Part shown: piece after piece, positions 1-64,000 of the stretch | Layout of the letters: the number at the start of each line of letters is the position of its first letter | Position numbering within the stretch: the first letter of the stretch is position 1 | NCBI GenBank assembly: GCA_029262855.1 | Contig: JAJCYP010000004.1 | Coordinates: 33,611-97,610 of the forward strand | Length of the DNA: 64,000 nt | Direction: 5' to 3' | Source of the DNA: Bacteroidota bacterium | GTDB lineage: Bacteria > Bacteroidota > Rhodothermia > Rhodothermales > UBA10348 | Program-made: the position numbers and the translations under genes | Notes under the pieces: model-generated | Databases searched by the model: none | What the model was told of the DNA's origin: nothing | Seen by the model: only the letters and a program-made list of their open reading frames with translations

Positions 1-830
1 ACCGCGATGCCGAGGCCCTGCTCTTCCGTGCCACCAACCGAACTGGTTGCCGTGCTGGGGGCGCCATTGGAGATGTCATCGAGGACGTTGTTCGTCACCG
101 TTGTGCCCGCGCCAACCGTCGCACCTGAGATGCTCTTCAGGTACATCCCGGCTCCCGCCGTTCCCGCGACTCCGGCGCCGATGTCGTTGCCATCCCCGAT
201 TCCGGTGATGGTATTGGAATCGATCAGCAGATCAGAGATGGATCCGCGCGTCGTCGCGTCGGAGCCTCCGCCCATCGTCCAGATTCCGTAGGCGTAGTTG
301 AACGTGCCATTCGGATTCTCGTCAGGAACATCCCGGATGAAATTGTTGACCACGTCGATGCCCGAGATGTCATCGGGATTCGCGGCCGTGCCCGAGTTCC
401 AGACCCGAAGTCCGGCCCATACCCCCGCCTGGTTGAGCCCATCAATATCGCAGCCATTGACCGTGACATTACTGGTTCGAATCTCCAGCACGTAGGTGGC
501 TCCTCCCGAGGGGTTCAGCACCGTTTCCGAGGCCGCGCCGGCGGTTCGACCCGAAGGATCGACGCCAGCCTGTGCGCACGCGAGGGTGACGCCCTTCGTG
601 AAGGACACGCTTTCCGCGAAGGTGCCCGCACCCACGTCGATGGTGTCTCCCGCATCTGCCTCGTCGAGCGCGTGCCCGATGGTCGCGCAGGCGCTTGACG
701 ATGAGGTGCACGTATTGGCAGCGTCGCTGCCTCCACTTCGCACGTAACGAGTTGTTTGTGCCGATACCGGCACGGCGGTAAGTGCGGCCGTTGCCAGAAA
801 GACAACGAGCATTCCGTAATTCTTGAGCAT
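1..830 (-). CDS. Secreted right-handed beta-helix protein, 3' end outside window
   Basis: This gene is missing from the ORF track because its stop codon lies beyond base 1. Reading the minus strand from an ATG at 830, preceded by GGGGAG, gives MLKNYGMLVVFLATAALTAV..VSAQ, a clear Sec signal peptide. The open frame then continues to the window edge, about 276 codons. The mature part starts with a 'TRYVRSGGSDAANTC' segment and repeats short Asn/Gly/Asp-rich turns such as VNGCDIDG, VVNNFIRD, LIDSNTITG and VTNNVLDD, spaced roughly 20-40 residues apart. That is the pattern of parallel beta-helix (pectate-lyase/NosD-like) surface proteins with DUF1565-like starts. No catalytic residues are recognised, so no enzyme activity is claimed. 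The C-terminus, which could carry a T9SS tail, is not visible. Confidence 0.8.
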   Translation of the reverse strand, partial: MLKNYGMLVVFLATAALTAVPVSAQTTRYVRSGGSDAANTCTSSSSACATIGHALDEADAGDTIDVGAGTFAESVSFTKGVTLACAQAGVDPSGRTAGAASETVLNPSGGATYVLEIRTSNVTVNGCDIDGLNQAGVWAGLRVWNSGTAANPDDISGIDVVNNFIRDVPDENPNGTFNYAYGIWTMGGGSDATTRGSISDLLIDSNTITGIGDGNDIGAGVAGTAGAGMYLKSISGATVGAGTTVTNNVLDDISNGAPSTATSSVGGTEEQGLGIA

Positions 831-995
831 CGCTCCCCGCGATCTAAACTGATAGAGGGCTGGAATCGGGAGTGACCTTGGCGGCGTCAACAACCCCGAG
901 GTGTACATCGGTTCACAGGGGAGTACGTCCGAATAGTTCGGATTCGCGTCCGATGTCTGACATTTATTGTCCGGCCTGTGCTATCCGGGCCCTGC

Positions 996-2108
996 CTATA
1001 TCTCTACGACTGCTCTCGCGGCATGCTTGCGTCCTGCGGGAGTGAGTTCAAGGAGCGGCCCACTCCGAGCCACGAGCCCGTCGGACATCGCGGTCTTGAC
1101 GGCCTGGGTTGCGAACGCCGGCTCCCATCTGAGGTGATGCGTGAGGTGGTCCTCGCGGCACTCTTCTGCGGCTTCAGGAAGCCCTTCGTGGGAAAGGAGG
1201 TGGACCGTCAGCATCTTGGTGGCAAACGTCCATCGCTGCCTGGTTCTGCGCCGCTGCCGGGCCACATAGCCCTTGTCGGGCGCGAGCAACCACGTGAAAA
1301 AGAAGGCGACTCCCACCATCGTAGCCATGGCACCTCCGATTGAGGCGTCCAAGGCGTGCGCCATCCAGTAGCCCGCGACGGCTGATCCGGCACCGATCAG
1401 TGCGCTCAGCACCAGCATGACCGACAGCCTGTCCGTGAGCAGATAGGCGGCCGAGGGAGGTCCGACCATCAAGGCCACCACGAGAATCGATCCCACGGCA
1501 TCGAACGCGCCCACCGCCGTCACCGACACCAGACCCATGAGCAGGTAGTGGATGAGGACGGGCATCAGGCCCAGGGCCGCCGCCAGACCGGCGTCGAACG
1601 TAGCCACCTTCAGTTCCTTGAAGAAGATGACGATGAAGAGGATATTGACCACCAGGACGCCCGACATCAGGTAGAGGGAGCGCGGACCGATGTCCTGGCC
1701 TCCTACAACCAGGCGGTCAAAGGGGGCGAAGGCCAACTCGCCCAGGAGGACGGCATCGATATCTAGGTGAACGTCGCCCGCGTATTGGGCGATCAGAATC
1801 ACACCGACGCTGAACAGGGCCGGAAATACGATGCCAATGGCGGCATCTTCCTTGATGAGTCGCGTGCTGCTGATCATCTCGACCAGCGCGACGGTGAGCA
1901 CTCCGGTCAACGTAGCGCCAGCAATCAGGAGAGGCGAGGCCAGATCGGAGGTGGCGAAGAAGCCCAGCACGATACCGGGGAGAATCGCGTGGCTGATGGC
2001 ATCGCTCATCATCGACATCTTCCTGAGAACCAGAAAGACGCCGGGCAAGGCGCAGGCGGCCGCCACGACCGCGGCAATCAGTTGTATTTCGAGTTGGGCC
2101 TGGATCAT
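996..2108 (-). CDS. Metal ABC transporter permease (TroD-like) with C-terminal winged-helix domain
   Basis: This is an integral membrane permease of the ABC-3 (TroC/TroD, ZnuB) family that passes Mn, Zn or Fe across the inner membrane. The track starts it at 2174, but that N-terminus overlaps the upstream permease; the ATG at 2108, 7 bp after that gene's stop, begins the family-typical MIQAQLEIQL. Residues about 1-285 hold eight or nine hydrophobic helices with the family signature 'SDAISHAILPGIVLGF'. About 70 further residues after position 295 form a soluble tail (MLTVHLLSHEGLPEA..LTHHL..GLVARSGPLLELTPAGR) that resembles a DtxR/MarR-type winged helix, ending in the wing-like 'LELTPAGRKHA'. 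Plain permeases lack this tail. It is the last gene of the four-gene operon. Confidence 0.88.
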   Translation of the reverse strand: MIQAQLEIQLIAAVVAAACALPGVFLVLRKMSMMSDAISHAILPGIVLGFFATSDLASPLLIAGATLTGVLTVALVEMISSTRLIKEDAAIGIVFPALFSVGVILIAQYAGDVHLDIDAVLLGELAFAPFDRLVVGGQDIGPRSLYLMSGVLVVNILFIVIFFKELKVATFDAGLAAALGLMPVLIHYLLMGLVSVTAVGAFDAVGSILVVALMVGPPSAAYLLTDRLSVMLVLSALIGAGSAVAGYWMAHALDASIGGAMATMVGVAFFFTWLLAPDKGYVARQRRRTRQRWTFATKMLTVHLLSHEGLPEAAEECREDHLTHHLRWEPAFATQAVKTAMSDGLVARSGPLLELTPAGRKHAARAVVEI

Positions 2109-2115
2109 CCTCGAC

Positions 2116-3252
2116 TCACGCGGTCCTCCATTCGGACGGGTTCTCGTGAGCCAGCATGCGCGCTCGATCGGCACCCACGGCGGTCAAGGCCCATCGCGTG
2201 GCATCGATCCGCTGCACGTATCCACGGTCCTCCAGCAACCTGAGATTTCGCGTGGTGGCACCACGAGGGAAACTCATCGCGTCCAGCACCCGACGATCGT
2301 GAGGGTATTCGGCCGAGTCATGCTGTGTGGCCAGCAGGAAGAGGTCCATCAGGACAGCATCCATGCGCAGGCGGCGGCCGGCGCGCCATGCCCTGAGACG
2401 CGACCACACCATGCCCCGGTTCGGAGCCAGAAGCAGCGATACCGCGACAATTGCGCTGACTGCCACGACAATGGTTGGGCCCGTGGGGAGATTGGCCTTG
2501 GCGCTACTGAGCGCCGCGCCCGTTACCCCTGCGACGGCACCGAACAGGCCTGACAGAATCACCATGCGCCCCAGCCTGTCGGTCCACTGGCGGGCCGCGG
2601 CCGCGGGCGAAATGATCATCGCGCTCATCAGGACCACTCCCACGGTCTGCAAACCGATGACAATCGAAATCACGAGCAGGGTGGTCAGACCAATGTCCAG
2701 GCGCCTGATTGGAAATCCGATGCTTCGGCCAAAGTCGGGATCGAACGAGAGCACCTTGAACTCTTTCCAGAACACGGCCACGCCGGCCAGGGCCAGAGCG
2801 GCGATAGACGCCATGGTGATCACGTCGCTGACGCGCAAAGAGGCCGCCTGTCCAAACAGATAGGTGTCCAGCCCTGCCTGATTGGCGTCCGGCCGCTTCT
2901 GAATAAACGTGAGCAGGACGAGCCCGAACCCGAAGAAGACCGATAGCATCATGCCCAGAGCGCTGTCATATTTGATCCGCGACGTCTCAGTCACGGCCAG
3001 AATGAGCAGCGTCCCCAGCCACCCAGCAATGGCGGCTCCCAGGACGAGGACGAGCGGTGCCTTGGACCCCGTCAGAAGAAAGGCCAGCGCAATGCCGGGC
3101 AGTGCGGCATGCGAGATGGCATCTCCCAGCAGGCTCTGTCTCCGGAGGACGGCAAACGCACCCAGGGCCCCACTGGACATCCCGAGAATGGCGGCTCCCA
3201 GCGCCACGACGCGCAGGGTGTAGTCAGAAAACAGATCGATAAGAACGTCCAT
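2116..3252 (-). CDS. Metal ABC transporter permease (TroC-like) with C-terminal winged-helix domain
   Basis: This is the second ABC-3 family permease (378 aa). It begins MDVLIDLFSDYTLRVV and carries the same 'GDAISHAALPGIALAF' signature as its neighbour, with hydrophobic helices to about residue 285. A tail of about 80 residues follows (MDAVLMDLFLLATQ.. RRVLDAMSFPRGATTRNL ..LEDRGYVQRIDATRWALT). It reads as a helix-turn-helix followed by a wing and resembles metal-dependent repressor or MarR-like modules. It starts 6 bp after the ATPase gene and ends 7 bp before the next permease, so the two permeases are probably co-translated and form a heterodimeric channel. Permease-repressor fusions of this type are known in Chlamydia (YtgCR); here both partners are fused. 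Confidence 0.88.
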   Translation of the reverse strand: MDVLIDLFSDYTLRVVALGAAILGMSSGALGAFAVLRRQSLLGDAISHAALPGIALAFLLTGSKAPLVLVLGAAIAGWLGTLLILAVTETSRIKYDSALGMMLSVFFGFGLVLLTFIQKRPDANQAGLDTYLFGQAASLRVSDVITMASIAALALAGVAVFWKEFKVLSFDPDFGRSIGFPIRRLDIGLTTLLVISIVIGLQTVGVVLMSAMIISPAAAARQWTDRLGRMVILSGLFGAVAGVTGAALSSAKANLPTGPTIVVAVSAIVAVSLLLAPNRGMVWSRLRAWRAGRRLRMDAVLMDLFLLATQHDSAEYPHDRRVLDAMSFPRGATTRNLRLLEDRGYVQRIDATRWALTAVGADRARMLAHENPSEWRTA

Positions 3253-3258
3253 CTTGGG

Positions 3259-4074
3259 TCAGTTTCTCGATGGCTCCCGCGACCGTGACACGCCGCCGAG
3301 TCTTTCCGGCAGCGGCCCCCGGTTAGCGATGGGCGGTGACCCCGCTGGTGCGCCGACGAATCCAACACGACCCCCGTACGTCTTTCGGAGGTTCTCCTCC
3401 GTGAACACGTCCCCGACGGGACCACTGGCGAGTCGGCGGACATTGAGGAGTAGCACTTCGTCGAAATATTCCGGGACGGTCTGCAGGTCATGATGAACCA
3501 CCACAACCGTTTTTCCGTCGGAGCGAAGCTCCCTCAGAAGCGCAATGATGGCCCGTTCCGTCGTGGCGTCGACACCCTGAAACGGCTCGTCCATCAAGTA
3601 GACGTCAGCATCCTGGACCAGTGCCCGAGCCAGGAACACACGCTGCTGCTGTCCACCCGAGAGCTGGCTGATCTGCCGATCCGCATGATCGGCCATCCCG
3701 ACTTTTTCCAGGGCATGCAGCGCCTTCGTCCTGTCGGCTCGTCCCGGGCGCCTGAACCAGCCAATCCGCCCGTAGAGGCCCATCGTGACCACATCCAGGA
3801 CGTTGGTCGGAAAATCCCAGTCTACAGAACCGCGTTGCGGCACGTAGCCCACGCGTCGTTGCTGGCTGGCGAATGACTTGCCGTAGATCAGGATCTCGCC
3901 GGCGGCTGGTTTGACCAGACCGAGCACGGCCTTGATGAGCGTGGTCTTTCCCGCACCGTTGGGGCCGACGATAGCCATCAGGACGCCTTCCGGGACGATG
4001 AGGTCAATGTCCCAAAGCACCGGGCGCTCCCGGTAGGCCACGGTCAGGTCTCTGACCTCAACGGCTGCACTCAT
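3259..4074 (-). CDS. Metal ABC transporter ATP-binding protein (TroB-like)
   Basis: This is the cytoplasmic ATPase of the metal importer (271 aa). Visible motifs are Walker [10 protein letters not shown] near residue 38, the ABC signature [15 protein letters not shown], Walker [13 protein letters not shown] with the catalytic Glu, and the switch His in VVVVHHDL. 'FQGVD' after Walker B is typical of the Mn/Zn/Fe (MntB/TroB/ZnuC) subgroup. Its ATG overlaps the stop of the binding-protein gene in an ATGA arrangement (4071-4074), which indicates translational coupling. The last 30 or so residues ([16 protein letters not shown]) extend past the usual end of the family and look unstructured. Confidence 0.93.
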
Positions 4075-5030
4075 AACCCTGCAGGTGTAATCAGACCGGC
4101 TACAATCGTATCAATATTCGAACGCACCATGCCGGCGTACGTGCCGGCCGCCGTTCCCGGCGCTCCGAGCGCGTCGCCAAAGAGCGTCCCCCCGATCCGA
4201 ACCTCATAGCCCCTTGATCGGACTGCGGCGCGAACCGCCTCGATTCCGCGCGGAGAGACAGACGATTCCATAAAGAGAGCAGGGACCCGCCTCGATGCGA
4301 CGAAGTCGGCCAGCCCGGCCACGTCGGCGGTACCGGCCTCGGCCGCCGTTGACAGTCCCTGAAGCCCATTAACTTCGAAGCCGTAGGCGCGCCCGAAGTA
4401 GCCGAAGGCATCGTGCGAGGTAACCAGAACCCGGGACTCAGGAGGCAACTCGGCAACGCGCTGCCTGACGTATTGGTCTGCCTCGGCGATCTCCTCCGCA
4501 AACGCCTGGGCATTCGCGCGGTAGAGATCAGCACTGGTCGAATCGATGGAAGCCAGGTCCTCGGCGGCCCTCAGCGCCGCCAGCCCCCACAGGCCCGCGT
4601 CAAACCAGATGTGCGGATCGTAGTTGCCCGTGAAGTAGGCCGATTCCAACAGGGACGTCTCCGGTACGGCGTCAGACACGGCAAACGCGGGAATGCGGAG
4701 AGACGACATCTGCTCGAAGATCTCTCCCATCTTCCCTTCCAGATGCAGCCCATTGTAGAAGATCACGTCCGCGGACGACATCCGGGACACATCTCCCTCA
4801 GATGCCTTGTAGAGATGGGGATCCACGCCCGGGCCCATCAGACCCGAGACGATGACGCGGTTTCCTCCAACCTCCTGCACCAGCTCCGCGATCATGCTGG
4901 TGGTCGCGACCACCCTGATCTGTCGCCCCGAAAGATCCATCCCGCCCGTGCCCGCCGGTGCGCATCCGGAAAGGACGATCGGCAGAAACATGGCGGCCGC
5001 GGATACGGCCGCGAGCGTTCTCTTTAGCAT
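4071..5030 (-). CDS. Metal ABC transporter substrate-binding lipoprotein (TroA-like)
   Basis: This is the cluster A-I (TroA/ZnuA) solute-binding protein of the operon. It starts at ATG 5030; the track adds one GTG codon. The signal peptide ends in a lipobox, PIVLSGC, so the protein is lipid-anchored outside the inner membrane. Candidate metal ligands are the His in GVDPHLYKA, the His in NYDPHIWFD, the His in [15 protein letters not shown] and the Asp in GTLFGDALG. This His-His-His-Asp set resembles TroA more than PsaA, which has Glu at the third site. The flexible His-rich loop typical of ZnuA is absent, which favours Mn or a broad Mn/Zn/Fe range, but specificity cannot be settled from sequence. 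It is the first gene of the operon and has a DtxR-like palindrome 15 bp upstream. Confidence 0.92.
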
Positions 5031-5044
5031 CACATCGTTTGATT

Positions 5045-5060
5045 TTTAGCCTAGACTAAA
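5045..5060. promoter_or_regulatory. DtxR/MntR-type operator palindrome upstream of the metal ABC operon
   Basis: The 16 bases TTTAGCCTAGACTAAA form an inverted repeat with seven of eight base pairs matched (TTTAG-C-CTAG-A-CTAAA). It is centred 22 bp upstream of the binding-protein ATG, where it could block transcription or initiation. The TTTAG..CTAAA arms with a central CTAG resemble the TTAGG-CTAACC core of DtxR/IdeR/MntR boxes. No stand-alone repressor gene is visible in the window; the fused winged-helix tails of the two permeases are the nearest candidates to bind it. Confidence 0.6.
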
Positions 5061-5122
5061 CCTCAACGACCAAGGGTCTCGCGTGATCCCGGCAGGCAAC
5101 CGTGTTTGCTGCCTAGTTCTGC

Positions 5123-6277
5123 CTAGTTCTGTCCGAACCCGAGGTCCACGTCCTGGGGCTCCTCCACCCAGTCAGCAACGAAGACATTTGTGTCCGCCGA
5201 CTCGGCTCGAGACCCATTGCGGTTGGATGAAAAGACAAGCTTCGATCCGTCGGGAGAGAACATCGGAAATGCGTCAAACGTCCCCGAATGAGTGATCTGC
5301 TGCAGTTCGCCGGTCTCGAGGTCCGTCATGAATATGTCGAACATCCGCCCCCCGGCTTCCAGAGAGTGGTGGTTGGTCGCAAAGAGTATCCGATGGCCAT
5401 CGGGATGGAAGAACGGTGCCCAGTTCGCCCCAGCCAGGTTGGTTACCTGACGTACATCGGATCCGTCGATATCGGCAACGAAGATGTTGAGTTCACTCGG
5501 CTCAACCAGACCGTCGGCCAGCAGCTGCCGGTACACGTCTCCGCGCTCTCCTTCCGGGCGATCGGCTCGCCATACAATCTGCTGGGAATCGGGCGAGAAG
5601 AAGGCGCCTCCATCGTACCCAAGCGTGTCGGTCAACTGTAGCAGGTCACCAGTGGCGATCTCATAGCGCCACAACTCGAGGTCACCTGACCGCGTGGACG
5701 TGAAGATCACGTACTTCCCATCCGGGGACACCGTGGCCTCGGCATCGTAGCCCGGGCCGCCAATCAAGATCTCCAGGTTCTGACCGTCGGCATCGGCTAC
5801 GTAGATGTCGTAGTCGCCAAAGACGGGCCATACGTAGCGACCGCGACCGAACATCGGCGCGATGGGGCACGAGTCGCCGCCACCGTGGGTGGAGGCAAAA
5901 ATAACACGGCCATCCGGGAGGAAGTAGGAGCAGGTGGTCCGACCGGTGTCGGTCGAGACCAGATCGTACTGGTCACCGCTCGCGCGGGGGCTCCCGTCAG
6001 CGTTCATGACGAAAATCTGGTCACAGCCCTGGGAGGTCAGTTCGTTCCACTCGGACTGAAAGACCAGCTCGGTGCCGTCCGGATTCCAATAGGCCTCTGC
6101 GTTATTGCCGCCGAATGTGAGCTGCGTCACGTTGCGAAGATGGGTCTCGCCGGCGAACCGGAGACTGTCGGAGGCGGCATCGTAGCCGCGGTCCATCGGG
6201 GCGCGGCCGTCGCATCCTGCAAAGACAATGAATAAGAGAAACAGGCCGAACCGTGCCGCGCGAAAGCAGGTAAGCAT
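5123..6277 (-). CDS. TolB/PD40-type beta-propeller lipoprotein
   Basis: The protein is 384 aa when started at ATG 6277, which has AAGGA 8 bp upstream. The track's longer start at 6520 would run through the divergent thioredoxin gene. The N-terminus MLTCFRAARFGLFLLFIVFAGC is a lipoprotein signal with lipobox VFAGC. The mature part holds at least five PD40 blades, seen as NPDGTELVFQSE, SPDGKYVIFTSTRSG, SPDSQQIVWRAD, HPDGHRILFATNH and SPDGSKLVFSSNRNG. These fold as a TolB-like six-blade propeller on the periplasmic or outer surface. No enzyme domain is attached, unlike in prolyl oligopeptidases, so a binding or scaffold role is the most that can be said. It is divergent from the thioredoxin gene across 73 bp. 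Confidence 0.82.
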   Translation of the reverse strand: MLTCFRAARFGLFLLFIVFAGCDGRAPMDRGYDAASDSLRFAGETHLRNVTQLTFGGNNAEAYWNPDGTELVFQSEWNELTSQGCDQIFVMNADGSPRASGDQYDLVSTDTGRTTCSYFLPDGRVIFASTHGGGDSCPIAPMFGRGRYVWPVFGDYDIYVADADGQNLEILIGGPGYDAEATVSPDGKYVIFTSTRSGDLELWRYEIATGDLLQLTDTLGYDGGAFFSPDSQQIVWRADRPEGERGDVYRQLLADGLVEPSELNIFVADIDGSDVRQVTNLAGANWAPFFHPDGHRILFATNHHSLEAGGRMFDIFMTDLETGELQQITHSGTFDAFPMFSPDGSKLVFSSNRNGSRAESADTNVFVADWVEEPQDVDLGFGQN

Positions 6278-6350
6278 TCCAGATCCTTCGTAGTGGTTTT
6301 TGGGGAGCCAAAAACTACAACCAGACCTAATGCACGGACGGTGAATAACC

Positions 6351-7160
6351 ATGCCACTTGACGTAACGGACTTCCAGACGGAAGTCCTCGATGCCTCCCA
6401 AAACACACCAATCCTGGTCGATTTCTGGGCGCCCTGGTGCGGCCCCTGCCGAACTCTGGGGCCGATCCTCGAAAAACTCGACGCCGAGGCCAACGGTGCC
6501 TGGAAACTGGCCAAGGTCAATACGGACCAGATGCCGGAGGTCTCCGCTCAATTCGGGATCCGCGGTATTCCGGCGGTCAAGATGATCGTCGACGGCGAGG
6601 TGGTGGACGAGTTCACCGGTGCACTGCCCGAGTACGCGGTGAAGCAGTGGCTGGAAAAGGCGTTGCCTTCAGAGACTGCCAACCGGGTAGGTGAAGCCGA
6701 GGCCGCCCTTCTTGCCGGCGACACGGTCCGGGCGGAAGAGGCGCTTGAGGCCGCCCTGATCGATGAGCCGACGAACGCGGCCGCATCTGCGCTTCTTTCC
6801 CGCCTCGTGGTCTTCCGGGATCCGCAGCGGGCACTCGGCCTGGCGGCGAATGGCATGTCGGGCGAGGCCGTCCACGTGCAGATGTCGGAGGCCGTCCGGG
6901 CGTTGGTCCAGGTAATGGAAACGCAGGAGACGGACCTTCCGCTGGAAGACGGAGCAGAGCACGCTGCACGCGCGCTCGGGACCTTGAGGGCTCAGGATCT
7001 GGAGACGACCATTCAGTCACTCCTCGCACTGCTGCAGACCAACCGGTATTACCACGACGATTTCGCCCGAAAGGCCGGCGTGGCGCTGTTCACGGTCCTG
7101 GGGCCGGAGCACGAGATCACGCGGAAGCATCGTCGGACGTTCGACATGTGGCTGTACTAG
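6351..7160 (+). CDS. CnoX/YbbN-like thioredoxin with C-terminal TPR domain
   Basis: This is a cytoplasmic 269-aa protein. Residues 1-105 are a thioredoxin fold with the active site WAPWCGPCRTLGP and the cis-proline loop IRGIPAVKMIVDGEVV. Residues 110-269 are a helical TPR-like region of the TPR_19/TPR_20 type found in the YbbN/CnoX family (EAEAALLAGDTVRAEEALEAAL, then the conserved end ..HEITRKHRRTFDMWLY). CnoX proteins act as redox-active holdases that hand clients to chaperones. Here the CGPC site is complete, so genuine thiol-disulfide reductase activity is expected; E. coli YbbN has SxxC instead. The gene is preceded by a PD40 lipoprotein on the other strand and converges with the ABC exporter. 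Confidence 0.9.
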   Translation: MPLDVTDFQTEVLDASQNTPILVDFWAPWCGPCRTLGPILEKLDAEANGAWKLAKVNTDQMPEVSAQFGIRGIPAVKMIVDGEVVDEFTGALPEYAVKQWLEKALPSETANRVGEAEAALLAGDTVRAEEALEAALIDEPTNAAASALLSRLVVFRDPQRALGLAANGMSGEAVHVQMSEAVRALVQVMETQETDLPLEDGAEHAARALGTLRAQDLETTIQSLLALLQTNRYYHDDFARKAGVALFTVLGPEHEITRKHRRTFDMWLY

Positions 7161-7191
7161 GACCGGCCCGGCCGGCCAGCCAAGGCCTGAC

Positions 7192-8976
7192 TCAGGCCGC
7201 CGCTTCCTGATCCTTGTACTGCAGCTCGTAAAGCCTGCGATAGAGCCCATCGATCGCGAGCAACTCCTGGTGATTGCCGTGCTCCCGAATCACGCCCCGG
7301 TGCATGACCAGAATCTGGTCGGCATGCTGAATCGTGGACAGACGATGCGCAATCACGATGGACGTCCGGCCCTCCATCAGACGCTCAAGCGCAGACTGGA
7401 TGGCATGCTCGGTTTCGGTGTCCACGCTGGATGTGGCCTCATCCAGGACCAGCACCTTCGGATCGAACGCCAGGGCCCGGGCAAACGACAGCAGCTGGCG
7501 CTGGCCGTGGGACAACGACATGCCGCGCTCCCGAACATCCTGATCGTATCCGTCCTTCAACCGATTGATGAACCTATCGGCACCGATCTCAGTCGCGGCC
7601 GCCACAACCTGCTCGCGGCCCACGCCATCCGCCCCCAGGGAGATGTTCTGTTCCACCGAACCGCTGAATAGAAATACATCCTGCAGAACGAGTCCGATGC
7701 GTGAGCGAAGGTCTGAGAGACCGTAGTCGCGGATGTCCACCCCATCGACCAGGATCTGACCCTGCTGGATGTCATAGAACCGTAGCAGCAGGCTGATGAT
7801 CGTGGTCTTGCCCGCGCCCGTCGCGCCCACGATCGCGACAATCTGTCCGGTGGTCGCCTTGAAGGACACATCGCGCAGGATCCAGTTGGGCTCCTCACCC
7901 GAAGTGTCGTAGGCGAACCAGACATTCCTGAACTCGATTTCCCCGCGAATCGCCTCCATCTGGGCGGGCTCATCCTTCTCGGCCAGGGAATCGTCCTTGT
8001 CCAGAAGGCCAAAGATCCGCTCCGCGCCTGCCATGGCTGACTGGAGCGTATTGAACTGGTCAGACAGGTTTCGAATGGGCTCAAAGAACCGCCGGGCGTA
8101 CTGGATAAACGCAATCAGCACACCGAGGGTCAGCGTCCCGCCCATGGCACTCAACCCACCAAACCAGATCACCAGGCCGAGTGCCGAGGAGGCAATGATG
8201 TCGATGGCCGGCCAGAAGAGCGCGAAATAAAAAATGGTCTTGATGTGGGCCGCCCGGTGGTCGTCGTTGATCCCGGTGAACCGCCGAGACTCCTCAACCT
8301 CACGCGAGAACATCTGCACGATGCGCATGCCCGTGATGTGCTCCTGGAGGAAGGAGTTCAGGCGCGCGACCTGCTTTCGGGTGTCCCGGTAGGCATCCCG
8401 AACCTTTCGCTTGAACCAGAACGTGGCGTACAGCATCACCGGGACCACGGCCAGCGTGACAACGGCCAGCACCCAGTTCAGGGAGAACATGAACCAGGCG
8501 ATGAAGATGATCCGGAACGTGTCCCCGAGAATGGTGACCACTCCGGCCGACAGCACCGTGCTCAGCGACTCGACATCGCTCGTCACACGGGTGATCAGTC
8601 TTCCCAGCGGCTGCCTGTCAAAGAACCTGAGCGGCTGCCCGAAAATGTGCCCGTGAACGCGGGTCCTCAGGTCGAAGATGGCTTGCTGTCCGATCCACTG
8701 CGTGAGGTAGGCATTGACGAAGGAGAGGACGCCCTCGCCCAGCAGCACCAGCACGAGTATGCCGATCATGCCGTTGAGTCCGTCCAGATCGCCCGGGACG
8801 ATGTGCCGGTCGATGGTGACCTGCACGAGCTTCGGAATGAGCGGCCCGAGAAACGCGGCGGTCATCACCGTCACGAAAGCCAGCAGCACCCAGCCTTTGT
8901 AGGGGATCAGCAGCCGGATGATGCGACGGAGCAGTTTGCCGTCGATCCCCTCTTTTTTCTTTTCGGTATCGCTCAC
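7192..8976 (-). CDS. Heterodimeric ABC exporter subunit, catalytically complete half
   Basis: This 594-aa half-transporter has a six-helix type 1 exporter domain (residues about 20-310) and an ATPase domain (about 340-585). Walker A is GATGAGKTT, Walker B is VLVLDEATSSVD with the catalytic Glu, and the switch His is in IVIAHRLS. The signature is LSHGQRQL rather than LSGGQ. It starts at a GTG, 11 bp after the stop of its partner gene, and the pair is one transcription unit. Its altered signature would sit opposite the partner's defective Walker B, so the dimer has one consensus and one degenerate ATP site, as in TM287/288 or BmrCD. The substrate is unknown; lipids or drugs are typical for this family. 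Confidence 0.92.
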   Translation of the reverse strand: MSDTEKKKEGIDGKLLRRIIRLLIPYKGWVLLAFVTVMTAAFLGPLIPKLVQVTIDRHIVPGDLDGLNGMIGILVLVLLGEGVLSFVNAYLTQWIGQQAIFDLRTRVHGHIFGQPLRFFDRQPLGRLITRVTSDVESLSTVLSAGVVTILGDTFRIIFIAWFMFSLNWVLAVVTLAVVPVMLYATFWFKRKVRDAYRDTRKQVARLNSFLQEHITGMRIVQMFSREVEESRRFTGINDDHRAAHIKTIFYFALFWPAIDIIASSALGLVIWFGGLSAMGGTLTLGVLIAFIQYARRFFEPIRNLSDQFNTLQSAMAGAERIFGLLDKDDSLAEKDEPAQMEAIRGEIEFRNVWFAYDTSGEEPNWILRDVSFKATTGQIVAIVGATGAGKTTIISLLLRFYDIQQGQILVDGVDIRDYGLSDLRSRIGLVLQDVFLFSGSVEQNISLGADGVGREQVVAAATEIGADRFINRLKDGYDQDVRERGMSLSHGQRQLLSFARALAFDPKVLVLDEATSSVDTETEHAIQSALERLMEGRTSIVIAHRLSTIQHADQILVMHRGVIREHGNHQELLAIDGLYRRLYELQYKDQEAAA

Positions 8977-8987
8977 ATCAACCGGGG

Positions 8988-10790
8988 CTAGACCATCGCC
9001 GCCAACTCCTCTTCCAGGAGCTGCTTGCGGTAGAGGTTGGCATAGAGTCCCTCGCGGGCGAGGAGCACGTCGTGTGTCCCCTGCTCAGCGATCACCCCGT
9101 CATCCAGGACGATGATCTGGTCCGCGTCCTGAACGGCCGAAATACGATGACTGACGATGACAACTGTGCGCCTCCCGAAGTGCCGGCGAAGGTGGCCGAG
9201 AATATTGCGCTCGGTCTGCACATCCACGGCCGACAGGGCGTCGTCGAGGATCAGGATGCTCGGCTCACGGACCAGCGCCCTCGCAATGGACGTGCGCTGC
9301 TTTTGTCCGCCCGAAAGTGTAATCCCGCGCTCTCCCACGAAGGTTTTGAATCCCTCCGGGAAGTCCCGGACGTTCGCCAGGAGATCCGCCTCCTCGGCGG
9401 CGCGATCTATCAACTCCTCAGACGCGTCCATCCGGCCAAAGGCGATATTCTCGGCGATGGTCTCCGAGAACAGGAAGACCTCCTGCGGCACATACCCGAT
9501 GGAGCCGCGAAGGACGGCCAACGGAAAGGCCTCCACCGGGTGGCCATCGATCAGCACCCGGCCCTCGCTGGCCTGGAGAAGCCGCGGGATCAACTCAATC
9601 ATGGAGGTCTTGCCGGCCCCCGTGCGTCCGACGATCCCGAGGCTCGTCCCGGCGTCAACGTGGAAAGACAGGTCCTTCAGGACAGGCTCCTCGTCTTCGG
9701 CATACCGGAACGATACCCCCTGGAAGGTCACCGAACCCTGGACGGTCTTGAGTTCTTCATTCGTCTGAACGCCATCGGACACCTCGGGCTCGGCGTCGAA
9801 AATGCGCTGGAGCCGCGTCATGGAGGCTGCCGCGCGCTGAACCATGGAGATCACGAAGCCGAACGCGGCCACCGGCCACGTCATCAATGCCACGTAGATG
9901 ATGTACTCCGCGATGTTGCCGAGCGTAATGGCGCCTTCGGTAACCAGCCGCCCACCCTGCCAGACCACGATGATTGTAGACAGCCCGACCAGAACCAGAA
10001 ACACGGGCCGCCACGCGGCATCGACCATGGCAAGATCCAGCGACCGCTCCCGATAGCCCGCGCTTTCCTTTTCGAACGCCGCCTGCTCGGCAGACTCGCG
10101 GGCATAGGCCTTCAGTACCCGAACCCCGGAAAACGACTCCTGCACGCGGCTGGTGAGCTCGGAATACTGCTCCTGCAGGGCGTCGGACCGCTGGTGGACC
10201 ATCCTGGCCACAAAGAACACCGATATGCCCAGGAAAGGCATCGGGATGAGAGCATACGCCGTCAGCACCGGCGAGATGATGAACATCACGCTCATGGCCA
10301 TGACAATGATGACCACGGCCCGCGTGGTATACATGAGCGCCGGGCCGATGTAGCGGCGGACCTGTTCGATATCACTCGTGGCACGCGTGATCAAATCTCC
10401 GGTGGCATGCTGGAGATAGAATCCGTGGGACAGTCGCTGAAGGTGGTCGTAGAGCCGATTGCGGAGGTCGTATTCGATGTGCCTGGAGGCCACGACCACC
10501 GTCTGACGCATCACGAATGAGAACACGCCACTCAGGAAACTCAGCAGCAGAATGACGCCGGCAAAGCCCATCAGGACCGCGAAGAACCGGGCGTACAAAT
10601 AATCTCCCACCGGCGTCCCTTCAAAAGCACGGTAGTTCGCCACCATGCGGGGGATCGTGTCCACCGCCTGCCGAACCACGATGGGGACCACGATCGAGGC
10701 CGCCGCGGAAGCCATCGCCGCCAGCAATCCTGGCAGGAAGAGATGCTTATACTTTAGGTAGTAGTGGTTTAGCTGAGCTAACGATCCCAC
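8988..10790 (-). CDS. Heterodimeric ABC exporter subunit, degenerate half
   Basis: This is the 600-aa partner of the downstream exporter gene. It has six membrane helices between residues about 15 and 320 and then an ATPase domain. Walker A is GRTGAGKTSM, the signature is the canonical LSGGQKQRTSIARAL, and Walker B is ILILDDALSAVD, in which Asp replaces the catalytic Glu. That substitution is the hallmark of the non-hydrolytic site in asymmetric exporters. The start is a GTG at 10790 with no clear Shine-Dalgarno sequence; it fits the family N-terminus (LAQLNHYYLKYKHLFLPGLL). It is divergent from a DUF1684 lipoprotein gene. Confidence 0.9.
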   Translation of the reverse strand: MGSLAQLNHYYLKYKHLFLPGLLAAMASAAASIVVPIVVRQAVDTIPRMVANYRAFEGTPVGDYLYARFFAVLMGFAGVILLLSFLSGVFSFVMRQTVVVASRHIEYDLRNRLYDHLQRLSHGFYLQHATGDLITRATSDIEQVRRYIGPALMYTTRAVVIIVMAMSVMFIISPVLTAYALIPMPFLGISVFFVARMVHQRSDALQEQYSELTSRVQESFSGVRVLKAYARESAEQAAFEKESAGYRERSLDLAMVDAAWRPVFLVLVGLSTIIVVWQGGRLVTEGAITLGNIAEYIIYVALMTWPVAAFGFVISMVQRAAASMTRLQRIFDAEPEVSDGVQTNEELKTVQGSVTFQGVSFRYAEDEEPVLKDLSFHVDAGTSLGIVGRTGAGKTSMIELIPRLLQASEGRVLIDGHPVEAFPLAVLRGSIGYVPQEVFLFSETIAENIAFGRMDASEELIDRAAEEADLLANVRDFPEGFKTFVGERGITLSGGQKQRTSIARALVREPSILILDDALSAVDVQTERNILGHLRRHFGRRTVVIVSHRISAVQDADQIIVLDDGVIAEQGTHDVLLAREGLYANLYRKQLLEEELAAMV

Positions 10791-10847
10791 GGGCGCCGAA
10801 TGTTTGGCCGTTGCCTACGCGGGCCGCCTTGACGTGATCCAACAAAC

Positions 10848-11756
10848 ATGACCTCAACCCGATCCGTTCTGCTGCTTGTAACGGCCTGCCTCCTGGCCGG
10901 CTGCGCCTCCGACACCATACCGCCGGAAGTGCATGAGGCAGACGTCGAGGCGTGGCGGGCCTGGCGGCTGGCCGACGTGACGTCGGAGGATTCGTGGCTG
11001 ACACTCATTGACTATCACTGGATGGGCGCGCTGCCCGTGACCGTCGGCTCGGCCGAGCAGGCGAGCATCACACTGCCCAGAGGGCCTGGACTCGTGGGGG
11101 TGTTCACCGAAGCGCCGGCCACAGACACCTTGCTTTTTGAAGCCGCGACAGGGGTAGCCGTGACGGCCGACGGCCGTACGCTGACCGAACCCGTCCCCGT
11201 TTTCAATCCGGACGGATCGGCTGCGATTTTCCGATTCGAGGACATGAGCTGGCTCGTTCGAAACTTCCAGGATCGCCTGGCTGTGCGCGTCCGAGACAAC
11301 AGGGCGCCACTGCGAACCGGGTTTCCGGGCCTGGAGAACTACCCCGTCAATCACGAGTGGCGCCTGCACGCCAGGTACGAGCCCTACGACCCGCCGAAAA
11401 AATTCCCGGTAGCCATATTTACAGGGGGCGATGACCTGGAGGAATCGCCCGGCCGCGTGATCTTCGAGGCTGCCGGAACCGAGTACAGCCTGGACGTGAC
11501 GGACACATCAGAGACCGGATACTTCGTCATCTTCGCCGACGACACGAACGGCAACGGCTCCTATCCGGCCGGCCGATACGTCTGGTTTGACAAGCCTGAG
11601 GGTGCGGATGCGGGCCCGGTAGTCCTGGACTTCAACAAGGCCTACAACCCTCCGTGCGCCTTCACCGAGTACGCCACCTGTCCGCTGCCGCCCCCGTCTC
11701 ATCGGATTGAGGCCGAGGTGGATGCGGGTGAGTTGGCGTTTTTGCGACCCAAGTGA
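10848..11756 (+). CDS. DUF1684 domain lipoprotein
   Basis: The 302-aa protein begins MTSTRSVLLLVTACLLAGC, a lipoprotein signal with lipobox LLAGC. The rest matches the DUF1684 pattern: an N-terminal WRAWRLADVTSEDSWLTL segment, a middle PVNHEWRLHARYEPYDPP block, and the diagnostic C-terminal stretch DFNKAYNPPCAFTEYATCP. The family is widespread in Bacteroidota and Actinomycetota, is usually secreted and has no established biochemical role. The two cysteines of the NPPCAF..TCP motif are present. It is convergent with the Nudix gene across a GC-rich repeat. Confidence 0.88.
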   Translation: MTSTRSVLLLVTACLLAGCASDTIPPEVHEADVEAWRAWRLADVTSEDSWLTLIDYHWMGALPVTVGSAEQASITLPRGPGLVGVFTEAPATDTLLFEAATGVAVTADGRTLTEPVPVFNPDGSAAIFRFEDMSWLVRNFQDRLAVRVRDNRAPLRTGFPGLENYPVNHEWRLHARYEPYDPPKKFPVAIFTGGDDLEESPGRVIFEAAGTEYSLDVTDTSETGYFVIFADDTNGNGSYPAGRYVWFDKPEGADAGPVVLDFNKAYNPPCAFTEYATCPLPPPSHRIEAEVDAGELAFLRPK

Positions 11757-11863
11757 GACGCCCGCGCCGGCGCCCGTCGCGCCGCCGCCCGTCGCCTCGC
11801 CGCCCGTCGCCTCGCCGCCCGTCGCGCCAGTGTCCGCCGCATCGCCGCCCGTCGCCTCGCCGC
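11757..11863. repeat. 15-bp-period GC-rich repeat between convergent genes
   Basis: The whole 107-bp gap between the DUF1684 and Nudix stops is built from near copies of GTCGCCTCGCCGCCC, seen at least four times with GTCGCGCCGCCGCCC variants and one interrupting GTGTCCGCCGCATC. It is not transcribed into any plausible protein beyond the two genes. It has the look of a slippage-prone minisatellite and may vary in copy number between strains. No T-tract terminator is present. Confidence 0.75.
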
Positions 11864-12319
11864 CTAAACCGGGATCCGCACAGCATCCGGCACCGCACCG
11901 CTGGTCACCAATCGGTCCACCAGCCGTAGCAGTCTCTGCTGCTCCGGCCACTCCAAACGCTTGGCCGCCTCGTCAACCGGGAGCCACTCGGCCAGATCGT
12001 GTTCCTCATTGAGCGTAGGATCCCCCGACACCGCCGCCGCAAAGGCAGGAATGGCCTGCACCCGATCCGTTTGCCACTCGTAGAACTGATTCATCGACGG
12101 TATGGCGAAGAGGGCCTGCGGAGCCAATCCGGTTTCCTCCCACAACTCTCGCACGGCCGCCTGCCACGCCTGCTCTCCGTCGGCGATCTTTCCGGCCACC
12201 ATGCGCCACGTCCCCTCGTAAAGCCTCCCCGGAGCCCGCCTGAGCACCAGATGCAGGACCCCCTCGGGCGTACTCCTATGCACGTAGACATCTACATTGG
12301 CCACTACAATCTCAGGCAC
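11864..12319 (-). CDS. Nudix hydrolase
   Basis: This 151-aa soluble pyrophosphohydrolase has a complete Nudix box, GKIADGEQAWQAAVRELWEETGL, matching GX5EX7REUXEEXGU, at residues about 43-65. It starts at a GTG with GGAG 7 bp upstream (GAAGGAGATTGCC). The N-terminus VVANVDVYVHR and the helix-rich end (LEWPEQQRLLRLVDRL) resemble the NudB/dATP pyrophosphohydrolase subgroup, but the substrate cannot be fixed from sequence. An IS200/IS605 element lies directly upstream and may have replaced or displaced its native promoter. Confidence 0.9.
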   Translation of the reverse strand: MPEIVVANVDVYVHRSTPEGVLHLVLRRAPGRLYEGTWRMVAGKIADGEQAWQAAVRELWEETGLAPQALFAIPSMNQFYEWQTDRVQAIPAFAAAVSGDPTLNEEHDLAEWLPVDEAAKRLEWPEQQRLLRLVDRLVTSGAVPDAVRIPV

Positions 12320-12380
12320 GGCAATCTCCTTCGGGTGCGTTATTCTGGGAGGCGGGTCTCTAGACCGATCAAAGGATAAC

Positions 12381-12520
12381 CGTGATCACTCCCACCCCAA
12401 ATGGGGCGGGCTTCTCATGAAATCAAGCAGCAATCCGCCCAATTCGCTCATGAAGGCTCGATCCGAGCCTCAGGATGTTCTTCGCGGCATTCACGTCTCT
12501 GTCGTGAGTGACGCCGCAGG
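12381..12520 (-). ncRNA. Predicted TnpB guide RNA (omega/reRNA) scaffold
   Basis: In characterised tnpB elements the guide RNA scaffold is transcribed from the 3' end of tnpB through the right end, and the guide is read from the flanking DNA. The corresponding position here is the last ~100 bp of tnpB plus the right-end hairpin. The guide would come from bases just below about 12381, that is, the Nudix upstream region. This is placement by analogy: no RNA boundary is directly visible. Confidence 0.3.
12391..12410 (-). repeat. Right-end (tnpB-side) hairpin of the IS200/IS605 element
   Basis: On the plus strand CCCACCCCAAATGGGGCGGG folds as a CCCC/GGGG and CCC/GGG stem with one internal A-C (or G-T) mismatch and a four-base loop. 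It begins 13 bp after the tnpB stop. The mismatch is at the same position as in the left-end hairpin, as expected for paired TnpA recognition sites. Confidence 0.8.
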
Positions 12521-13550
12521 AGCACGCCCACTCGCGAACAGCGAGACCGGACTGCCCCTTAGGGCCCTCAATACTTCCACAGGAAGAGCATGCTTGTGTC
12601 GTAAACGCGGGATTCACCTTGATCACGGTAGCACCGGCACATTCTGCCTTGAACTCCAGGATGTTGATGAATTGACCCCACGCTGCATCGACAACGCTCT
12701 TAGCCATGCGAGTTCTTGCGAGTCCCTTGATATTCAGGTCCTCGACCACGATCAAGTCGTAGGCGGTGACCAGTTTTGCCACTTCTTGGAAGTGAAAGTC
12801 TCTTCTTTGGTTATCGATTCGGAAGTGATGAGTAGCGACAGCCGCGCAGGCTTTGCGCCAACGCTTACTGCCCTTCTTGCGCCTGGAAACCCGGCGCTGA
12901 AGGCGGCGCAGTTTGGCCTGCCCATCGCGAAAGAATCGCTTTCGCTCCATCGAGCCGCCGTCGGAGAACGTGCCGAAGGTCTTGAGGCCCAGGTCGATCC
13001 CGACCTCGCGCTCAATAGGGCGCTTGACGGGGACGACATCACCCAGGTCGCAGGAGAGGACCAGATACCACTTACCAGCCTTCCGCTTGAGGCGCATGGT
13101 CTTGACCTTTCCCTCGTAGGGGCGATGCAACTTGACCTTGACGTCGCCGACGTACTGAAATCGAGCCCGACCGGAGTCGAGCATCCTGCATCCATCGCGA
13201 TGCGTGAACTCGATGCTGTCGAATCGGCCCCTGCCCTTAAAGCGGGGAAATCCGGCCTTCTCTCCGGCCTTGACGCGCCGAAAGAAAGCCTGATAGGCCC
13301 GGTCGAGTCTGCGGAGCGTGCGCTGGGCAGAGCTGAAGTTCGTTCGAGCCAGGAAGCCGTTGTATCTACGGTTGATCTTGAAGTCGGCCGACTGGTCGTT
13401 GTAGGAGACGGTATTGCGCGCAGCCTCCCAGACATCAATACGCTGCGCCAGCGCGTCGTTGTAGATGTGGCGGTGCGTCTCAAGCATTTGGGCCATCTCG
13501 GCTTCCTGCTTGCGCGTAGGGTACAGGCGGTATACGAACGACTTCTGCAC
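12423..13550 (-). CDS. tnpB: TnpB RNA-guided nuclease of IS200/IS605
   Basis: The 375-aa protein has the full TnpB architecture: an N-terminal OrfB HTH-type region (MQKSFVYRLYPTRKQEAEMAQ), a central OrfB_IS605 domain and a RuvC nuclease split into GIDLGLKTFGTFSDGG (Asp), IVVEDLNIKGLAR (Glu) and HDRDVNAAKNI (Asp). All three catalytic acids are intact. The zinc ribbon CSSCG...CSCG is present, the second knuckle being CxC. It starts with a GTG directly abutting the tnpA stop (TAGGTG), so translation is coupled. Length and motifs suggest an active enzyme related to the ancestors of Cas12. Confidence 0.95.
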   Translation of the reverse strand: MQKSFVYRLYPTRKQEAEMAQMLETHRHIYNDALAQRIDVWEAARNTVSYNDQSADFKINRRYNGFLARTNFSSAQRTLRRLDRAYQAFFRRVKAGEKAGFPRFKGRGRFDSIEFTHRDGCRMLDSGRARFQYVGDVKVKLHRPYEGKVKTMRLKRKAGKWYLVLSCDLGDVVPVKRPIEREVGIDLGLKTFGTFSDGGSMERKRFFRDGQAKLRRLQRRVSRRKKGSKRWRKACAAVATHHFRIDNQRRDFHFQEVAKLVTAYDLIVVEDLNIKGLARTRMAKSVVDAAWGQFINILEFKAECAGATVIKVNPAFTTQACSSCGSIEGPKGQSGLAVREWACSCGVTHDRDVNAAKNILRLGSSLHERIGRIAA

Positions 13551-13964
13551 CTACCGGCCCTTCTGCTCTTCGATGTACTTGATGATCGCCTTGTCAGTGA
13601 CGTAGCCAACCGAGCCGACGAAGTAGGCGGCGCTCCAAAGGGCGGGAAGCCTACTCCGAAGAGACTCGTGCCTTTGTCGGAGTCGACGGGAGGTAAACCC
13701 CTTGAGGCTATTCGCAATTTCGTGAGGCCCCCACACGGGGGGAGCGGTCACGACTATGTGGACGTGATCAGGCATCACCTCCATCGCCTCAATCTCAATA
13801 CCCATGTCGGCGGCCTTCTCTCTAAGGAGCGACTTCAGGTCTGTCTCAACCTGACCCGTCAGCACCTTGCGGCGATACTTGGGGCACCACACGAAGTGGT
13901 ACTTCAGCATGTAGGCAGATCCGGGGGAAGTCTTGTACCTGGGTGCTTTCACAGTTAGTAGCAT
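13551..13964 (-). CDS. tnpA: TnpA Y1 HUH transposase of IS200/IS605
   Basis: This is the 137-aa single-strand transposase when started at ATG 13964; the track's earlier TTG at 13988 adds eight unlikely residues. The HUH motif is in MPDHVHIVVTAPP, and the catalytic tyrosine is in TDKAIIKYIEEQKGR on the C-terminal helix. The start YKTSPGSAYMLKYHFVWCPKYRRKVL is the family signature. The reading frame is intact, so the element could be autonomous. Confidence 0.95.
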   Translation of the reverse strand: MLLTVKAPRYKTSPGSAYMLKYHFVWCPKYRRKVLTGQVETDLKSLLREKAADMGIEIEAMEVMPDHVHIVVTAPPVWGPHEIANSLKGFTSRRLRQRHESLRSRLPALWSAAYFVGSVGYVTDKAIIKYIEEQKGR

Positions 13965-14021
13965 GCCATGAAGATAACGATGTTCCAAGGCCTTTTCACT
14001 TTCTTAAGAGCGGCGCTTCCG

Positions 14022-14041
14022 CCCACCCCTAAAGGGGCGGG
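14022..14041 (-). repeat. Left-end (tnpA-side) hairpin of the IS200/IS605 element
   Basis: The plus strand CCCACCCCTAAAGGGGCGGG is 18 of 20 bases identical to the right-end hairpin, including the same stem mismatch. A longer outer pairing, GGCGC with GCGCC, flanks it (GGCGCTTCCG..GTACCCGCGCC), so the left end may form a taller structure. The phosphatase ATG follows 20 bp later. Confidence 0.78.
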
Positions 14042-14061
14042 TACCCGCGCCGAAGCATAGC

Positions 14062-15354
14062 ATGGATGCTGAAAAAGAACTTGTCGCTCTCAGGACGGAG
14101 GTCAACCACCTTCGCCGAGCCGTGGACGAGTTGTCGATTCTGAACGAACTGGCCTCTGCCATCAGTGCGTCGCAGGACGTGACGGAGGTGATCCAGACTA
14201 TTACCAAGCGGTCTCTCACGGCCGTCCAGGCCGAGCAGGGCGTCATCACGCTGGTAGGAACCGAGGCTTCGGATCCGACGCGTACCCTGGTCAGAACCAT
14301 GTCCGGCTCGGCCGAGTCGGAAGCCTTCCGGCCGGACCAGAGTCTGCTGGGTTGGATGCACTTGAATAAGCGTCCTCTCCTGTTGAACAACCCAAGGGAT
14401 GACGAGCGCTTCGGTGGCGTCAACTGGCCCGACAACGTGCGTTCCATCCTCTGCGTCCCGATGCTGGCTCAGTCGAGGCTCATCGGAATCCTGACGCTGT
14501 ACAACAAGAAGCGGTCGGAGGACGGGTTCTCCCCCTCGGATCAGCGGCTCATCGCCATCCTTGCGTCGCAGTCCGCCCAGGTCGTGGAGGGTGCCCGCCT
14601 CTACGAGGAGGAGCGCCAGCTCATTACCATGCGTCAGGAGGTGCAGTTGGCCCAGGAGATCCAGGCGAATCTCCTCCCCAGCACCGCCCCCGTCGTCCCT
14701 AGCTACGAGTTCGCCGGGATCAGTATTCCGGCCAAGGAGGTTGGCGGCGACTACTTCGACTATATCCCGATGGCAGATGGGCGAATGGGCCTGGCTGTCG
14801 GGGACGTCTCCGGGAAGGGCGTGGGCGCAGCGTTGCTCATGGCCACGTCCCAGGCCACCCTTCGCGGCCAGGTCGTGGCCTTCTCCGATCCGGCCGAGGC
14901 GCTCGGCAGGACCAATTTTCTGATGTGCTCGGCAACCCGTCGGGGCACCTTCGTGACCCTTTTCCTCGCGGTGCTCGATCCCGAGACCGGCGGGATCAGC
15001 TACGCGAATGCCGGGCACAACCGCCCTTTCGTGGTGGGTCCGAATGGAAAGTTCGAGATCCTGACCACCGGTAGTCTGGTGCTGGGCTTCCTGCCCAAGC
15101 ACACCTACGAACGCGCCGAGACCGTACTTCAGCCCGGCGAGTCACTGGTCATCTATTCCGATGGCGTAACGGAGGCCATGAATCTGGCCAGCGAGCAATT
15201 CGAGGAGGAGCGCCTCTATGAGCTTGCCAAGAAACACCAGGGTGATGGCAGCGGCGCGATGGTCGACCGCATCATCAATGAGGTCCGCGCATTCGCGGGA
15301 GAGCGCCCACAGAACGACGACATCACACTGCTGATCGTACGCCGGAAGCCCTGA
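14062..15354 (+). CDS. GAF-domain PP2C/SpoIIE serine phosphatase
   Basis: The 430-aa soluble signalling protein has a short N-terminal coiled coil (EKELVALRTEVNHLRRAVDEL), a GAF domain at about 25-175, a linker helix (EEERQLITMRQEVQLAQEIQ) and a SpoIIE/RsbU-type PPM phosphatase from about 205 to the end. Phosphatase motifs are GGDYFDY, GDVSGKGVGAAL, YANAGHNRP, YSDGVTEA and QNDDITLLIV; the metal-binding aspartates are present. Such proteins dephosphorylate anti-sigma-factor antagonists in partner-switching systems, with the GAF domain sensing a ligand. No STAS or HATPase partner is adjacent. Its promoter region is interrupted by the IS element immediately upstream. Confidence 0.92.
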   Translation: MDAEKELVALRTEVNHLRRAVDELSILNELASAISASQDVTEVIQTITKRSLTAVQAEQGVITLVGTEASDPTRTLVRTMSGSAESEAFRPDQSLLGWMHLNKRPLLLNNPRDDERFGGVNWPDNVRSILCVPMLAQSRLIGILTLYNKKRSEDGFSPSDQRLIAILASQSAQVVEGARLYEEERQLITMRQEVQLAQEIQANLLPSTAPVVPSYEFAGISIPAKEVGGDYFDYIPMADGRMGLAVGDVSGKGVGAALLMATSQATLRGQVVAFSDPAEALGRTNFLMCSATRRGTFVTLFLAVLDPETGGISYANAGHNRPFVVGPNGKFEILTTGSLVLGFLPKHTYERAETVLQPGESLVIYSDGVTEAMNLASEQFEEERLYELAKKHQGDGSGAMVDRIINEVRAFAGERPQNDDITLLIVRRKP

Positions 15355-15462
15355 CGGGCGTAGTCGGGGCGTCACACGCCGGCCTTCCCCTCTCCGGCGG
15401 GCGGGCGTCTCTTTAGAATTCGACCTCGGGGGCCGATACAACTTCGGTAGAACCCCGAGACC

Positions 15463-15735
15463 ATGGATAGCCTCTCAGACAAGATTCGTACATTTCTAAG
15501 AGACGCTGGCTTCGAGTTTGCCGGAGACCGGGCGTCCAATCTCGAACTGCTCCGCTACTTTGAGCGGGAGTACGACTTTCAGGTCATGCGTTACATGGAG
15601 CAGGAGTGGGTCGAGCAGCAACTCGAGCGCGAGTTCTCCCAGGGATTCGTCGATAAGATGCGCTCCCACGTCGACGAGGATCGTCTGGACGACTTCGACG
15701 ATGACATTTCGTCGATTCAGGGACGCGCCGCCTGA
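15463..15735 (+). CDS. Small acidic protein of unknown function
   Basis: The 90-aa protein (MDSLSDKIRTFLRDAGFEF...) is predicted mostly helical, very rich in Asp/Glu towards its C-terminus (HVDEDRLDDFDDDISSIQ), and has no signal peptide or membrane segment. No family is recognised. It lies 108 bp after the phosphatase gene on the same strand and is followed by a good intrinsic terminator, which supports it being a real, possibly co-transcribed gene. Confidence 0.65.
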   Translation: MDSLSDKIRTFLRDAGFEFAGDRASNLELLRYFEREYDFQVMRYMEQEWVEQQLEREFSQGFVDKMRSHVDEDRLDDFDDDISSIQGRAA

Positions 15736-15757
15736 TTGACAGGCTGCCCGTTCCCAA

Positions 15758-15798
15758 GGCCGTGAAAACGGCCACACAGGCCCTGAAAGGGCTTTTTT
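15758..15798 (+). terminator. Intrinsic terminator after the phosphatase/small-protein genes
   Basis: Two hairpins follow the small gene: GGCCGTGAAAACGGCC (15758-15773), then GCCCTGAAAGGGC (15780-15792) directly followed by TTTTTT. The second stem with its T-run is a textbook Rho-independent terminator on the plus strand. Confidence 0.85.
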
Positions 15799-15965
15799 GC
15801 GTCCACTGACGGGGGCCGCCAGTTCACGATTGGGGATTTAGTTCCGAACAATCCGGCGGAGTTACTTGGAAAAGTCCCTTCGTTTTGCGACATAGTAGGA
15901 ATGCGCGCGAGCTTCTCATTGCGTGCAACGCCCACCCACACCCACTGGACGCGGCCTAAGCCTAC

Positions 15966-16121
15966 ATGCCCAAACCAAGACGCCCTCGCGGGAGCGGTCC
16001 CTCGCGGGCCAGAATGCCGGATAAGAGTTCCTCGAAAGATCAATTTGGATGGTGGTTCCGCTGGTGTAATGCGGATGACCCCGTGACCTACTGGAAGGAG
16101 AAGCGCGCAAAAAGGCGCTGA
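15966..16121 (+). CDS. Possible 51-aa tryptophan-rich small protein
   Basis: This ORF is too short for the track. It reads MPKPRRPRGSGPSRARMPDK, then a Trp-rich core, DQFGWWFRWCNADDPVTYW, and ends KEKRAKRR before TGA. The composition is protein-like (four Trp, basic ends, compact aromatic core), but no Shine-Dalgarno sequence is evident and ATG 16014 is an alternative start. It lies alone in the 551-bp stretch between the terminator and the next lipoprotein gene; nothing else is visible in 15799-16349. That stretch is lower in GC than the surrounding genes. Confidence 0.35.
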   Translation: MPKPRRPRGSGPSRARMPDKSSSKDQFGWWFRWCNADDPVTYWKEKRAKRR

Positions 16122-16349
16122 GTTCAGCTTTTCTTTTGGCTTGTCGGCACTGCTGGGTGCCCGTCTGAGACCTCCGCCAACCTGAAACTGTTGGTGGCGT
16201 CTGTCTGAGGACTGTTCGAACGGTTTTTGCAACACCACCGTTGGTTCTGAAGCAGTTTGGCTTGCCACTTACTGCCCGGTTTTCTGCGTGTCACTGTCAT
16301 CTGGCGAAATCGCCTGTCGCCCTGGCTGCTCGGTGGGGTGGATATCAAA

Positions 16350-16817
16350 GTGAAAAGCGGGCAAGACTCGTGTCAAGAGCCATCTCCGGCAGGAAGAACC
16401 AGGAAGAACATCTGCAACACTCTGCTCCTTATGGCAGCAGCCATGGTTGGCGGATGCGACTCACTCTTGAGTGAGGGCGGTCTCTCGCCGAGTACTTGGG
16501 AGCTCGTCGAACCCTCGGAGCTCCTGGCGAGCCAGGACTCCTTGGTCTTAAGACTCAAGTTCGGGGAGGATAGTCGGTTCTCCGCCGATACCGGGTGCAA
16601 TGGCGTGGGGGGAGAATTCGAGTTGGGTCTCGATGGCCGCTTGAAGCTGGCGATGGGTTCCCTTACACTCAAGCTGTGTCCCGAGACAGACCATTTAGAG
16701 CGGACGCTTTTAGGCCGCCTTGACATGGTAAGGCGATACCGGGCGGAGTCCGGATTCTTGCGCCTATCGGAGGACAATTTTTCGGCGCCGTTGTTGGTGT
16801 ACAAGCGTGTCGATTGA
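16350..16817 (+). CDS. META/HslJ-like domain lipoprotein
   Basis: The protein is about 155 aa if started at GTG 16350, which has GGGGTGG upstream; the track's TTG at 16257 is unlikely. A basic stretch (AGRTRKN) is followed by a hydrophobic segment ending in the lipobox AMVGGC. The mature domain has the META/HslJ pattern: an opening STWELVEPSEL, a conserved DTGCNGVGGEFEL loop, a LKLCPETDHLERTLLGRL block and the closing strand APLLVYKRV. The domain family is linked to heat or antibiotic tolerance in other bacteria but has no known enzymatic role. GC content is lower than in neighbouring genes. Confidence 0.72.
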   Translation: MKSGQDSCQEPSPAGRTRKNICNTLLLMAAAMVGGCDSLLSEGGLSPSTWELVEPSELLASQDSLVLRLKFGEDSRFSADTGCNGVGGEFELGLDGRLKLAMGSLTLKLCPETDHLERTLLGRLDMVRRYRAESGFLRLSEDNFSAPLLVYKRVD

Positions 16818-16970
16818 GTCTGGGAACGGCGATGGATGGTCAGGGGGGCCGGTTCCGGTTGGGGGATCCGGGGTCGTCTGCGGATGCTTCGCCGCATGAA
16901 ATCATCCTTCTCAGCGGCCTCGTGGGCGCCTTCCTTGGCGCAGGCATGACGTTCATCGCCTAGAGTCAAA

Positions 16971-19868
16971 ATGCCGACCCGCACACCATTATGGTTCCTC
17001 GTTCTCGCTGCCACGGTACTGTCAGCGACCGCCCGGCAGTCACCGTGTCCGGTAGGCACCTCGGTAGCAACGCTTGGACTGAACAACGCCCAGGCCACAC
17101 TCCGCAATAATGGGTGGGTTTTGGGGTTCATCGACGAAGGCTACGAGGTCCCTCGGGAGTCGGGTATTCGTGCTCTGGAAGGCGGTGAGCTTTGGATTGC
17201 GGGATTCGCGGCTGGCGAACTTCGCGGCTCTGGCGGAACGGACTTCCGGCCCGGTCCGGTCTCCAGAGACCCCGGGGTGAGTTGCTCCTCGGTGGATCGG
17301 ATCTATCGAGTTGAGCCGAGAGACCTGGCAGCGCTCGACAGCGGCGGGGTACCGTCGAAGGACGTCCTGGAGTGGCCTTGGGAGCTTGGGGCTCCGGTAA
17401 TCGATGGAGATGGGGTCGCTGGCAACTATAACCTCGCCGGCGGCGACCGCCCGGAAATGCTGGGATCAGGAACCCTGTTCTGGATCATGACCGACCTCCA
17501 CGCTGATCGCAGGCGGTCAGAGACAGAGCCGCTCGGCCTGGAGGTACACGTGACAGCGTTCTCGGCCCGAAGTGACAACCCGGACATTGACCATACCACC
17601 TTCTACCGATTCAAGATTCTGAACCGCGGTCCCGTCGGGCTCGACAGCCTTTACTCCGGGTTCGGCTTTGCAAGCGGCCTCGGGCACTCGGGCGACGACT
17701 TTGTTGGAAGTGACAGCCTCCTGAGTCTTGGGTTCGTGTATAACGCCGACAATGAGGACGAGGACACCTACTTCATCAGAGAGTTGCGAAGGCTGGGGTA
17801 TGGAGCCGCCCCCCCGGCAGCGGGAGTTATGGCGCTTCGGGGACCGATCGCAGACGCCGACGGGGTGGACAACAACCGGAATGGACAGATTGACGAAGAC
17901 GGCGAACATCTTCGAGCAACGTCCATCGTGAGCTCGTTCGTGACCTGCGGCGTTGCGGGTTGCGGGGCCCTCGCGCCCAAATGGTACAATATCCTGCGAG
18001 GACTCCGGGACTGGGGTGAGCCCTACACGCGCGGCCACTATGGCAGTGAGTTCGGCAGTGAATCGCCCACAACCCGTTTCCTCTACGACGGTCATCCTCC
18101 GGAATTCTGGTCTCAGGTAACACCCTGGCCTGGCGAACCTCCTCAGCGGCCAGGGTATCAGGGACTCCAGGTTGGGCTAGGACCGGCAGACCTACAGCCG
18201 AGCGATTCGGTCGAGTATGTCCTAGCGGCAATATGGGCGCGCGGCACCGATCATCTGGATTCAGTAGACCAACTCAAAGCAGTGGCCGGGCGCCTCCAGA
18301 GCATCGACATCGAAAACCTGGCGGGTGTCACAAGTGCCTGGGCGCCTACTTCGCCGCCGCAGATCAAGGCGCCGGGAAATGGCGCCGTCGAGCAACCCTT
18401 GCAGACTCCCCTTGCCTGGCACCTACCGGAGCAAGCCGGACTTGATGTCGGGTATCAGTTGGACCTGCGGAAGCACGGACAGCAGCCCGGGTACTGGCAG
18501 CATGAGACTTCCGTCAGCCAGTTGGAACTCGATCTGGAGCCGGATGCATCCTATTCCTTCCGCGTCCGGGCGTTCACGCACTCGGCCTACGGACAGTGGT
18601 CGGAGTGGAGTTGGTTCTGGACCGGAGAAAACGATCTGGACAGCATCGCCGGCTTTGAGGACTTCACGGTGGTCCAGAATTCTGCAGGCCCCGTTGTCCC
18701 CCCCGAAGGTGCCGCTGCCGACTGGGCCGGATTTCCGGGCACGGGGTCTCCTACAAACCGTCAGCAGGCCAATGGCCGGCGCTGGGTCATCGCCTCCCCG
18801 AACTCAGACGACTACAGCGATTTCCTCAGGCGAGTAGTCCGAAATGGCTGGGGACGAGTGGTTCCATATTCATTTGAGCTCCGCTTCTCCGGAGAGAGTT
18901 GGATGCTTCGGGACTACTCATTCGTGCTTGGCGGCAAGGCTCCGCTCGAAGCGTGGAATATCGGATATAGCACCCCGGCGGACACCACGGACGACTATCG
19001 CATGATCATCAGCTACTCGGACGAAGGTGCTGGTGGCTGGGGCATGCTGAGCTCGGATCATCGAATTGGCGCGGGGCCTGGCGACCGGGAATCCGACAGG
19101 TTTTCGATATGGGATCCCGCGGACCGGACTCCTGGGGAGGCCGGCTACCAGAAGTGGGTGGAAGCATCCCTTGAGTACGACGAAGAGTCGGAGTTGGGCG
19201 AACGGGTTCTGCGCGATGTGGTACTCGTCGACCTCGGCACTGACGTGGGATTCAGTGGCCCTCCAACGCTGCCCGAGCCCGGTACGGTATTTCGCATCTC
19301 GACGGCACCTGCTCCGATGCCTCGGAATGCAGCCCCCGCGCCCGGTGTTCACGTGCTTCACGGCCCTGTCCAGTTTTACTGGACAGGTGTCGGTTTCAAG
19401 AAGTACGACGTGGTCGTCTCTGAAGATGATCGCTTTACGCGCATCGTTCAGAGGACGGAGGCGGCAAGTCCTGGTGTGGCGTTAGACCTCCCGGCGGGGA
19501 GTTATCACTGGCGTGTCGAGGACGAGGACGGAAATCCCTCGCCGCAATGGAGTCTGTTCATCGACAGTGCGACCGGAGCCACCGTTCAGACGCCAGAGTT
19601 CGCCTTTGAGTTGGAGAGCCCCTATCCCAACCCGACGAGGGGGACCGCGAGAATTCAATACACACTTCCCGAGGCTGCGTACGTCCAGATGGAGCTGTTC
19701 GACATTCTAGGCCGCCGTGTGCGTGGACTGATTGATGGCATGTTGCCTCAGGGCCGAGGAGAAGCCATTCTGGACACGCAGGGGCTCAGCGCAGGGGTCT
19801 ATTTCGTGCGATTATCCAGTGCGCGGGGGTCCCTGACGAGACTGCTCTCGCTTCGCCAGACACCCTAG
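16971..19868 (+). CDS. T9SS type A sorting-domain surface protein
   Basis: The 965-aa secreted protein begins MPTRTPLWFLVLAATVLSATARQ, a Sec signal. Its last ~85 residues are a T9SS C-terminal sorting domain: FELESPYPNPTRGTARIQYT, then FDILGRRVRGLIDG, then LSAGVYFVRLSS. The central part contains calcium-loop-like DADGVDNNRNGQIDEDGE and two Fn3-like regions, one around the WHLPEQAGLDVGYQLDLR strand and one near the C-terminus (HGPVQFYWTGVGFKKYDVVVSEDD). No catalytic signature is visible. It is probably delivered to the cell surface or released by the type IX system. It ends in the same CTAG as the convergent amidase gene. Confidence 0.85.
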   Translation: MPTRTPLWFLVLAATVLSATARQSPCPVGTSVATLGLNNAQATLRNNGWVLGFIDEGYEVPRESGIRALEGGELWIAGFAAGELRGSGGTDFRPGPVSRDPGVSCSSVDRIYRVEPRDLAALDSGGVPSKDVLEWPWELGAPVIDGDGVAGNYNLAGGDRPEMLGSGTLFWIMTDLHADRRRSETEPLGLEVHVTAFSARSDNPDIDHTTFYRFKILNRGPVGLDSLYSGFGFASGLGHSGDDFVGSDSLLSLGFVYNADNEDEDTYFIRELRRLGYGAAPPAAGVMALRGPIADADGVDNNRNGQIDEDGEHLRATSIVSSFVTCGVAGCGALAPKWYNILRGLRDWGEPYTRGHYGSEFGSESPTTRFLYDGHPPEFWSQVTPWPGEPPQRPGYQGLQVGLGPADLQPSDSVEYVLAAIWARGTDHLDSVDQLKAVAGRLQSIDIENLAGVTSAWAPTSPPQIKAPGNGAVEQPLQTPLAWHLPEQAGLDVGYQLDLRKHGQQPGYWQHETSVSQLELDLEPDASYSFRVRAFTHSAYGQWSEWSWFWTGENDLDSIAGFEDFTVVQNSAGPVVPPEGAAADWAGFPGTGSPTNRQQANGRRWVIASPNSDDYSDFLRRVVRNGWGRVVPYSFELRFSGESWMLRDYSFVLGGKAPLEAWNIGYSTPADTTDDYRMIISYSDEGAGGWGMLSSDHRIGAGPGDRESDRFSIWDPADRTPGEAGYQKWVEASLEYDEESELGERVLRDVVLVDLGTDVGFSGPPTLPEPGTVFRISTAPAPMPRNAAPAPGVHVLHGPVQFYWTGVGFKKYDVVVSEDDRFTRIVQRTEAASPGVALDLPAGSYHWRVEDEDGNPSPQWSLFIDSATGATVQTPEFAFELESPYPNPTRGTARIQYTLPEAAYVQMELFDILGRRVRGLIDGMLPQGRGEAILDTQGLSAGVYFVRLSSARGSLTRLLSLRQTP

Positions 19869-20938
19869 GGCTCTGCCCGGACCGCCAGGGTCGTCGAGCC
19901 CGAGTCCCCCACAGCCTGCTCCCGGAGTCCGGCGGCAATCCACTGGGCCATGGCCTGCCGATTGCCCGGTTTGGTCAGGCGAATCTGATCCCCACGGTGA
20001 CGGATGTTGCCGAGTTCAACCAGGACTGCGACCGGCTTGGTGTGGTTGAGGATGTAGAGATCCCGGCGCACCAACCGGCCCTTGTACCCACGATCAGGCT
20101 GGTGGGCGCGGTACTGATTCCGGATCGAGGTCTGAAGAGAGCGACCCAATGCGCGGCCGCTGTCGCTTGAATAGGCAAAGTGGACGTCGATCTGCGGCTG
20201 GTTTCGTCCGGCCATCGCATCGACGTGGACAGAGACAACCTGCTGGCTTCGAGCCGAGCCCCTATTCCGATCGTAGAGCTTGTTGATGACTTCCGCGCGC
20301 TGTCGAAGGCGACGGGTATAGTTGCTGCTCATTCGGACGTTGCCGTAGTAGTACTCGTCCCTGTCCGGCGGAAGGTATTCGGCATCCCGAATGCCGTCGT
20401 TCGGATCCCGAACAATCATGTAGACCATGGCGCCGTCCTTGAGCAGTTCACGGGCAACCCGCAGAGCGGTGTCGTAGGCTATCTCGTCCTCTGGGATGCT
20501 CCTGCCGTTCAACTCTCCAACACTACCGGGGTCGCTTCCGCCGTGGCCGCTGACAATGTAGTAGTAGTGTCCGGCCAGCCGATTGGATCGGCGTTCCACC
20601 ATTTCGTATTGGTCGCCAAAAATTTCGTAGCGCGACGCCGTAGATGATGCTGGCGTCGATATGGACGCGGCTGGGCTTGCCGAGCCTTCATCATAATCCG
20701 GAATTCGATACGCCACTCCGACCTTCAACTGGCTGCTCGCACCAAGCTTGTCCGCATTCAGAGACCGAAAGGCCTCCACCCGCTTCGAGGTAGGGGTAAC
20801 TCCGCTGCGCCTGAGGAGCCCCCATATGCCTTCGCCCGGCTGAGGCGCCACCGATTGGGCTGCCGCCGGAATGATCAGACCAACAGCAACCAGTGTCAGC
20901 AAGAACAACTTTCGGGCGATGAGGGACAGACTGGTCAT
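19865..20938 (-). CDS. Periplasmic N-acetylmuramoyl-L-alanine amidase (Amidase_3)
   Basis: The 357-aa protein starts at ATG 20938 (MTSLSLIARKLFLLTLVAVG..PAAAQ, signal peptide); the track's earlier start overlaps the divergent gene. Residues about 30-80 form a LysM- or SPOR-like spacer (GEGIWGLLRRSGVTPTS), followed by a Ser/Ala linker. The catalytic Amidase_3 domain spans about 125-350. Zinc ligands are the His in YIVSGHGGSDPGSVGE and the Glu in SIPEDEIAYD; the third His is in VVSVHVDAM and the catalytic Glu in VAVLVELGNIRHRGD. It cleaves the amide bond between MurNAc and the stem peptide, for example at septation or in peptidoglycan remodelling. Confidence 0.88.
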   Translation of the reverse strand: MTSLSLIARKLFLLTLVAVGLIIPAAAQSVAPQPGEGIWGLLRRSGVTPTSKRVEAFRSLNADKLGASSQLKVGVAYRIPDYDEGSASPAASISTPASSTASRYEIFGDQYEMVERRSNRLAGHYYYIVSGHGGSDPGSVGELNGRSIPEDEIAYDTALRVARELLKDGAMVYMIVRDPNDGIRDAEYLPPDRDEYYYGNVRMSSNYTRRLRQRAEVINKLYDRNRGSARSQQVVSVHVDAMAGRNQPQIDVHFAYSSDSGRALGRSLQTSIRNQYRAHQPDRGYKGRLVRRDLYILNHTKPVAVLVELGNIRHRGDQIRLTKPGNRQAMAQWIAAGLREQAVGDSGSTTLAVRAEP

Positions 20939-21115
20939 ACCACTTCTTATCGGCCGTGAGCCCGCCATTTTTAAGTCATGGCCAGCAATTTTCGGCATCG
21001 CTGGGCGGCTAACTTCGAATGTGATTCACCCGCCCGCTCTCTTCTACGGTTCAGGTCTTCCCACACCCTGCAATTCGCCGCCGATGGTGAGATTCATCTC
21101 CCCTACCACACCTAC

Positions 21116-24031
21116 ATGCGGCGCATGAACTCTCCGGTTCGATTTCTGCCCATCCTGCTGCTGATCGCCCCTTCTCAGCGGGCCCAGGGCCAGACCTTCA
21201 CGGATGCGACATCCCGGATCCTGTCTACTCCCGCCCCATCGGCACCCACGGCGTTGACGGTGGCTGATCTCAATGGTGATGGGCGAACGGACATCTACCA
21301 CCCTGGGCGACTCCTTCTGCAGACGGACGAAGGCACGTGGGTCAACGCCCTGCTTGGAAGCGCGATTGACGTGGAGGGCAACGCGCCGCTGATTGGACTG
21401 CCTGGAGATCCCAATGCCGACGGCTTGACTGACCTGCTTATCCTCGATCAAGGTCCGGGCTCCCGGTACTACGAAAACGCGAACACCATCAGGTACCGGC
21501 TCGCAAACGGAGAGCGAACGCTCAACATCCGAACCTTTTCAACCGGGGCCATCTGGGCAGATTTCGACGGTGGAGGCTTGGTCGATTTGTTTATCGCCTC
21601 CTCCGACGGTCAAAATCGCCTCTATGTATCCAACGTCTTTGGGAATTTTATTGATGTCTCCGATGTCAAACGTACCACGACCACGTCAGGCGGATGCGGG
21701 ATGGCCGCCGCGGACTGGGACCACGACCTGGGTCTGGATGTCTACCTGCCGATGTGCCAGGGCAACCCGACCAATCTGCTGTTGGAGTACGATCCGGTCC
21801 GCGACCGCTTTACCGAAAACGCCGGTCGACGAGGCGTGCAGAGTTTCCGGTTCTCCCACTCCGCGGTCTGGCTGGACTACGACAATGACGGATGGCAGGA
21901 TCTGTTCGTTCTGAATGCCAAGCTCGAGCTCGATGATGGTCGCAATCAGCTTTTTCGCAATCTGGAAGGAACGGGGTTTGAAGACGTGACCGCCACCACC
22001 GGTTTGGAGGGCAGCCTCAGGTCACGGCGCCGTGGAGTCGCTGCAGCGGACTTCGACAACGACGGCTGGACCGATCTCTTTGTGACGGCCGAGGCGAATC
22101 GACCCCGGTTGTATCGGAATCAGGGCGATGGGACCTTCACTGACATCGGTCCTTTGGTGTTGCCTCCCCTGCCCGAGACATTGGCCTTTACGGCCGCGGA
22201 TGTTGACGACAACGGCTGGATAGATCTGCTGTTTGGCCCCCCGGAGGGGGATATGCTCCTAACAAATGGAGGAGACAACAACTGGACGCGGATTGCCCTC
22301 AGGGAACCGGGATTCAACCGGCGCGGCATGGGTGCACGCGTGACGGTCAGCGCCGGCGGCATTGAGCAGACCAAGCAAATGCTCATGGGCGGTGGGAACG
22401 TGAGGCATTCGACGGATGCCAAACTGCATTTTGGGCTGGGAGAAGCAGCCGTGATCGACCGGATCCAGATCTTCTGGGCGGACGGCTCGGTGGACCAGAT
22501 CTCGGACCTCGACGTCAACAAAGAGCTGGTCATCGCCCGAGGCGGGACGCTGAGGCCACCTCCATCCACCTTTCAGTTGGGCGAGCCCGTGGACGCCGCA
22601 CTGTTCGATACTTCAGCCGCGCAGATCGATTTTTCGTGGGAGGCCGCGGCCAGCGCGATTCCCCTGACCTACACCGTGAGTATTTGGGGACCGGGCACGC
22701 GACTTCGCTTTCCGGATGTCACAGGCACCAGTATCAGTGTGGACGCTGATCTTCTGGCGCCGGACCAGATCTTCACGTGGTCGGTCTTCGCCGATGACGG
22801 ATTCTCCATCACTCCTGCCACTGGCTCGCGGGTCTTCACATTCGGAGAAGACGCGCGCGCCATTGCCACGCTGACTGCGCCCGCCCTGTTTGACTTCGGA
22901 CTGCAGAAGCCGTCCACGGGACAGGCGGCTTTCCTGGATCTGGACGGTGACCGGGATCTGGATGTTTTCATGGTGGGTTCCGATGGTGTATTCACCATGG
23001 GCGGCGTCTATTCTTCCGTAGACCAGGGCGTTGTCAGCACCAACGGCGGAGAGTTCATCTTCAAGGGACTGGTAAACACGGGGACCGGTCTGGAGCCGGT
23101 TTTTGAACCTCGTCTGGGCGTCGGAGATGTCGACGGAGACGGTCGGCCGGACGCCATGGTCTCGGGCCTCCACCGCGACTCGGGGCGCCCCGCCCTCACG
23201 CTGTATCGAAACCTGCCGACGGGCCTTTCCTCGATTTCCGCTGCCGTGCCGGCCCGGTTTGGCGGGCCCGTGGCCATCGCAGACGTCGATGCCGACGGAG
23301 ATGGCGATCTCCTGCTTTCCGGCTCAGAGAGCGCCTCTCCCCCTTACTCGCCGTCCACCATCCTGTATCGGAACGATGGCAGTGCCTTCTCGGAGTGGGC
23401 CACCTTCCCCGGAGCCATGTTTGGGGATGCGGCCTGGGGTGATGCCGACGGTGACGGTGATCTGGATCTGGCCCTTGTGGGCGATGCCCAAGAGGGGCGT
23501 CCCCACGGAGCCGTCTACAGAAACGACGGTGATTCCTTCAGCGAAATCAGCATCCCGGGAGCCGACCTGCTTTACGCATCCATCGATTGGGGAGACTACG
23601 ACGGCGACGGACTTCTGGACCTCCTCGTGACAGGCGGCGAGATCGGCCCTGAACTGTTGGAAGGACACACGCGTCTCTACAGGCAGAACGCAGGCCTCGT
23701 GTTTGTCGAACAGCCGTCTCCGCTTCCAGGGGTCTTGGCGGGCTCTGCCGTCTTCGGTGACTACGAAAACGACGGCGATCTGGACATCCTTCTTACCGGC
23801 GCGGATTCGATCCTGGGCGAACTGAAGGGGGGTGTTTTCCGAAACCAGGAGGGCCGCTTCGTGGCGGAGCTGGAATTCCAGGGAGCCCTGTCCGGACGAA
23901 TGGCCGTCGGCGACTACAACGGAGACGGCGACCTTGACTTCATCGTTCTCGGACGAGGGCCGGACGGTGCTGGCTCACTGCTGTTCTTCATCAATCAGCA
24001 GGTAGCCGAGCCCGTTCCTGCCACGAGGTGA
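21116..24031 (+). CDS. FG-GAP/VCBS repeat protein with ASPIC/UnbV domain
   Basis: The 971-aa protein starts at ATG 21116 (MRRMNSPVRFLPILLLIAPSQRAQGQ, signal peptide); the track start at 20978 lies over the divergent gene's leader. Seven FG-GAP-type blades come first (DLNGDGRTDIY, DYDNDGWQDLF, DFDNDGWTDLF and others), then a UnbV/ASPIC module (MGARVTVSAGG..KLHFGLGEA..IQIFWADGSVDQ) and a Fn3-like linker. A second propeller of at least seven calcium-binding blades follows (DLDGDRDLDVF, DADGDGDLDLA, DYNGDGDLDFI). No T9SS tail is present at the C-terminus, which is odd for such an architecture in this genome. Its last 41 bp overlap the convergent P450 gene. Confidence 0.85.
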   Translation: MRRMNSPVRFLPILLLIAPSQRAQGQTFTDATSRILSTPAPSAPTALTVADLNGDGRTDIYHPGRLLLQTDEGTWVNALLGSAIDVEGNAPLIGLPGDPNADGLTDLLILDQGPGSRYYENANTIRYRLANGERTLNIRTFSTGAIWADFDGGGLVDLFIASSDGQNRLYVSNVFGNFIDVSDVKRTTTTSGGCGMAAADWDHDLGLDVYLPMCQGNPTNLLLEYDPVRDRFTENAGRRGVQSFRFSHSAVWLDYDNDGWQDLFVLNAKLELDDGRNQLFRNLEGTGFEDVTATTGLEGSLRSRRRGVAAADFDNDGWTDLFVTAEANRPRLYRNQGDGTFTDIGPLVLPPLPETLAFTAADVDDNGWIDLLFGPPEGDMLLTNGGDNNWTRIALREPGFNRRGMGARVTVSAGGIEQTKQMLMGGGNVRHSTDAKLHFGLGEAAVIDRIQIFWADGSVDQISDLDVNKELVIARGGTLRPPPSTFQLGEPVDAALFDTSAAQIDFSWEAAASAIPLTYTVSIWGPGTRLRFPDVTGTSISVDADLLAPDQIFTWSVFADDGFSITPATGSRVFTFGEDARAIATLTAPALFDFGLQKPSTGQAAFLDLDGDRDLDVFMVGSDGVFTMGGVYSSVDQGVVSTNGGEFIFKGLVNTGTGLEPVFEPRLGVGDVDGDGRPDAMVSGLHRDSGRPALTLYRNLPTGLSSISAAVPARFGGPVAIADVDADGDGDLLLSGSESASPPYSPSTILYRNDGSAFSEWATFPGAMFGDAAWGDADGDGDLDLALVGDAQEGRPHGAVYRNDGDSFSEISIPGADLLYASIDWGDYDGDGLLDLLVTGGEIGPELLEGHTRLYRQNAGLVFVEQPSPLPGVLAGSAVFGDYENDGDLDILLTGADSILGELKGGVFRNQEGRFVAELEFQGALSGRMAVGDYNGDGDLDFIVLGRGPDGAGSLLFFINQQVAEPVPATR

Positions 24032-25433
24032 CCGGGCGCTCGGCAATGTGCGCCCACATTCCATCCTTCACCAGGACGGCCACACGCACTTCCTGCGCAA
24101 GACTGCCCTGACTCGAGGTTCGGCTTGCCAATGTCAGCGTGAATCGCTCTGCAATGCGGTGGACCACCTCTCTGGATTCGGTCATGGCCATGCGCCGCCC
24201 CAAACAGGCGTGCCCACCGTGCCCAAAGGGCATGTAGCTGTAGCCCGTTTCTCCCGTAATGCGCCCGTCCCCGACAAACCTCGCCGGGAGGAACTCCGTT
24301 GGATTCTCCCAGACCTCCGGGCGCATGTGAATGACGTAGGGGACGAAGACCACCAGGTCCTTTTTTCGGATGGAGACTCCCGCCAGTTCGTGCGCTTCGT
24401 TTACCTCGCGCCAGTAGATCCACAGTGGAGGCACAATGCGCATGGACTCCAGGACCGAGGCCTCGGCCCACACTTTGGAACTGGCGGCCCGCTCCGCCTC
24501 GCCAGGTCGCTGCGCCAACTGCCACAGCGTCCAGGTGATGGCAGAACCCACCGAGTCCACGGCCGCGACAAGGAACGTCGCGACGTGGTCGCGCAGCTCT
24601 CCCGGGTCCAGCTCCCCCCTCTCGTCCGCCTCCATCAAGGCTGACATCAGTGGTGCCCGGCTCTCCGGGCTATTGCGCGCAATTCCGATGAGTTCATCTA
24701 CGAAATCGTCAAGGATGCGGAGTGCTGCCCGTTTTGGACCCGGGTGGAGCGCCCGTTTGGCGACCTTCCGATTCAAGGTGCCGAGGATCCGGTACTTGAT
24801 GGCTCGTCCAGGCGTCGCATGGTGCATCGCGGTCTGGATGGCCGCCGAAATGGGCGCGGACTCCACCGGGAATGGGCGCAGCAGGAGATGCTGCACCGCG
24901 ATGCGGAGAGTCGTCTCCATGACCATCGCCTGCACGTCCACCTCTCCGGAGCCCGCCACTGAACTGAGACGCTCCACCAGTCGATCAGCTTCAGCCGTTG
25001 TGATCCCCGTCAGACGCCGTTCGGTCGAGGCCTTGAAGTATGGGGCCAGCAACCGCCGCTGCCGGAGCCACTTGTCGTGAGGGGAAGACGCGACGCCCTC
25101 CCCTGCCGGCGGAAACCAGAATGCCAAATCCGGTGTGCGCCTGTAGGTGTGACCAGATCCCGTGAGGGCTTTGGCTGCCACATCGGGATCCAGGATAACG
25201 TGGCACCGAAACGGCCCGGCCTCCAATCGCGACATCGATGTGTCCTGCGCGGTGGCCTCCGACAGGGCGCGGAGGGGATTTCGCTTCATCTCGCGAAGGA
25301 AGCTGAGACTGAAGCGGTTCTCGGACACGGTAGGTTTCAGGATTGGGCCTGGCTTTGGCAGCCTCCGTCGGGCCCGGTCGAGCGCCGAAGGAATCAGGCC
25401 TCTGAAACCCGGAGGAGTCGTTTCGGTGCCCAC
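23991..25433 (-). CDS. Cytochrome P450
   Basis: The 480-aa soluble P450 has the haem-ligand loop FGHGGHACLGRRMA, with the proximal Cys near residue 410, the ExxR pair of the K helix in LESMRIVPPL, and the I-helix oxygen-activation segment VAAVDSVGSAITW. There is no N-terminal membrane anchor, so it is bacterial class I-like. The start is GTG 25433 with a weak ribosome site. It overlaps the MscS gene by 40 bp at its start and the convergent FG-GAP gene by 41 bp at its end. No ferredoxin or reductase gene is near, so the redox partner is elsewhere; the substrate is unknown. Confidence 0.92.
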   Translation of the reverse strand: MGTETTPPGFRGLIPSALDRARRRLPKPGPILKPTVSENRFSLSFLREMKRNPLRALSEATAQDTSMSRLEAGPFRCHVILDPDVAAKALTGSGHTYRRTPDLAFWFPPAGEGVASSPHDKWLRQRRLLAPYFKASTERRLTGITTAEADRLVERLSSVAGSGEVDVQAMVMETTLRIAVQHLLLRPFPVESAPISAAIQTAMHHATPGRAIKYRILGTLNRKVAKRALHPGPKRAALRILDDFVDELIGIARNSPESRAPLMSALMEADERGELDPGELRDHVATFLVAAVDSVGSAITWTLWQLAQRPGEAERAASSKVWAEASVLESMRIVPPLWIYWREVNEAHELAGVSIRKKDLVVFVPYVIHMRPEVWENPTEFLPARFVGDGRITGETGYSYMPFGHGGHACLGRRMAMTESREVVHRIAERFTLTLASRTSSQGSLAQEVRVAVLVKDGMWAHIAERPVTSWQERARLPAD

Positions 25434-26197
25434 TGTCCGGCCCGGTATGGGCCCGTGATGGCTCGATTCACATCAAACACCACATCCTCCCGGTCCTTGG
25501 CGTGAACAGAGACCTCCACTTGCAGAGAGATCGATGACGGGCCGAACTGCACAATTTGGACTTCCGGCACCGGCTCCCGTAGGACCCGACCGCAACTCAG
25601 CGCAGCGGCCATCAAAGCAGGTACCACCTTCTCAACGTCCACCTCTACCGACACTTCCATCGGAACCTCGACGCGGACATACTCCTCGGTGGAGTAGTTC
25701 GTGATCGCCCCGCCGATCACCTCGGCATTCGGCACAACTTTGGTTTCGTTGTCCAGCGTGAGCATCGTGGTGTTGAAGACGTCGATGTCTGTGATCTGCC
25801 CCTCCACGTCTCCGGTTTCGATGAAATCACCGATTGAGAAGGGTCGAAGCACAGCGATTACCAGTCCCGCCGCCAGATTCGTAAGGGCGCCGGTCAACGC
25901 CAGTCCAACGGCCAGCCCGGCCGCTCCAAGCATGGCCAGAATCGCCGAAATTTCGACACCAAGGTTGTTGATGGCTATCAAGACCACCACCGAGGCCAAC
26001 AGGTAGTAGACGATGTTGCCGACGAACCGGATGCCCGTCTCATCCAAGTCCCAGCGCCCCGACGCCTTGGCAGCCAGAATTCTGACCCGTTTGGCAACGA
26101 AAAGGCCGATGACCAGGATTGCGAGGGAGCCTACGACGCGACCGCCAAACCGAGTCAGGAGATCCAGTAAGGTCGCCAGGAGATCAATTCTTTCCAT
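25394..26197 (-). CDS. Small-conductance mechanosensitive channel (MscS family)
   Basis: The 267-aa protein has three N-terminal membrane helices. TM3 is the pore helix with the Ala/Gly-packed motif AAGLAVGLALTGALTNLAAGL, followed by RPFSIGDFIETGDVEGQITD, the diagnostic start of the beta domain. The remainder (residues about 110-260) is the cytoplasmic vestibule with PNAEVIGGAITNYS. The length is close to E. coli MscS (286 aa). It opens under membrane tension to release solutes during osmotic downshock. It sits between the HHH protein gene (4-bp gap) and the P450 gene (40-bp overlap). Confidence 0.94.
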   Translation of the reverse strand: MERIDLLATLLDLLTRFGGRVVGSLAILVIGLFVAKRVRILAAKASGRWDLDETGIRFVGNIVYYLLASVVVLIAINNLGVEISAILAMLGAAGLAVGLALTGALTNLAAGLVIAVLRPFSIGDFIETGDVEGQITDIDVFNTTMLTLDNETKVVPNAEVIGGAITNYSTEEYVRVEVPMEVSVEVDVEKVVPALMAAALSCGRVLREPVPEVQIVQFGPSSISLQVEVSVHAKDREDVVFDVNRAITGPYRAGQWAPKRLLRVSEA

Positions 26198-26201
26198 TGA
26201 G

Positions 26202-26729
26202 TCAGCTAGTGGGCTTCCCGCCGCCTTCGCGCCAGCTCAACTGTTCCTGGTATTTTTTCAATTCGTCCCAATCGCCGCGAGCGGCCATGGCCGCCTGCTC
26301 CGGCCACACTTCCTCGTTGGCAATGTCGGTCAGGCGTTTCGTCCCGTAGGCCGCAACGATTTCCCGTATCCGTGCCACCGATGTCCGGGACAGCTCGGCA
26401 AAGGTGTCGATGCCGGCTCCGTTCAGGACTTCCTCCATCTTGGGCCCAATGCCCCAGATTTGCTTGAGGTCGTCCGGCTCGCTGGGGATGGGAGCGGCGG
26501 CCGGCATGGGAGCGGCGGGCGGCATGGCTACGGCGGGCGGCATGGCTGCGGCTGCGGCCGACCTCGCGGCCTCGCATTTCGTCAGGGCGGCGTGGAGGTC
26601 CGAAACCTCAGCCTCCAACTCCGAAACGCGCGCCGCACAGTTGCGTCGGCCGATCCACCATCCAATGAAAAGGCCGATCAGAAAGGCGATCAGCAGGCAG
26701 ATAAAGATCTGCAGCAAGAGATAAGGCAT
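26202..26729 (-). CDS. Membrane-anchored helix-hairpin-helix protein
   Basis: The 175-aa protein has one N-terminal membrane helix (LLLQIFICLLIAFLIGLFIG), a short coiled coil (ELEAEVSDLHAALTKCEAA), and an Ala/Met/Pro repeat linker (AMPPAVAMPPAAPMPAAAP). The C-terminal domain is L21/HHH-like, with DDLKQIWGIGPKMEEVL and then GIDTFAELSRT. The IWGIGPK..LN..GIDTFAEL motif is the helix-hairpin-helix found in proteins often mis-annotated as L21-like; it usually binds nucleic acid or acts as a protein-interaction module. Its place between an OmpA protein and an MscS channel suggests an envelope rather than a DNA role, but that is an inference. Confidence 0.78.
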   Translation of the reverse strand: MPYLLLQIFICLLIAFLIGLFIGWWIGRRNCAARVSELEAEVSDLHAALTKCEAARSAAAAAMPPAVAMPPAAPMPAAAPIPSEPDDLKQIWGIGPKMEEVLNGAGIDTFAELSRTSVARIREIVAAYGTKRLTDIANEEVWPEQAAMAARGDWDELKKYQEQLSWREGGGKPTS

Positions 26730-26731
26730 GT

Positions 26732-27583
26732 CTACTGACCGATTCTAAAGTCAACTCTACGATTCTCGGCGCGTCCCTCATCGGTTGAGTTGCTCGCGAC
26801 CGGACGACTTTCGCCATAACCCGCAGCCGATAGACGCTCTGCGTCCACGCCACGCCGCTCCAAATAGCTCGTCACTGATTCCGCCCTCGCTCGACTGAGC
26901 GTCAGGTTTGAGGCAGGATCGCCCACACTGTCACTATGGGATTCCACCCGAATGGTGGCCTCCGGACAATCACCCAGCGCCGAGAGGAGCTGATCCAACT
27001 GTCCCCTCGCTTCTTCCGAGAGATCAGCACTGGCAAACTCGAAGTGGACCGTGGAGTTGGCCAGAATGTCGGCAAGGCTGGTGCCACACGCCGGCTGTTG
27101 TCGGTCCGGAGCACTCGATGCGACGCGGATGTCATTGTTCACAGGGCCCCAGGGCCAGAGCGAAACCGCAATCCCGGCTGCCTCCGCCTTGGCACTCTCG
27201 CTGGAGGCTACTCCACTCAATGCCAGCGTCCGATCCTGACGGCTCAGCTCCACCCATCGCATCCCGGATTGGGCAAGTCCGGCTCGGACCGGGACCATGT
27301 CCGAGTCCGTGACCTGGTGCAGCCTTACTTCGCTGCGGACGCGCACCACGGCGTCGGTCGAGAGGACTTCGGACGCAGCGGCAGCGGCTGCATCCTCATT
27401 CGGCGCATATCCCGCAAGCGTGATGTATCGCCCATCGCCGTCCACCTCGGCCCAATCATGACCGCCGTCATTCAGGGTCTGTTGGGCGGTTGCTAAAACA
27501 TCCTGCTCCACATGGTATGCACAGTACCATGTCAGCAGGGCGAGTAGAAGAACCCCTATGAGGAGGGGCAGAAGGGACTTCAT
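26732..27583 (-). CDS. OmpA-family protein with BON-like domains
   Basis: The 283-aa protein has an N-terminal hydrophobic segment (LLPLLIGVLLLALLTWYCAY) acting as signal anchor. Two BON-like units follow, at about 25-85 (ITLAGYAPNEDAAAAAA) and about 90-150 (LALSGVASSESAKAEA), then an OmpA C-terminal peptidoglycan-binding domain from about 170. The OmpA domain shows VHFEFASADLSEEARGQLD, SHSDSVGDPASNLTLSRARA and YGESRPVASNSTDEGRAENRRV, with the Asp and Arg that bind diaminopimelate. It is the first gene of a tight minus-strand cluster with the HHH protein, MscS and P450. Confidence 0.88.
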   Translation of the reverse strand: MKSLLPLLIGVLLLALLTWYCAYHVEQDVLATAQQTLNDGGHDWAEVDGDGRYITLAGYAPNEDAAAAAASEVLSTDAVVRVRSEVRLHQVTDSDMVPVRAGLAQSGMRWVELSRQDRTLALSGVASSESAKAEAAGIAVSLWPWGPVNNDIRVASSAPDRQQPACGTSLADILANSTVHFEFASADLSEEARGQLDQLLSALGDCPEATIRVESHSDSVGDPASNLTLSRARAESVTSYLERRGVDAERLSAAGYGESRPVASNSTDEGRAENRRVDFRIGQ

Positions 27584-27651
27584 TTCGACTGGGTAGAACT
27601 ACGTAGCTCGAAATACGGATGCGGTGTCGGAAAGTCAATGCCGACAGCCCG

Positions 27652-27729
27652 CTACCGAGAAAGCCCCTCCTCCAGATTCGCCACCGTCAGCGCCATCACC
27701 ACGGCCTGGCGAAGGCGTCCCTCTACGCC
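27652..27729 (-). pseudogene. Remnant of the 3' end of an M28 peptidase gene
   Basis: On the minus strand these 78 bp translate to GVEGRLRQAVVMALTVANLEEGLSR followed by TAG. The last 15 codons match the C-terminus of the intact M28 peptidase at 33625-34995 (VMALTVANLEEGLAR then stop) almost residue for residue. The DNA is also near identical over CCCCTCCTCCAGATTCGCCACCGTCA. Nothing recognisable as peptidase remains upstream of this stub, so it is most likely what was left when a paralogue was deleted or replaced. Confidence 0.6.
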
Positions 27730-27790
27730 AAACTTGCGGTATTCCGGGGTTTTCCGTATGCATTAATGCTTTCGTCGGTCCCGACTCCGT

Positions 27791-30700
27791 ATGCTCCCCC
27801 CAACGGTTTCGAGCTTTTTCACTGTCGGTAGGCCCCCGTCGGGCTTGCCAAAACCGGCACGCCATCTCGGCCTCACGGGTTTTGCCCTCGGCCTCGGGAT
27901 GCTCGTCGTCGCATCAGCTCCCCCCGTGGCGTGGGGTCAGGTCAGGCCCTCGGGCGGGTCCATTCAGGTCTTGGAGATCGGCCCAAACGGAGGTTTGATC
28001 TGCAAGACACCCGACGCAGCACTCGCGTCTGAGTTGGTCGCCTCGAAGGGCCCGGTCCGTTTGAAGGTGTTCCGCTCGACGAATTCCGATCCGTCCCGGG
28101 TGGGTCTCAAGATCCTTCTTCGGGCCACGAGCCAACTCGAGCAGAACTCCGCGGCCCTGCTGGCCATGAGGCAGGCGGCAGCCCAGTGGGAACTCGCCAT
28201 CCAGAGCCCAATCACCGTGGTGCTGGACGTCGATTATGGTCCGACCCGATTTGGCTCACCCTGGCCGAGTCAGAACATTCTCGGCAGCACCGCCACCAAG
28301 GACTTGGTCGCCAAGCTACCCGACGGTTCCACTGCGGGCGTTGCCGACGTGATTCAGGCCCTGAAGGCGGCTCACCCGAGCGACGAGCAGCTGCAGGCGC
28401 TCTACAACGCCATCCCGATCCCCACACCCTCCACGGCGCGCAGCAGTTTGGGAGCGGTAGAGAACCTGGGTACTCCCGAGTTCACCCAGATGAATCTTCA
28501 GGCGCTCGGATTCCTACCGGCGGTCATGGATTCCAGCCAGAGTGTCAACGCCTTTGGGGCAGTGCCCAACATGGGCTACAACTCGGCCTTCAATTGGGAC
28601 CTGGACCCCACCGACGGGATAACTCCCGGGATGCATGACTTCCAGGGGGTCGTGATTCACGAGATCGGCCACGCGCTGGGATTCATCTCGGCCATCGGAC
28701 TGGGCGGTCCGCCTGACAACCTGTTCGCCGCGTGGGACCTGTTCCGCGTTCGGCCCGATGCGGTCAGCGCCGGGAATCTGGGAAGCTTTACACAGGCAGA
28801 ACGGGTGGTCACGCCAGGCCCGCCCGACAGCGAGACGCTAGTGGAAGAGGGCGGCGCGGTCTACAAGAAGGCGGTTCAGGCGTTCTTCGACGGCTCCCAG
28901 GTGCTGGAATTGAGCACTTCCACAAGCAATGGCGAAGGGGGTGACGGACAGCAGGCCTCCCACTGGAGAGACGACGCGCTCCGACCTCCTTCGCTTGGCT
29001 CCGCACGCAAGATCGGCATCATGGACCCCACGCAGGCTGCGGGCGAGCTCGACTCACTCAAGGCAACCGACCTTCGCATGCTCAAGGTCATCGGCTGGGA
29101 TGTCGGCGGAACGTCGAGTTTCTCAGCACTGGCGCTGACCGTGAACGGAAACGTCCTTGACCTGTCGGCAACGCCCGACACGCTCGAATTGGGAGACCTC
29201 GCACTGGGTGCGTCGGCGAGCGCCAACCTGACCCTGACAAATACGCACGGACAGAACGTGCTGACCTTCTCCGTGGTTGTGGATCCATCCACTCCGCAGC
29301 CGTCGGGCGCCACCGCGACGACTTCGGTCAGTCCCGCCTCCGGCGAGGTTTCCGTCGGCGGTACGATGGGATTGGTCCTCGCGTTTGGCTCGTCGGCAAC
29401 CCGGGCGGTGTTCGGTGGCGTGATACGCATCAGCTCGAATGCGGCTGCCAACCTCGTCGTGGAGATCCCCTACCGCTTCACGGTCGACGGTGCGGTACGC
29501 CCGACCGCCACGATCACCCCGACTTCGCTCACGGCATTTAGCGGGTTGCAGGGAGGTGACCGCGAAACCAGAACCCTTACCCTTTCCAATGCGGGCAATC
29601 TGGATCTGGAGTACGAAGTCATTCTCTCGCTCTCGGCACAGAGCTTCCCACTGACCACGGGCACCGCGGACAAGCGCGCCGGCCAGGGGGCGCTGGAACG
29701 ATTCTTCGGCTCCGAGGCGGCCTCGCGCTCAGAGGTGTTGTTCGCAACAGACTTTGAATCGGACCTCGGGGGCATGGAGGCCACGGGATCATCCGCTTTT
29801 CTCTGGGACCGAACCGCGGAGGGGGCGGCCACGCTACCCGGACACTCACTGCCCACGGCCGCCTACTTCGGCCTCCCCGGCTTCGGCTACTTTGATCTGG
29901 ACGATGGTAGCCTGACGACCCCGGCGATCGACGTTGCTGGGCTCACGGCCGAGGATGCGCTCGTGCTGACCTTCAACTATCACCTCAGGGCCGAGGAGGG
30001 CTACGACTTCGCGACGGTCCGATTGTCCACGGACGACGGACAGTCCTATTCGGAGATTGCCACATCGAACGCGGGTCTCCTCGATACCCAGACCTCCGCC
30101 TGGAAATCGGCTATGATTCTCCTCCCGGATCTCTCCGGGACCACGTCGCCGATTAAGGTCTCGTTCCGCTTCCAGAGCGACGAGACCGAGACCGACGATG
30201 GCTGGTTCATCGACGACGTCCAGGTGGCCATCGTGACGGGAGATCGCCCGGTCTTTGCCGTCCCCAGGACCGGCGTCGTGCCTGGCCTCTCGAACCCGGA
30301 GCCGATCACGCTGACGGTCAAGGCAGGCCCACTTGACCGTGGATTGTACGAGGGCACGCTCAGCGTTGCCACGAATGACCGCGCACGCCCGCTGTTAAGC
30401 GTGCCTTACACCGTTGAGGTGGACGCGCCCCTGGCCCCAACGCTGACGCCGGACACGGCCTCGCTGGTCGCCACCGTCGCCGAAAGGGCCCAGGTAGACC
30501 AATCGTTCGTCGTGACGAACACGGGCTCCAACAGTTCGCTGAAGTTCCTTCGCGTCCTCGAGCCCGCACTTTCTGGCCTGGGGCAGTCGGCAGCGGGGAT
30601 GCTGGCGGAGCGCGCCGCCGCAAGCCAGGCCACGGGTCCATCTGTCTCGGTGCCCAGGGGTGAGCAGATGGCCCGTCGCCAGGAACAGCTCCGCCTTGCT

Positions 30701-33139
30701 CAGGCTTCCTCGGGGCGCTCCCAGGAGTCGGCGCGCGCGGCTCGGCAGGGCGACCTCCCGACAACCATTGAAGTCCAGGGCATCACCCAAATGCCGAACG
30801 GCTCGCTCGTGGTGACGACAGAGTCCGGAAGGACCTTCGTCCTGAATGGGGACCTTGAGGTCATTGCTGACATTCCGTGGCCGCTCGATGCAGGTTTCGT
30901 CAGCGGTGTCACCTACAATGAAGACACCGGAACGCTCTGGTATTTGGTGGCGCGTCAGGTCTACGACTTCGATGAGGTGTCGCTCACGGCGGGGACCCTG
31001 CAGCCCACGGGCCAGCAGTTCCAGCTCGACATCGACGCGAATAGCATTGCGTATAGTCGGGAACTGGGCGCCTTCATGGTGCTCGGAACCGACATGCTTT
31101 ATGCGCTGGACACGGAGGGAGGGGACCTTCCCGGATACCCGCAGGCCATTCCGTTCGGGTTTGGGTCGACTGCGTTTCGGGTCTTTCCCGGATTTTCGGT
31201 AACCGGTGGTGTCGTCGAGTACGGCCTTGAGATTCTCGACAACGCGGGGACGGGCACGCGCTATGACGAGCGGAGGTTTGGGCAGTACGACCAGTTCGGC
31301 CGGGGCTTCCCGACAGCACAAAACCTTGAGTTGTCGCCAGAGCAGACAGAATGCGTGAACCTTTTCACCTACGCTTGTGGCATCCGCGGCCTTCATCGAA
31401 GCCAGGACGACCCGAACGGGGTCCTTTTCGTTCTCATGTCGGACCAGTGGGGGGTGGACTTCGTCGTGAAAATGGCACCTCCGAGCCTGCCAGCGGGCTC
31501 ACAATCGACGGTGGGACTGTCAGGAGCCGGTTTCGCGCGGGGGCTGGCGGCCGGATCCTTCCAGACCGTGACGGCGCGGATCAAACCCGGCCATCGAATC
31601 GCGGGTGTGTACGATGAGAGTGTGACATTCCTCACCAATCACCCGACCAGCCCGACCACGTCGCTCCCTGCCCGGGTGACCGTAACCGGCTCGGGTTCGA
31701 GTCGTCCCAGCGACTTCACGCTCCTCTCTCCGGCAGACGGCGCTACCGACGTCCCCGGGATTCTGACGCTCGCCTGGGGTTCATCGGCCGGCGCCGCTGA
31801 CTACCAGGTCCAGGTCGCGGTCACTTCGGACTTCATCCGCCCGCTGGTTGACACGACCGGGGTATCCGGCGCCGAGTTGACGCTCTCCGGGGTCAGTGGC
31901 GGTGACTTTTGGTGGCGTGTTCGCGGCCGCAACACCAACGGGCACAGCGTCTTCACTCCCCCGTGGCAGTTCACGACCCAGGCCGCCCCGACCCTGGCAT
32001 CCCCGGCTGATGGCGCGGCCGGAACGCCGACCTTGCCGCTGCTGCGGTGGGACGCGCTACCCGGGGCGTCGAACTACCAGGTGCAGGTGGCGGAGGGATC
32101 CGCCTTCACTACGCCAACCACCGACTCGGTCACGGTCTCGACGTCCATGAGGCTTCCACGCCTTTCGAACGATCGGACGTACTTCTGGCGGGTCCGATCC
32201 GGACCAGGCTCGGTACCCTCGCCCTGGTCGACGACCCGGAGCTTCAGGACGGCGATCGTCGGTCCGCAACTGCTCACACCCGCCGACGGCGCGACCGGCC
32301 TGGAGGCGGACGTGACGCTCACCTGGACAGCACCATCAGATGCCCTGTTTTACGAGGCCGAGGTCGCGCAAAGCACCGAATTCGCCACTCTCGTCGATTC
32401 CAGCGTGTTCGTCCCGGACAATTCGTTTGCCCTTTCTGGCCTGGATGCCGGAACGACGTTCTACTGGAGGATTCGATACGCTTACATCGATACCGTCAGT
32501 ATCTCGACTGTGTCCAGCGATTGGTCGACCCGCCGTTTCGAAACGGCCGCGATGGCCTTGGCCGCGCCCCAGCTCGCCTCGCCGTCCGACGGAGAGGTCA
32601 TCACCGGGACGGAGGTGACCTTGTCCTGGATCACTGTCGCCGGCGCCACCGGGTACAACGCCCAGGTATCCACCATCAGCAGTTTCGCCAGCACTATCGC
32701 GGACGAGTCGACCCTTGCTGCGACGTCCCTTTCGGTGGGAGGCCTGGCGCCGGGGTCCACCTACCATTGGCGGGTCCGGGCATCCAATGCCGGAGGAGCT
32801 GGAGAATGGTCGGTCGCGCGGACGTTCATCACCGTTTCGGGGGTCGGAGTCGAGCGACTCGATGATACCCTGCCCACCGAGTTCTCCTTGGCGCAGAACT
32901 ATCCCAACCCGTTCAATCCGATAACCCGCATACCGTTCGCTATTCCAGAACACACACGGGTCGAGATTGGGGTTTTCAATGCGATTGGTGAAGAGGTCGC
33001 TCGGCTCGTCGATGGCCCGCTGGAGCCCGGCCGCTACCAGGCCAGTTGGGATGCCTCCGCCAGCCCGTCCGGCGTCTACCTGTACCGAATCCGGGCCGGG
33101 TCATTCCGGGCCGTCCGGACGCTGGTCTTGCTCCGATAG
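27791..33139 (+). CDS. Giant T9SS-secreted metalloprotease
   Basis: The 1782-aa protein has a signal segment (LTGFALGLGMLVVASAPPVAWG). A zinc-protease domain follows, with GVVIHEIGHALGFISAIGL at residues about 286-304 and an N-terminal DVDYGPTRFG block typical of the NF038122-type family. Then come Ig/choice-of-anchor-like beta domains (a TLTNTHGQNVLTFS and a LTLSNAGNLDLEYEV repeat), a MAM/jelly-roll-like region at 640-800, a beta-propeller-like region near 980-1230, and four Fn3 repeats recognisable by SPADGA..L.W....A..YQVQVA. A C-terminal T9SS type A tail contains FSLAQNYPNPFNPITRIPFA. The HExxH zinc motif is intact. A long open frame of consistent composition argues for one real gene. Substrates are probably extracellular proteins. 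Confidence 0.9.
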   Translation: MLPPTVSSFFTVGRPPSGLPKPARHLGLTGFALGLGMLVVASAPPVAWGQVRPSGGSIQVLEIGPNGGLICKTPDAALASELVASKGPVRLKVFRSTNSDPSRVGLKILLRATSQLEQNSAALLAMRQAAAQWELAIQSPITVVLDVDYGPTRFGSPWPSQNILGSTATKDLVAKLPDGSTAGVADVIQALKAAHPSDEQLQALYNAIPIPTPSTARSSLGAVENLGTPEFTQMNLQALGFLPAVMDSSQSVNAFGAVPNMGYNSAFNWDLDPTDGITPGMHDFQGVVIHEIGHALGFISAIGLGGPPDNLFAAWDLFRVRPDAVSAGNLGSFTQAERVVTPGPPDSETLVEEGGAVYKKAVQAFFDGSQVLELSTSTSNGEGGDGQQASHWRDDALRPPSLGSARKIGIMDPTQAAGELDSLKATDLRMLKVIGWDVGGTSSFSALALTVNGNVLDLSATPDTLELGDLALGASASANLTLTNTHGQNVLTFSVVVDPSTPQPSGATATTSVSPASGEVSVGGTMGLVLAFGSSATRAVFGGVIRISSNAAANLVVEIPYRFTVDGAVRPTATITPTSLTAFSGLQGGDRETRTLTLSNAGNLDLEYEVILSLSAQSFPLTTGTADKRAGQGALERFFGSEAASRSEVLFATDFESDLGGMEATGSSAFLWDRTAEGAATLPGHSLPTAAYFGLPGFGYFDLDDGSLTTPAIDVAGLTAEDALVLTFNYHLRAEEGYDFATVRLSTDDGQSYSEIATSNAGLLDTQTSAWKSAMILLPDLSGTTSPIKVSFRFQSDETETDDGWFIDDVQVAIVTGDRPVFAVPRTGVVPGLSNPEPITLTVKAGPLDRGLYEGTLSVATNDRARPLLSVPYTVEVDAPLAPTLTPDTASLVATVAERAQVDQSFVVTNTGSNSSLKFLRVLEPALSGLGQSAAGMLAERAAASQATGPSVSVPRGEQMARRQEQLRLAQASSGRSQESARAARQGDLPTTIEVQGITQMPNGSLVVTTESGRTFVLNGDLEVIADIPWPLDAGFVSGVTYNEDTGTLWYLVARQVYDFDEVSLTAGTLQPTGQQFQLDIDANSIAYSRELGAFMVLGTDMLYALDTEGGDLPGYPQAIPFGFGSTAFRVFPGFSVTGGVVEYGLEILDNAGTGTRYDERRFGQYDQFGRGFPTAQNLELSPEQTECVNLFTYACGIRGLHRSQDDPNGVLFVLMSDQWGVDFVVKMAPPSLPAGSQSTVGLSGAGFARGLAAGSFQTVTARIKPGHRIAGVYDESVTFLTNHPTSPTTSLPARVTVTGSGSSRPSDFTLLSPADGATDVPGILTLAWGSSAGAADYQVQVAVTSDFIRPLVDTTGVSGAELTLSGVSGGDFWWRVRGRNTNGHSVFTPPWQFTTQAAPTLASPADGAAGTPTLPLLRWDALPGASNYQVQVAEGSAFTTPTTDSVTVSTSMRLPRLSNDRTYFWRVRSGPGSVPSPWSTTRSFRTAIVGPQLLTPADGATGLEADVTLTWTAPSDALFYEAEVAQSTEFATLVDSSVFVPDNSFALSGLDAGTTFYWRIRYAYIDTVSISTVSSDWSTRRFETAAMALAAPQLASPSDGEVITGTEVTLSWITVAGATGYNAQVSTISSFASTIADESTLAATSLSVGGLAPGSTYHWRVRASNAGGAGEWSVARTFITVSGVGVERLDDTLPTEFSLAQNYPNPFNPITRIPFAIPEHTRVEIGVFNAIGEEVARLVDGPLEPGRYQASWDASASPSGVYLYRIRAGSFRAVRTLVLLR

Positions 33140-33141
33140 TC

Positions 33142-33555
33142 GTGAGATCGATCTGGGGACTTTGCATGGCGATCTCGTTGGGATGCAGCGGATCCGGGAT
33201 GGCGGTTCAGGGGAGCGGCGGCGCCCTCCCAGTGCCCGTCCTGACCTGGATCGGTGACTCGCCTCCCCGGATTCTCGTCACGTTTCGCAGCCAGGATGGT
33301 GTCTCAATTGCGCCCGACCAGCCCCTGATCCTTTTGGTGGAACAGGATTCCGTGGCCTTCCCCATCGCCAGTGGACCGGCGCGGAGCCTCGAGCCCGAAA
33401 ACGGCACCACGATCGATCAAGCCTCCTATCGGAGCGCCTCTCCTTGGGAGGCGCGTCTACTCCGCGCGCCCGGCGACTCGGTTTCAGTTCTGGTCCACGA
33501 CGGGGAAGCGTATCGCGCCTATCCGTATCGATCGGGAGACCTTGTCCGGCGGTAG
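33142..33555 (+). CDS. Small lipoprotein coupled to the T9SS metalloprotease
   Basis: The gene starts at a GTG 2 bp after the metalloprotease stop (TAGTCGTG) and encodes 137 aa. MRSIWGLCMAISLGC is a short lipoprotein signal with lipobox ISLGC. The mature domain (VLTWIGDSPPRILVTFRSQDG.. PRDSVSV-like strands, YRAYPYRSGDLVRR) looks all-beta and matches no family I recognise. The track places its start inside the previous gene (33046), which is unlikely. The position suggests translational coupling and a role with the protease, perhaps as an outer-membrane partner or inhibitor; that role is inference. Confidence 0.55.
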   Translation: MRSIWGLCMAISLGCSGSGMAVQGSGGALPVPVLTWIGDSPPRILVTFRSQDGVSIAPDQPLILLVEQDSVAFPIASGPARSLEPENGTTIDQASYRSASPWEARLLRAPGDSVSVLVHDGEAYRAYPYRSGDLVRR

Positions 33556-33624
33556 CGAACGTTGGCGGCCGCAGCGCCACCGTCTCGGGGAACGACCAGC
33601 GCCGTGCCACTGCGAGAAGTAGTC

Positions 33625-34995
33625 CTACCGCGCCAACCCCTCCTCCAGATTCGCCACCGTCAACGCCATCACGCCCATCGTCGCCACACCCAAGTTGACA
33701 TGGTCCGGATCCAGCTTATCGATGGTGTCCGCGGGAGAATGGTGGTACCAGAAATAGCGCTCGCCGGCCACGGAAAGCCCCATTCCGGGGACGCCTTCGC
33801 GCATGATCGGCCCAATGTCCGCACCGCCACCGCCTCGGGTGATCTCACCAGACTCGATCGGGTCAAGCAGGGAGCCAATCGCCCGAACCACGTCATACGC
33901 CGCGTCGGAGCCCGTAAATCCAAAGCCGCGAGGCTTGAACACCCCCGCGTCGGACTCCATGGCAAGCACGTGGTTATCCAGTTCCGGCAGGTGCGCGTCC
34001 CGGTACGCATTGCCTCCGCGGAGCCCGTTCTCCTCGTTCGTCCACATGACAACCCGAATGGTTCGCTTCGGGCGGATGCCGAGTTCTTTCATGCGGCGAA
34101 GCGCATCCCACGCCACCACGCAGCCGCCGGCATCATCCATGGCGCCCGTCCCGACATCCCAGGAGTCAATGTGGCCGCCGAAGACTATCACCTCTTCTGG
34201 AAACTCGGAACCGACGATTTCTCCGACCACGTTGCGCGACCAGGCGTCGGGCTCCTGGTGCGCTTCCAGGTAAAGCCGCACGCGAATGGACTGACCGCGA
34301 TCCTGCATCCGCTGCATCATCATGGCATCCTCCACGGTGATGGCGGCATGGGGAATGCGGGGCACGCCGTCCTCATATCCGGAGTTGCCGGTGTGCGGGG
34401 TGGACATCGACTCGGGGCCCACACTGCGAACCAGACTGCCAATTGCCCCTATTCGCGCGGCCTCAACGGCGCCGCGGCTTCTATACGGCACCGTCGCCCC
34501 GTAAGAAGTGAACGCTACGTTCCAGAGCACGATTTTGCCGCGCGCCTCGTCGGCCCGGAGCGTCAACTCGTCGAACGAGCGGACCACCAGGACTTGGCCG
34601 GTCAGCCCTGACGCGGGCGTGCCAATACTGTTACCGAACGCGAGAACCTGGAGGTCGGCCTTTCGAGGCGACAAGAGCGTGAGGGATTCGTCACCACGGA
34701 CCCACTTGGGAACCAGGACCGGTTCGCCCCGCACGTTCTCCAGACCGTCGGCCTCCATCTCCGCCAGGATCCAGTCGATGGCATCTTCCAGCGACTCGCT
34801 CCCGCTGAGGCGGGGGCCAAACGTATCGGTCAGATACGCCAGTCGATCGTAGGTGGAATGATCCGAAGTTGCGGCAGCGATCAGACGCTCCGCGTCGGCC
34901 CGGTGACCCTCGAGCCAGTCCTGACCGGCCGCGACGCCGGGCAGGAGTGCGACCAGAATGACCGATGCCGCCAATCCCTGTCGGAAGCAGCGCAA
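33625..34995 (-). CDS. Secreted M28 family metallopeptidase (first of two)
   Basis: The 456-aa protein has an N-terminal signal (ASVILVALLPGVAAGQ) and a TTG start 4 bp past the upstream gene's stop. The dizinc peptidase domain (about 230-450) has GGHIDSWDVGTGAMDDAGG (His, Asp and bridging Asp), the catalytic Glu and zinc Glu in WTNEENGLRGG, an Asp in MESDAG and the last His in FWYHHSPADTIDK. An inserted PA-like domain lies at about 120-230. It is an aminopeptidase-type exopeptidase acting in the periplasm or outside the cell. Its 3' end is partly duplicated at 27652. Confidence 0.9.
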   Translation of the reverse strand: MRCFRQGLAASVILVALLPGVAAGQDWLEGHRADAERLIAAATSDHSTYDRLAYLTDTFGPRLSGSESLEDAIDWILAEMEADGLENVRGEPVLVPKWVRGDESLTLLSPRKADLQVLAFGNSIGTPASGLTGQVLVVRSFDELTLRADEARGKIVLWNVAFTSYGATVPYRSRGAVEAARIGAIGSLVRSVGPESMSTPHTGNSGYEDGVPRIPHAAITVEDAMMMQRMQDRGQSIRVRLYLEAHQEPDAWSRNVVGEIVGSEFPEEVIVFGGHIDSWDVGTGAMDDAGGCVVAWDALRRMKELGIRPKRTIRVVMWTNEENGLRGGNAYRDAHLPELDNHVLAMESDAGVFKPRGFGFTGSDAAYDVVRAIGSLLDPIESGEITRGGGGADIGPIMREGVPGMGLSVAGERYFWYHHSPADTIDKLDPDHVNLGVATMGVMALTVANLEEGLAR

Positions 34996-34999
34996 GGGC

Positions 35000-35506
35000 C
35001 TACTTGGTCAGCTTGAGAAAGACGCCGACGCGGGCAGCGAAGTCGGTTCCGCCTCCGATGGTCTGGTTCACCTCAAGGAACGGGCGGTACCGCCGGTCTG
35101 CACCCGAGAGCACCAGACCAGCCACAAGGTTGATCCCGAAGTCCGTGTCGGTTTCATCCAGATTCGAGCCTTCAGGCAGATCAAAGCGGCTCATCTGAAT
35201 CATGAGGCCACCCCCTCCATAAATCTCGCTCCCTACGCCGGACAGCAGATTGAACAGGACGTTGCCATTGATGCGCGACGTAAAGACATCCTCGATCAGC
35301 GGGTAGATATCGAAGCCTACCTGGCCAATCGCCTGACGCCCACCCACGTCTATCCCGAACTGGGCCTGGCCGCCAAACAGGATATCAGTGCCGTCAAAAT
35401 TCAGACCCGTGTGTACACCGATTCGTGGCTGGGAATGGGCTTCGCCAGGTGCGACGGAGGCCAGGAGCAGTGCAGCGAACAGGGCAGGAAAAAGGAAGCG
35501 TGACAT
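35000..35506 (-). CDS. Small outer-membrane beta-barrel protein
   Basis: The 168-aa protein has a signal peptide (MSRFLFPALFAALLLASVAPGEA) and then alternating short strands rich in Gly and aromatic residues (PRIGVHTGLNFDG, AQFGIDVGGRQA, EIYGGGGLMIQMSRFDL, RYRPFLEVNQTIGGG), ending with FAARVGVFLKL. That is the pattern of an eight-strand OmpW/OmpX-like barrel. It is directly upstream of the M28 gene and divergent from the 35584 gene across a 77-bp spacer. No specific function is recognised. Confidence 0.72.
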   Translation of the reverse strand: MSRFLFPALFAALLLASVAPGEAHSQPRIGVHTGLNFDGTDILFGGQAQFGIDVGGRQAIGQVGFDIYPLIEDVFTSRINGNVLFNLLSGVGSEIYGGGGLMIQMSRFDLPEGSNLDETDTDFGINLVAGLVLSGADRRYRPFLEVNQTIGGGTDFAARVGVFLKLTK

Positions 35507-35583
35507 GTATTCACCAAATGAAGTAAGACTTGCGACTTCGAATATAGAGCCCTTGATTGCGGCGCGCTATCAAACAAGGTCCT

Positions 35584-36999
35584 ATGCACAGGCTATCAGT
35601 CATCTTCCTCGTTTTTCTGATTTTCGATGTCGGCCTCGCCCGGGCCCAAGCACCAGATTCCACCGGCCCCGAGCGGATGGCCATAGGCTTTGATGCGGAG
35701 GTCGGGTTACTCCGCATCAAGAACGCCGACGGCGACAAGGAGACCTACTTTTCGGCGGTACTTCTTCCCACGTTCAGCAAGGGAAATTGGACAGCCGGCG
35801 GTAGAATCAAGCTGCGATTGAACCAGGGTGGAATCCGGGAGGAAGACTACAACGACTTCGTTGACATCCTGTCGATGGCGCGCTTCGTACAGTACGGCTT
35901 CGAACCCATCACGGAGACGCCCGAGAGCGATCTGTACGTGAGGGGAGGCGAACTGGAGAACGTCCAACTCGGCTACGGTCAGTTGATCGGCGAATACCGA
36001 AATACCATCAGCGTCGATCACCCGCAGGTAGGAATCGCGGGCTCACAAAGCGTTAACGGCCGGATGTTCTCGGGGCTGATTTCCAGCATCACGCGGCCCG
36101 GCGTGTTTGGACTGAGGCATTCCTTCTGGCCGTTCGCCGCCAAAGAGGGACATCGTCTCCAGGAGGCGCTGCTCGGCGTGACGGTGGCCGGTGACCTGAA
36201 CCCCGACGGTTTTCTGGTGAACCCCGATGCACCGGGCGTTCCGTACGTGGACGAGGATACCGAACAGAATCCGCTGGTCGCTATCGTGCCGGGCGAGTCC
36301 GCCGGAACGCTTGTCATGGCCTCGGTCGATATTGGGTTGCCGCTGCACTACGACGCTTTTGACGACCTGCTGGTCTACAGCGAACTGGCCAAGATCTCCG
36401 GACACGGGACCGGACTCTCACTGGGACTCAAGGGCGTCAAGAAGCACGGCGACATCCTGATGGAGGCCCTGCTTGAGCAACGCCTCATCGGCAAGGAGTA
36501 CCTCCCCAACTACTTCAATTCGCTCTACCGGGCCGAACGCGTTCAGACCACATCCATTGATCTCGGGGACGGCACAACGATTCCGGCCTTCCAGTCCAAG
36601 CGCAACCTGCTGGCCGGCCAGAATGAGACGCTGGTCGGCACATTCATCGCGTTCGAAGCCGAGGTCAGGGGGAAGTACCGCTTCCGAACCAGCTTCGAGG
36701 AGATCTGGAATAAGGCCAAGGGGGGCTGGTTTCACATGGACATCCGGGTGAGGGATCCCGCACTCCCCTATCAGGTGCGCTTCATGTTCGACCGGGTCAA
36801 TGTGGGCCAGTTGGAGGACATCTGGGGCGGCGACTCGGGCGATGGCATCCTGCGCCTCGAACTGGCCTATGCCTTCTGGGAAAAACTCTTGCTTGGTTTC
36901 CGGTTCCGACAGAGTTTTGAGCCTGTGGAGCGTCTGGGCCGTATCGTTGGACAGGACAAACGCACCCGGATCGAGCCCAACATTGTGATCCGTCTGTAA
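35584..36999 (+). CDS. Secreted outer-membrane-type protein of unknown function
   Basis: The 471-aa protein starts at ATG 35584 (MHRLSVIFLVFLIFDVGLARAQ, signal peptide). The body has the strand-turn pattern of a beta-barrel (FSAVLLPTFSKGNWTAGGRI, LVMASVDIGLPLHYDAFDD, LEQRLIGKEYLPNYFNSLYR, LGFRFRQSFEPVE) and ends in the hydrophobic RIEPNIVIRL, typical of barrel C-termini. No family name can be given with confidence. It opens a four-gene co-directional set, 14 bp before the SLC12-like transporter, so it may provide the outer-membrane step for that system. Confidence 0.6.
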   Translation: MHRLSVIFLVFLIFDVGLARAQAPDSTGPERMAIGFDAEVGLLRIKNADGDKETYFSAVLLPTFSKGNWTAGGRIKLRLNQGGIREEDYNDFVDILSMARFVQYGFEPITETPESDLYVRGGELENVQLGYGQLIGEYRNTISVDHPQVGIAGSQSVNGRMFSGLISSITRPGVFGLRHSFWPFAAKEGHRLQEALLGVTVAGDLNPDGFLVNPDAPGVPYVDEDTEQNPLVAIVPGESAGTLVMASVDIGLPLHYDAFDDLLVYSELAKISGHGTGLSLGLKGVKKHGDILMEALLEQRLIGKEYLPNYFNSLYRAERVQTTSIDLGDGTTIPAFQSKRNLLAGQNETLVGTFIAFEAEVRGKYRFRTSFEEIWNKAKGGWFHMDIRVRDPALPYQVRFMFDRVNVGQLEDIWGGDSGDGILRLELAYAFWEKLLLGFRFRQSFEPVERLGRIVGQDKRTRIEPNIVIRL

Positions 37000-37013
37000 C
37001 CTCAACCCGCCCC

Positions 37014-39233
37014 ATGTCTGACTCGGAACGCGGCCACGGCTTCGGAACGGCACCGGTTTTCTTTGCAGGGATCAGCACCATCCTCGGTGCCGTCATGTTC
37101 TTGCGATTTGGGTATGCCGTCGGAAACGTCGGCCTGTCCGGAACGCTGCTGATCATCGCGATCGGCCACATGGTCACGATACCCACGGCGTTGGCCCTGG
37201 CCGAAATTGCGACCAACCGCCGGGTGGAGGGTGGCGGCGAGTACTACATCATCTCACGGTCCTTCGGGACGACGATCGGAAGCGTGATCGGGCTGTCCCT
37301 GTACCTCTCGCAAGCCGTTTCGGTGGCCTTCTATCTCATCGCACTCGCGGAGGCGTTCAGCTTTCAGGCGGCCTTCATCCAGGACCTGGTCGGGTTTTAC
37401 GACCCCCGTATCGTCTCCCTCCCGGCCCTGGGAATCCTGCTGGTGCTCATGTTTACCAAGGGTGCAGACCTTGGTGTGAGGGTGCTCTATGTAGTGGTGG
37501 CCATTCTCGGTCTTTCGCTGCTGGCCTTCTTCGCAGGCGGACCCGTTGAGGGCTATGAACCCTCGGGTAGTCTCGCCGGCACCATCTCCGACGCCGATCC
37601 TTTCATCATTGTATTCGCGATCTGTTTTCCCGCCTTTACCGGGATGACGGCCGGGGTAGGACTGTCCGGTGATCTGGCCAATCCTCGGAAGTCCATACCC
37701 CAAGGCACCCTGGCGGCCACCATTGTCGGTGCTCTGGTGTACGTAGCCATTGTCTGGAAACTGGCCGCGTCTGCTCCCGCCGAGATGCTCGCCGAGGACC
37801 AGCTGATCATGGACAGCATCGCCATCATACCCAACGTGGTGGTGATCGGCCTGATTGCAGCGACCATCAGTTCTGCCATCGGATCCATTCTCGTAGCCCC
37901 GAGAACCCTTCAGGCGCTGGGGTCCGATCAGGCCATTCCGTTGCCGATGGCCAACCGCTGGGTCTCCAGCGGCGTCGGTGAAGTGAACGAGCCCCGCAAC
38001 GCCACCATCGTTACAGGCGTCGTGGCCTTCATCGTGATTGCCGCCGGAAACGTCGACATCGTGGCGCGACTGATCTCGATGTTCTTCATGATCACATACG
38101 GCTCGCTGTGCGCGATTTCGTTCCTGGAGCACTTCGCGGCCCGCCCGGGCTATCGGCCTTCCTTCAAGTCGCGGTGGTACGTCAGTCTGTTCGGCGCTGT
38201 GATGTGCTTCCTTCTGATGTTCCAGATGGACCCGGTGTTCGCGTTGCTCTCCCTGGGCGCAATGGCCGTGATGTATGTGATCACGGCCCGCCGCCGGAAG
38301 GACGGCAATGACCTCGCTGCCATCTTTGAAGGGGTCATGACCCAGCTCAATCGCAATTTCCACCTGAGACTGCAGCGGCGGAAACCTGAGATCCTTAAAG
38401 AAGAATGGCGCCCGAGCATTATCAGCGTCAATGAGCACACGTTTGACCGCAAGGCTCCGCTGGCCATGATGCGATGGCTGTGTCAGCGACAGGGATTCGG
38501 GACCTACCTGCACTACATCCCGGGCATGCTGGATCGTGATTCGTTCCTGGCCAGCGAAGAGATTCGGAAACGCCTCATCAAGATGGCGCGCGAGCAGCAG
38601 AGTCCCGTTTACATGGACACTGTGGTCAGCCCGTCGATGACGTCTGCGCTGGCGCAAAGCCTTCAGCTACCGGGCATTTCCGGGCTTCCGAACAACACCG
38701 TGCTGTTCTCCTTCTCCGTCCACGATGAGGAGCCGGCCGTCAAGTCCGTAGTGGATTCCTGCCTCTTCGCCGCTTCCACCGACATGACCCTCATGGTCCT
38801 GCGACACTGCGATCAGTTCTTCGGCGACCGCCGCAGCATCCATATCTGGATCACCTGGAACGATGCGGACAACGCCAACATGATGATCCTGCTGGCCTAT
38901 ATCCTTGTGGGCCACCCAGACTGGGCACATGCCGAGATCAGCGTGTTCGTGGCCCTGCCTCCTGAGGATGTGGGCGAGCAGCGATCCCGACTTGAGTCCT
39001 TCGAGCAGGAAGGCCGACTCCCGGTCTCCGAGAAGAACATCCAGTATCTGGCCATGAACACCGTGGAAGCCTATCGGGCCGAGGTGGCCAACCGGTCCTC
39101 CGATGCCGACCTGACCATTGTCGGATTTGATCTCGAGGGGCTCGAGGAACGAGGCTCGGCGTTGTTTGAGAATCACCCCGACCTTGGCGAAGTCCTGTTT
39201 GTGCGGGCACCCAGATCCATCGATATCGACTAG
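37014..39233 (+). CDS. SLC12-like (cation-chloride cotransporter) APC permease
   Basis: The 739-aa inner-membrane protein has 12 helices to about residue 425. TM1 is GISTILGAVMFLRFGYAVGN and the TM6 region is ICFPAFTGMTAGVGLSGDLANPRKSIPQGTL, both matching the cation-chloride cotransporter consensus rather than general amino-acid permeases. The C-terminal ~290 residues form a soluble domain (FGTYLHYIPGMLDRDSFLAS ... DADLTIVGFDLEGLEERGS) with the universal-stress-like fold seen in SLC12 homologues. The likely role is coupled Na/K/Cl movement, but amino-acid transport cannot be excluded. It is the second gene of a tight operon. Confidence 0.8.
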   Translation: MSDSERGHGFGTAPVFFAGISTILGAVMFLRFGYAVGNVGLSGTLLIIAIGHMVTIPTALALAEIATNRRVEGGGEYYIISRSFGTTIGSVIGLSLYLSQAVSVAFYLIALAEAFSFQAAFIQDLVGFYDPRIVSLPALGILLVLMFTKGADLGVRVLYVVVAILGLSLLAFFAGGPVEGYEPSGSLAGTISDADPFIIVFAICFPAFTGMTAGVGLSGDLANPRKSIPQGTLAATIVGALVYVAIVWKLAASAPAEMLAEDQLIMDSIAIIPNVVVIGLIAATISSAIGSILVAPRTLQALGSDQAIPLPMANRWVSSGVGEVNEPRNATIVTGVVAFIVIAAGNVDIVARLISMFFMITYGSLCAISFLEHFAARPGYRPSFKSRWYVSLFGAVMCFLLMFQMDPVFALLSLGAMAVMYVITARRRKDGNDLAAIFEGVMTQLNRNFHLRLQRRKPEILKEEWRPSIISVNEHTFDRKAPLAMMRWLCQRQGFGTYLHYIPGMLDRDSFLASEEIRKRLIKMAREQQSPVYMDTVVSPSMTSALAQSLQLPGISGLPNNTVLFSFSVHDEEPAVKSVVDSCLFAASTDMTLMVLRHCDQFFGDRRSIHIWITWNDADNANMMILLAYILVGHPDWAHAEISVFVALPPEDVGEQRSRLESFEQEGRLPVSEKNIQYLAMNTVEAYRAEVANRSSDADLTIVGFDLEGLEERGSALFENHPDLGEVLFVRAPRSIDID

Positions 39234-39242
39234 GACAAAAAT

Positions 39243-39770
39243 ATGAGAAGTTCGCCCGTATTGAAGGCTCTGGGACTGATTGCGGCGATGGGCTTCGCAT
39301 CGGATGCTGCCGCTCAAACCATCGGACCGTCGATTGAGGTGTATCCCGCGGGAGCCATCGTGACGGCGAGGTACTCCAGGGATGTCTCCACAAATGCTCG
39401 CATCCACGTGCACGCCGGCATGAACGCTACGGATCGTCGCGATTGGGGCAAGCACGCGCTCGAACGGGGTGCCGGCTTCGGGGCTGGACTTGCAGGTCAC
39501 CGTTACCGCGGAACAGACCGCACCGGTCCCTGGGTTGGCGCCCGGGTGGACCTGTGGGCGATGACCATTGAGTGGGAAGACCCGGGGCGAGCTGGGAAAA
39601 CCACGATGACGGTCCTTCAGCCGACGGCTCGCCTAGGCTGGACCTTCCCTGCTATCGGAAAGGAATTCGATATCAGCGCCTCCCTCGGCATGGAAATGAA
39701 CCTCAATACCACTGGAGAGGCCGTCGGTGAGGGCGCGATCTTTCTGCTGGGCATAGCCGTAGCCCTGTGA
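39243..39770 (+). CDS. Small secreted beta-barrel-like protein
   Basis: The 175-aa protein has the signal peptide MRSSPVLKALGLIAAMGFASDAAAQ. The mature part has short amphipathic strands (IGPSIEVYPAGAIVTARYSR, GAGFGAGLAGHRYRGTD, GPWVGARVDLWAMTIEW, ARLGWTFPAIG) ending in GAIFLLGIAVAL, which fits a small outer-membrane barrel. No family is recognised. It begins 9 bp after the transporter stop and overlaps the start region of the TPR lipoprotein, so it is probably co-expressed with both. Confidence 0.62.
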   Translation: MRSSPVLKALGLIAAMGFASDAAAQTIGPSIEVYPAGAIVTARYSRDVSTNARIHVHAGMNATDRRDWGKHALERGAGFGAGLAGHRYRGTDRTGPWVGARVDLWAMTIEWEDPGRAGKTTMTVLQPTARLGWTFPAIGKEFDISASLGMEMNLNTTGEAVGEGAIFLLGIAVAL

Positions 39771-39772
39771 GC

Positions 39773-40723
39773 ATGAAAGCCTCGTCCCTCCTACTGTGTC
39801 TTTTGCTGGCCGCCTGTGGCGGGTCCGGTGACTCGGACACTGCCATTCGGTCACAGAGCGCCACCCTTCGTGCCGCACCCGAAGCGACCTCCCTTCTCGG
39901 CGAAGCCCTGTACCCTTTGCCGACAGATTCGGCGACGACGGCTCGTCAGCTCAAGCAGCTTGCTGAGGCGCAGGCCGCCTTTGACGCAGCGCCCGATGAT
40001 GTCCAGTCGTGGGTGTGGCTTGGACGTCGGATGGCCTATCTCACGCGCTATCGAGAGGCCATCGACCTCTATTCCGAGGGTCTGGAGCAGCACCCGGATT
40101 CGCCTCATCTTCTGCGCCACCGTGGGCATCGATATCTCAGCGTCCGCGAGTTCGATCGCGCCATAGAAGATTTCGAACGCGCGGCCGAGTTGACCGACGG
40201 CCAGCCTGACGAGGTCGAGCCGGACGGCCAGCCCAACGCAGCGGGGATACCCACCGGCACGCTGCAGACCAACATTTGGTATCACCTGGCATTGGCGCAC
40301 TACTACAAGGGCGACTTCGGTGCTGCCGCGGCGGCCATGCAGACCTGCTATAACCTCGCCGGCAACAACGACACGAAGATCGCGGCGGCCGATTGGCTGT
40401 ATATGGCGTACCGGCGATCGGGTATGCCGGAAGTCGCCGAGGGCGCCATCGCGTGGGTCACGCCGGACCTCGATATCCTGGAGAATCACTCCTATCACCG
40501 CCGGATACTGATGTACAGGGGGCTCCTCGCGCCGAGCGAGCTGCTTGGCGAAGGCGCAGCGCTTGACATGGCCACCCAGGGGTATGGCGTGGGGAATTGG
40601 TACCTGATGGAGGGAGACCCCGATCAGGCCGAGGACATCTTTGAGCGCGTGCTCGAGACGGGATACTGGCCGGCGTTTGGCTACATCGCAGCGGAGGCGG
40701 AGCTGGCCAGGATGCGGAGTTGA
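39773..40723 (+). CDS. TPR-repeat lipoprotein
   Basis: The protein is 316 aa from ATG 39773; the track's GTG is two codons earlier and overlaps the previous stop. The signal MKASSLLLCLLLAACGG has the lipobox LLAAC. TPR units follow: WVWLGRRMAYLTRYREAIDL, PHLLRHRGHRYLSVREFDRA and NIWYHLALAHYYKGDFGAAA, with a fourth near the C-terminus (GDPDQAEDIFERVLETG). TPR lipoproteins usually act as outer-membrane scaffolds. It closes the four-gene set that includes the SLC12-like transporter. Confidence 0.82.
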   Translation: MKASSLLLCLLLAACGGSGDSDTAIRSQSATLRAAPEATSLLGEALYPLPTDSATTARQLKQLAEAQAAFDAAPDDVQSWVWLGRRMAYLTRYREAIDLYSEGLEQHPDSPHLLRHRGHRYLSVREFDRAIEDFERAAELTDGQPDEVEPDGQPNAAGIPTGTLQTNIWYHLALAHYYKGDFGAAAAAMQTCYNLAGNNDTKIAAADWLYMAYRRSGMPEVAEGAIAWVTPDLDILENHSYHRRILMYRGLLAPSELLGEGAALDMATQGYGVGNWYLMEGDPDQAEDIFERVLETGYWPAFGYIAAEAELARMRS

Positions 40724-40854
40724 GCCTGGACGGCGTGCTTCGGGTTGGTGATTTGGTGGTGCCAGAGTAGCCGTGTTCGGCGGCGGCTGTTACGTACCGC
40801 GTGGCCGTGCACTCTATTGTCTTGAAACCGACAGCCATACAGGATGTCTAAATA

Positions 40855-40869
40855 CATACATCATGTATG
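40855..40869. promoter_or_regulatory. Palindromic operator of the toxin-antitoxin pair
   Basis: CATACA-TCA-TGTATG is a perfect 6+6 inverted repeat with a 3-bp spacer, located 10 bp before the antitoxin ATG. RHH antitoxins bind such short palindromes next to their own start, giving autorepression. Confidence 0.6.
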
Positions 40870-40879
40870 AGACATCACC

Positions 40880-41137
40880 ATGTCAGGATCAAAAATGGTT
40901 CGCAAGCAGATTTATGTGACGCCGGAGCAGGACCGGCTCCTGGCTCTTCGCGCCGGGCAGCTTGGGGTGACGCAGTCGGAGGTGATTCGCAGGGCACTTG
41001 AGAATGTCGCTGACACCTTCACCGTCGAGGCTAGAAAGGAGGTGCTGAGAGAGGTTGCAGGAATCTGGAGGGATCGCAAGGACCTGCCGGATTTTGCAAA
41101 GCTCAGGAGAGAGGGAGATGAGCGCATCGACGGCTAG
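40880..41137 (+). CDS. Ribbon-helix-helix antitoxin
   Basis: The 85-aa protein (MSGSKMVRKQIYVTPEQDRLLALRAGQ...) has the RHH pattern: the beta strand RKQIYVTPEQ, helix A (DRLLALRAGQLG), the turn VTQSEVI and helix B (RRALENVAD). The C-terminal part (GIWRDRKDLPDFAKLRREGDER) would wrap the toxin. An in-frame ATG at 40895 is an alternative start that fits the fold slightly better. It overlaps the PIN toxin gene by 20 bp and has a palindromic operator directly upstream. Confidence 0.88.
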   Translation: MSGSKMVRKQIYVTPEQDRLLALRAGQLGVTQSEVIRRALENVADTFTVEARKEVLREVAGIWRDRKDLPDFAKLRREGDERIDG

Positions 41138-41504
41138 CTCGGTCCTGCTCGATACGACCGTCCTCGTCGACGTTCTCCGAGGACATACCGACGCGACGGC
41201 GTTCGTTGGCGCGGCTCGCGGCAAGCTGACCGTGTCCTCGCTTACGGTCGCCGAGATCTACGCAGGCAGTCGTGATGACGAAGCACTCCCTGTCGGCAGG
41301 TTGATTGGCCTGTTCACGGTCCTGCCGGTGACAAGCGCTATCGGCCAATTGGGTGGTGCCTATCGCCGCGAGTTCGGAGCCCGATCAGGCGCAGGGCTCA
41401 TCGATTGTCTCATCGCTGCCACTGCGCAACTCCACGATCTCCGGTTGGCGACCAGCAACGTCAGGCACTTCCCCATGCTGGACGACGTCCTGCGTCCCTA
41501 CTGA
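41118..41504 (+). CDS. vapC: PIN-domain ribonuclease toxin (VapC family)
   Basis: The 128-aa protein starts at ATG 41118, inside the antitoxin's 3' end; the track's longer form is not supported. PIN motifs are LLDTTVLVDVLRG (first Asp), SLTVAEIYAGSRDD (Glu) and GLIDCLIAATAQLHDLRLATSN (second Asp, then the conserved Thr-Ser-Asn). VapC enzymes cleave specific RNAs when the unstable antitoxin is lost. The acidic residues needed for metal binding are present, so it should be active. Confidence 0.9.
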   Translation: MSASTASSVLLDTTVLVDVLRGHTDATAFVGAARGKLTVSSLTVAEIYAGSRDDEALPVGRLIGLFTVLPVTSAIGQLGGAYRREFGARSGAGLIDCLIAATAQLHDLRLATSNVRHFPMLDDVLRPY

Positions 41505-41507
41505 ACC

Positions 41508-41633
41508 CTAGCCCCCGAACACTATCCCGACCGCACTGATCACGCCGCGAACCAGAGCCGTTACGCTGATAAGAAGCCCGATGGCGACCAGTGTGACCAC
41601 GGCGACCATGATCAGATCCTTCTTCTTTTCCAT
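41508..41633 (-). CDS. Small single-helix membrane peptide
   Basis: This 41-aa ORF is read from ATG 41633: MEKKKDLIMVAVVTLVAIGL, continuing LISVTALVRGVISAVGIVFGG. It has a basic, positively charged N-terminus and one long hydrophobic helix, possibly two short ones. It lies 62 bp downstream of an ABC-2 permease gene on the same strand. The Shine-Dalgarno sequence is poor and no family is known. It is listed because the charge and hydrophobicity pattern is strongly protein-like. Confidence 0.45.
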   Translation of the reverse strand: MEKKKDLIMVAVVTLVAIGLLISVTALVRGVISAVGIVFGG

Positions 41634-41695
41634 GGGAGCGTTGCGTCTTCGAAGTACACCTAGATAACGGTGAAGCGACGATGAAGCAAGCGTAG

Positions 41696-42448
41696 CTACT
41701 CCCACCGGAAGACTTTCGCCGACAGCGCTGAGAACACAGCGAAGACCACCAGGAGTCCCAGAACGTGCGGCCAGAGCGCAAGCCAATCGCCTCCCGCCCA
41801 GACTCCGTCCATCAGTCCCACGGCGTGGGTTACGGGAAGGAGGTTCGCGAACAGTTGCATCCCGTCCGAAAGCGCGGCCAAGGGGAAGAAGAGACCCGAA
41901 ATTGCCACCATGGGATAGATGATGGCGCTGCCCACGGGCTGCGCAAAACGAGCCGTCGGCACGAGGCTCGCGATTACAAAGCCGACCGACAGAATGCTGA
42001 GGGTGCTGAACAACACCGCTACGGAGAAGCTGAGGAGCGGGACATCCAACAGACCCGGAAGGAGCCGCTTGCCAGCCAGAACCAGCGCGGCGAGACCAAG
42101 GGCCGTGAACAGCAGTTTAACGGCCACGTGTGACCCCAGAATTGTCAGTGGCGAGAGCGGCGTTGCTCTCAACCGCTTGAGAATTCCCCCCTCGCGATAG
42201 ATGGACATGATGGCCACCAGCGAGAGAACCGCGCCAACCGCGATGAACACAGAGGCAAAAACTGCCACGTTAAACGGTGCGGTAAATCCGGCTGGCATCT
42301 GTACTCCCAGGACCGCGTCGCTCTGAAAGAGTTTGCCGAGGACTATAAACAGCACGACCGGGATGGCCAGCGTGCCGATGACACCCATAGGCTCGCGTAC
42401 GAAGATCTTGACCTCCACCCAGGTCAGTTTCCAGAATCCTTTGAGCAT
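41696..42448 (-). CDS. ABC-2 type transporter permease
   Basis: The 250-aa permease has six helices. It opens MLKGFWKLTWVEVKIFVREPMGVIGTLAIPVVLF and carries the family-typical EGGILKRLRATPLSPLTILGSHV loop and the ISGLFFPLAALSDGMQLFANLLPVTHAVGLMDGVWAG end. It forms the membrane part of a DrrB/NodJ-type exporter with the upstream ATPase (3-bp gap). Substrates of this subfamily range from drugs and lipids to polysaccharides and are not predictable here. Confidence 0.9.
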   Translation of the reverse strand: MLKGFWKLTWVEVKIFVREPMGVIGTLAIPVVLFIVLGKLFQSDAVLGVQMPAGFTAPFNVAVFASVFIAVGAVLSLVAIMSIYREGGILKRLRATPLSPLTILGSHVAVKLLFTALGLAALVLAGKRLLPGLLDVPLLSFSVAVLFSTLSILSVGFVIASLVPTARFAQPVGSAIIYPMVAISGLFFPLAALSDGMQLFANLLPVTHAVGLMDGVWAGGDWLALWPHVLGLLVVFAVFSALSAKVFRWE

Positions 42449-42451
42449 GAA

Positions 42452-43435
42452 TCAGTCCCTGATGGCGTGGCCGGTGAGCTTGAGGAAAACATCTTCCAAC
42501 GTGGGCATCTCCGTTCTGAAATCACGAACGCGGATCTGGTTTTGCGATATCGCGTCCAGCACTCCCGAGACGAAATTGTCTCCAGTCCCCAGGAGTGTGT
42601 AGACCTCACCTTCGGCGCTCAATTCGGTGAGTCCCTCGATACCCTCGACGGCCTCACGGACACCGGCGGTATCCGATGAAAAGACCACCCCCCGCTGCGG
42701 ACAGTGCTTGGTGACAAGCGCTGCAGGAGCGTCCATTTCGATGAGTTTCCCGTGTTCGATGATGGCGACGCGGTCGCAAAGCCGCTCTGCCTCTTCCATC
42801 AGATGCGTGGTCAAGAACACGGTTTTGCCCCGGTCGCGGATGCCTGTCACCAGAGACCAAATGGCGCGACGCGCTTGGGGGTCCAGCCCCGTCGTGAGTT
42901 CGTCCAGGAACACAATTTCGGGGTCATGGATGAGCGCCAGGGCAATGAACAACCGCTGCTTCTGGCCGCCCGAGAGCGTCATGAACCAGGCGTTGCGCTT
43001 CTCGGTCAGACCCAGCTGCTCCAGGAGCAGGTCCGTGTCCATCACCGCCTCATAAAGCGAGGCCCATAGATCCACCGCCTCCCAGACCTTGATGCGTTTC
43101 TGCAGCTGCGCGTCCTGATGCTGGACACCAATTCGCTTCTGGAGTTCGCGCCCCTGCCTTACCGGATCCAGACCGAGGACTCTGATCTTCCCGGAATCCG
43201 GCCTTCGATGGCCCTCCACGCATTCCATGGTCGTGGTCTTCCCGGCACCGTTGGGTCCAATGAGTCCGAATATTTCGCCTCGTTGCACCTCGAACGATAC
43301 GCCGTCCACTGCCGTGAGCGATCCGTAGGACTTCTGAAGGCCGACCACCTCGATCACGGGTGAGGCAGCAGATTGCTTTGGGTCCACCGAAACCATCGAG
43401 TTTCGGTGGATTGCCGGGGGGTGCACGGGTTCCAT
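42452..43435 (-). CDS. ABC-2 exporter ATP-binding protein
   Basis: This 327-aa ATPase has Walker [17 protein letters not shown], signature LSGGQKQRLFIALAL, Walker B VFLDELTTGLDPQARR and switch His TTHLMEEAERLCDR. The C-terminal ~90 residues (VVFSSDTAGVREAVEGIEG and PTLEDVFLKLTGH) match the DrrA/CcmA-type extension of daunorubicin-resistance ATPases. An ATG at 43396 (MVSVDPKQ) is an alternative start; the first ~25 residues are low-complexity and not conserved-looking. It pairs with the ABC-2 permease gene directly downstream. Confidence 0.9.
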   Translation of the reverse strand: MEPVHPPAIHRNSMVSVDPKQSAASPVIEVVGLQKSYGSLTAVDGVSFEVQRGEIFGLIGPNGAGKTTTMECVEGHRRPDSGKIRVLGLDPVRQGRELQKRIGVQHQDAQLQKRIKVWEAVDLWASLYEAVMDTDLLLEQLGLTEKRNAWFMTLSGGQKQRLFIALALIHDPEIVFLDELTTGLDPQARRAIWSLVTGIRDRGKTVFLTTHLMEEAERLCDRVAIIEHGKLIEMDAPAALVTKHCPQRGVVFSSDTAGVREAVEGIEGLTELSAEGEVYTLLGTGDNFVSGVLDAISQNQIRVRDFRTEMPTLEDVFLKLTGHAIRD

Positions 43436-43490
43436 CGTCGTGGGACGAGTATTCCCGCAGACAGTTGCACCGCGGCGTGATGGGACCTGC

Positions 43491-44912
43491 TCAGACAGTT
43501 ACCGGCTGAAGCAGGTATTCAAGCACATCAAGTGCCCCATACCGATCTCGACCCTTCAGGAAGTCGCCGAGCGTGAGGAGGTCGTCGCCGCTGGTGAGCA
43601 GCGGGGCCTCGGTGGTGCCATCTTTGCGAACCTGTGCAAGGCCAATGTTGGCCATCAGGGCGTTGCAGAGACACTTCCGACCCTCCGAATCCTCGGCATC
43701 CCCGGCTTTCGCGACATATTGATCCTGTGGTTCGGCGGGGCACCGAAACGCCAAGCGGCCATCGGAGTCCCTCACGGCCACCCTGAGATAGCCCAGGTCA
43801 CAGACCCGGTGGCGCTCGGCGTAGGTGTCCTCTTCCGAAAGCGAGTCCTCCAGCCGCACCACTTTGAAAGGGAAGCCCGTCGGCGAAGCCTTGGGGTCCG
43901 TATACACGTCCGCCGTACCGTCGTTGGCCAGGCTGATCGTCTGCTCTCGGAGATCCTGCCGAAGACCGGACTCATCGCAGAACGCGAAGAGCGTGCCGAC
44001 TTGAATGCCTGCCGCACCGGCCTCTTGAGCTTCGCGGAGACCCTGCGGGGTCCCCTGTCCTCCCGCCAACCAGAACGGAAGTCCGAGTTCGGCAATTGCT
44101 TTCAAGTCCACGGCATCCCTCGGGCCGTACGTCGGCTCACCACGATCGTTGAAACTGGCCTTCCCTCGCGGGGGAGCGTTGTGGCCGCCGGCAGTCCACC
44201 CTTCAATGATAAACCCCTCAATCGAACCGGTGGCTCTCCTCGTCATGGCCGTCGCCAGCGAGGTGGCGGAAATAATCGGGAGAAACCGAGGGCGACTTGT
44301 CTTAAGTCCTCCAGTGGCGCCCAGCGAGGCCGGATCGAAGTGCAGCATCGTCGGGTTGTCGCGGTCGTCGCCCGACACGTCCAGACGCATCGAAACGTCC
44401 TTGCCCTCGGAGAGGCGATCCAGAATCCCGGGCACCTCCATGGGTATTCCGGCCCCCATCAGCACATAGTCGACACCTGCCAGCATGGCCCCGTATAGCG
44501 AGGGCAGCGTTGGTGCCTGGATCTTGGTCAGGTGGTTGATGCCGACAAGGCCCGTGTGCCCCTCCTTGGCCAGGTACACTTCGACGAAATTGGCGAGGGC
44601 AAGGAACTGCTCGGCGAATCCGGGTGCGCCGTTTCGAAACATGGGCAGCATCCGGTACGGGCGATTCGGCGCGCGCCCTTCCGGCAAGAAGAAGCGATCC
44701 AAGGCCTCCTCGGCCACTTCGCTGTACGGAAAGGCCGCAATGGCTCGGCGAAGCTCTCCGCCCGGGTCTCCGTCTTGGAGTCGCCGGGCCAGGACGCTGT
44801 CCAGGGCCGTTCCCGAAACCACGCCGAGTTGCCCTGCCTGTGAAACAGTGCTGGCCAACCGCCAACCTGAAACGGCGACACCCATGCCGCCTTGAATGAT
44901 CTCTGGTAGCAT
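43491..44912 (-). CDS. Nitronate-monooxygenase-like FMN enzyme
   Basis: The 473-aa protein is read from ATG 44912 (MLPEIIQGGMGVAVSGW); the track's TTG start overlaps the previous stop. It is a TIM-barrel flavoprotein of the 2-nitropropane dioxygenase/PfaD-like superfamily: IIQGGMGVAVSGWRLASTVS binds FMN phosphate, GVDYVLMGAGIPMEVPG and FIIEGWTAGGHNAPP form the barrel core, and FWLAGGQGTPQGLREAQEAGAAGIQVGTLF is the conserved phosphate-binding end. It has a C-terminal extension of about 110 residues with a CLCNAL motif. The substrate is not known: classical nitronate, an enoyl-type reduction or a redox partner of the neighbouring cytochrome are all open. It is the last gene of the cytochrome cluster. 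Confidence 0.82.
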   Translation of the reverse strand: MLPEIIQGGMGVAVSGWRLASTVSQAGQLGVVSGTALDSVLARRLQDGDPGGELRRAIAAFPYSEVAEEALDRFFLPEGRAPNRPYRMLPMFRNGAPGFAEQFLALANFVEVYLAKEGHTGLVGINHLTKIQAPTLPSLYGAMLAGVDYVLMGAGIPMEVPGILDRLSEGKDVSMRLDVSGDDRDNPTMLHFDPASLGATGGLKTSRPRFLPIISATSLATAMTRRATGSIEGFIIEGWTAGGHNAPPRGKASFNDRGEPTYGPRDAVDLKAIAELGLPFWLAGGQGTPQGLREAQEAGAAGIQVGTLFAFCDESGLRQDLREQTISLANDGTADVYTDPKASPTGFPFKVVRLEDSLSEEDTYAERHRVCDLGYLRVAVRDSDGRLAFRCPAEPQDQYVAKAGDAEDSEGRKCLCNALMANIGLAQVRKDGTTEAPLLTSGDDLLTLGDFLKGRDRYGALDVLEYLLQPVTV

Positions 44913-44920
44913 GGTGCGCC

Positions 44921-47437
44921 TCAACGTTGGGTCAATTTCAAAGAGAGTCTCTCCACGAGCGACTCAAAGGACTCCTCGAAGTCCGGTTGCAGGTCAAACA
45001 GGGGGCAGCTGGCCCGGGCGGTCATGGCGGTGCCACCCTTCGTATCTCCCTCACCCGGCGTAGTGGACGCCGATTCGGAGCCACTTGTTTCGGCCATGGC
45101 AAAGGCTGACTGCACCCTCGTGCGGGCTTCCGCCTCGTTGCCTTCACGCCAGGCAAGGAAGGCCCTCCAGACGGCCACTGTGGTGTTGCCGGGGTCGGAT
45201 AGCAGAACAGCGTCAAACTGACTCCTTGCCTCGGCCAGGTCGCCCAGGGCCAGAGCAGTCATCCCCAGACGGGCCAGGCCTCCAGTCTCAGCCCGATTCA
45301 GCGAATGCGCGCGCTCGAAGTAGCCCCTTGCTGTCTGCGGATCGTACGAGGAGCCATCCGGCCGGCATAGACGGAGCGATCCCAACTGCATCAAAGCGCG
45401 TGCGCTTCGGGGATTGGCCGCCAGTAGACGATTCCAGGCGTCAGTCGCGCCCTCGTCATCTCCCATGTCAAGTCGAACAGCACCGAGATAGTACAGGGCG
45501 TCTTCATGCTCTGGCCTGAAGGTGAGTGCCTTGACGTAGGCCGTCGCCGCCTCTTCAGACCTGCCCGCAAGCCGATGCCCGCTGGCGGCCCGGTATGACT
45601 CCCAGAACATGTGAGTCGCATCTCTCTCGTCCGGACTGGAATCCAGGGTGCTGAGGTGGCGGGCATCTCCGCGAATCGGTACGACCACGGTCACGCCGGC
45701 AGGTTGTGGCCCCAATTCTGATCGCTCTCCGGTAATCCAGCGGACCGTCACCGAGTCCGCACCGGAGGCATCGCCCAATCCGAATACCAGTACCGGATCA
45801 TGCTGCGACAAGTACGACGCCTGCGCCCCCACCTGCCTGGTCTGCACCTCGCCGCCACTGTGGACCCGCACGAGGGCACCGAGTCCGGCGGTATTTCCGG
45901 CCGGCCCCTCCAGGAGCACCCTCAGCCAGCCACCGGTGTCTGGGGTATCGTTGCGCAGGAGTCGGGCTGCGCCTCCATGCTCGATCAGAAGGATATCGGG
46001 ATCGCCATCTCCATCGTAGTCGGAGACGCCGCCACCACGGCCTACCGCGGGCTCACCAAAAGCGGGGCCCGCCTCGAGGCTGTAGAAGCCGCGGTCCGTT
46101 CCTCCATTCCAGTACAGGAGCGGAGGCATGGAAATGAGCTGGGTCGGATCACTCGATGTCTGAAACGTGCTTCCGTTGACCATGAACAGGTCCTCGTGCC
46201 CATCCAGATCAAAGTCGAAAAACCCGGTGGCCCATCCGACATAGTCCAGTGAGGATTGGCCAAGTCCATTTCGGTCTGCGATGTCGCTGAACCGAAGACC
46301 GTACGCGTGCTCGGTCCGGTGAATCAGGAGGTTTTCAAAAAGGGCGTTTTCCTGCGCGATCCAGTGGGTGATGAAGAGGTCCTGATCCCCGTCCCGATCC
46401 CAATCGCCCACTGCCAACCCCATTGCGCCCCTGTAGTCGGCGACACCCGTTGTGTGGCTCACGTCCTCGAACGTCCCGTCGCCTGAATTCAGGAAGAGAA
46501 TGTTGTCCGAGACGTCGTTTGCTACATACAGGTCCAGTTGGCCATCGTTGTTCATGTCCACCCAGGCCGCTGACAGGCTCCGTCCGGCGGCGTTGTCAAC
46601 CCCTGCGGAAGAGGCCACCTCGCTGAATCGCCCCCTGCCGTCGTTTCGGAAGAGGAGGTTGCGCTCGGCCGGGAATGAAGAAGGATTCAGGCTCGCTGGT
46701 TGCTCGACCTCGTATTGTCTTGAGAACCCGGTGGCGACGCGGTCCTCATACTTGACGTAGCCTGTCACATACACGTCCAGGTCGCCGTCCTGATCGTAGT
46801 CACCCGGAGACACGCCTGTCCAGAATCCCGTGAAACCGGCGAGGCCGGCGTCGCCGGAGGCCTCCTGAAAGCGCCCATCACCGAGATTGCGGAAGAACCG
46901 GTTCTGGCCGTAGGCCGTGGTCCACAGGTCCAGCAGCCCATCTGCGTTGTAGTCTCCCCAAGCCGCCGCCGAGCCCATTTCCGACACCGCGAGTCCTGAT
47001 TCCGCTGAAACGTCCTTGAAGGAGCCGTCTCCCTCGTTGCGAAACAGCCGGTTCCCGGGCCTGCCGGCCCGACTCGGAACGTCATCTTCGGCGGCCTTGA
47101 CGAAGTTCACCAGGAAGAGGTCGGCGTCTCCGTCCCCATCGTAGTCACCCCATGCCATGCCGCCGGCCATGTCCTCGTAGAGCACGCTCGTGCGGGTGCC
47201 GGGGAAATGGCGAAAGGCGATGCCCGACGATTCAGCGACCTCGGAGAACGCAAGACGGGGCGCGTCCGGTGGAGCCGTACGACTCAGGCTCCGGGTGAGG
47301 CCATCAATATCCTGCCCAGGTCGATAAACGGGACCCTCGCTGCTTCGCGAAAGTGCAGCCACCAGCAGGGCGGCCGCGGCAACCGTGACGGCTCCCACCA
47401 TCAGGACGCCCCTTCGTCGTCGAGAGAGCGCGGCCAT
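44921..47437 (-). CDS. CRTAC1-type FG-GAP/UnbV propeller with TPR tail
   Basis: The 838-aa protein starts at ATG 47437, 2 bp after the cytochrome stop (MAALSRRRRGVLMVGAVTVAA, membrane anchor); the track's 77-residue extension overlaps the cytochrome gene. Seven or more FG-GAP calcium-type blades are visible (DYDGDGDADLF, DYNADGLLDLW, DYDQDGDLDVY, DMNNDGQLDLY, DWDRDGDQDLF, DFDLDGHEDLF, DYDGDGDPDIL). An ASPIC/UnbV domain follows near 500-590 (GLGALVRVHSGGEV, VTVRWITGERSEL). The C-terminal third is TPR repeats (DALYYLGAVRLDMGDDEGA and GLARLGMTALALGDLAEAR). The likely location is periplasmic, anchored in the inner membrane. Confidence 0.88.
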   Translation of the reverse strand: MAALSRRRRGVLMVGAVTVAAAALLVAALSRSSEGPVYRPGQDIDGLTRSLSRTAPPDAPRLAFSEVAESSGIAFRHFPGTRTSVLYEDMAGGMAWGDYDGDGDADLFLVNFVKAAEDDVPSRAGRPGNRLFRNEGDGSFKDVSAESGLAVSEMGSAAAWGDYNADGLLDLWTTAYGQNRFFRNLGDGRFQEASGDAGLAGFTGFWTGVSPGDYDQDGDLDVYVTGYVKYEDRVATGFSRQYEVEQPASLNPSSFPAERNLLFRNDGRGRFSEVASSAGVDNAAGRSLSAAWVDMNNDGQLDLYVANDVSDNILFLNSGDGTFEDVSHTTGVADYRGAMGLAVGDWDRDGDQDLFITHWIAQENALFENLLIHRTEHAYGLRFSDIADRNGLGQSSLDYVGWATGFFDFDLDGHEDLFMVNGSTFQTSSDPTQLISMPPLLYWNGGTDRGFYSLEAGPAFGEPAVGRGGGVSDYDGDGDPDILLIEHGGAARLLRNDTPDTGGWLRVLLEGPAGNTAGLGALVRVHSGGEVQTRQVGAQASYLSQHDPVLVFGLGDASGADSVTVRWITGERSELGPQPAGVTVVVPIRGDARHLSTLDSSPDERDATHMFWESYRAASGHRLAGRSEEAATAYVKALTFRPEHEDALYYLGAVRLDMGDDEGATDAWNRLLAANPRSARALMQLGSLRLCRPDGSSYDPQTARGYFERAHSLNRAETGGLARLGMTALALGDLAEARSQFDAVLLSDPGNTTVAVWRAFLAWREGNEAEARTRVQSAFAMAETSGSESASTTPGEGDTKGGTAMTARASCPLFDLQPDFEESFESLVERLSLKLTQR

Positions 47438-47439
47438 CC

Positions 47440-49512
47440 TCAGGTACCGGAGACCTGGATCGTCGCCCGGTCTTCTGACATCACCGTTATGGGCGACGTA
47501 ATGCCGGCACCGGGAAAGAGCGTGTCCAGCATGAACTGATCGATCTTGCGATAGAGCAGCCGGGCCGTCACCTCCAGGCGGCCTACCGCCGGTGCGGACA
47601 GCACGTGACCACTTCGTAGCGGAAGCCTCTCCCCTTCTCCGTCGCCCTCGACGCCAAAAGTTGGACACTGGAAGGCAAACCGGGCCTGGTCATCGAATCC
47701 GGGGAAGAGGGCCCGGCGGTACCGGACGCCCACCATCTCCCAGAGGTTGTGTCGATCGATGAGGTTGCCATATCGGTCCACCGGTTCGGCCTTGAACATG
47801 AACGCGCCCGGCTCGACAAATCGGTCCTCGTCGACTCCGCCCGACTGGTAGACGATTCTCCCCTGGTCATCTTCGACCGTGATCTCAATCCAAGCCTGGA
47901 TGATGTCGAGCGGTCCAGTGGGAAAATCGTGGCCGAGTTTGTTGTTCGTGACCAGGACCGTCACGGCCATCTCCTCGCCTGCTACCACCCGCTCGGGCGC
48001 GATGATCTCGATCGGAACGGCCGGTCCAGGCTGCCACTTGTCGCTGATCTCCGGGATCGCGTAATCGCCTTTCAGCCAGGCTTCAGTGAGTCGAACCTGC
48101 TCCTCACCGCCCGGAAGTTTGAGGTGGGTCGGCATGAGTTGATTGGCTCCCAGGAACCGGTGACTGCGGTGTTTTCCGTCATCGGGCGTCCGGTTGTAGT
48201 CGGTGGCATCGCCCCCAGCCGGATCCAGAGATGGTGTCAGGGGCATGTGACACTCGCGGCACTCAATGGTCTGTGTCGGATCTCCCGGGTGGTTCCACCG
48301 GCTCTTTCGCCAGTTGTCGTACTGATTCTGCAGCTGTACCCAGCCAACTTGATTGATCTCTTCGTCAATGAACTGCTTGTGACAGGCCGCACAGAACTCC
48401 GGGGACTTGAACAGGGTCTTCTGCAAGGACTCCTGATGCATCCGGGGATAGGCGCGGATCAGGAATCGCGATACGCTCTGGGCAGCCGGCGTATGGCTGA
48501 GTTCGAACGCATAGCGACGCGGAGGATCTATGGTGTAGTCGGCGTTCCCCTGAACATCGGTTTCCTGAATGGCGTGGCAGGTGAGACAGGAGACGCCCTC
48601 CTCAAACCCGTCCCGGAGCGAGAGGCTGTCCGCAAACAGGTTCTTGGACCCGGCAAAAAGTGAAATCGGGTCGTGGCAGCCGCCGCAGTAGCGGGTGCTC
48701 TCCGGTCCGTTCTGGTCCGCCATCACTCCCTGCACGCCCTGGAATGCCGGATCCATGGAACTCCACCTGTGCGCGGAGACCGACCATTCCTGTTCGATTT
48801 CCGAGTGACATCCGTCGTATCCGCACCCCTCAGAGCCCGCCAGCATCTCAGGATTAATCGGAAGACCGGCAGCCGTCTTGGCCAGACTTGGAGCAAAAGG
48901 CCGATCGTCGCCATAGAGGTGGCTGTAGTCCTCCGGGAAGTCTGTATAGGCCTGGGGCTCGGAGTAGAGCTGGGCGGCGAGAACGGTCCCGAAGAGTCCA
49001 AGCAGGGTCACCATCAAGACCCGGACACCCATGGAGCGCGCTCCCTGAAGCATGGCTGGATGCTCCTGACGGGCCGCGCGGAGGGCACGGCGAACCAAGG
49101 GCACGAAGTGACCGGCAACCGCGCCCACAAACGCGATGGTAGAGCCGATGTGGATCTTGTCCCAAAGTCCGCTGATGTGTGTCCCGAAGACGGCTTGTGC
49201 GGTCAGCACGACACCGGACACTATCGCGATCAGCGTTGCCGCGGTTGAGAGATAGCCCGTGAGTACAACCACATCCATTGGCGTGGATCGCAGTCGGGCC
49301 CAGTGCCGGTATTGGTAATACAGGGCGGGGAGCATGAACAGGAGACCGCCCCCGGTGTGGACGAGCACGAGGAACTGGTTGCTGACCGAGAACGGGAGCA
49401 GCCATATGGACAGACCGGAAACGGTCTCGAATACCAGCAAGCCGGACACGCTCCATGCGAGTGGAGCCGTCCAGACACTGGAACGCGTTCGAACTGAGGC
49501 GTTGGAGTTCAT
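47440..49512 (-). CDS. Fused membrane cytochrome b / multihaem cytochrome c
   Basis: The 690-aa protein has five N-terminal membrane helices (residues about 15-190) that contain histidines positioned as haem b ligands (LVLVHTGGG, KIHIGSTIAF, AVAGHFVPL). A large periplasmic domain follows with four CxxCH sites (CGGCH 276-280, CLTCH 309-313, CAACH 374-378, CRECH 418-422) and one CX4CH site (CGYDGCH 230-236). It therefore can hold up to five haem c plus b-type haems in one chain. The C-terminal ~200 residues are beta-rich (PIEIIAPERVVAGEEMAVTV) and look like an Ig-type domain. Expected role: quinol oxidation and transfer of electrons to a periplasmic or outer acceptor. It heads the cluster with the CRTAC1 and flavoenzyme genes. 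Confidence 0.88.
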   Translation of the reverse strand: MNSNASVRTRSSVWTAPLAWSVSGLLVFETVSGLSIWLLPFSVSNQFLVLVHTGGGLLFMLPALYYQYRHWARLRSTPMDVVVLTGYLSTAATLIAIVSGVVLTAQAVFGTHISGLWDKIHIGSTIAFVGAVAGHFVPLVRRALRAARQEHPAMLQGARSMGVRVLMVTLLGLFGTVLAAQLYSEPQAYTDFPEDYSHLYGDDRPFAPSLAKTAAGLPINPEMLAGSEGCGYDGCHSEIEQEWSVSAHRWSSMDPAFQGVQGVMADQNGPESTRYCGGCHDPISLFAGSKNLFADSLSLRDGFEEGVSCLTCHAIQETDVQGNADYTIDPPRRYAFELSHTPAAQSVSRFLIRAYPRMHQESLQKTLFKSPEFCAACHKQFIDEEINQVGWVQLQNQYDNWRKSRWNHPGDPTQTIECRECHMPLTPSLDPAGGDATDYNRTPDDGKHRSHRFLGANQLMPTHLKLPGGEEQVRLTEAWLKGDYAIPEISDKWQPGPAVPIEIIAPERVVAGEEMAVTVLVTNNKLGHDFPTGPLDIIQAWIEITVEDDQGRIVYQSGGVDEDRFVEPGAFMFKAEPVDRYGNLIDRHNLWEMVGVRYRRALFPGFDDQARFAFQCPTFGVEGDGEGERLPLRSGHVLSAPAVGRLEVTARLLYRKIDQFMLDTLFPGAGITSPITVMSEDRATIQVSGT

Positions 49513-49587
49513 GGCGCCGCACTCATGCTGGTAGGTGGAGGAGATGGCAATTTAAACCGATAAACGAGTCTCTAATATAGTATTTGC

Positions 49588-51603
49588 ATGAAGCACCGTT
49601 TAGATCAGCCAGAGAGGCACGCGGACGGTTTCGACTACCGAGCCGCGTTCATTGGACCGCAGAGTGAGAACGGTGACGAGATGGAGCGCGTGATCCTGGA
49701 TATTCTGAGGGATCACCTGATGTGGAGGCGCAATTTTCACCCCGAAGATCCGCGCTTGATTGAAGAGTGGGCACGCTCTGAGCGCCCCTATCGTGAAACG
49801 GTGGCCCGCAACCGGGATGCCGTCTACGGCGTCCTGGCAAGGCTGAAGCGGGGAGCACCCCTCCACTCCCCCCGGCAGTTGGGGCACATGGTTTCGGATC
49901 CGTCTCTGCCGGCGCTCGCCGGATACTTTGCCGGACTCCTGTACAACCAAAACAACGTCGTTCAGGAGGCCTCTCCGGAGACGGTGCGTTGCGAGCGCGA
50001 GTACCTCTCGGCGCTTGCCCGGATGATCGGATATCCCCCCCTCGTCGGAGAGGAGGCGGATCCCTTCAGTAGAACTCCCACGTCCTTCGGCCACTTGGCC
50101 AGTGGCGGCACCGCGGCCAACATGGAGGCCCTGTGGATCATTCGAAACGTCCGGCATTTTCCGCTGTCAGTCAGAATTGCGTGCGAAACGCATCCGATTG
50201 AAGGGTTGGCCGCGATTGAACTGACTACCCAGCGTGGTGAGCGGTTGGAGATTGGGTCGATGACGACAGGCCAGCTCTGGAATCTGCCAATCACGGAAAT
50301 CGTCGCTCTCCGGCACGCCGTTTCCGGTCTCCTGCATCGACTGCCCGAGGAGGAATCATGCGAATTCAGGGCGGCACTACCCTCGGTGCGCCAGTTGGGG
50401 CTTGGCGAGTTCATGCGGGCCTTCAACGCACGTTTCCCCGATGATCCCTGTTCAATCCCCGTGGTGATGGCCCCGGTATCCGCCCACTATTGTTGGAAGA
50501 AGGCGCTGGATCTTACGGGGTTGGGATCTCGCCACCTCCAGGGCATCCCCGTTGATGATGACCTTCGCCTGGACATCTCGGCGCTGCGGGATGCGCTTGC
50601 GGACCACCAGCGCAAGGGGGTGCCTGTCCTGGCCGTCGTCAGCATATGCGGAACCACTGAGACGGCCACGATCGATCCGGTCGATGGCGTGCAGGACGTG
50701 CAAGCCGATCCAGAGATGCCTGCGTTCTGGCATCACTGCGACGCCGCATTTGGAGGATACCTGACTTCCATGGTCGAGCGAGCGCAGGGGTATGCGGTAC
50801 CCTGGCAGGAACTCCCTGAAGACCACCCTGGAAAGAGCGTCAGCGCGCGCGTCTATTCTGCTTTGAGTGCCGTTGCCTGGGCAGACTCGGTCGTCCTGGA
50901 TCCCCACAAACTGGGCTATCTGCCCTATCCGAGTGGCGCTATTCTGCTACGGGAATACTCGGTGCGCGACGCCATCGCATTCGACGCGCCCTACCTGGCG
51001 GGACGTCCGGAATCAGGCTTCGGCGGGTTCCTGGGTCGTTGGACGCTGGAGGGCTCGCGGCCCGGAGCAGCGGCCGTGTCGGGGTACCTGGCCCAGTCGG
51101 TTGTGCCCCTGATCCCCACGCATCACGGCACGCTGATGGAGCAGTGCATTCGAGCCCACCGCGTCCTGTTTGATGCACTTGTACGCCGGTCCGGGGAGTG
51201 CGGTGTTCGGTTCCTCCCCCTCGGCTCGGGACCGGACAGCATGGGCACGTGCTTCATCCTGGCACCCGAAGAGGGCGTCAACAACCTGGAGGCGCTCAAC
51301 CAGGGCACAAGGCGCGCCTGGGAGGCCTTTACGGTGGATGAGTCCGGTTGGAACAGCCGAGAGAACGACTACCTCCTGTCTAAGTCCGAAATCCCCATTG
51401 CGCACTACGATGCCCTGGTCAGCAGGATGTTGGACGGAGTCGTCCCAAGTATTCCCGAGCCTGAGGCCGCTGGCGCGAATCTGGAGCTCCTCCGGATTCT
51501 CGGGATGAATCCCTTCCTGCATGAACTGATTACCCACGGCACAATGGCAGAGGATGTTGCCGGGCGCCTGTTTGCTTGTGCCCGGAATGCCTTTACAGAC
51601 TGA
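49588..51603 (+). CDS. PLP-dependent group II amino-acid decarboxylase
   Basis: The 671-aa fold type I decarboxylase has the substrate-side SPRQLGHMVSDPSLPALAGY and FGHLASGGTAANMEAL (phosphate cup), the PLP aspartate in HHCDAAFGGY, and the Schiff-base lysine in LDPHKLGYLPYPSGA (about Lys441). These are the motifs of the glutamate/tyrosine/diaminobutyrate decarboxylase family. It is longer than GadB (466 aa), having N- and C-terminal extensions, as in the family's large bacterial members. The substrate amino acid is not determined. It is followed 11 bp later by an aspartate:alanine-exchanger-family carrier gene. Confidence 0.88.
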   Translation: MKHRLDQPERHADGFDYRAAFIGPQSENGDEMERVILDILRDHLMWRRNFHPEDPRLIEEWARSERPYRETVARNRDAVYGVLARLKRGAPLHSPRQLGHMVSDPSLPALAGYFAGLLYNQNNVVQEASPETVRCEREYLSALARMIGYPPLVGEEADPFSRTPTSFGHLASGGTAANMEALWIIRNVRHFPLSVRIACETHPIEGLAAIELTTQRGERLEIGSMTTGQLWNLPITEIVALRHAVSGLLHRLPEEESCEFRAALPSVRQLGLGEFMRAFNARFPDDPCSIPVVMAPVSAHYCWKKALDLTGLGSRHLQGIPVDDDLRLDISALRDALADHQRKGVPVLAVVSICGTTETATIDPVDGVQDVQADPEMPAFWHHCDAAFGGYLTSMVERAQGYAVPWQELPEDHPGKSVSARVYSALSAVAWADSVVLDPHKLGYLPYPSGAILLREYSVRDAIAFDAPYLAGRPESGFGGFLGRWTLEGSRPGAAAVSGYLAQSVVPLIPTHHGTLMEQCIRAHRVLFDALVRRSGECGVRFLPLGSGPDSMGTCFILAPEEGVNNLEALNQGTRRAWEAFTVDESGWNSRENDYLLSKSEIPIAHYDALVSRMLDGVVPSIPEPEAAGANLELLRILGMNPFLHELITHGTMAEDVAGRLFACARNAFTD

Positions 51604-51614
51604 CTCCCGGACCG

Positions 51615-53195
51615 ATGTCCTCGCCCATCCTCGTTCTGTTTCTGATTGTCGCAACCGGACTGCTCCTGGGCAAGGTCAGGCTTTCCGGCCTCTCTCTGGG
51701 CGCCTCCGGAGTGATCTTCACAGCCCTCCTGGCGGGCCACCTGGGCTACTCCGTTCCGGACGGTGTGGGTCAATTGGGGCTGGTCCTTTTCATCTACGGC
51801 GTAGGCCTGACGGCAGGACCGGCCTTCTTCAGGGCCTTCAGGCAGCACGGCAAAGAGCTTGCGGCTCTTGCCTTCATTCTGGTTGCCTCGGGCGGTGCCA
51901 CCGCCTGGCTCATCGCGACGCTTCTCGATCTGCCGGGTCCACTTGCCGCCGGGATGTTTGCGGGAGCCCTTACCAGTACGCCGGCCCTGGCGGCCGCAGT
52001 CGAGGCGGCGTCGGCCGGCTCCCAGGTGGCTGTTGGCTATGGTCTCGCCTATCCGATTGGGATTATCGGCGTAGTCCTGTTTGTCCAGCTGTTGCCGCGC
52101 CTCCTGCGTACGGACCTGGATAAATTGGACGCCACACTGACCGCCGCCGAATCCGAAAAGCGGGCCATTCGCCAGGTCCTGGTGGAGATTCAAAATCCCG
52201 CCGTAATAGGCCGGCGTTTGACTGAACTGAACATCATCCCCGCGTCCAACTGCCAGATCACGCGCGTGTTGGAAGGCGACAGGCTGAACCCGGTGGGCCG
52301 GGACTTCGTCCTGACGCAGGGACAGATTGTGCTTCTTCTCGGACGCGAATTCAGGCTTGAGTCCATCGTTGCGCTACTCGGCGTGCGGAGCGATCGGACC
52401 GGCCTTGTTCTTGATACTGAACGCCACCGCCAACGGGTGGTCGCCACCTCGCGGAGCGTTGTGGGCAAATCCCTGGGTGAACTCAAGCTGCTTGGGCGGT
52501 TCGGGGTCACCATCAGTCGGATGGAGCGGCACGAGGTGCAATTTGTCCCCGATCCCGATGATGTCATCCAGTGGGGAGACGCCCTTTCGGTGGTTGGAGA
52601 ACCCGAGGCGCTCGCCGCCTTCTCAGACTTCGCCGGTCACCGTGCAAGCGCGTTCGATCTGACGGACTTGGTTTCGCTTTCCGTCGGCATTGTCGCCGGC
52701 GTCCTGTTGGGATCGGTCAGCTTCGGGCTCGCCGGCCGAGAGTTTCAACTCGGACTGGTGGGAGGCCCACTTCTGGTGGCCCTGACCGCCGCCCACTTCG
52801 GTCACATCGGACGATTTCAGGCCAGCGTGCCGAGAGCATCCCGGTTGCTGATGTTGGAACTCGGACTGGTTCTCTTTCTGGCCGACGCGGGCATCGTGGC
52901 AGGACACGACATGGCGTCCGTCTTGGGTCAGTACGGACCCAGGCTCGCTGTCGGGGCCGCCGCGGTCGTTGCGGTACCGCTCATCGTGGGATTCCTGGCA
53001 GGACGCCACCTGTTCAAGCTCGATTTGTTGAGTGCCCTCGGCGGGATTTGCGGTGGAATGACATCGACCCCTGGTGTCGGCGCTATCACGTCGGCTACGT
53101 CCTCACAGGTACCGGTGGTGGCCTACGCGGTGGCCTACCCGGTCGCGCTCATCCTCATGACGGTCGTGGGCCGCATCCTGGTGGGCTTGATCTGA
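51615..53195 (+). CDS. Aspartate:alanine exchanger family transporter
   Basis: The protein is 526 aa from ATG 51615 (MSSPILVLFLIVATGLLLGK); the track's 13-residue extension lies over the decarboxylase end. It has the AAE duplicated-domain layout: four or five helices to about 155 with GQLGLVLFIYGVGLTAGPAFF and FAGALTSTPALAAAV, two RCK_C/TrkA_C cytoplasmic units (190-350, seen as LTELNIIPASNCQITRVLEG and LLGRFGVTISRMERHEVQFV), then a second helix set ending GGICGGMTSTPGVGAITSATSS. Family members such as AspT and YidE/YbjL exchange acidic amino acids for their decarboxylation products. The conserved TSTPxL and TSTPG motifs of both halves are present. Confidence 0.9.
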   Translation: MSSPILVLFLIVATGLLLGKVRLSGLSLGASGVIFTALLAGHLGYSVPDGVGQLGLVLFIYGVGLTAGPAFFRAFRQHGKELAALAFILVASGGATAWLIATLLDLPGPLAAGMFAGALTSTPALAAAVEAASAGSQVAVGYGLAYPIGIIGVVLFVQLLPRLLRTDLDKLDATLTAAESEKRAIRQVLVEIQNPAVIGRRLTELNIIPASNCQITRVLEGDRLNPVGRDFVLTQGQIVLLLGREFRLESIVALLGVRSDRTGLVLDTERHRQRVVATSRSVVGKSLGELKLLGRFGVTISRMERHEVQFVPDPDDVIQWGDALSVVGEPEALAAFSDFAGHRASAFDLTDLVSLSVGIVAGVLLGSVSFGLAGREFQLGLVGGPLLVALTAAHFGHIGRFQASVPRASRLLMLELGLVLFLADAGIVAGHDMASVLGQYGPRLAVGAAAVVAVPLIVGFLAGRHLFKLDLLSALGGICGGMTSTPGVGAITSATSSQVPVVAYAVAYPVALILMTVVGRILVGLI

Positions 53196-53208
53196 CTATG
53201 GTGGCGGC

Positions 53209-53252
53209 CAGTCGGCGGGCCGCGACGCGGTCAGTCGGCCGGCCGCGACGCG
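53209..53252. repeat. Two-copy 23-bp direct repeat
   Basis: CAGTCGGCGGGCCGCGACGCGG is followed 23 bp later by CAGTCGGCCGGCCGCGACGCG, one substitution apart. The unit lies just after the exchanger stop and is very GC-rich. It may be a relic of slippage or a weak terminator; no T-run follows. Confidence 0.6.
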
Positions 53253-53364
53253 TCTAGCCTCCGGAAGCGCTTTGCTGCCCTGCCCGGAGGTAAGCGACTG
53301 GCTTTTGAGTTAATATTGCCGATTCGCCTCCCCAGCCGGGCGCCCTCCCAAATCCCCTGACCGC

Positions 53365-54936
53365 ATGACTTCTGATACCGGCAACCGCGCCTATGTAGTT
53401 CAGGTGGCCCTCATCGTCGCGATGGGTGGTTTTCTGATGGGCTTCGATGCCTCTGTGATCTCCGGGGTCGTGAAGTTCATTGAGCCCCAGTTTTCGCTTT
53501 CCAAGCTGGAGCTGGGCTGGGCCGTCAGTTCACTGACGCTCACGGCGACGCTGGCCATGATGGTCTCGGGACCCCTGAGTGACCGACTGGGCCGGAGGAA
53601 GGTCCTGTTCATGGCGGCCAGCCTGTACGCCATCTCGGCCGTTGCCTCGGCACTGGCACCCACGTTCGTGTTCCTGGTCATCGCGAGAATGATCGGCGGC
53701 CTTGGAGTCGGTGCCTCGCTGATCATCGCTCCGATGTACATCGCTGAGATCTCGCCAGCCCGCATGCGTGGCCGGATGGTCTCGTTCAATCAGCTGAATA
53801 TCGTCCTCGGGATATCCGTCGCGTTCTTCACCAACTACCTCATCCTGCGACTGGGCCAGTCGGACGCCTCCTGGACCCAGTCACTCATGTTCGGCCCCCA
53901 CAACTGGCGCTGGATGCTGGGCCTTGAGACCCTGCCCGCCGTCCTGTACTTCCTCTTTCTGAACGCGGTGCCCGAGAGTCCCCGCTGGCTGCTGATGAAG
54001 GGGCGCGATTCCGAGGCCCGTGACATCATTGCGCGGGCCAGCGGACGGGCAGCCGCCGAGACGGAAATACTCGCGGTACACGCCAGTCTGAGAAGAGACG
54101 CATCCAAGGCCAAAGCCTCCATCGCCGAGCTGTTCAGCCCGGCCATGCGCCTAGTCATCACCATCGGCGTTGTGATTGCTGTCATCCAGCAGATCACGGG
54201 CATCAACTCGGTCTTTTTCTACGCTCCCATGATCTTCGAGCAATCAGGGATCGGAACGGATGCGTCCTTTGCCCAGGCCATCCTTGTGGGCATTATCAAC
54301 CTGGTATTTACCGTTCTGGCGATCATGTTCATTGACCGCCTTGGCCGCAAGCCACTCCTGATTGCCGGCCTCACCGGGATTACCGTTTCCATGCTTGTTC
54401 TCGCCCTCGGGTTTTCGGCGGCCACCTACACGTTGGATGCGGAGGCGCTGGCGAATCTCCCAGAGGAGGTCTCGTTCGCGTCAATCGAGCCGATGCAGGA
54501 CGTGGTCTACGACAGTGACGTGGCCTTCAAGTCCGCATTGCAGGGTGCGCTGGGTTCCGAGCGGGCAACGCAGTTCGAGTCCAATCTCATCACCGCCGCC
54601 ATCTCTATGAACCCGATGCTGATTCTCTTTGGCATCCTGGGCTTCGTGGCGTCCTTCGCCGTGTCCATCGGTCCGGTCATGTGGGTTCTCTTCTCCGAAC
54701 TGTTTCCGAATCGAATCCGGGGATTGGCGATTTCCTTCGTGGGCCTGATAAACTCCGCAGTCAGCTTCATCGTGCAGACCATCTTTCCGTGGGAGCTGGC
54801 CACGCTGGGCAGCGCCACGACGTTTCTGATCTATGGCCTCTTCGCAGCGATCGGGTTGGCCTTCGTCCTCGGAATGGTCCCGGAAACCAAGGGCAAGTCA
54901 TTGGAAGAACTCGAAACAGAGCTGGTTGGCACCTAG
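53365..54936 (+). CDS. MFS sugar porter
   Basis: The 523-aa, 12-helix transporter of the major facilitator sugar-porter family has all the marker loops: SGPLSDRLGRRKVLF between helices 2 and 3, the first-half end PESPRWLLMKGR, the central QQITGINSVFFYAPMIFEQ at helix 7 (the sugar-binding QQxxGxNxxxYY), the second-half DRLGRKPLL, and the terminal PETKGKSLEELE. It imports a sugar, probably by proton symport. The 1145-aa gene follows 30 bp later on the same strand, which suggests joint use of one carbohydrate. Confidence 0.93.
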   Translation: MTSDTGNRAYVVQVALIVAMGGFLMGFDASVISGVVKFIEPQFSLSKLELGWAVSSLTLTATLAMMVSGPLSDRLGRRKVLFMAASLYAISAVASALAPTFVFLVIARMIGGLGVGASLIIAPMYIAEISPARMRGRMVSFNQLNIVLGISVAFFTNYLILRLGQSDASWTQSLMFGPHNWRWMLGLETLPAVLYFLFLNAVPESPRWLLMKGRDSEARDIIARASGRAAAETEILAVHASLRRDASKAKASIAELFSPAMRLVITIGVVIAVIQQITGINSVFFYAPMIFEQSGIGTDASFAQAILVGIINLVFTVLAIMFIDRLGRKPLLIAGLTGITVSMLVLALGFSAATYTLDAEALANLPEEVSFASIEPMQDVVYDSDVAFKSALQGALGSERATQFESNLITAAISMNPMLILFGILGFVASFAVSIGPVMWVLFSELFPNRIRGLAISFVGLINSAVSFIVQTIFPWELATLGSATTFLIYGLFAAIGLAFVLGMVPETKGKSLEELETELVGT

Positions 54937-54966
54937 GACCGCCAGCCGACCCCAGCACGTGCAGAT

Positions 54967-57900
54967 ATGGTTGAAGTAAGTCCCGCTCCAGCGGTTTCAG
55001 GCTCCTTTGTCACGCTCCAAGGGGAGCGCTACTACGCGATTGGCAACGTCGACAAGATGCCGCCGTTCTTCATCAGCGTTGTGTCCGATAGTGACCACTG
55101 GATGTTCATCGCATCCAACGGTGGCCTCACGGCAGGGCGGGTGTCCCCCGATACGGCGCTGTTTCCCTACGTGACCGTCGACAAGATTTACGACAGCACG
55201 CCCAACACCGGGAGCAAGACGGTCATTCGCGTTCACGCTGATGGCAGAACTCGTTTGTGGGAGCCGTTCAACCGGGAGCACAGCGGGTTCTACGATGTCG
55301 AGCGAAACGTCTACAAGACCCTGCTGGGCAACAAGGTGCTCTTCGAAGAAATCAACCGGGATCTGGACCTGGTCTCTCGGCATAGCTGGTCCACTAGCGA
55401 TGAGTTCGGCTTTGTTCGTGAGTCGGAGTTGGAGAACGTTGGAGGCTCCGACCGGCGGGTGGAACTCGTGGATGGCCTCCAGAATCTCCTGCCGGCCTCC
55501 ACACCGCGTTTCGCCCAGACCAACTCGAGCTATCTGGTGGACGCCTACAAGTGGACCGAGCTCCACGAGCGGACCGGACTGGCCATGTTCACGCTCTTCT
55601 CCGGAATAACCGACAAGGCGGAGCCGAGTGAGTCGCTGAAGGCCAATACTGTTTTCTGTCTGGGCCTGTCCGGAAAGAGCGTCCTGCTCAGCTCGAAGCA
55701 GCTTGATGGATTTCGATCCGGCGGTCATGTGGAACAGGAGTCGCGGACGCGAGGCATTCGTGGGGCCTACCTGGTTCACGCCGGCTTGCACCTTGCTCCC
55801 GGCGCCAGCGAGCGCTGGCAGTTGATTGCGAACATCGGACAGAGCCAGGCCGAGGTTGTGGCACTTCAGAGTGCACTCGGTGACCAGGTGGCCGTCGGCG
55901 ATGCGGTATCTCGATCTGTCGAAGCTGGATCTGATGGGCTCGCCCGCATCATGGCCTCCAGCGACGGCTTCCAACTGACCGGGGAAGAGAACGTCTCGGC
56001 GCACCACTACGCCAACGTCCTGTTCAACGTGCTGCGAGGCGGCATTTTCGATCACCACTATCGGGTATCCCGGCAGGGGTTCGCCAACCACGTCAGGGCC
56101 TTCAATCGACCGGTCTTCGACAGACACGCGGCCTTCCTGGCCGGACTTCCCGGGCATCTGGGCAGTCGCGATCTGATGTCGCGGGTAGAGGCACAGGCCG
56201 ACCCGCAGCTGGAGCGACTGGGATTCGAGTATCTCCCTCTGACGTTCGGTCGCCGGCACGGTGACCCCAGCCGTCCCTGGAACCACTTTGCCATCAAACT
56301 CAAGGATGAAGCCGGCAATCGCCTGCTCACGTACGAGGGAAACTGGAGGGACATCTTCCAGAACTGGGAGGCGCTGCTTCTGAGCTTCCCCGACTTCGCC
56401 GAGCACATGATTGGCAAATTCGTCAACGCGTCCACGGTTGACGGGTACAACCCCTACCGGATCACGAACCGGGGCATAGACTGGGAGGTCGAGGAGCCTG
56501 ATGATCCTTGGAGCTACATCGGATACTGGGGTGACCACCAGATCATCTATCTGCTGAAGCTGCTCGAATGGTCACAAGCGTTTCACCCGGAGACCCTCGG
56601 CCAGCTCCTCGCCAAACCGCTGTTCAGCTACGCGAATGTGCCGTACCGCATCAGGCCACTGGCCGCGATGATGGACAACGCGCGGAGTACGGTTGACTAT
56701 GATGAGGTCCTGGCCGAACAGATCGAGGAGCGGGTTGCCGGAATCGGTTTCGATGGTCGGATGGTGCTGGATAAGGACGGGGCGGTCTATCAGGTGACCT
56801 TGTTTGAAAAGCTTTTCATACCGCTGCTGGCCAAGCTGGGAAACCTGGTTGTGGACGGAGGTATCTGGATGAACACCCAGCGGCCCGAATGGAATGACGC
56901 GAACAACGCACTGGTGGGTCAGGGACTCTCGATGGTCACACTCTACTACATGCGGCGTTACATCACCTTCCTGCAACCTCTGGTGGAGTCGATTCCCGGT
57001 GATGTTACCATCTCCAATGAGGTCTGGCAGTGGCTCGACGGATCCGCCGAGGTGCTGGCGAAGCTTCGTCCTCGATTGGGCCCGGGCCCGATCTCACGGG
57101 AGTTGCGGTACCAGGTGTTGACGGAGATCGGCGAAGCCGCTTCCCGGTATCGGGGCACCGTCTATGCACAGGAGGGCTTCACCGGAGCCTCCTCGCAGAG
57201 CGCATCGGACCTGTCACCGCTCTTGGCCGACGCACTGGCGGCTGTGGACCACAGCATCCAGACCAACCGCCGCGAAGACGGCCTGTACGAGGCGTACAAT
57301 CTGATTGGCATTGAGCCCGACGCCGTGGAGGTGGACCACCTCTACGCCATGCTCGAGGGGCAGGTGGCCGTGCTCAGTTCAGGGGCCATCACCCCATCCG
57401 AGGCCGTGGACCTGCTGGAGAGGCTCTTCGAGAGCAAGCTCTTCAGGCGGGATCAGAACTCCTTCCTGCTCTACCCGGATCGACCGCTGCCCCACTATCT
57501 GGAGAAGAACCGCGTGCCGGCCAGCGGCGTGGACGCCACCCCGCTGCTGGGGCGGATGCTGGCGGAGGGCGATGCCAGTATCATTCAACTGGATGCTGAA
57601 GGCTGCTACCGGTTCAACCCGAACTTGAAGAACGCCCAGTTCCTGAACGAGCAACTCGATGCACTGGAACCGGCGTACGGAGGCCTGGTGGCCGAGGCTC
57701 GGGAACCACTGCAGGACCTGTACGAGCAGGTCTTCCGCCACCAGTCGTTCACGGGTCGGTCCGGCGGGATGTTTGGCTTTGAAGGCCTCGGCAGCGTCTA
57801 CTGGCACATGGTTTCGAAACTGCTGTTGGCCGCCCAGGAGCAGTTCTTCGCAGCGCTTGATCAGGGTGCCGACCGGCTGACTGCCCGGCGCCTGGGCGAG

Positions 57901-58404
57901 CTGTACTACGACATCCGGGAAGGTATCGGCTTTAACAAGACCCCGGCCGAATACGGCGCATTCCCGACCGACCCCTATTCCCACACGCCGGGACATGCCG
58001 GTGCCCAGCAGCCCGGCATGACGGGCCAGGTCAAGGAGGAGATGATCACCCGCATGGCCGAACTGGGAATCCGCGTGGACAACGGGGCCGTCACGTTTCA
58101 GCCGGCCCTCTTGCGCGAGCGTGAGTTTCTATCGGAAGCCCGCCCGTTCCGCTACCTGAGCGTGAGCGGCGAGTGGCAGGAAGTGGAAGTACCCGCCGAG
58201 GGACTGGCCTTCACATGGTGCCAGGTGCCCTTCGTCTACACACTGGGCCCGCGCCCGTCCCTGATGGTGTCGTGGCAGGATGGCCGCTCCCAAATGATGT
58301 CGACGCTGGCTTTGCCGGAGGACATCGCCAGCGAACTCTTTCTCAGGACTGGCCACGTGGCACGTATTGACCTCGTTCTCAGCCGCGAGTCGCTGTTCGA
58401 CTAG
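54967..58404 (+). CDS. Large uncharacterised protein, possibly a glycoside-phosphorylase-like enzyme
   Basis: The 1145-aa protein has no signal peptide or membrane helix and is therefore cytoplasmic. No family is recognised with certainty. The first ~350 residues are beta-rich (FVTLQGERYYAIGNVDKMP, ALFPYVTVDKIYDSTPNTGS), like the N-terminal supersandwich domains of GH94/GH65-type enzymes. The middle part (430-900) is alpha-helical and contains LLTYEGNWRDIFQNWEALLL and DDPWSYIGYWGDHQIIYLLK, which resemble the active-site segments of cellobiose-phosphorylase-like (alpha/alpha)6 barrels. The C-terminus is beta-rich again. The neighbouring MFS sugar porter fits intracellular phosphorolysis of an imported oligosaccharide. 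This is a hypothesis; fold prediction would settle it. Confidence 0.6.
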   Translation: MVEVSPAPAVSGSFVTLQGERYYAIGNVDKMPPFFISVVSDSDHWMFIASNGGLTAGRVSPDTALFPYVTVDKIYDSTPNTGSKTVIRVHADGRTRLWEPFNREHSGFYDVERNVYKTLLGNKVLFEEINRDLDLVSRHSWSTSDEFGFVRESELENVGGSDRRVELVDGLQNLLPASTPRFAQTNSSYLVDAYKWTELHERTGLAMFTLFSGITDKAEPSESLKANTVFCLGLSGKSVLLSSKQLDGFRSGGHVEQESRTRGIRGAYLVHAGLHLAPGASERWQLIANIGQSQAEVVALQSALGDQVAVGDAVSRSVEAGSDGLARIMASSDGFQLTGEENVSAHHYANVLFNVLRGGIFDHHYRVSRQGFANHVRAFNRPVFDRHAAFLAGLPGHLGSRDLMSRVEAQADPQLERLGFEYLPLTFGRRHGDPSRPWNHFAIKLKDEAGNRLLTYEGNWRDIFQNWEALLLSFPDFAEHMIGKFVNASTVDGYNPYRITNRGIDWEVEEPDDPWSYIGYWGDHQIIYLLKLLEWSQAFHPETLGQLLAKPLFSYANVPYRIRPLAAMMDNARSTVDYDEVLAEQIEERVAGIGFDGRMVLDKDGAVYQVTLFEKLFIPLLAKLGNLVVDGGIWMNTQRPEWNDANNALVGQGLSMVTLYYMRRYITFLQPLVESIPGDVTISNEVWQWLDGSAEVLAKLRPRLGPGPISRELRYQVLTEIGEAASRYRGTVYAQEGFTGASSQSASDLSPLLADALAAVDHSIQTNRREDGLYEAYNLIGIEPDAVEVDHLYAMLEGQVAVLSSGAITPSEAVDLLERLFESKLFRRDQNSFLLYPDRPLPHYLEKNRVPASGVDATPLLGRMLAEGDASIIQLDAEGCYRFNPNLKNAQFLNEQLDALEPAYGGLVAEAREPLQDLYEQVFRHQSFTGRSGGMFGFEGLGSVYWHMVSKLLLAAQEQFFAALDQGADRLTARRLGELYYDIREGIGFNKTPAEYGAFPTDPYSHTPGHAGAQQPGMTGQVKEEMITRMAELGIRVDNGAVTFQPALLREREFLSEARPFRYLSVSGEWQEVEVPAEGLAFTWCQVPFVYTLGPRPSLMVSWQDGRSQMMSTLALPEDIASELFLRTGHVARIDLVLSRESLFD

Positions 58405-59036
58405 TTGGCGATCATGCAGTAGAAGAGCCCATCGCCACCGGTGCCCTGGAGGTTCTCCAGACTACAGCCCCGCGAGGCGTGCGCCGAGTTCCAGGAGGTC
58501 GGGTTCGCCCCTCCTCCCTGGCGATCATGGTGCCCCACCTGTGCGCTTCCGTCTGGAGAGCTGCTGGTCCAATCGGAGCAGGTATGGTCGGTACCATCGT
58601 CCGCGAAGGCACGGCCAGACAGGTCAGAGCCTGTGAGAATGTCGTGTCGGTTGGGCGTGTCGCCCCTGCCGTTGACCATCTCTCCCTTCTCATTCAGTTG
58701 GGTCTCCTTGGTGAGGTTGTTCTCGCCGTGGAGTTCATCCAGGTTGGCCGCGATCTGAACGCCTGCCACATTATGCCAGGGCCCGCTGCCGATGCGATCC
58801 CGCGCGTTGACGGCCGTGGTGCTCAGGTATGCCACCCAGCCATTCGCCGCCAGGCCCGCCTGATCAGCCAGCGTCGCACACCAGCCATCCGCGCCTGCCA
58901 GTCCCCCGAGATCCGCCCCATTGCCGGGATTGGCCGAGGTCAAAAAGAACGACGGCGCCGGACTCTTATCCGAGGCGGCCTGATCTGAACCGGCACAGCC
59001 GGCAAGCAAGAGCGTGACAAACAGGATCCGGTACAT
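58401..59036 (-). CDS. Lectin-like (endostatin/DUF1554-type) lipoprotein
   Basis: The 211-aa protein has the signal MYRILFVTLLLAGC with lipobox LLLAGC. The mature domain carries the fold marks of the endostatin/collagenase-NC10 or DUF1554 lectin-like group: LAGADGWCATLADQAGL, GWVAYLSTTAVNARDRIG, a central DILTGSDLSGRAFADDG, then CSDWTSSSPDGSAQVGHHD and the closing SLENLQGTGGDGLFYCMIAN. The four mature cysteines would form two disulfides. Ligand-binding at the cell surface is a reasonable guess. The 3' end overlaps the end of the convergent 1145-aa gene by 4 bp. Confidence 0.72.
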   Translation of the reverse strand: MYRILFVTLLLAGCAGSDQAASDKSPAPSFFLTSANPGNGADLGGLAGADGWCATLADQAGLAANGWVAYLSTTAVNARDRIGSGPWHNVAGVQIAANLDELHGENNLTKETQLNEKGEMVNGRGDTPNRHDILTGSDLSGRAFADDGTDHTCSDWTSSSPDGSAQVGHHDRQGGGANPTSWNSAHASRGCSLENLQGTGGDGLFYCMIAN

Positions 59037-59072
59037 GGGTCATAGACAGGCGAGTGATTCTCAAACATACGA

Positions 59073-59104
59073 CAAGGGCTCCGTCAACATCGACGGAGCC
59101 CTTG
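59073..59104. terminator. Strong GC hairpin between the lectin-like and DUF1328 genes
   Basis: CAAGGGCTCCGTC-AACATC-GACGGAGCCCTTG is a perfect 13-bp stem with a 6-base loop. It sits downstream of the DUF1328 gene and upstream of the lectin-like gene (both minus strand). There is no T-run, so it is either a Rho-independent-like or transcript-stabilising structure. The stem is far longer than chance would give. Confidence 0.65.
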
Positions 59105-59197
59105 GCCGGCCTTACCGGGCCGAGTATTGGGATTGAGGCGAGGCATGTGGAGTCTTGAACACACGAATACTTCGCCCCGCCTCTCTCCTTGGGCGGA

Positions 59198-59362
59198 CTA
59201 GACTTTGACGCGTCTTCCCGAGACAAACGAGAGCACAGCGAGGATCAAAAAGACGATGAAAGCGATTTTGGCGATCCACGCCGCGGTACCGGCGATGCCG
59301 CCGAAACCAAGAATGGCCGCTACGATTGCGATAATTAACAGGGTGACAGCCAATCTCAACAT
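59198..59362 (-). CDS. DUF1328 (UPF0391) small membrane protein
   Basis: The protein is 54 aa from ATG 59362, which has GGAAG upstream (AGAGGAAGAACCAC). The sequence [20 protein letters not shown], then [20 protein letters not shown] and [11 protein letters not shown], is the DUF1328/YtjA pattern: two membrane helices separated by GGIAGTAA. The family is a small inner-membrane protein often induced by stress and of unknown function. The track's longer reading adds an implausible N-terminus. Confidence 0.9.
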
Positions 59363-59765
59363 GTGGTTCTTCCTCTGTTTGTTCTCGATTCTGTGTCTGA
59401 AAGTGGGGATTACCCACTCGCACTTCCAATATAGAATGCAGTCAGGAAGATATTTCGTAAGCATGTGGCCTACACGCCTCTAGGACACCAGCGCTTCGTT
59501 TCGTAGGACGACTCCTACAGGCCGACGTTACCAACGCGCCACGTGGCCTCGGACATCCACGTGCACGAACGGGCCTCGGTGAGGCTTCGGCCCGTAGACG
59601 CCGAGTCCCCCCAGACGCTGATTAACGCCATCTGGTCATTGACCTCGATCAGGCCGGCCGCCGACTGGCAAGGGTTTGACAAGGACTATCCCGAGATACC
59701 AGCTAGGCGTACTGCCGAGACCCGGTGTCAGCATCGTCCTGTCCGGCGCCCGAATGCCTCCAGGC
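59363..59765. other. Intergenic stretch without a recognised gene
   Basis: This 403-bp gap lies between the DUF1328 start and the ALDH stop. It must contain the DUF1328 promoter near 59400-59460 (an AT-rich CTATATTGG on the minus strand), but no confident -10/-35 pair can be named. The 78-aa plus-strand ORF at 59543-59779 has no recognisable motif and is not called. Confidence 0.5.
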
Positions 59766-61337
59766 TCACCCGAAGCTGATGCCCTGCGCCAGCGGCAGCT
59801 CCGTGGACCAGTTGACCGTGTTGGTCTGGCGACGCATGTAGACCTTCCAGGCGTCCGATCCGGATTCGCGACCACCGCCGGTTTCCTTCTCGCCACCGAA
59901 CGCTCCGCCAATCTCGGCACCAGAGGTCCCGATGTTGACGTTGGCGATTCCACAGTCGCTGCCGCGGTGCGACAGGAAGTACTCGGCCTCACGCACGTGA
60001 TCCGTGAAGATGGCCGATGACAGGCCCTGGGGCACGGCGTTGTGCAGATCGAGGGCTTCCTGCAACTCGTCGACAGCCTCGCGAGGCGTCGAATCTGCGT
60101 TCCCATAGCCAATCAGGTAAAGAATGGGACCGAAGGTCTCGTTTTGCACGATCTGGAAATCGTTCTTGGCAGTCGCGATACACGGGGTGACGTACAGACC
60201 GCCGGGATAATCCGGGCCTTCGAGGACTTCGCCCCCGTAGAGGATCTCTCCTCCTTCGGCGACGACGGCTTCCTTCGCCCGCATCAGGTCATCAACTGCC
60301 CGCTGGTTGACCAATGGGCCCATGAGGGTATTCGGGGCGCTGGGGTCACCGATGGGGATATCGTGGTATGCCTTGACGAGCCGGTCCTGAAGCTCCTGAC
60401 GCATCGACTCGTGGACGATGATCCGGCGAGTGGACGTACAGCGCTGGCCAGCCGTGCCAACCGAACCGAACAGGATGGCTGGAAGGACCAGATCCATATT
60501 CGCGTGGGGCGTCACGATGATGGCGTTGTTGCCTCCCAACTCGAGGATGGACTTGCCGAGGCGCTGGCCTACGACGCTACCGACCCGGTGACCCATCCGG
60601 CAGCTACCCGTCGCCGAGATAAGCGGAATCCTGCGATCAGCCAGCATGCGCTCGCCAACGGTTTCCACATCGCCCATTGCGAGTGAGAAGATGGCCGGGT
60701 TTACGTCATTGTCGCGGCAGACCTGCTCTGCAATCTTGATACAGGCAATCGCCGTCAGCGGCGTGACCTCTGAAGGCTTCCAGACGGTGGTGTCGCCACA
60801 AACCGCGGCAAGCGCCGAGTTCCAGGCCCAGACGGCAACCGGGAAGTTGAAGGCGCTGATGATGCCGACCACCCCGAGCGGATGCCACTGCTCCTTCATG
60901 TGGTGATCCTGGCGCTCAGACGGCATGGTGAGACCGTAGAGCTGACGGGAGAGGCCCGTGGCGAAATCGCAGATGTCAATCATCTCCTGCACTTCACCTT
61001 CGCCTTCGGCGGCAATCTTGCCCATTTCCAGCGTGACGAGGGCGCCCAGCTCCTTCTTCTTTGCACGAAGGGCATCGCCCAACTGGCGAACCACTTCGCC
61101 GCGCCTCGGCCCCGGGATCTTTCGCCATTCCACAAAAGCATCCTGCGCCTTCCGCACGATGCGATCATACTCCTCGGCCGTGATCTGCTTCACGGTCGCG
61201 ATGTGCGAGCCGTCGATGGGCGTTGTCACATCCAACTGGGGCCCGGATCCGATCCACTCGCCATCGAATCCACCATGGTTCATGTCATGGATTCCCAAGC
61301 TTGAGAGAAATGCCCTTGCGGCCGCTGTAGCTTCCAT
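59766..61337 (-). CDS. ALDH7-type aldehyde dehydrogenase (piperideine-6-carboxylate dehydrogenase-like)
   Basis: The protein is 523 aa from ATG 61337 (MEATAAARAFLSSLGI); the track's 71-residue N-terminal extension is not family-like. The NAD-dependent enzyme has IISAFNFPVAVWAWNSALA, the catalytic Glu in LGKSILELGGNNAI and the catalytic Cys in FGSVGTAGQRCTSTRR. The residues after the Cys and the end FGGEKETGGGRESGSDAWKVYMRRQTNT mark the ALDH7 branch (antiquitin/AmaB), which oxidises alpha-aminoadipate semialdehyde in lysine catabolism. It is cytoplasmic and monocistronic, divergent from the second M28 peptidase. Confidence 0.92.
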   Translation of the reverse strand: MEATAAARAFLSSLGIHDMNHGGFDGEWIGSGPQLDVTTPIDGSHIATVKQITAEEYDRIVRKAQDAFVEWRKIPGPRRGEVVRQLGDALRAKKKELGALVTLEMGKIAAEGEGEVQEMIDICDFATGLSRQLYGLTMPSERQDHHMKEQWHPLGVVGIISAFNFPVAVWAWNSALAAVCGDTTVWKPSEVTPLTAIACIKIAEQVCRDNDVNPAIFSLAMGDVETVGERMLADRRIPLISATGSCRMGHRVGSVVGQRLGKSILELGGNNAIIVTPHANMDLVLPAILFGSVGTAGQRCTSTRRIIVHESMRQELQDRLVKAYHDIPIGDPSAPNTLMGPLVNQRAVDDLMRAKEAVVAEGGEILYGGEVLEGPDYPGGLYVTPCIATAKNDFQIVQNETFGPILYLIGYGNADSTPREAVDELQEALDLHNAVPQGLSSAIFTDHVREAEYFLSHRGSDCGIANVNIGTSGAEIGGAFGGEKETGGGRESGSDAWKVYMRRQTNTVNWSTELPLAQGISFG

Positions 61338-61566
61338 CGATCTATCGCTGTCTGAAGTCGTTCCTGTATGAAATGCTCCAACTACGGAAGCGCTTCTTGG
61401 CTCCGCGATGGGGGTTGGTACGCAGATTCTTCCCCATTCGAGTGAGGTGGTGGCGTTCGCCCACGACCTGCCCTCGATTCGAAAACCAACCAGCAGACGG
61501 AAACTTTCCTTGGCCGATGCGGCTTCTCGGTGGCCCAGCGAACGACTCATCTCTTTCCCCGTCGAA

Positions 61567-63105
61567 ATGACATCAAGGTACCTTCCCCTCTTCTCGGTCC
61601 TGGCAGTGCTCCTGGTCCTTCCTGCCCGAGCTCAGACTTTACAGAACGAAGACCCCGTCATCGCCGAAATGTGGCAGATCGGTATGGAGGAATCCCGAAC
61701 CCGGGAGCTCGCCCACGTGCTCATGGATCAGATCGGCCCCCGACTTGCCGGCTCCGAGGGACTGGAACAGGCGCAGCAGTGGCTGATGGAGACCTACGCT
61801 GACTGGGGAGTCGATGCGCGAAAGGAAGAAATTGGAACGTGGCGCCGCTGGCGACATGGAACGCTGCACGTGGACATGATCGAACCGCGAGTGTCCAGCC
61901 TAGAGGCCAAGTTGAAGGCCTGGAGCCCGGGCACCAACGGCCCCGTTCGCGCTGAAGTGGTGGTCCCGCCCGTGAAGACGAATGCCGCGGCAGACGCCGA
62001 GTGGATGGCTTCCACGGCCGGAAAGTTCGTGATGGTCAGTCAGCCTCAGGAGATGTGCCGTGCGGCCCAGGAACTGGAGGCCAACGCCTCCGAGGCTACC
62101 ATCGAAGCACTCGGCAAGCGCCGCCGTGATGAGTTTAACGCCTATCGCAATCGCGTGGGGGCCCTACAGGCCGGCGATTTTGACAACGCCGGGGCCGCAG
62201 GGACTCTGGAGTCCCGTTGGTCAGGCGGATGGGGCGTCAACAAGGTGTTCTCCACCTCCAACAAATCGGCCGTGGCACTCGACATTTCGTGCGAGGATTA
62301 CGGTTTGATCTACCGCCTTGTTGAGGGCGGTCACCGGGTTGTCCTGGAGGTAAACGCGCAGGCCCAGGACCTCGGCGAGGTGCCGCAATTCAATGTGGTC
62401 GGTCAGATCACGGGCTCCGAGTTGCCCCACGAATACGTCCTATTGGGCGCTCACCTTGATTCATGGCACGCCGCTACCGGAGCCACCGACAACGGTACGG
62501 GCACCATCACGATGCTCGAGGCCGTGCGCATTCTCAAGATGACCTATCCCAACCCGCGCCGCACGATTCTGGTGGGCCACTGGGCCAACGAGGAGATGGG
62601 CCGCGTTGGCTCGCGCGCCTTCCGCGACGATAACCCGGAGATCATGGACGGCATCCAGGCCGCATTCAATCAGGACAATGGCACCTGGCGCTTCGAAAAA
62701 ATCGAAGGTCAAGGATATGCCGATGCCGCCTCACACATCCCGAAATGGATGGCGATGCTGCCGCGCGAATTCCAGGATCAGATCACGCTCGAGATGCCCG
62801 GCCCGCAGGCCAACACAGGCTCCGACCACACGTCGTTTATCTGCGCCGGCGTTCCCAGTTTTCGGCTGCAGTCTCCGTACGATGAGTATCGTCAGTACAC
62901 CTGGCACACCAACCGCGATACCTACGACAAGATCTCATTTGACGATCTGGCCAGGAACGCCACGGTGGCTGCCATGATGGCGTATCAGGCTTCGGAGGAT
63001 CCGAGTCGATTCGGGCGGGAGCAGGCGCTGTTGCCGGTAGCTGCGAACGGACGGCCGAGGTCGTGGCCAAACTGCCGCCCGGCGCCGCGGGAGTCTGGGC
63101 GCTGA
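61567..63105 (+). CDS. Secreted M28 family metallopeptidase (second of two)
   Basis: The protein is 512 aa from ATG 61567 (MTSRYLPLFSVLAVLLVLPARAQ, signal peptide); the track's 53-residue extension is leader DNA. The dizinc site is GAHLDSWHAATGATDNGTG, followed by ANEEMGRVGSRAF with catalytic and zinc Glu, the Asp in AAFNQDNGTW and the His in TWHTNRDTYDKISFD. A large insert (130-320, with EALGKRRRDEFNAYRN) holds a PA-like domain. It shares the architecture of the first M28 enzyme but is only distantly similar. It is convergent with the acylase gene, 4 bp apart. Confidence 0.92.
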   Translation: MTSRYLPLFSVLAVLLVLPARAQTLQNEDPVIAEMWQIGMEESRTRELAHVLMDQIGPRLAGSEGLEQAQQWLMETYADWGVDARKEEIGTWRRWRHGTLHVDMIEPRVSSLEAKLKAWSPGTNGPVRAEVVVPPVKTNAAADAEWMASTAGKFVMVSQPQEMCRAAQELEANASEATIEALGKRRRDEFNAYRNRVGALQAGDFDNAGAAGTLESRWSGGWGVNKVFSTSNKSAVALDISCEDYGLIYRLVEGGHRVVLEVNAQAQDLGEVPQFNVVGQITGSELPHEYVLLGAHLDSWHAATGATDNGTGTITMLEAVRILKMTYPNPRRTILVGHWANEEMGRVGSRAFRDDNPEIMDGIQAAFNQDNGTWRFEKIEGQGYADAASHIPKWMAMLPREFQDQITLEMPGPQANTGSDHTSFICAGVPSFRLQSPYDEYRQYTWHTNRDTYDKISFDDLARNATVAAMMAYQASEDPSRFGREQALLPVAANGRPRSWPNCRPAPRESGR

Positions 63106-63109
63106 TGGC

Positions 63110-64000
63110 TCAGTCCTTCGGCACCAGCATTACGCGACCTGTTGCAGCGGCCTCGACCTTGTCCCGGCTGAAGTACACCGGAAAGAACTGGTCTTGCGCC
63201 CAGCGTTGAAACAGGTCGCGGTAGTGCGGACTGTCCGGGTCTCCGGATTGGCCAGGTGCGTTCATTCCCACGGAGGCATCCCAATCTGAGGTGTCCACAA
63301 TCATGCGGAATGACGCGCCCGACCGCTGGTTGTCTCCACTGCCGGAGTTGTTGACGGTGAAGCTATTACCACCGCGCGGCAGGGTGCCCACATCCAGCTT
63401 CGCCCGGGTCTCGAGGTCCACGGCGGCGGTCATCGGGTGCGGAATCGAGACGTGTTTGTACTGGCCGTACTGCCACTCGTCCAGGTCCGGGCCGATGAGA
63501 TCCACCAGTCCCTCGACCGACGCTTCCAGTTCGTCCACCAGCATCTTGTCGCGGCCATCCAGGGGTGTACACCGGTCGCAGAGCGCGCCGAACTCCGGAC
63601 CGGGGCGCACGAGATGGTCGATGATCATGGAAAGGGGCAGGCCGCCCAGGGCCTCTCGAGCCTTGTCGGACATCACCACGTGCGGGACAGAGCGCTGCAG
63701 CCTTCTCTCGATGGCCACATAGATGGCGGCCGGCCCGGAATCGGGCGTGAGGCGGTGATCCCAGTCGGTCAGCATCTCGAGTGCGTAGGCGGCTGCCTCG
63801 CTGAGGGGACCGAGGTGTTTCAGCAACGGCACGATGGTTCGAGCAGGCAGCGACACATGGTCGGTCTGCAGCGCCATCATGTCCGACATCGTGTGCGCCC
63901 TTCCGCTTGAAAGAACCTCCTCGAGCCGATTGAACCGGGAGGGATCACTCCACTCCCAGCCGACGGCATCCCGGTAGGCGTAGTCCTTGGGGACCAGATT
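63110..64000 (-). CDS. Penicillin-acylase-family (S45) enzyme, 5' part outside window
   Basis: The track starts this at 63889, but the frame continues upstream without a stop to the window edge (NLVPKDYAYRDAVGWEWSDP), so only the C-terminal 296 residues are visible. Recognisable S45 features are RFNRLEEVLSSGRAHTMSDM, the domain end ASFRMIVDTSDWDASVGMNA, PGQSGDPDSPHYRDLFQRWA and the terminal DQFFPVYFSRDKVEAAATG. The family makes a self-cleaving Ntn-hydrolase that removes acyl groups from amides (penicillins, acyl-homoserine lactones or peptides). The catalytic serine lies outside the window. Substrate specificity cannot be judged. Confidence 0.85.
   Translation of the reverse strand, partial: NLVPKDYAYRDAVGWEWSDPSRFNRLEEVLSSGRAHTMSDMMALQTDHVSLPARTIVPLLKHLGPLSEAAAYALEMLTDWDHRLTPDSGPAAIYVAIERRLQRSVPHVVMSDKAREALGGLPLSMIIDHLVRPGPEFGALCDRCTPLDGRDKMLVDELEASVEGLVDLIGPDLDEWQYGQYKHVSIPHPMTAAVDLETRAKLDVGTLPRGGNSFTVNNSGSGDNQRSGASFRMIVDTSDWDASVGMNAPGQSGDPDSPHYRDLFQRWAQDQFFPVYFSRDKVEAAATGRVMLVPKD

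Follow-up and report, generated by a model that had tools for sequence, protein, structure and literature searches.

Among the closest described systems is CbcL of Geobacter sulfurreducens, an experimentally studied inner-membrane quinone oxidoreductase in which a six-helix di-haem b membrane domain is fused to nine haems c (PMC9129911). For the c-type part, cable-bacterium proteins together with ExtKL and Gsu2801 have been grouped as the PHC family, whose members have Ig-like domains and structurally resemble cytochrome c552 of Thermochromatium tepidum, and some of which carry truncated haemoglobin domains (PMC11976967). Genes of the CRTAC1 / ASPIC-UnbV type flank HZS alpha and beta-gamma homologues of clades I-III (PMC12758564). 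The cytochrome encoded at positions 47440-49512 of the window (the 64-kb stretch of DNA analysed here) was compared with each of these. Similar to CbcL, it combines a probable di-haem b membrane domain and a periplasmic multihaem c domain in one chain, but five helices and five haem-c motifs were found against the six helices and nine haems c of CbcL, which sets it outside CbcL, and the Ig domain and the CRTAC1 partner belong to the present cytochrome. With the T. tepidum structure (5ze8) and the PHC proteins (ExtKL, Gsu2801 and the cable-bacterium sPHC and lPHC) it shares five haem-c motifs in identical order, a c554-like start and, at the C-terminus, an Ig-like domain that bears a motif of the GHxxPxG type; it differs from them by the N-terminal membrane cytochrome b and by CX4CH in place of CxxCH at haem 1. 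The hydrazine-synthase-like loci likewise encode a CRTAC1 protein beside a haem-c-containing redox system, but their cytochromes are other ones and CRTAC1 there flanks HZS homologues (PMC12758564). A first-pass annotation of this DNA had stated that the cytochrome has no clear counterpart among the standard NapC, NrfH or c554 proteins; taken as the lack of any counterpart, this was too strong, because the c domain has the fold of 5ze8 and CbcL is a studied b-plus-c fusion (PMC9129911).

The reading frame starts with ATG and encodes 690 aa on the minus strand; its features and those of the adjoining gene are collected in Table 1. Structure prediction, one of the checks proposed by the first-pass annotation, gave a confident AlphaFold2 model when 95 sequences were used (pLDDT 88, pTM 0.86), which replaced a poor run with 20 sequences (pLDDT 66). 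The model places membrane helices at residues 17-38, 43-74, 81-109, 115-148 and 152-182, in agreement with hydropathy, and thus bears out the five N-terminal helices claimed at first pass; the paired histidines noted there lie on helix 2 (H52/H70) and helix 4 (H121/H135), at positions compatible with two bis-His haems b, and the beta-rich C-terminal domain is present in the model as well. Ten of the 11 cysteines fall within the five haem-c motifs. When the sequence was shuffled, even a single CxxCH turned up in 0.5% of cases, and a CX4CH likewise in 0.5%, so that the set of four CxxCH and one CX4CH is not a product of chance, an origin ruled out by the shuffling together with the conservation described below. 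No CxxCH was found in the other predicted genes of the window. Elsewhere in the window, two adjoining ORFs (12423-13988, minus strand), TnpA-like and TnpB-like by visual inspection of their translations, resemble an IS200/IS605 element.

Table 1 Features of the cytochrome gene and of its CRTAC1 partner gene (window positions).
Feature	Position	Strand	Basis
Membrane cytochrome: b-type domain, penta-haem c domain and Ig-like domain	47440..49512	-	ORF, homologues, model, Foldseek 5ze8
Five-helix membrane cytochrome b domain, aa 17-183; H52, H70, H121 and H135 probable ligands of two haems b	48964..49464	-	
Haem-c motif 1, CGYDGCH (CX4CH), aa 230-236	48805..48825	-	
Haem-c motif 2, CGGCH, aa 276-280	48673..48687	-	
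Haem-c motif 3, CLTCH, aa 309-313	48574..48588	-	
Haem-c motif 4, CAACH, aa 374-378, followed by invariant K379	48379..48393	-	
Haem-c motif 5, CRECH, aa 418-422, followed by invariant M423	48247..48261	-	
C-terminal Ig-like beta domain, aa 501-690, with invariant GHDFPTG motif region (H528)	47443..48012	-	model, conservation
Membrane-anchored FG-GAP / ASPIC-UnbV (CRTAC1) propeller with C-terminal TPR, 838 aa	44921..47437	-	Pfam, structure match, adjacency

A search for the same b-plus-c fusion, likewise proposed at first pass, retrieved homologues at 80 loci in named genomes (41-61% identity in the best segment), with CbcL as a precedent (PMC9129911). These loci are spread over about 14 phyla (Gemmatimonadota, Acidobacteriota, Planctomycetota, Verrucomicrobiota, Bacteroidota, Balneolota, Rhodothermota, Fidelibacterota, Krumholzibacteriota, Latescibacterota, Poribacteria, Chloroflexota, Actinomycetota and Pseudomonadota), although a phylum known from one bin should be treated with care because most homologues come from metagenome bins. 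Exactly four CxxCH and one CX4CH, the set reported by the first-pass annotation, occurred in 76/76 cleanly translated named-genome homologues, and the single-chain b-plus-c architecture that it had described is common to 80 aligned homologues (45-62% identity), in all of which the five haem-c motifs are retained; this rules out a frameshift or an annotation fusion. In this short family, H52, H70, H121 and H135 show no substitution in any sequence covering them (80, 80, 80 and 81 sequences, respectively, the window protein included), and the only other invariant residues in the alignment of the membrane domain are L18, G56, G86 and G100, the signature that would be expected of a di-haem cytochrome b. 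A long subfamily (890-1000 aa, 26-30% identity) combines the b domain and the same set of five motifs with a TPR at the C-terminus.

The reading to which we lean, if only slightly, is that of a quinone-linked electron-transfer subunit with the CRTAC1-TPR protein as its dedicated partner. Helices 2 and 4 would hold two stacked haems b, ligated by H52-H121 on the periplasmic side and by H70-H135 on the cytoplasmic side, a topology that we infer together with a C-terminus lying outside. These haems would carry electrons between the quinone pool and the five haems c of a periplasmic domain of the c552 / PHC type, in which haem 1 would be attached through the CX4CH, and the CRTAC1-TPR protein would probably dock or hold the physiological substrate or the next electron carrier. 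The likeliest flow would run from quinol through the haems b and the haems c to a periplasmic acceptor; this direction is preferred because of the analogy with CbcL. The quinol oxidase activity named at first pass would be plausible. The source genome encodes haem-c assembly proteins of the Cytochrom_C_asm family. Several results count against the electron-transfer reading: no quinone site was identified in the cytochrome, no substrate enzyme or terminal reductase was found consistently near it, and membrane histidines are lost in one clade described below.

The membrane domain matched DUF4405 at 17.6 bits, under the Pfam gathering score of 26.7, and weak DUF4405 matches were obtained for 10 of 17 membrane domains; the four conserved membrane-helix histidines of that superfamily are present (H52, H70, H121, H135), and paired histidines in membrane helices are common to this domain and to the di-haem four-helix cytochromes b (DUF4405, FdnI, b561). 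A eukaryotic-type b561 was rejected, its one profile match (Dcytb, E 0.0027) being lost with the membrane domain alone, and helices 2 and 4 carry two histidines each, unlike the arrangement in b561. The best PDB match was weak (FdnI, 1kqf chain C, E 0.19). An alternative explanation is that electrons run the other way, the periplasmic part and CRTAC1 oxidising a substrate and the haems b delivering the electrons to quinone, much as the membrane arm of formate dehydrogenase N does. The FdnI match, haems b that seem to span the membrane and the CRTAC1 proteins adjoining hydrazine-synthase-like genes (PMC12758564) would agree with such a reverse flow, but we regard it as unlikely, since the FdnI similarity is below significance and the cytochrome is not encoded together with a catalytic subunit, for instance a molybdopterin enzyme; direction as such is nothing that sequence can reveal.

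In a Foldseek search of the PDB, the only match to the periplasmic part with E <= 0.001 was 5ze8, the penta-haem cytochrome c552 of T. tepidum (E 1.9e-11, target TM 0.70), while the other matches look spurious (Ig-like or helical repeats). The 5ze8 chain was found by the family profile as well (E 5.4e-7), with a weaker match to the multihaem selenoprotein MccSep. By model and profile, the c domain together with the Ig-like domain is thus assigned to the penta-haem c552 / PHC fold, and the beta-rich C-terminal domain belongs to a known fold because 5ze8 and the PHC proteins have an Ig-like domain; a motif similar to GHDFPTG is also present in 5ze8 (PHAMPTG) and MccSep (GHSIPDG). A cytochrome c554 domain (PF13435) was detected at residues 235-313 with 25.3 bits, above the gathering score of 20.8, an assignment at domain level only. 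The ExtKL model NF040886 reached 21.4 bits against a curated cut-off of 250, and the NrfH model TIGR03153 gave 10.9 bits against 134, in line with the placement outside NapC/NrfH made at first pass. NapC/NrfH, NrfA, OmcA/MtrC and DmsE were all rejected, their matches being weak and far under the cut-offs or the defining motif missing. In the profile alignment, the CX4CH of motif 1 corresponds to a CxxCH in 5ze8 and therefore represents a two-residue insertion in this motif; two diverged relatives (L017, L018) have CxxCH at motif 1, and CxxCH at haem 1 is not a known requirement of the penta-haem c552 / PHC fold.

Only four non-motif histidines (H248, H359, H451 and H528) are invariant in both the short and the long subfamily for five haems c, and one haem c may therefore have a different or open sixth site. 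This would suit a PHC domain that acts as a terminal reductase, in which a haem c with an open or weak distal site reduces a small oxidised N, S or O compound, and the invariant K379 behind motif 4 and the cable-bacterium relatives with fused truncated haemoglobins, which are listed as potentially catalytic (PMC11976967), point the same way. We nevertheless hold a terminal reductase to be distinctly improbable, because H448 and H588, which are invariant in the short family only, could provide an alternative fifth ligand there, and because the NrfA-like CXXCK site is absent from the cytochrome, in which all five motifs end in His.

The strongest fact, absent from the first-pass annotation, is the invariant CRTAC1(-TPR) gene directly downstream. 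Its ATG at 47437 lies two bases past the cytochrome stop, and its product has a hydrophobic N-terminal anchor and FG-GAP_3 (5.5e-40, 136.2 bits), UnbV_ASPIC (1.8e-15, 57 bits) and TPR matches in Pfam, the two former placing it among the CRTAC1/ASPIC-UnbV proteins; the propeller matches human CRTAC1 (9etn, E 3.4e-19). The pairing is obligate in the loci covered: a CRTAC1 gene was the next gene downstream on the same strand in 74/74 testable loci (76 were analysed, of which two stop at a contig boundary), usually at a distance of <= ~40 bp (median ~15 bp). Pairwise distances of cytochromes and CRTAC1 proteins were correlated (r = 0.73, 56 loci). Across 61 genomes of the order, a close cytochrome orthologue and a close CRTAC1 partner were restricted to the identical six genomes, the partners in the other five of these six having 52-55% identity and the next match 42%; the probability of such a coincidence is ~1.8e-8 (1 in 55.5 million), with three of the six sharing a genus. 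Orthologues with ~60% identity were present in 5/60 relatives of the source genome, and a sampling of the phylum yielded 8/297 genomes, five of the eight from one genus. Its orthologues have up to 96% identity with Rhodothermus sp. MAG proteins, which indicates that this genus is Rhodothermus, and the source genome is assigned to the same order. The module was found in two Rhodothermus sp. MAGs and in Fodinibius sediminis DSM 21194 (L104). Its spread is patchy, as for a cassette moving between lineages, and stable within Rhodothermus. Beyond TPR or extra CRTAC1 copies, no third gene family was found to recur widely near the module. A further ORF of the window (20978-24031, plus strand, 1017 aa) has weak similarity to the CRTAC1 propeller (E ~1e-16) and adjoins no cytochrome.

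Over the 74 loci, the TPR was fused to CRTAC1 in 39, encoded by a separate neighbouring ORF in 21 and not found in seven, the contig ending in the remaining seven. In the long subfamily it is part of the cytochrome, so that the TPR moves between the two partners, fused to either according to subfamily, and its fusion to the cytochrome is, as read from the sequences, a Rosetta-stone link between them. By analogy with the TPR protein NrfG, the CRTAC1-TPR protein could serve specifically in maturing or assembling the CX4CH haem instead of being a redox partner. Strict gene pairing would be expected in that case too, and TPR_CcmH_CycH matched the window protein (1.9e-4) and relatives (1.5e-8 and 7.3e-9), all under the curated cut-off, but TPR families all cross-match, six loci (L091, L092, L105-L108) keep the CX4CH with no TPR match, L018 retains the TPR region though its motif 1 is CxxCH, and the propeller, not the TPR, is the invariant element; we consider a maturation role very unlikely. 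Seven Acidobacteriota loci (L048, L051, L055, L059, L063, L087, L098) have a neighbouring TPR ORF of at least ~600 aa, which in most cases includes a second CRTAC1-like region, so that the cytochrome-CRTAC1 pair may be followed there by a fused TPR-CRTAC1 protein.

A CRTAC1 gene was also found near the long-subfamily cytochrome in 8/10 extended loci (L111, L113, L114, L115, L117, L118, L119, L121). Within this subfamily, one clade (L019/L020/L022/L024) has lost H70 in all members and H135 in 3/4, which suggests that the cytoplasmic-side haem b was lost and a single haem b is left; the full transmembrane haem pair is therefore not universal. The source genome itself carries two further paralogues: a long one with TPR, accompanied by a convergent CRTAC1 gene (L111; G000:C49:96000-110000), and a multihaem c protein that is more distantly related (L112; G000:C39:26000-38000). 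The sole cysteine of the window cytochrome outside the haem motifs, C616 in the Ig-like domain (47665-47667, minus strand), is kept in 89% of the short family and missing from the long subfamily.

Overall, the penta-haem c552 fold and the di-haem b domain are already known kinds, and it is the strictly conserved CRTAC1/TPR partnership that is apparently undescribed; no description of the two-gene cytochrome-CRTAC1 module was found in the open-access literature. The CRTAC1 propeller family may repeatedly partner haem-c redox systems, because it also occurs beside hydrazine-synthase-like genes. We tentatively propose, as a possibility falling somewhat short of probable, that the cytochrome works together with CRTAC1 and TPR as a widespread respiratory complex not described so far, the integrin-like propeller being an obligate partner, in the periplasm, for a quinone-linked b/c cytochrome with seven haems. 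Such a complex, if it exists, would explain the recurrence of CRTAC1 proteins beside bacterial multihaem cytochromes. The module is testable because it is present in the cultured genus Rhodothermus and in F. sediminis DSM 21194. If the proposal is true, it would represent an overlooked respiratory entry or exit point in many bacteria from soils, marine sites and hot springs, spread over about 14 phyla, and the abundant bacterial CRTAC1/ASPIC-UnbV proteins, for which no known function was found, would get a first testable role.
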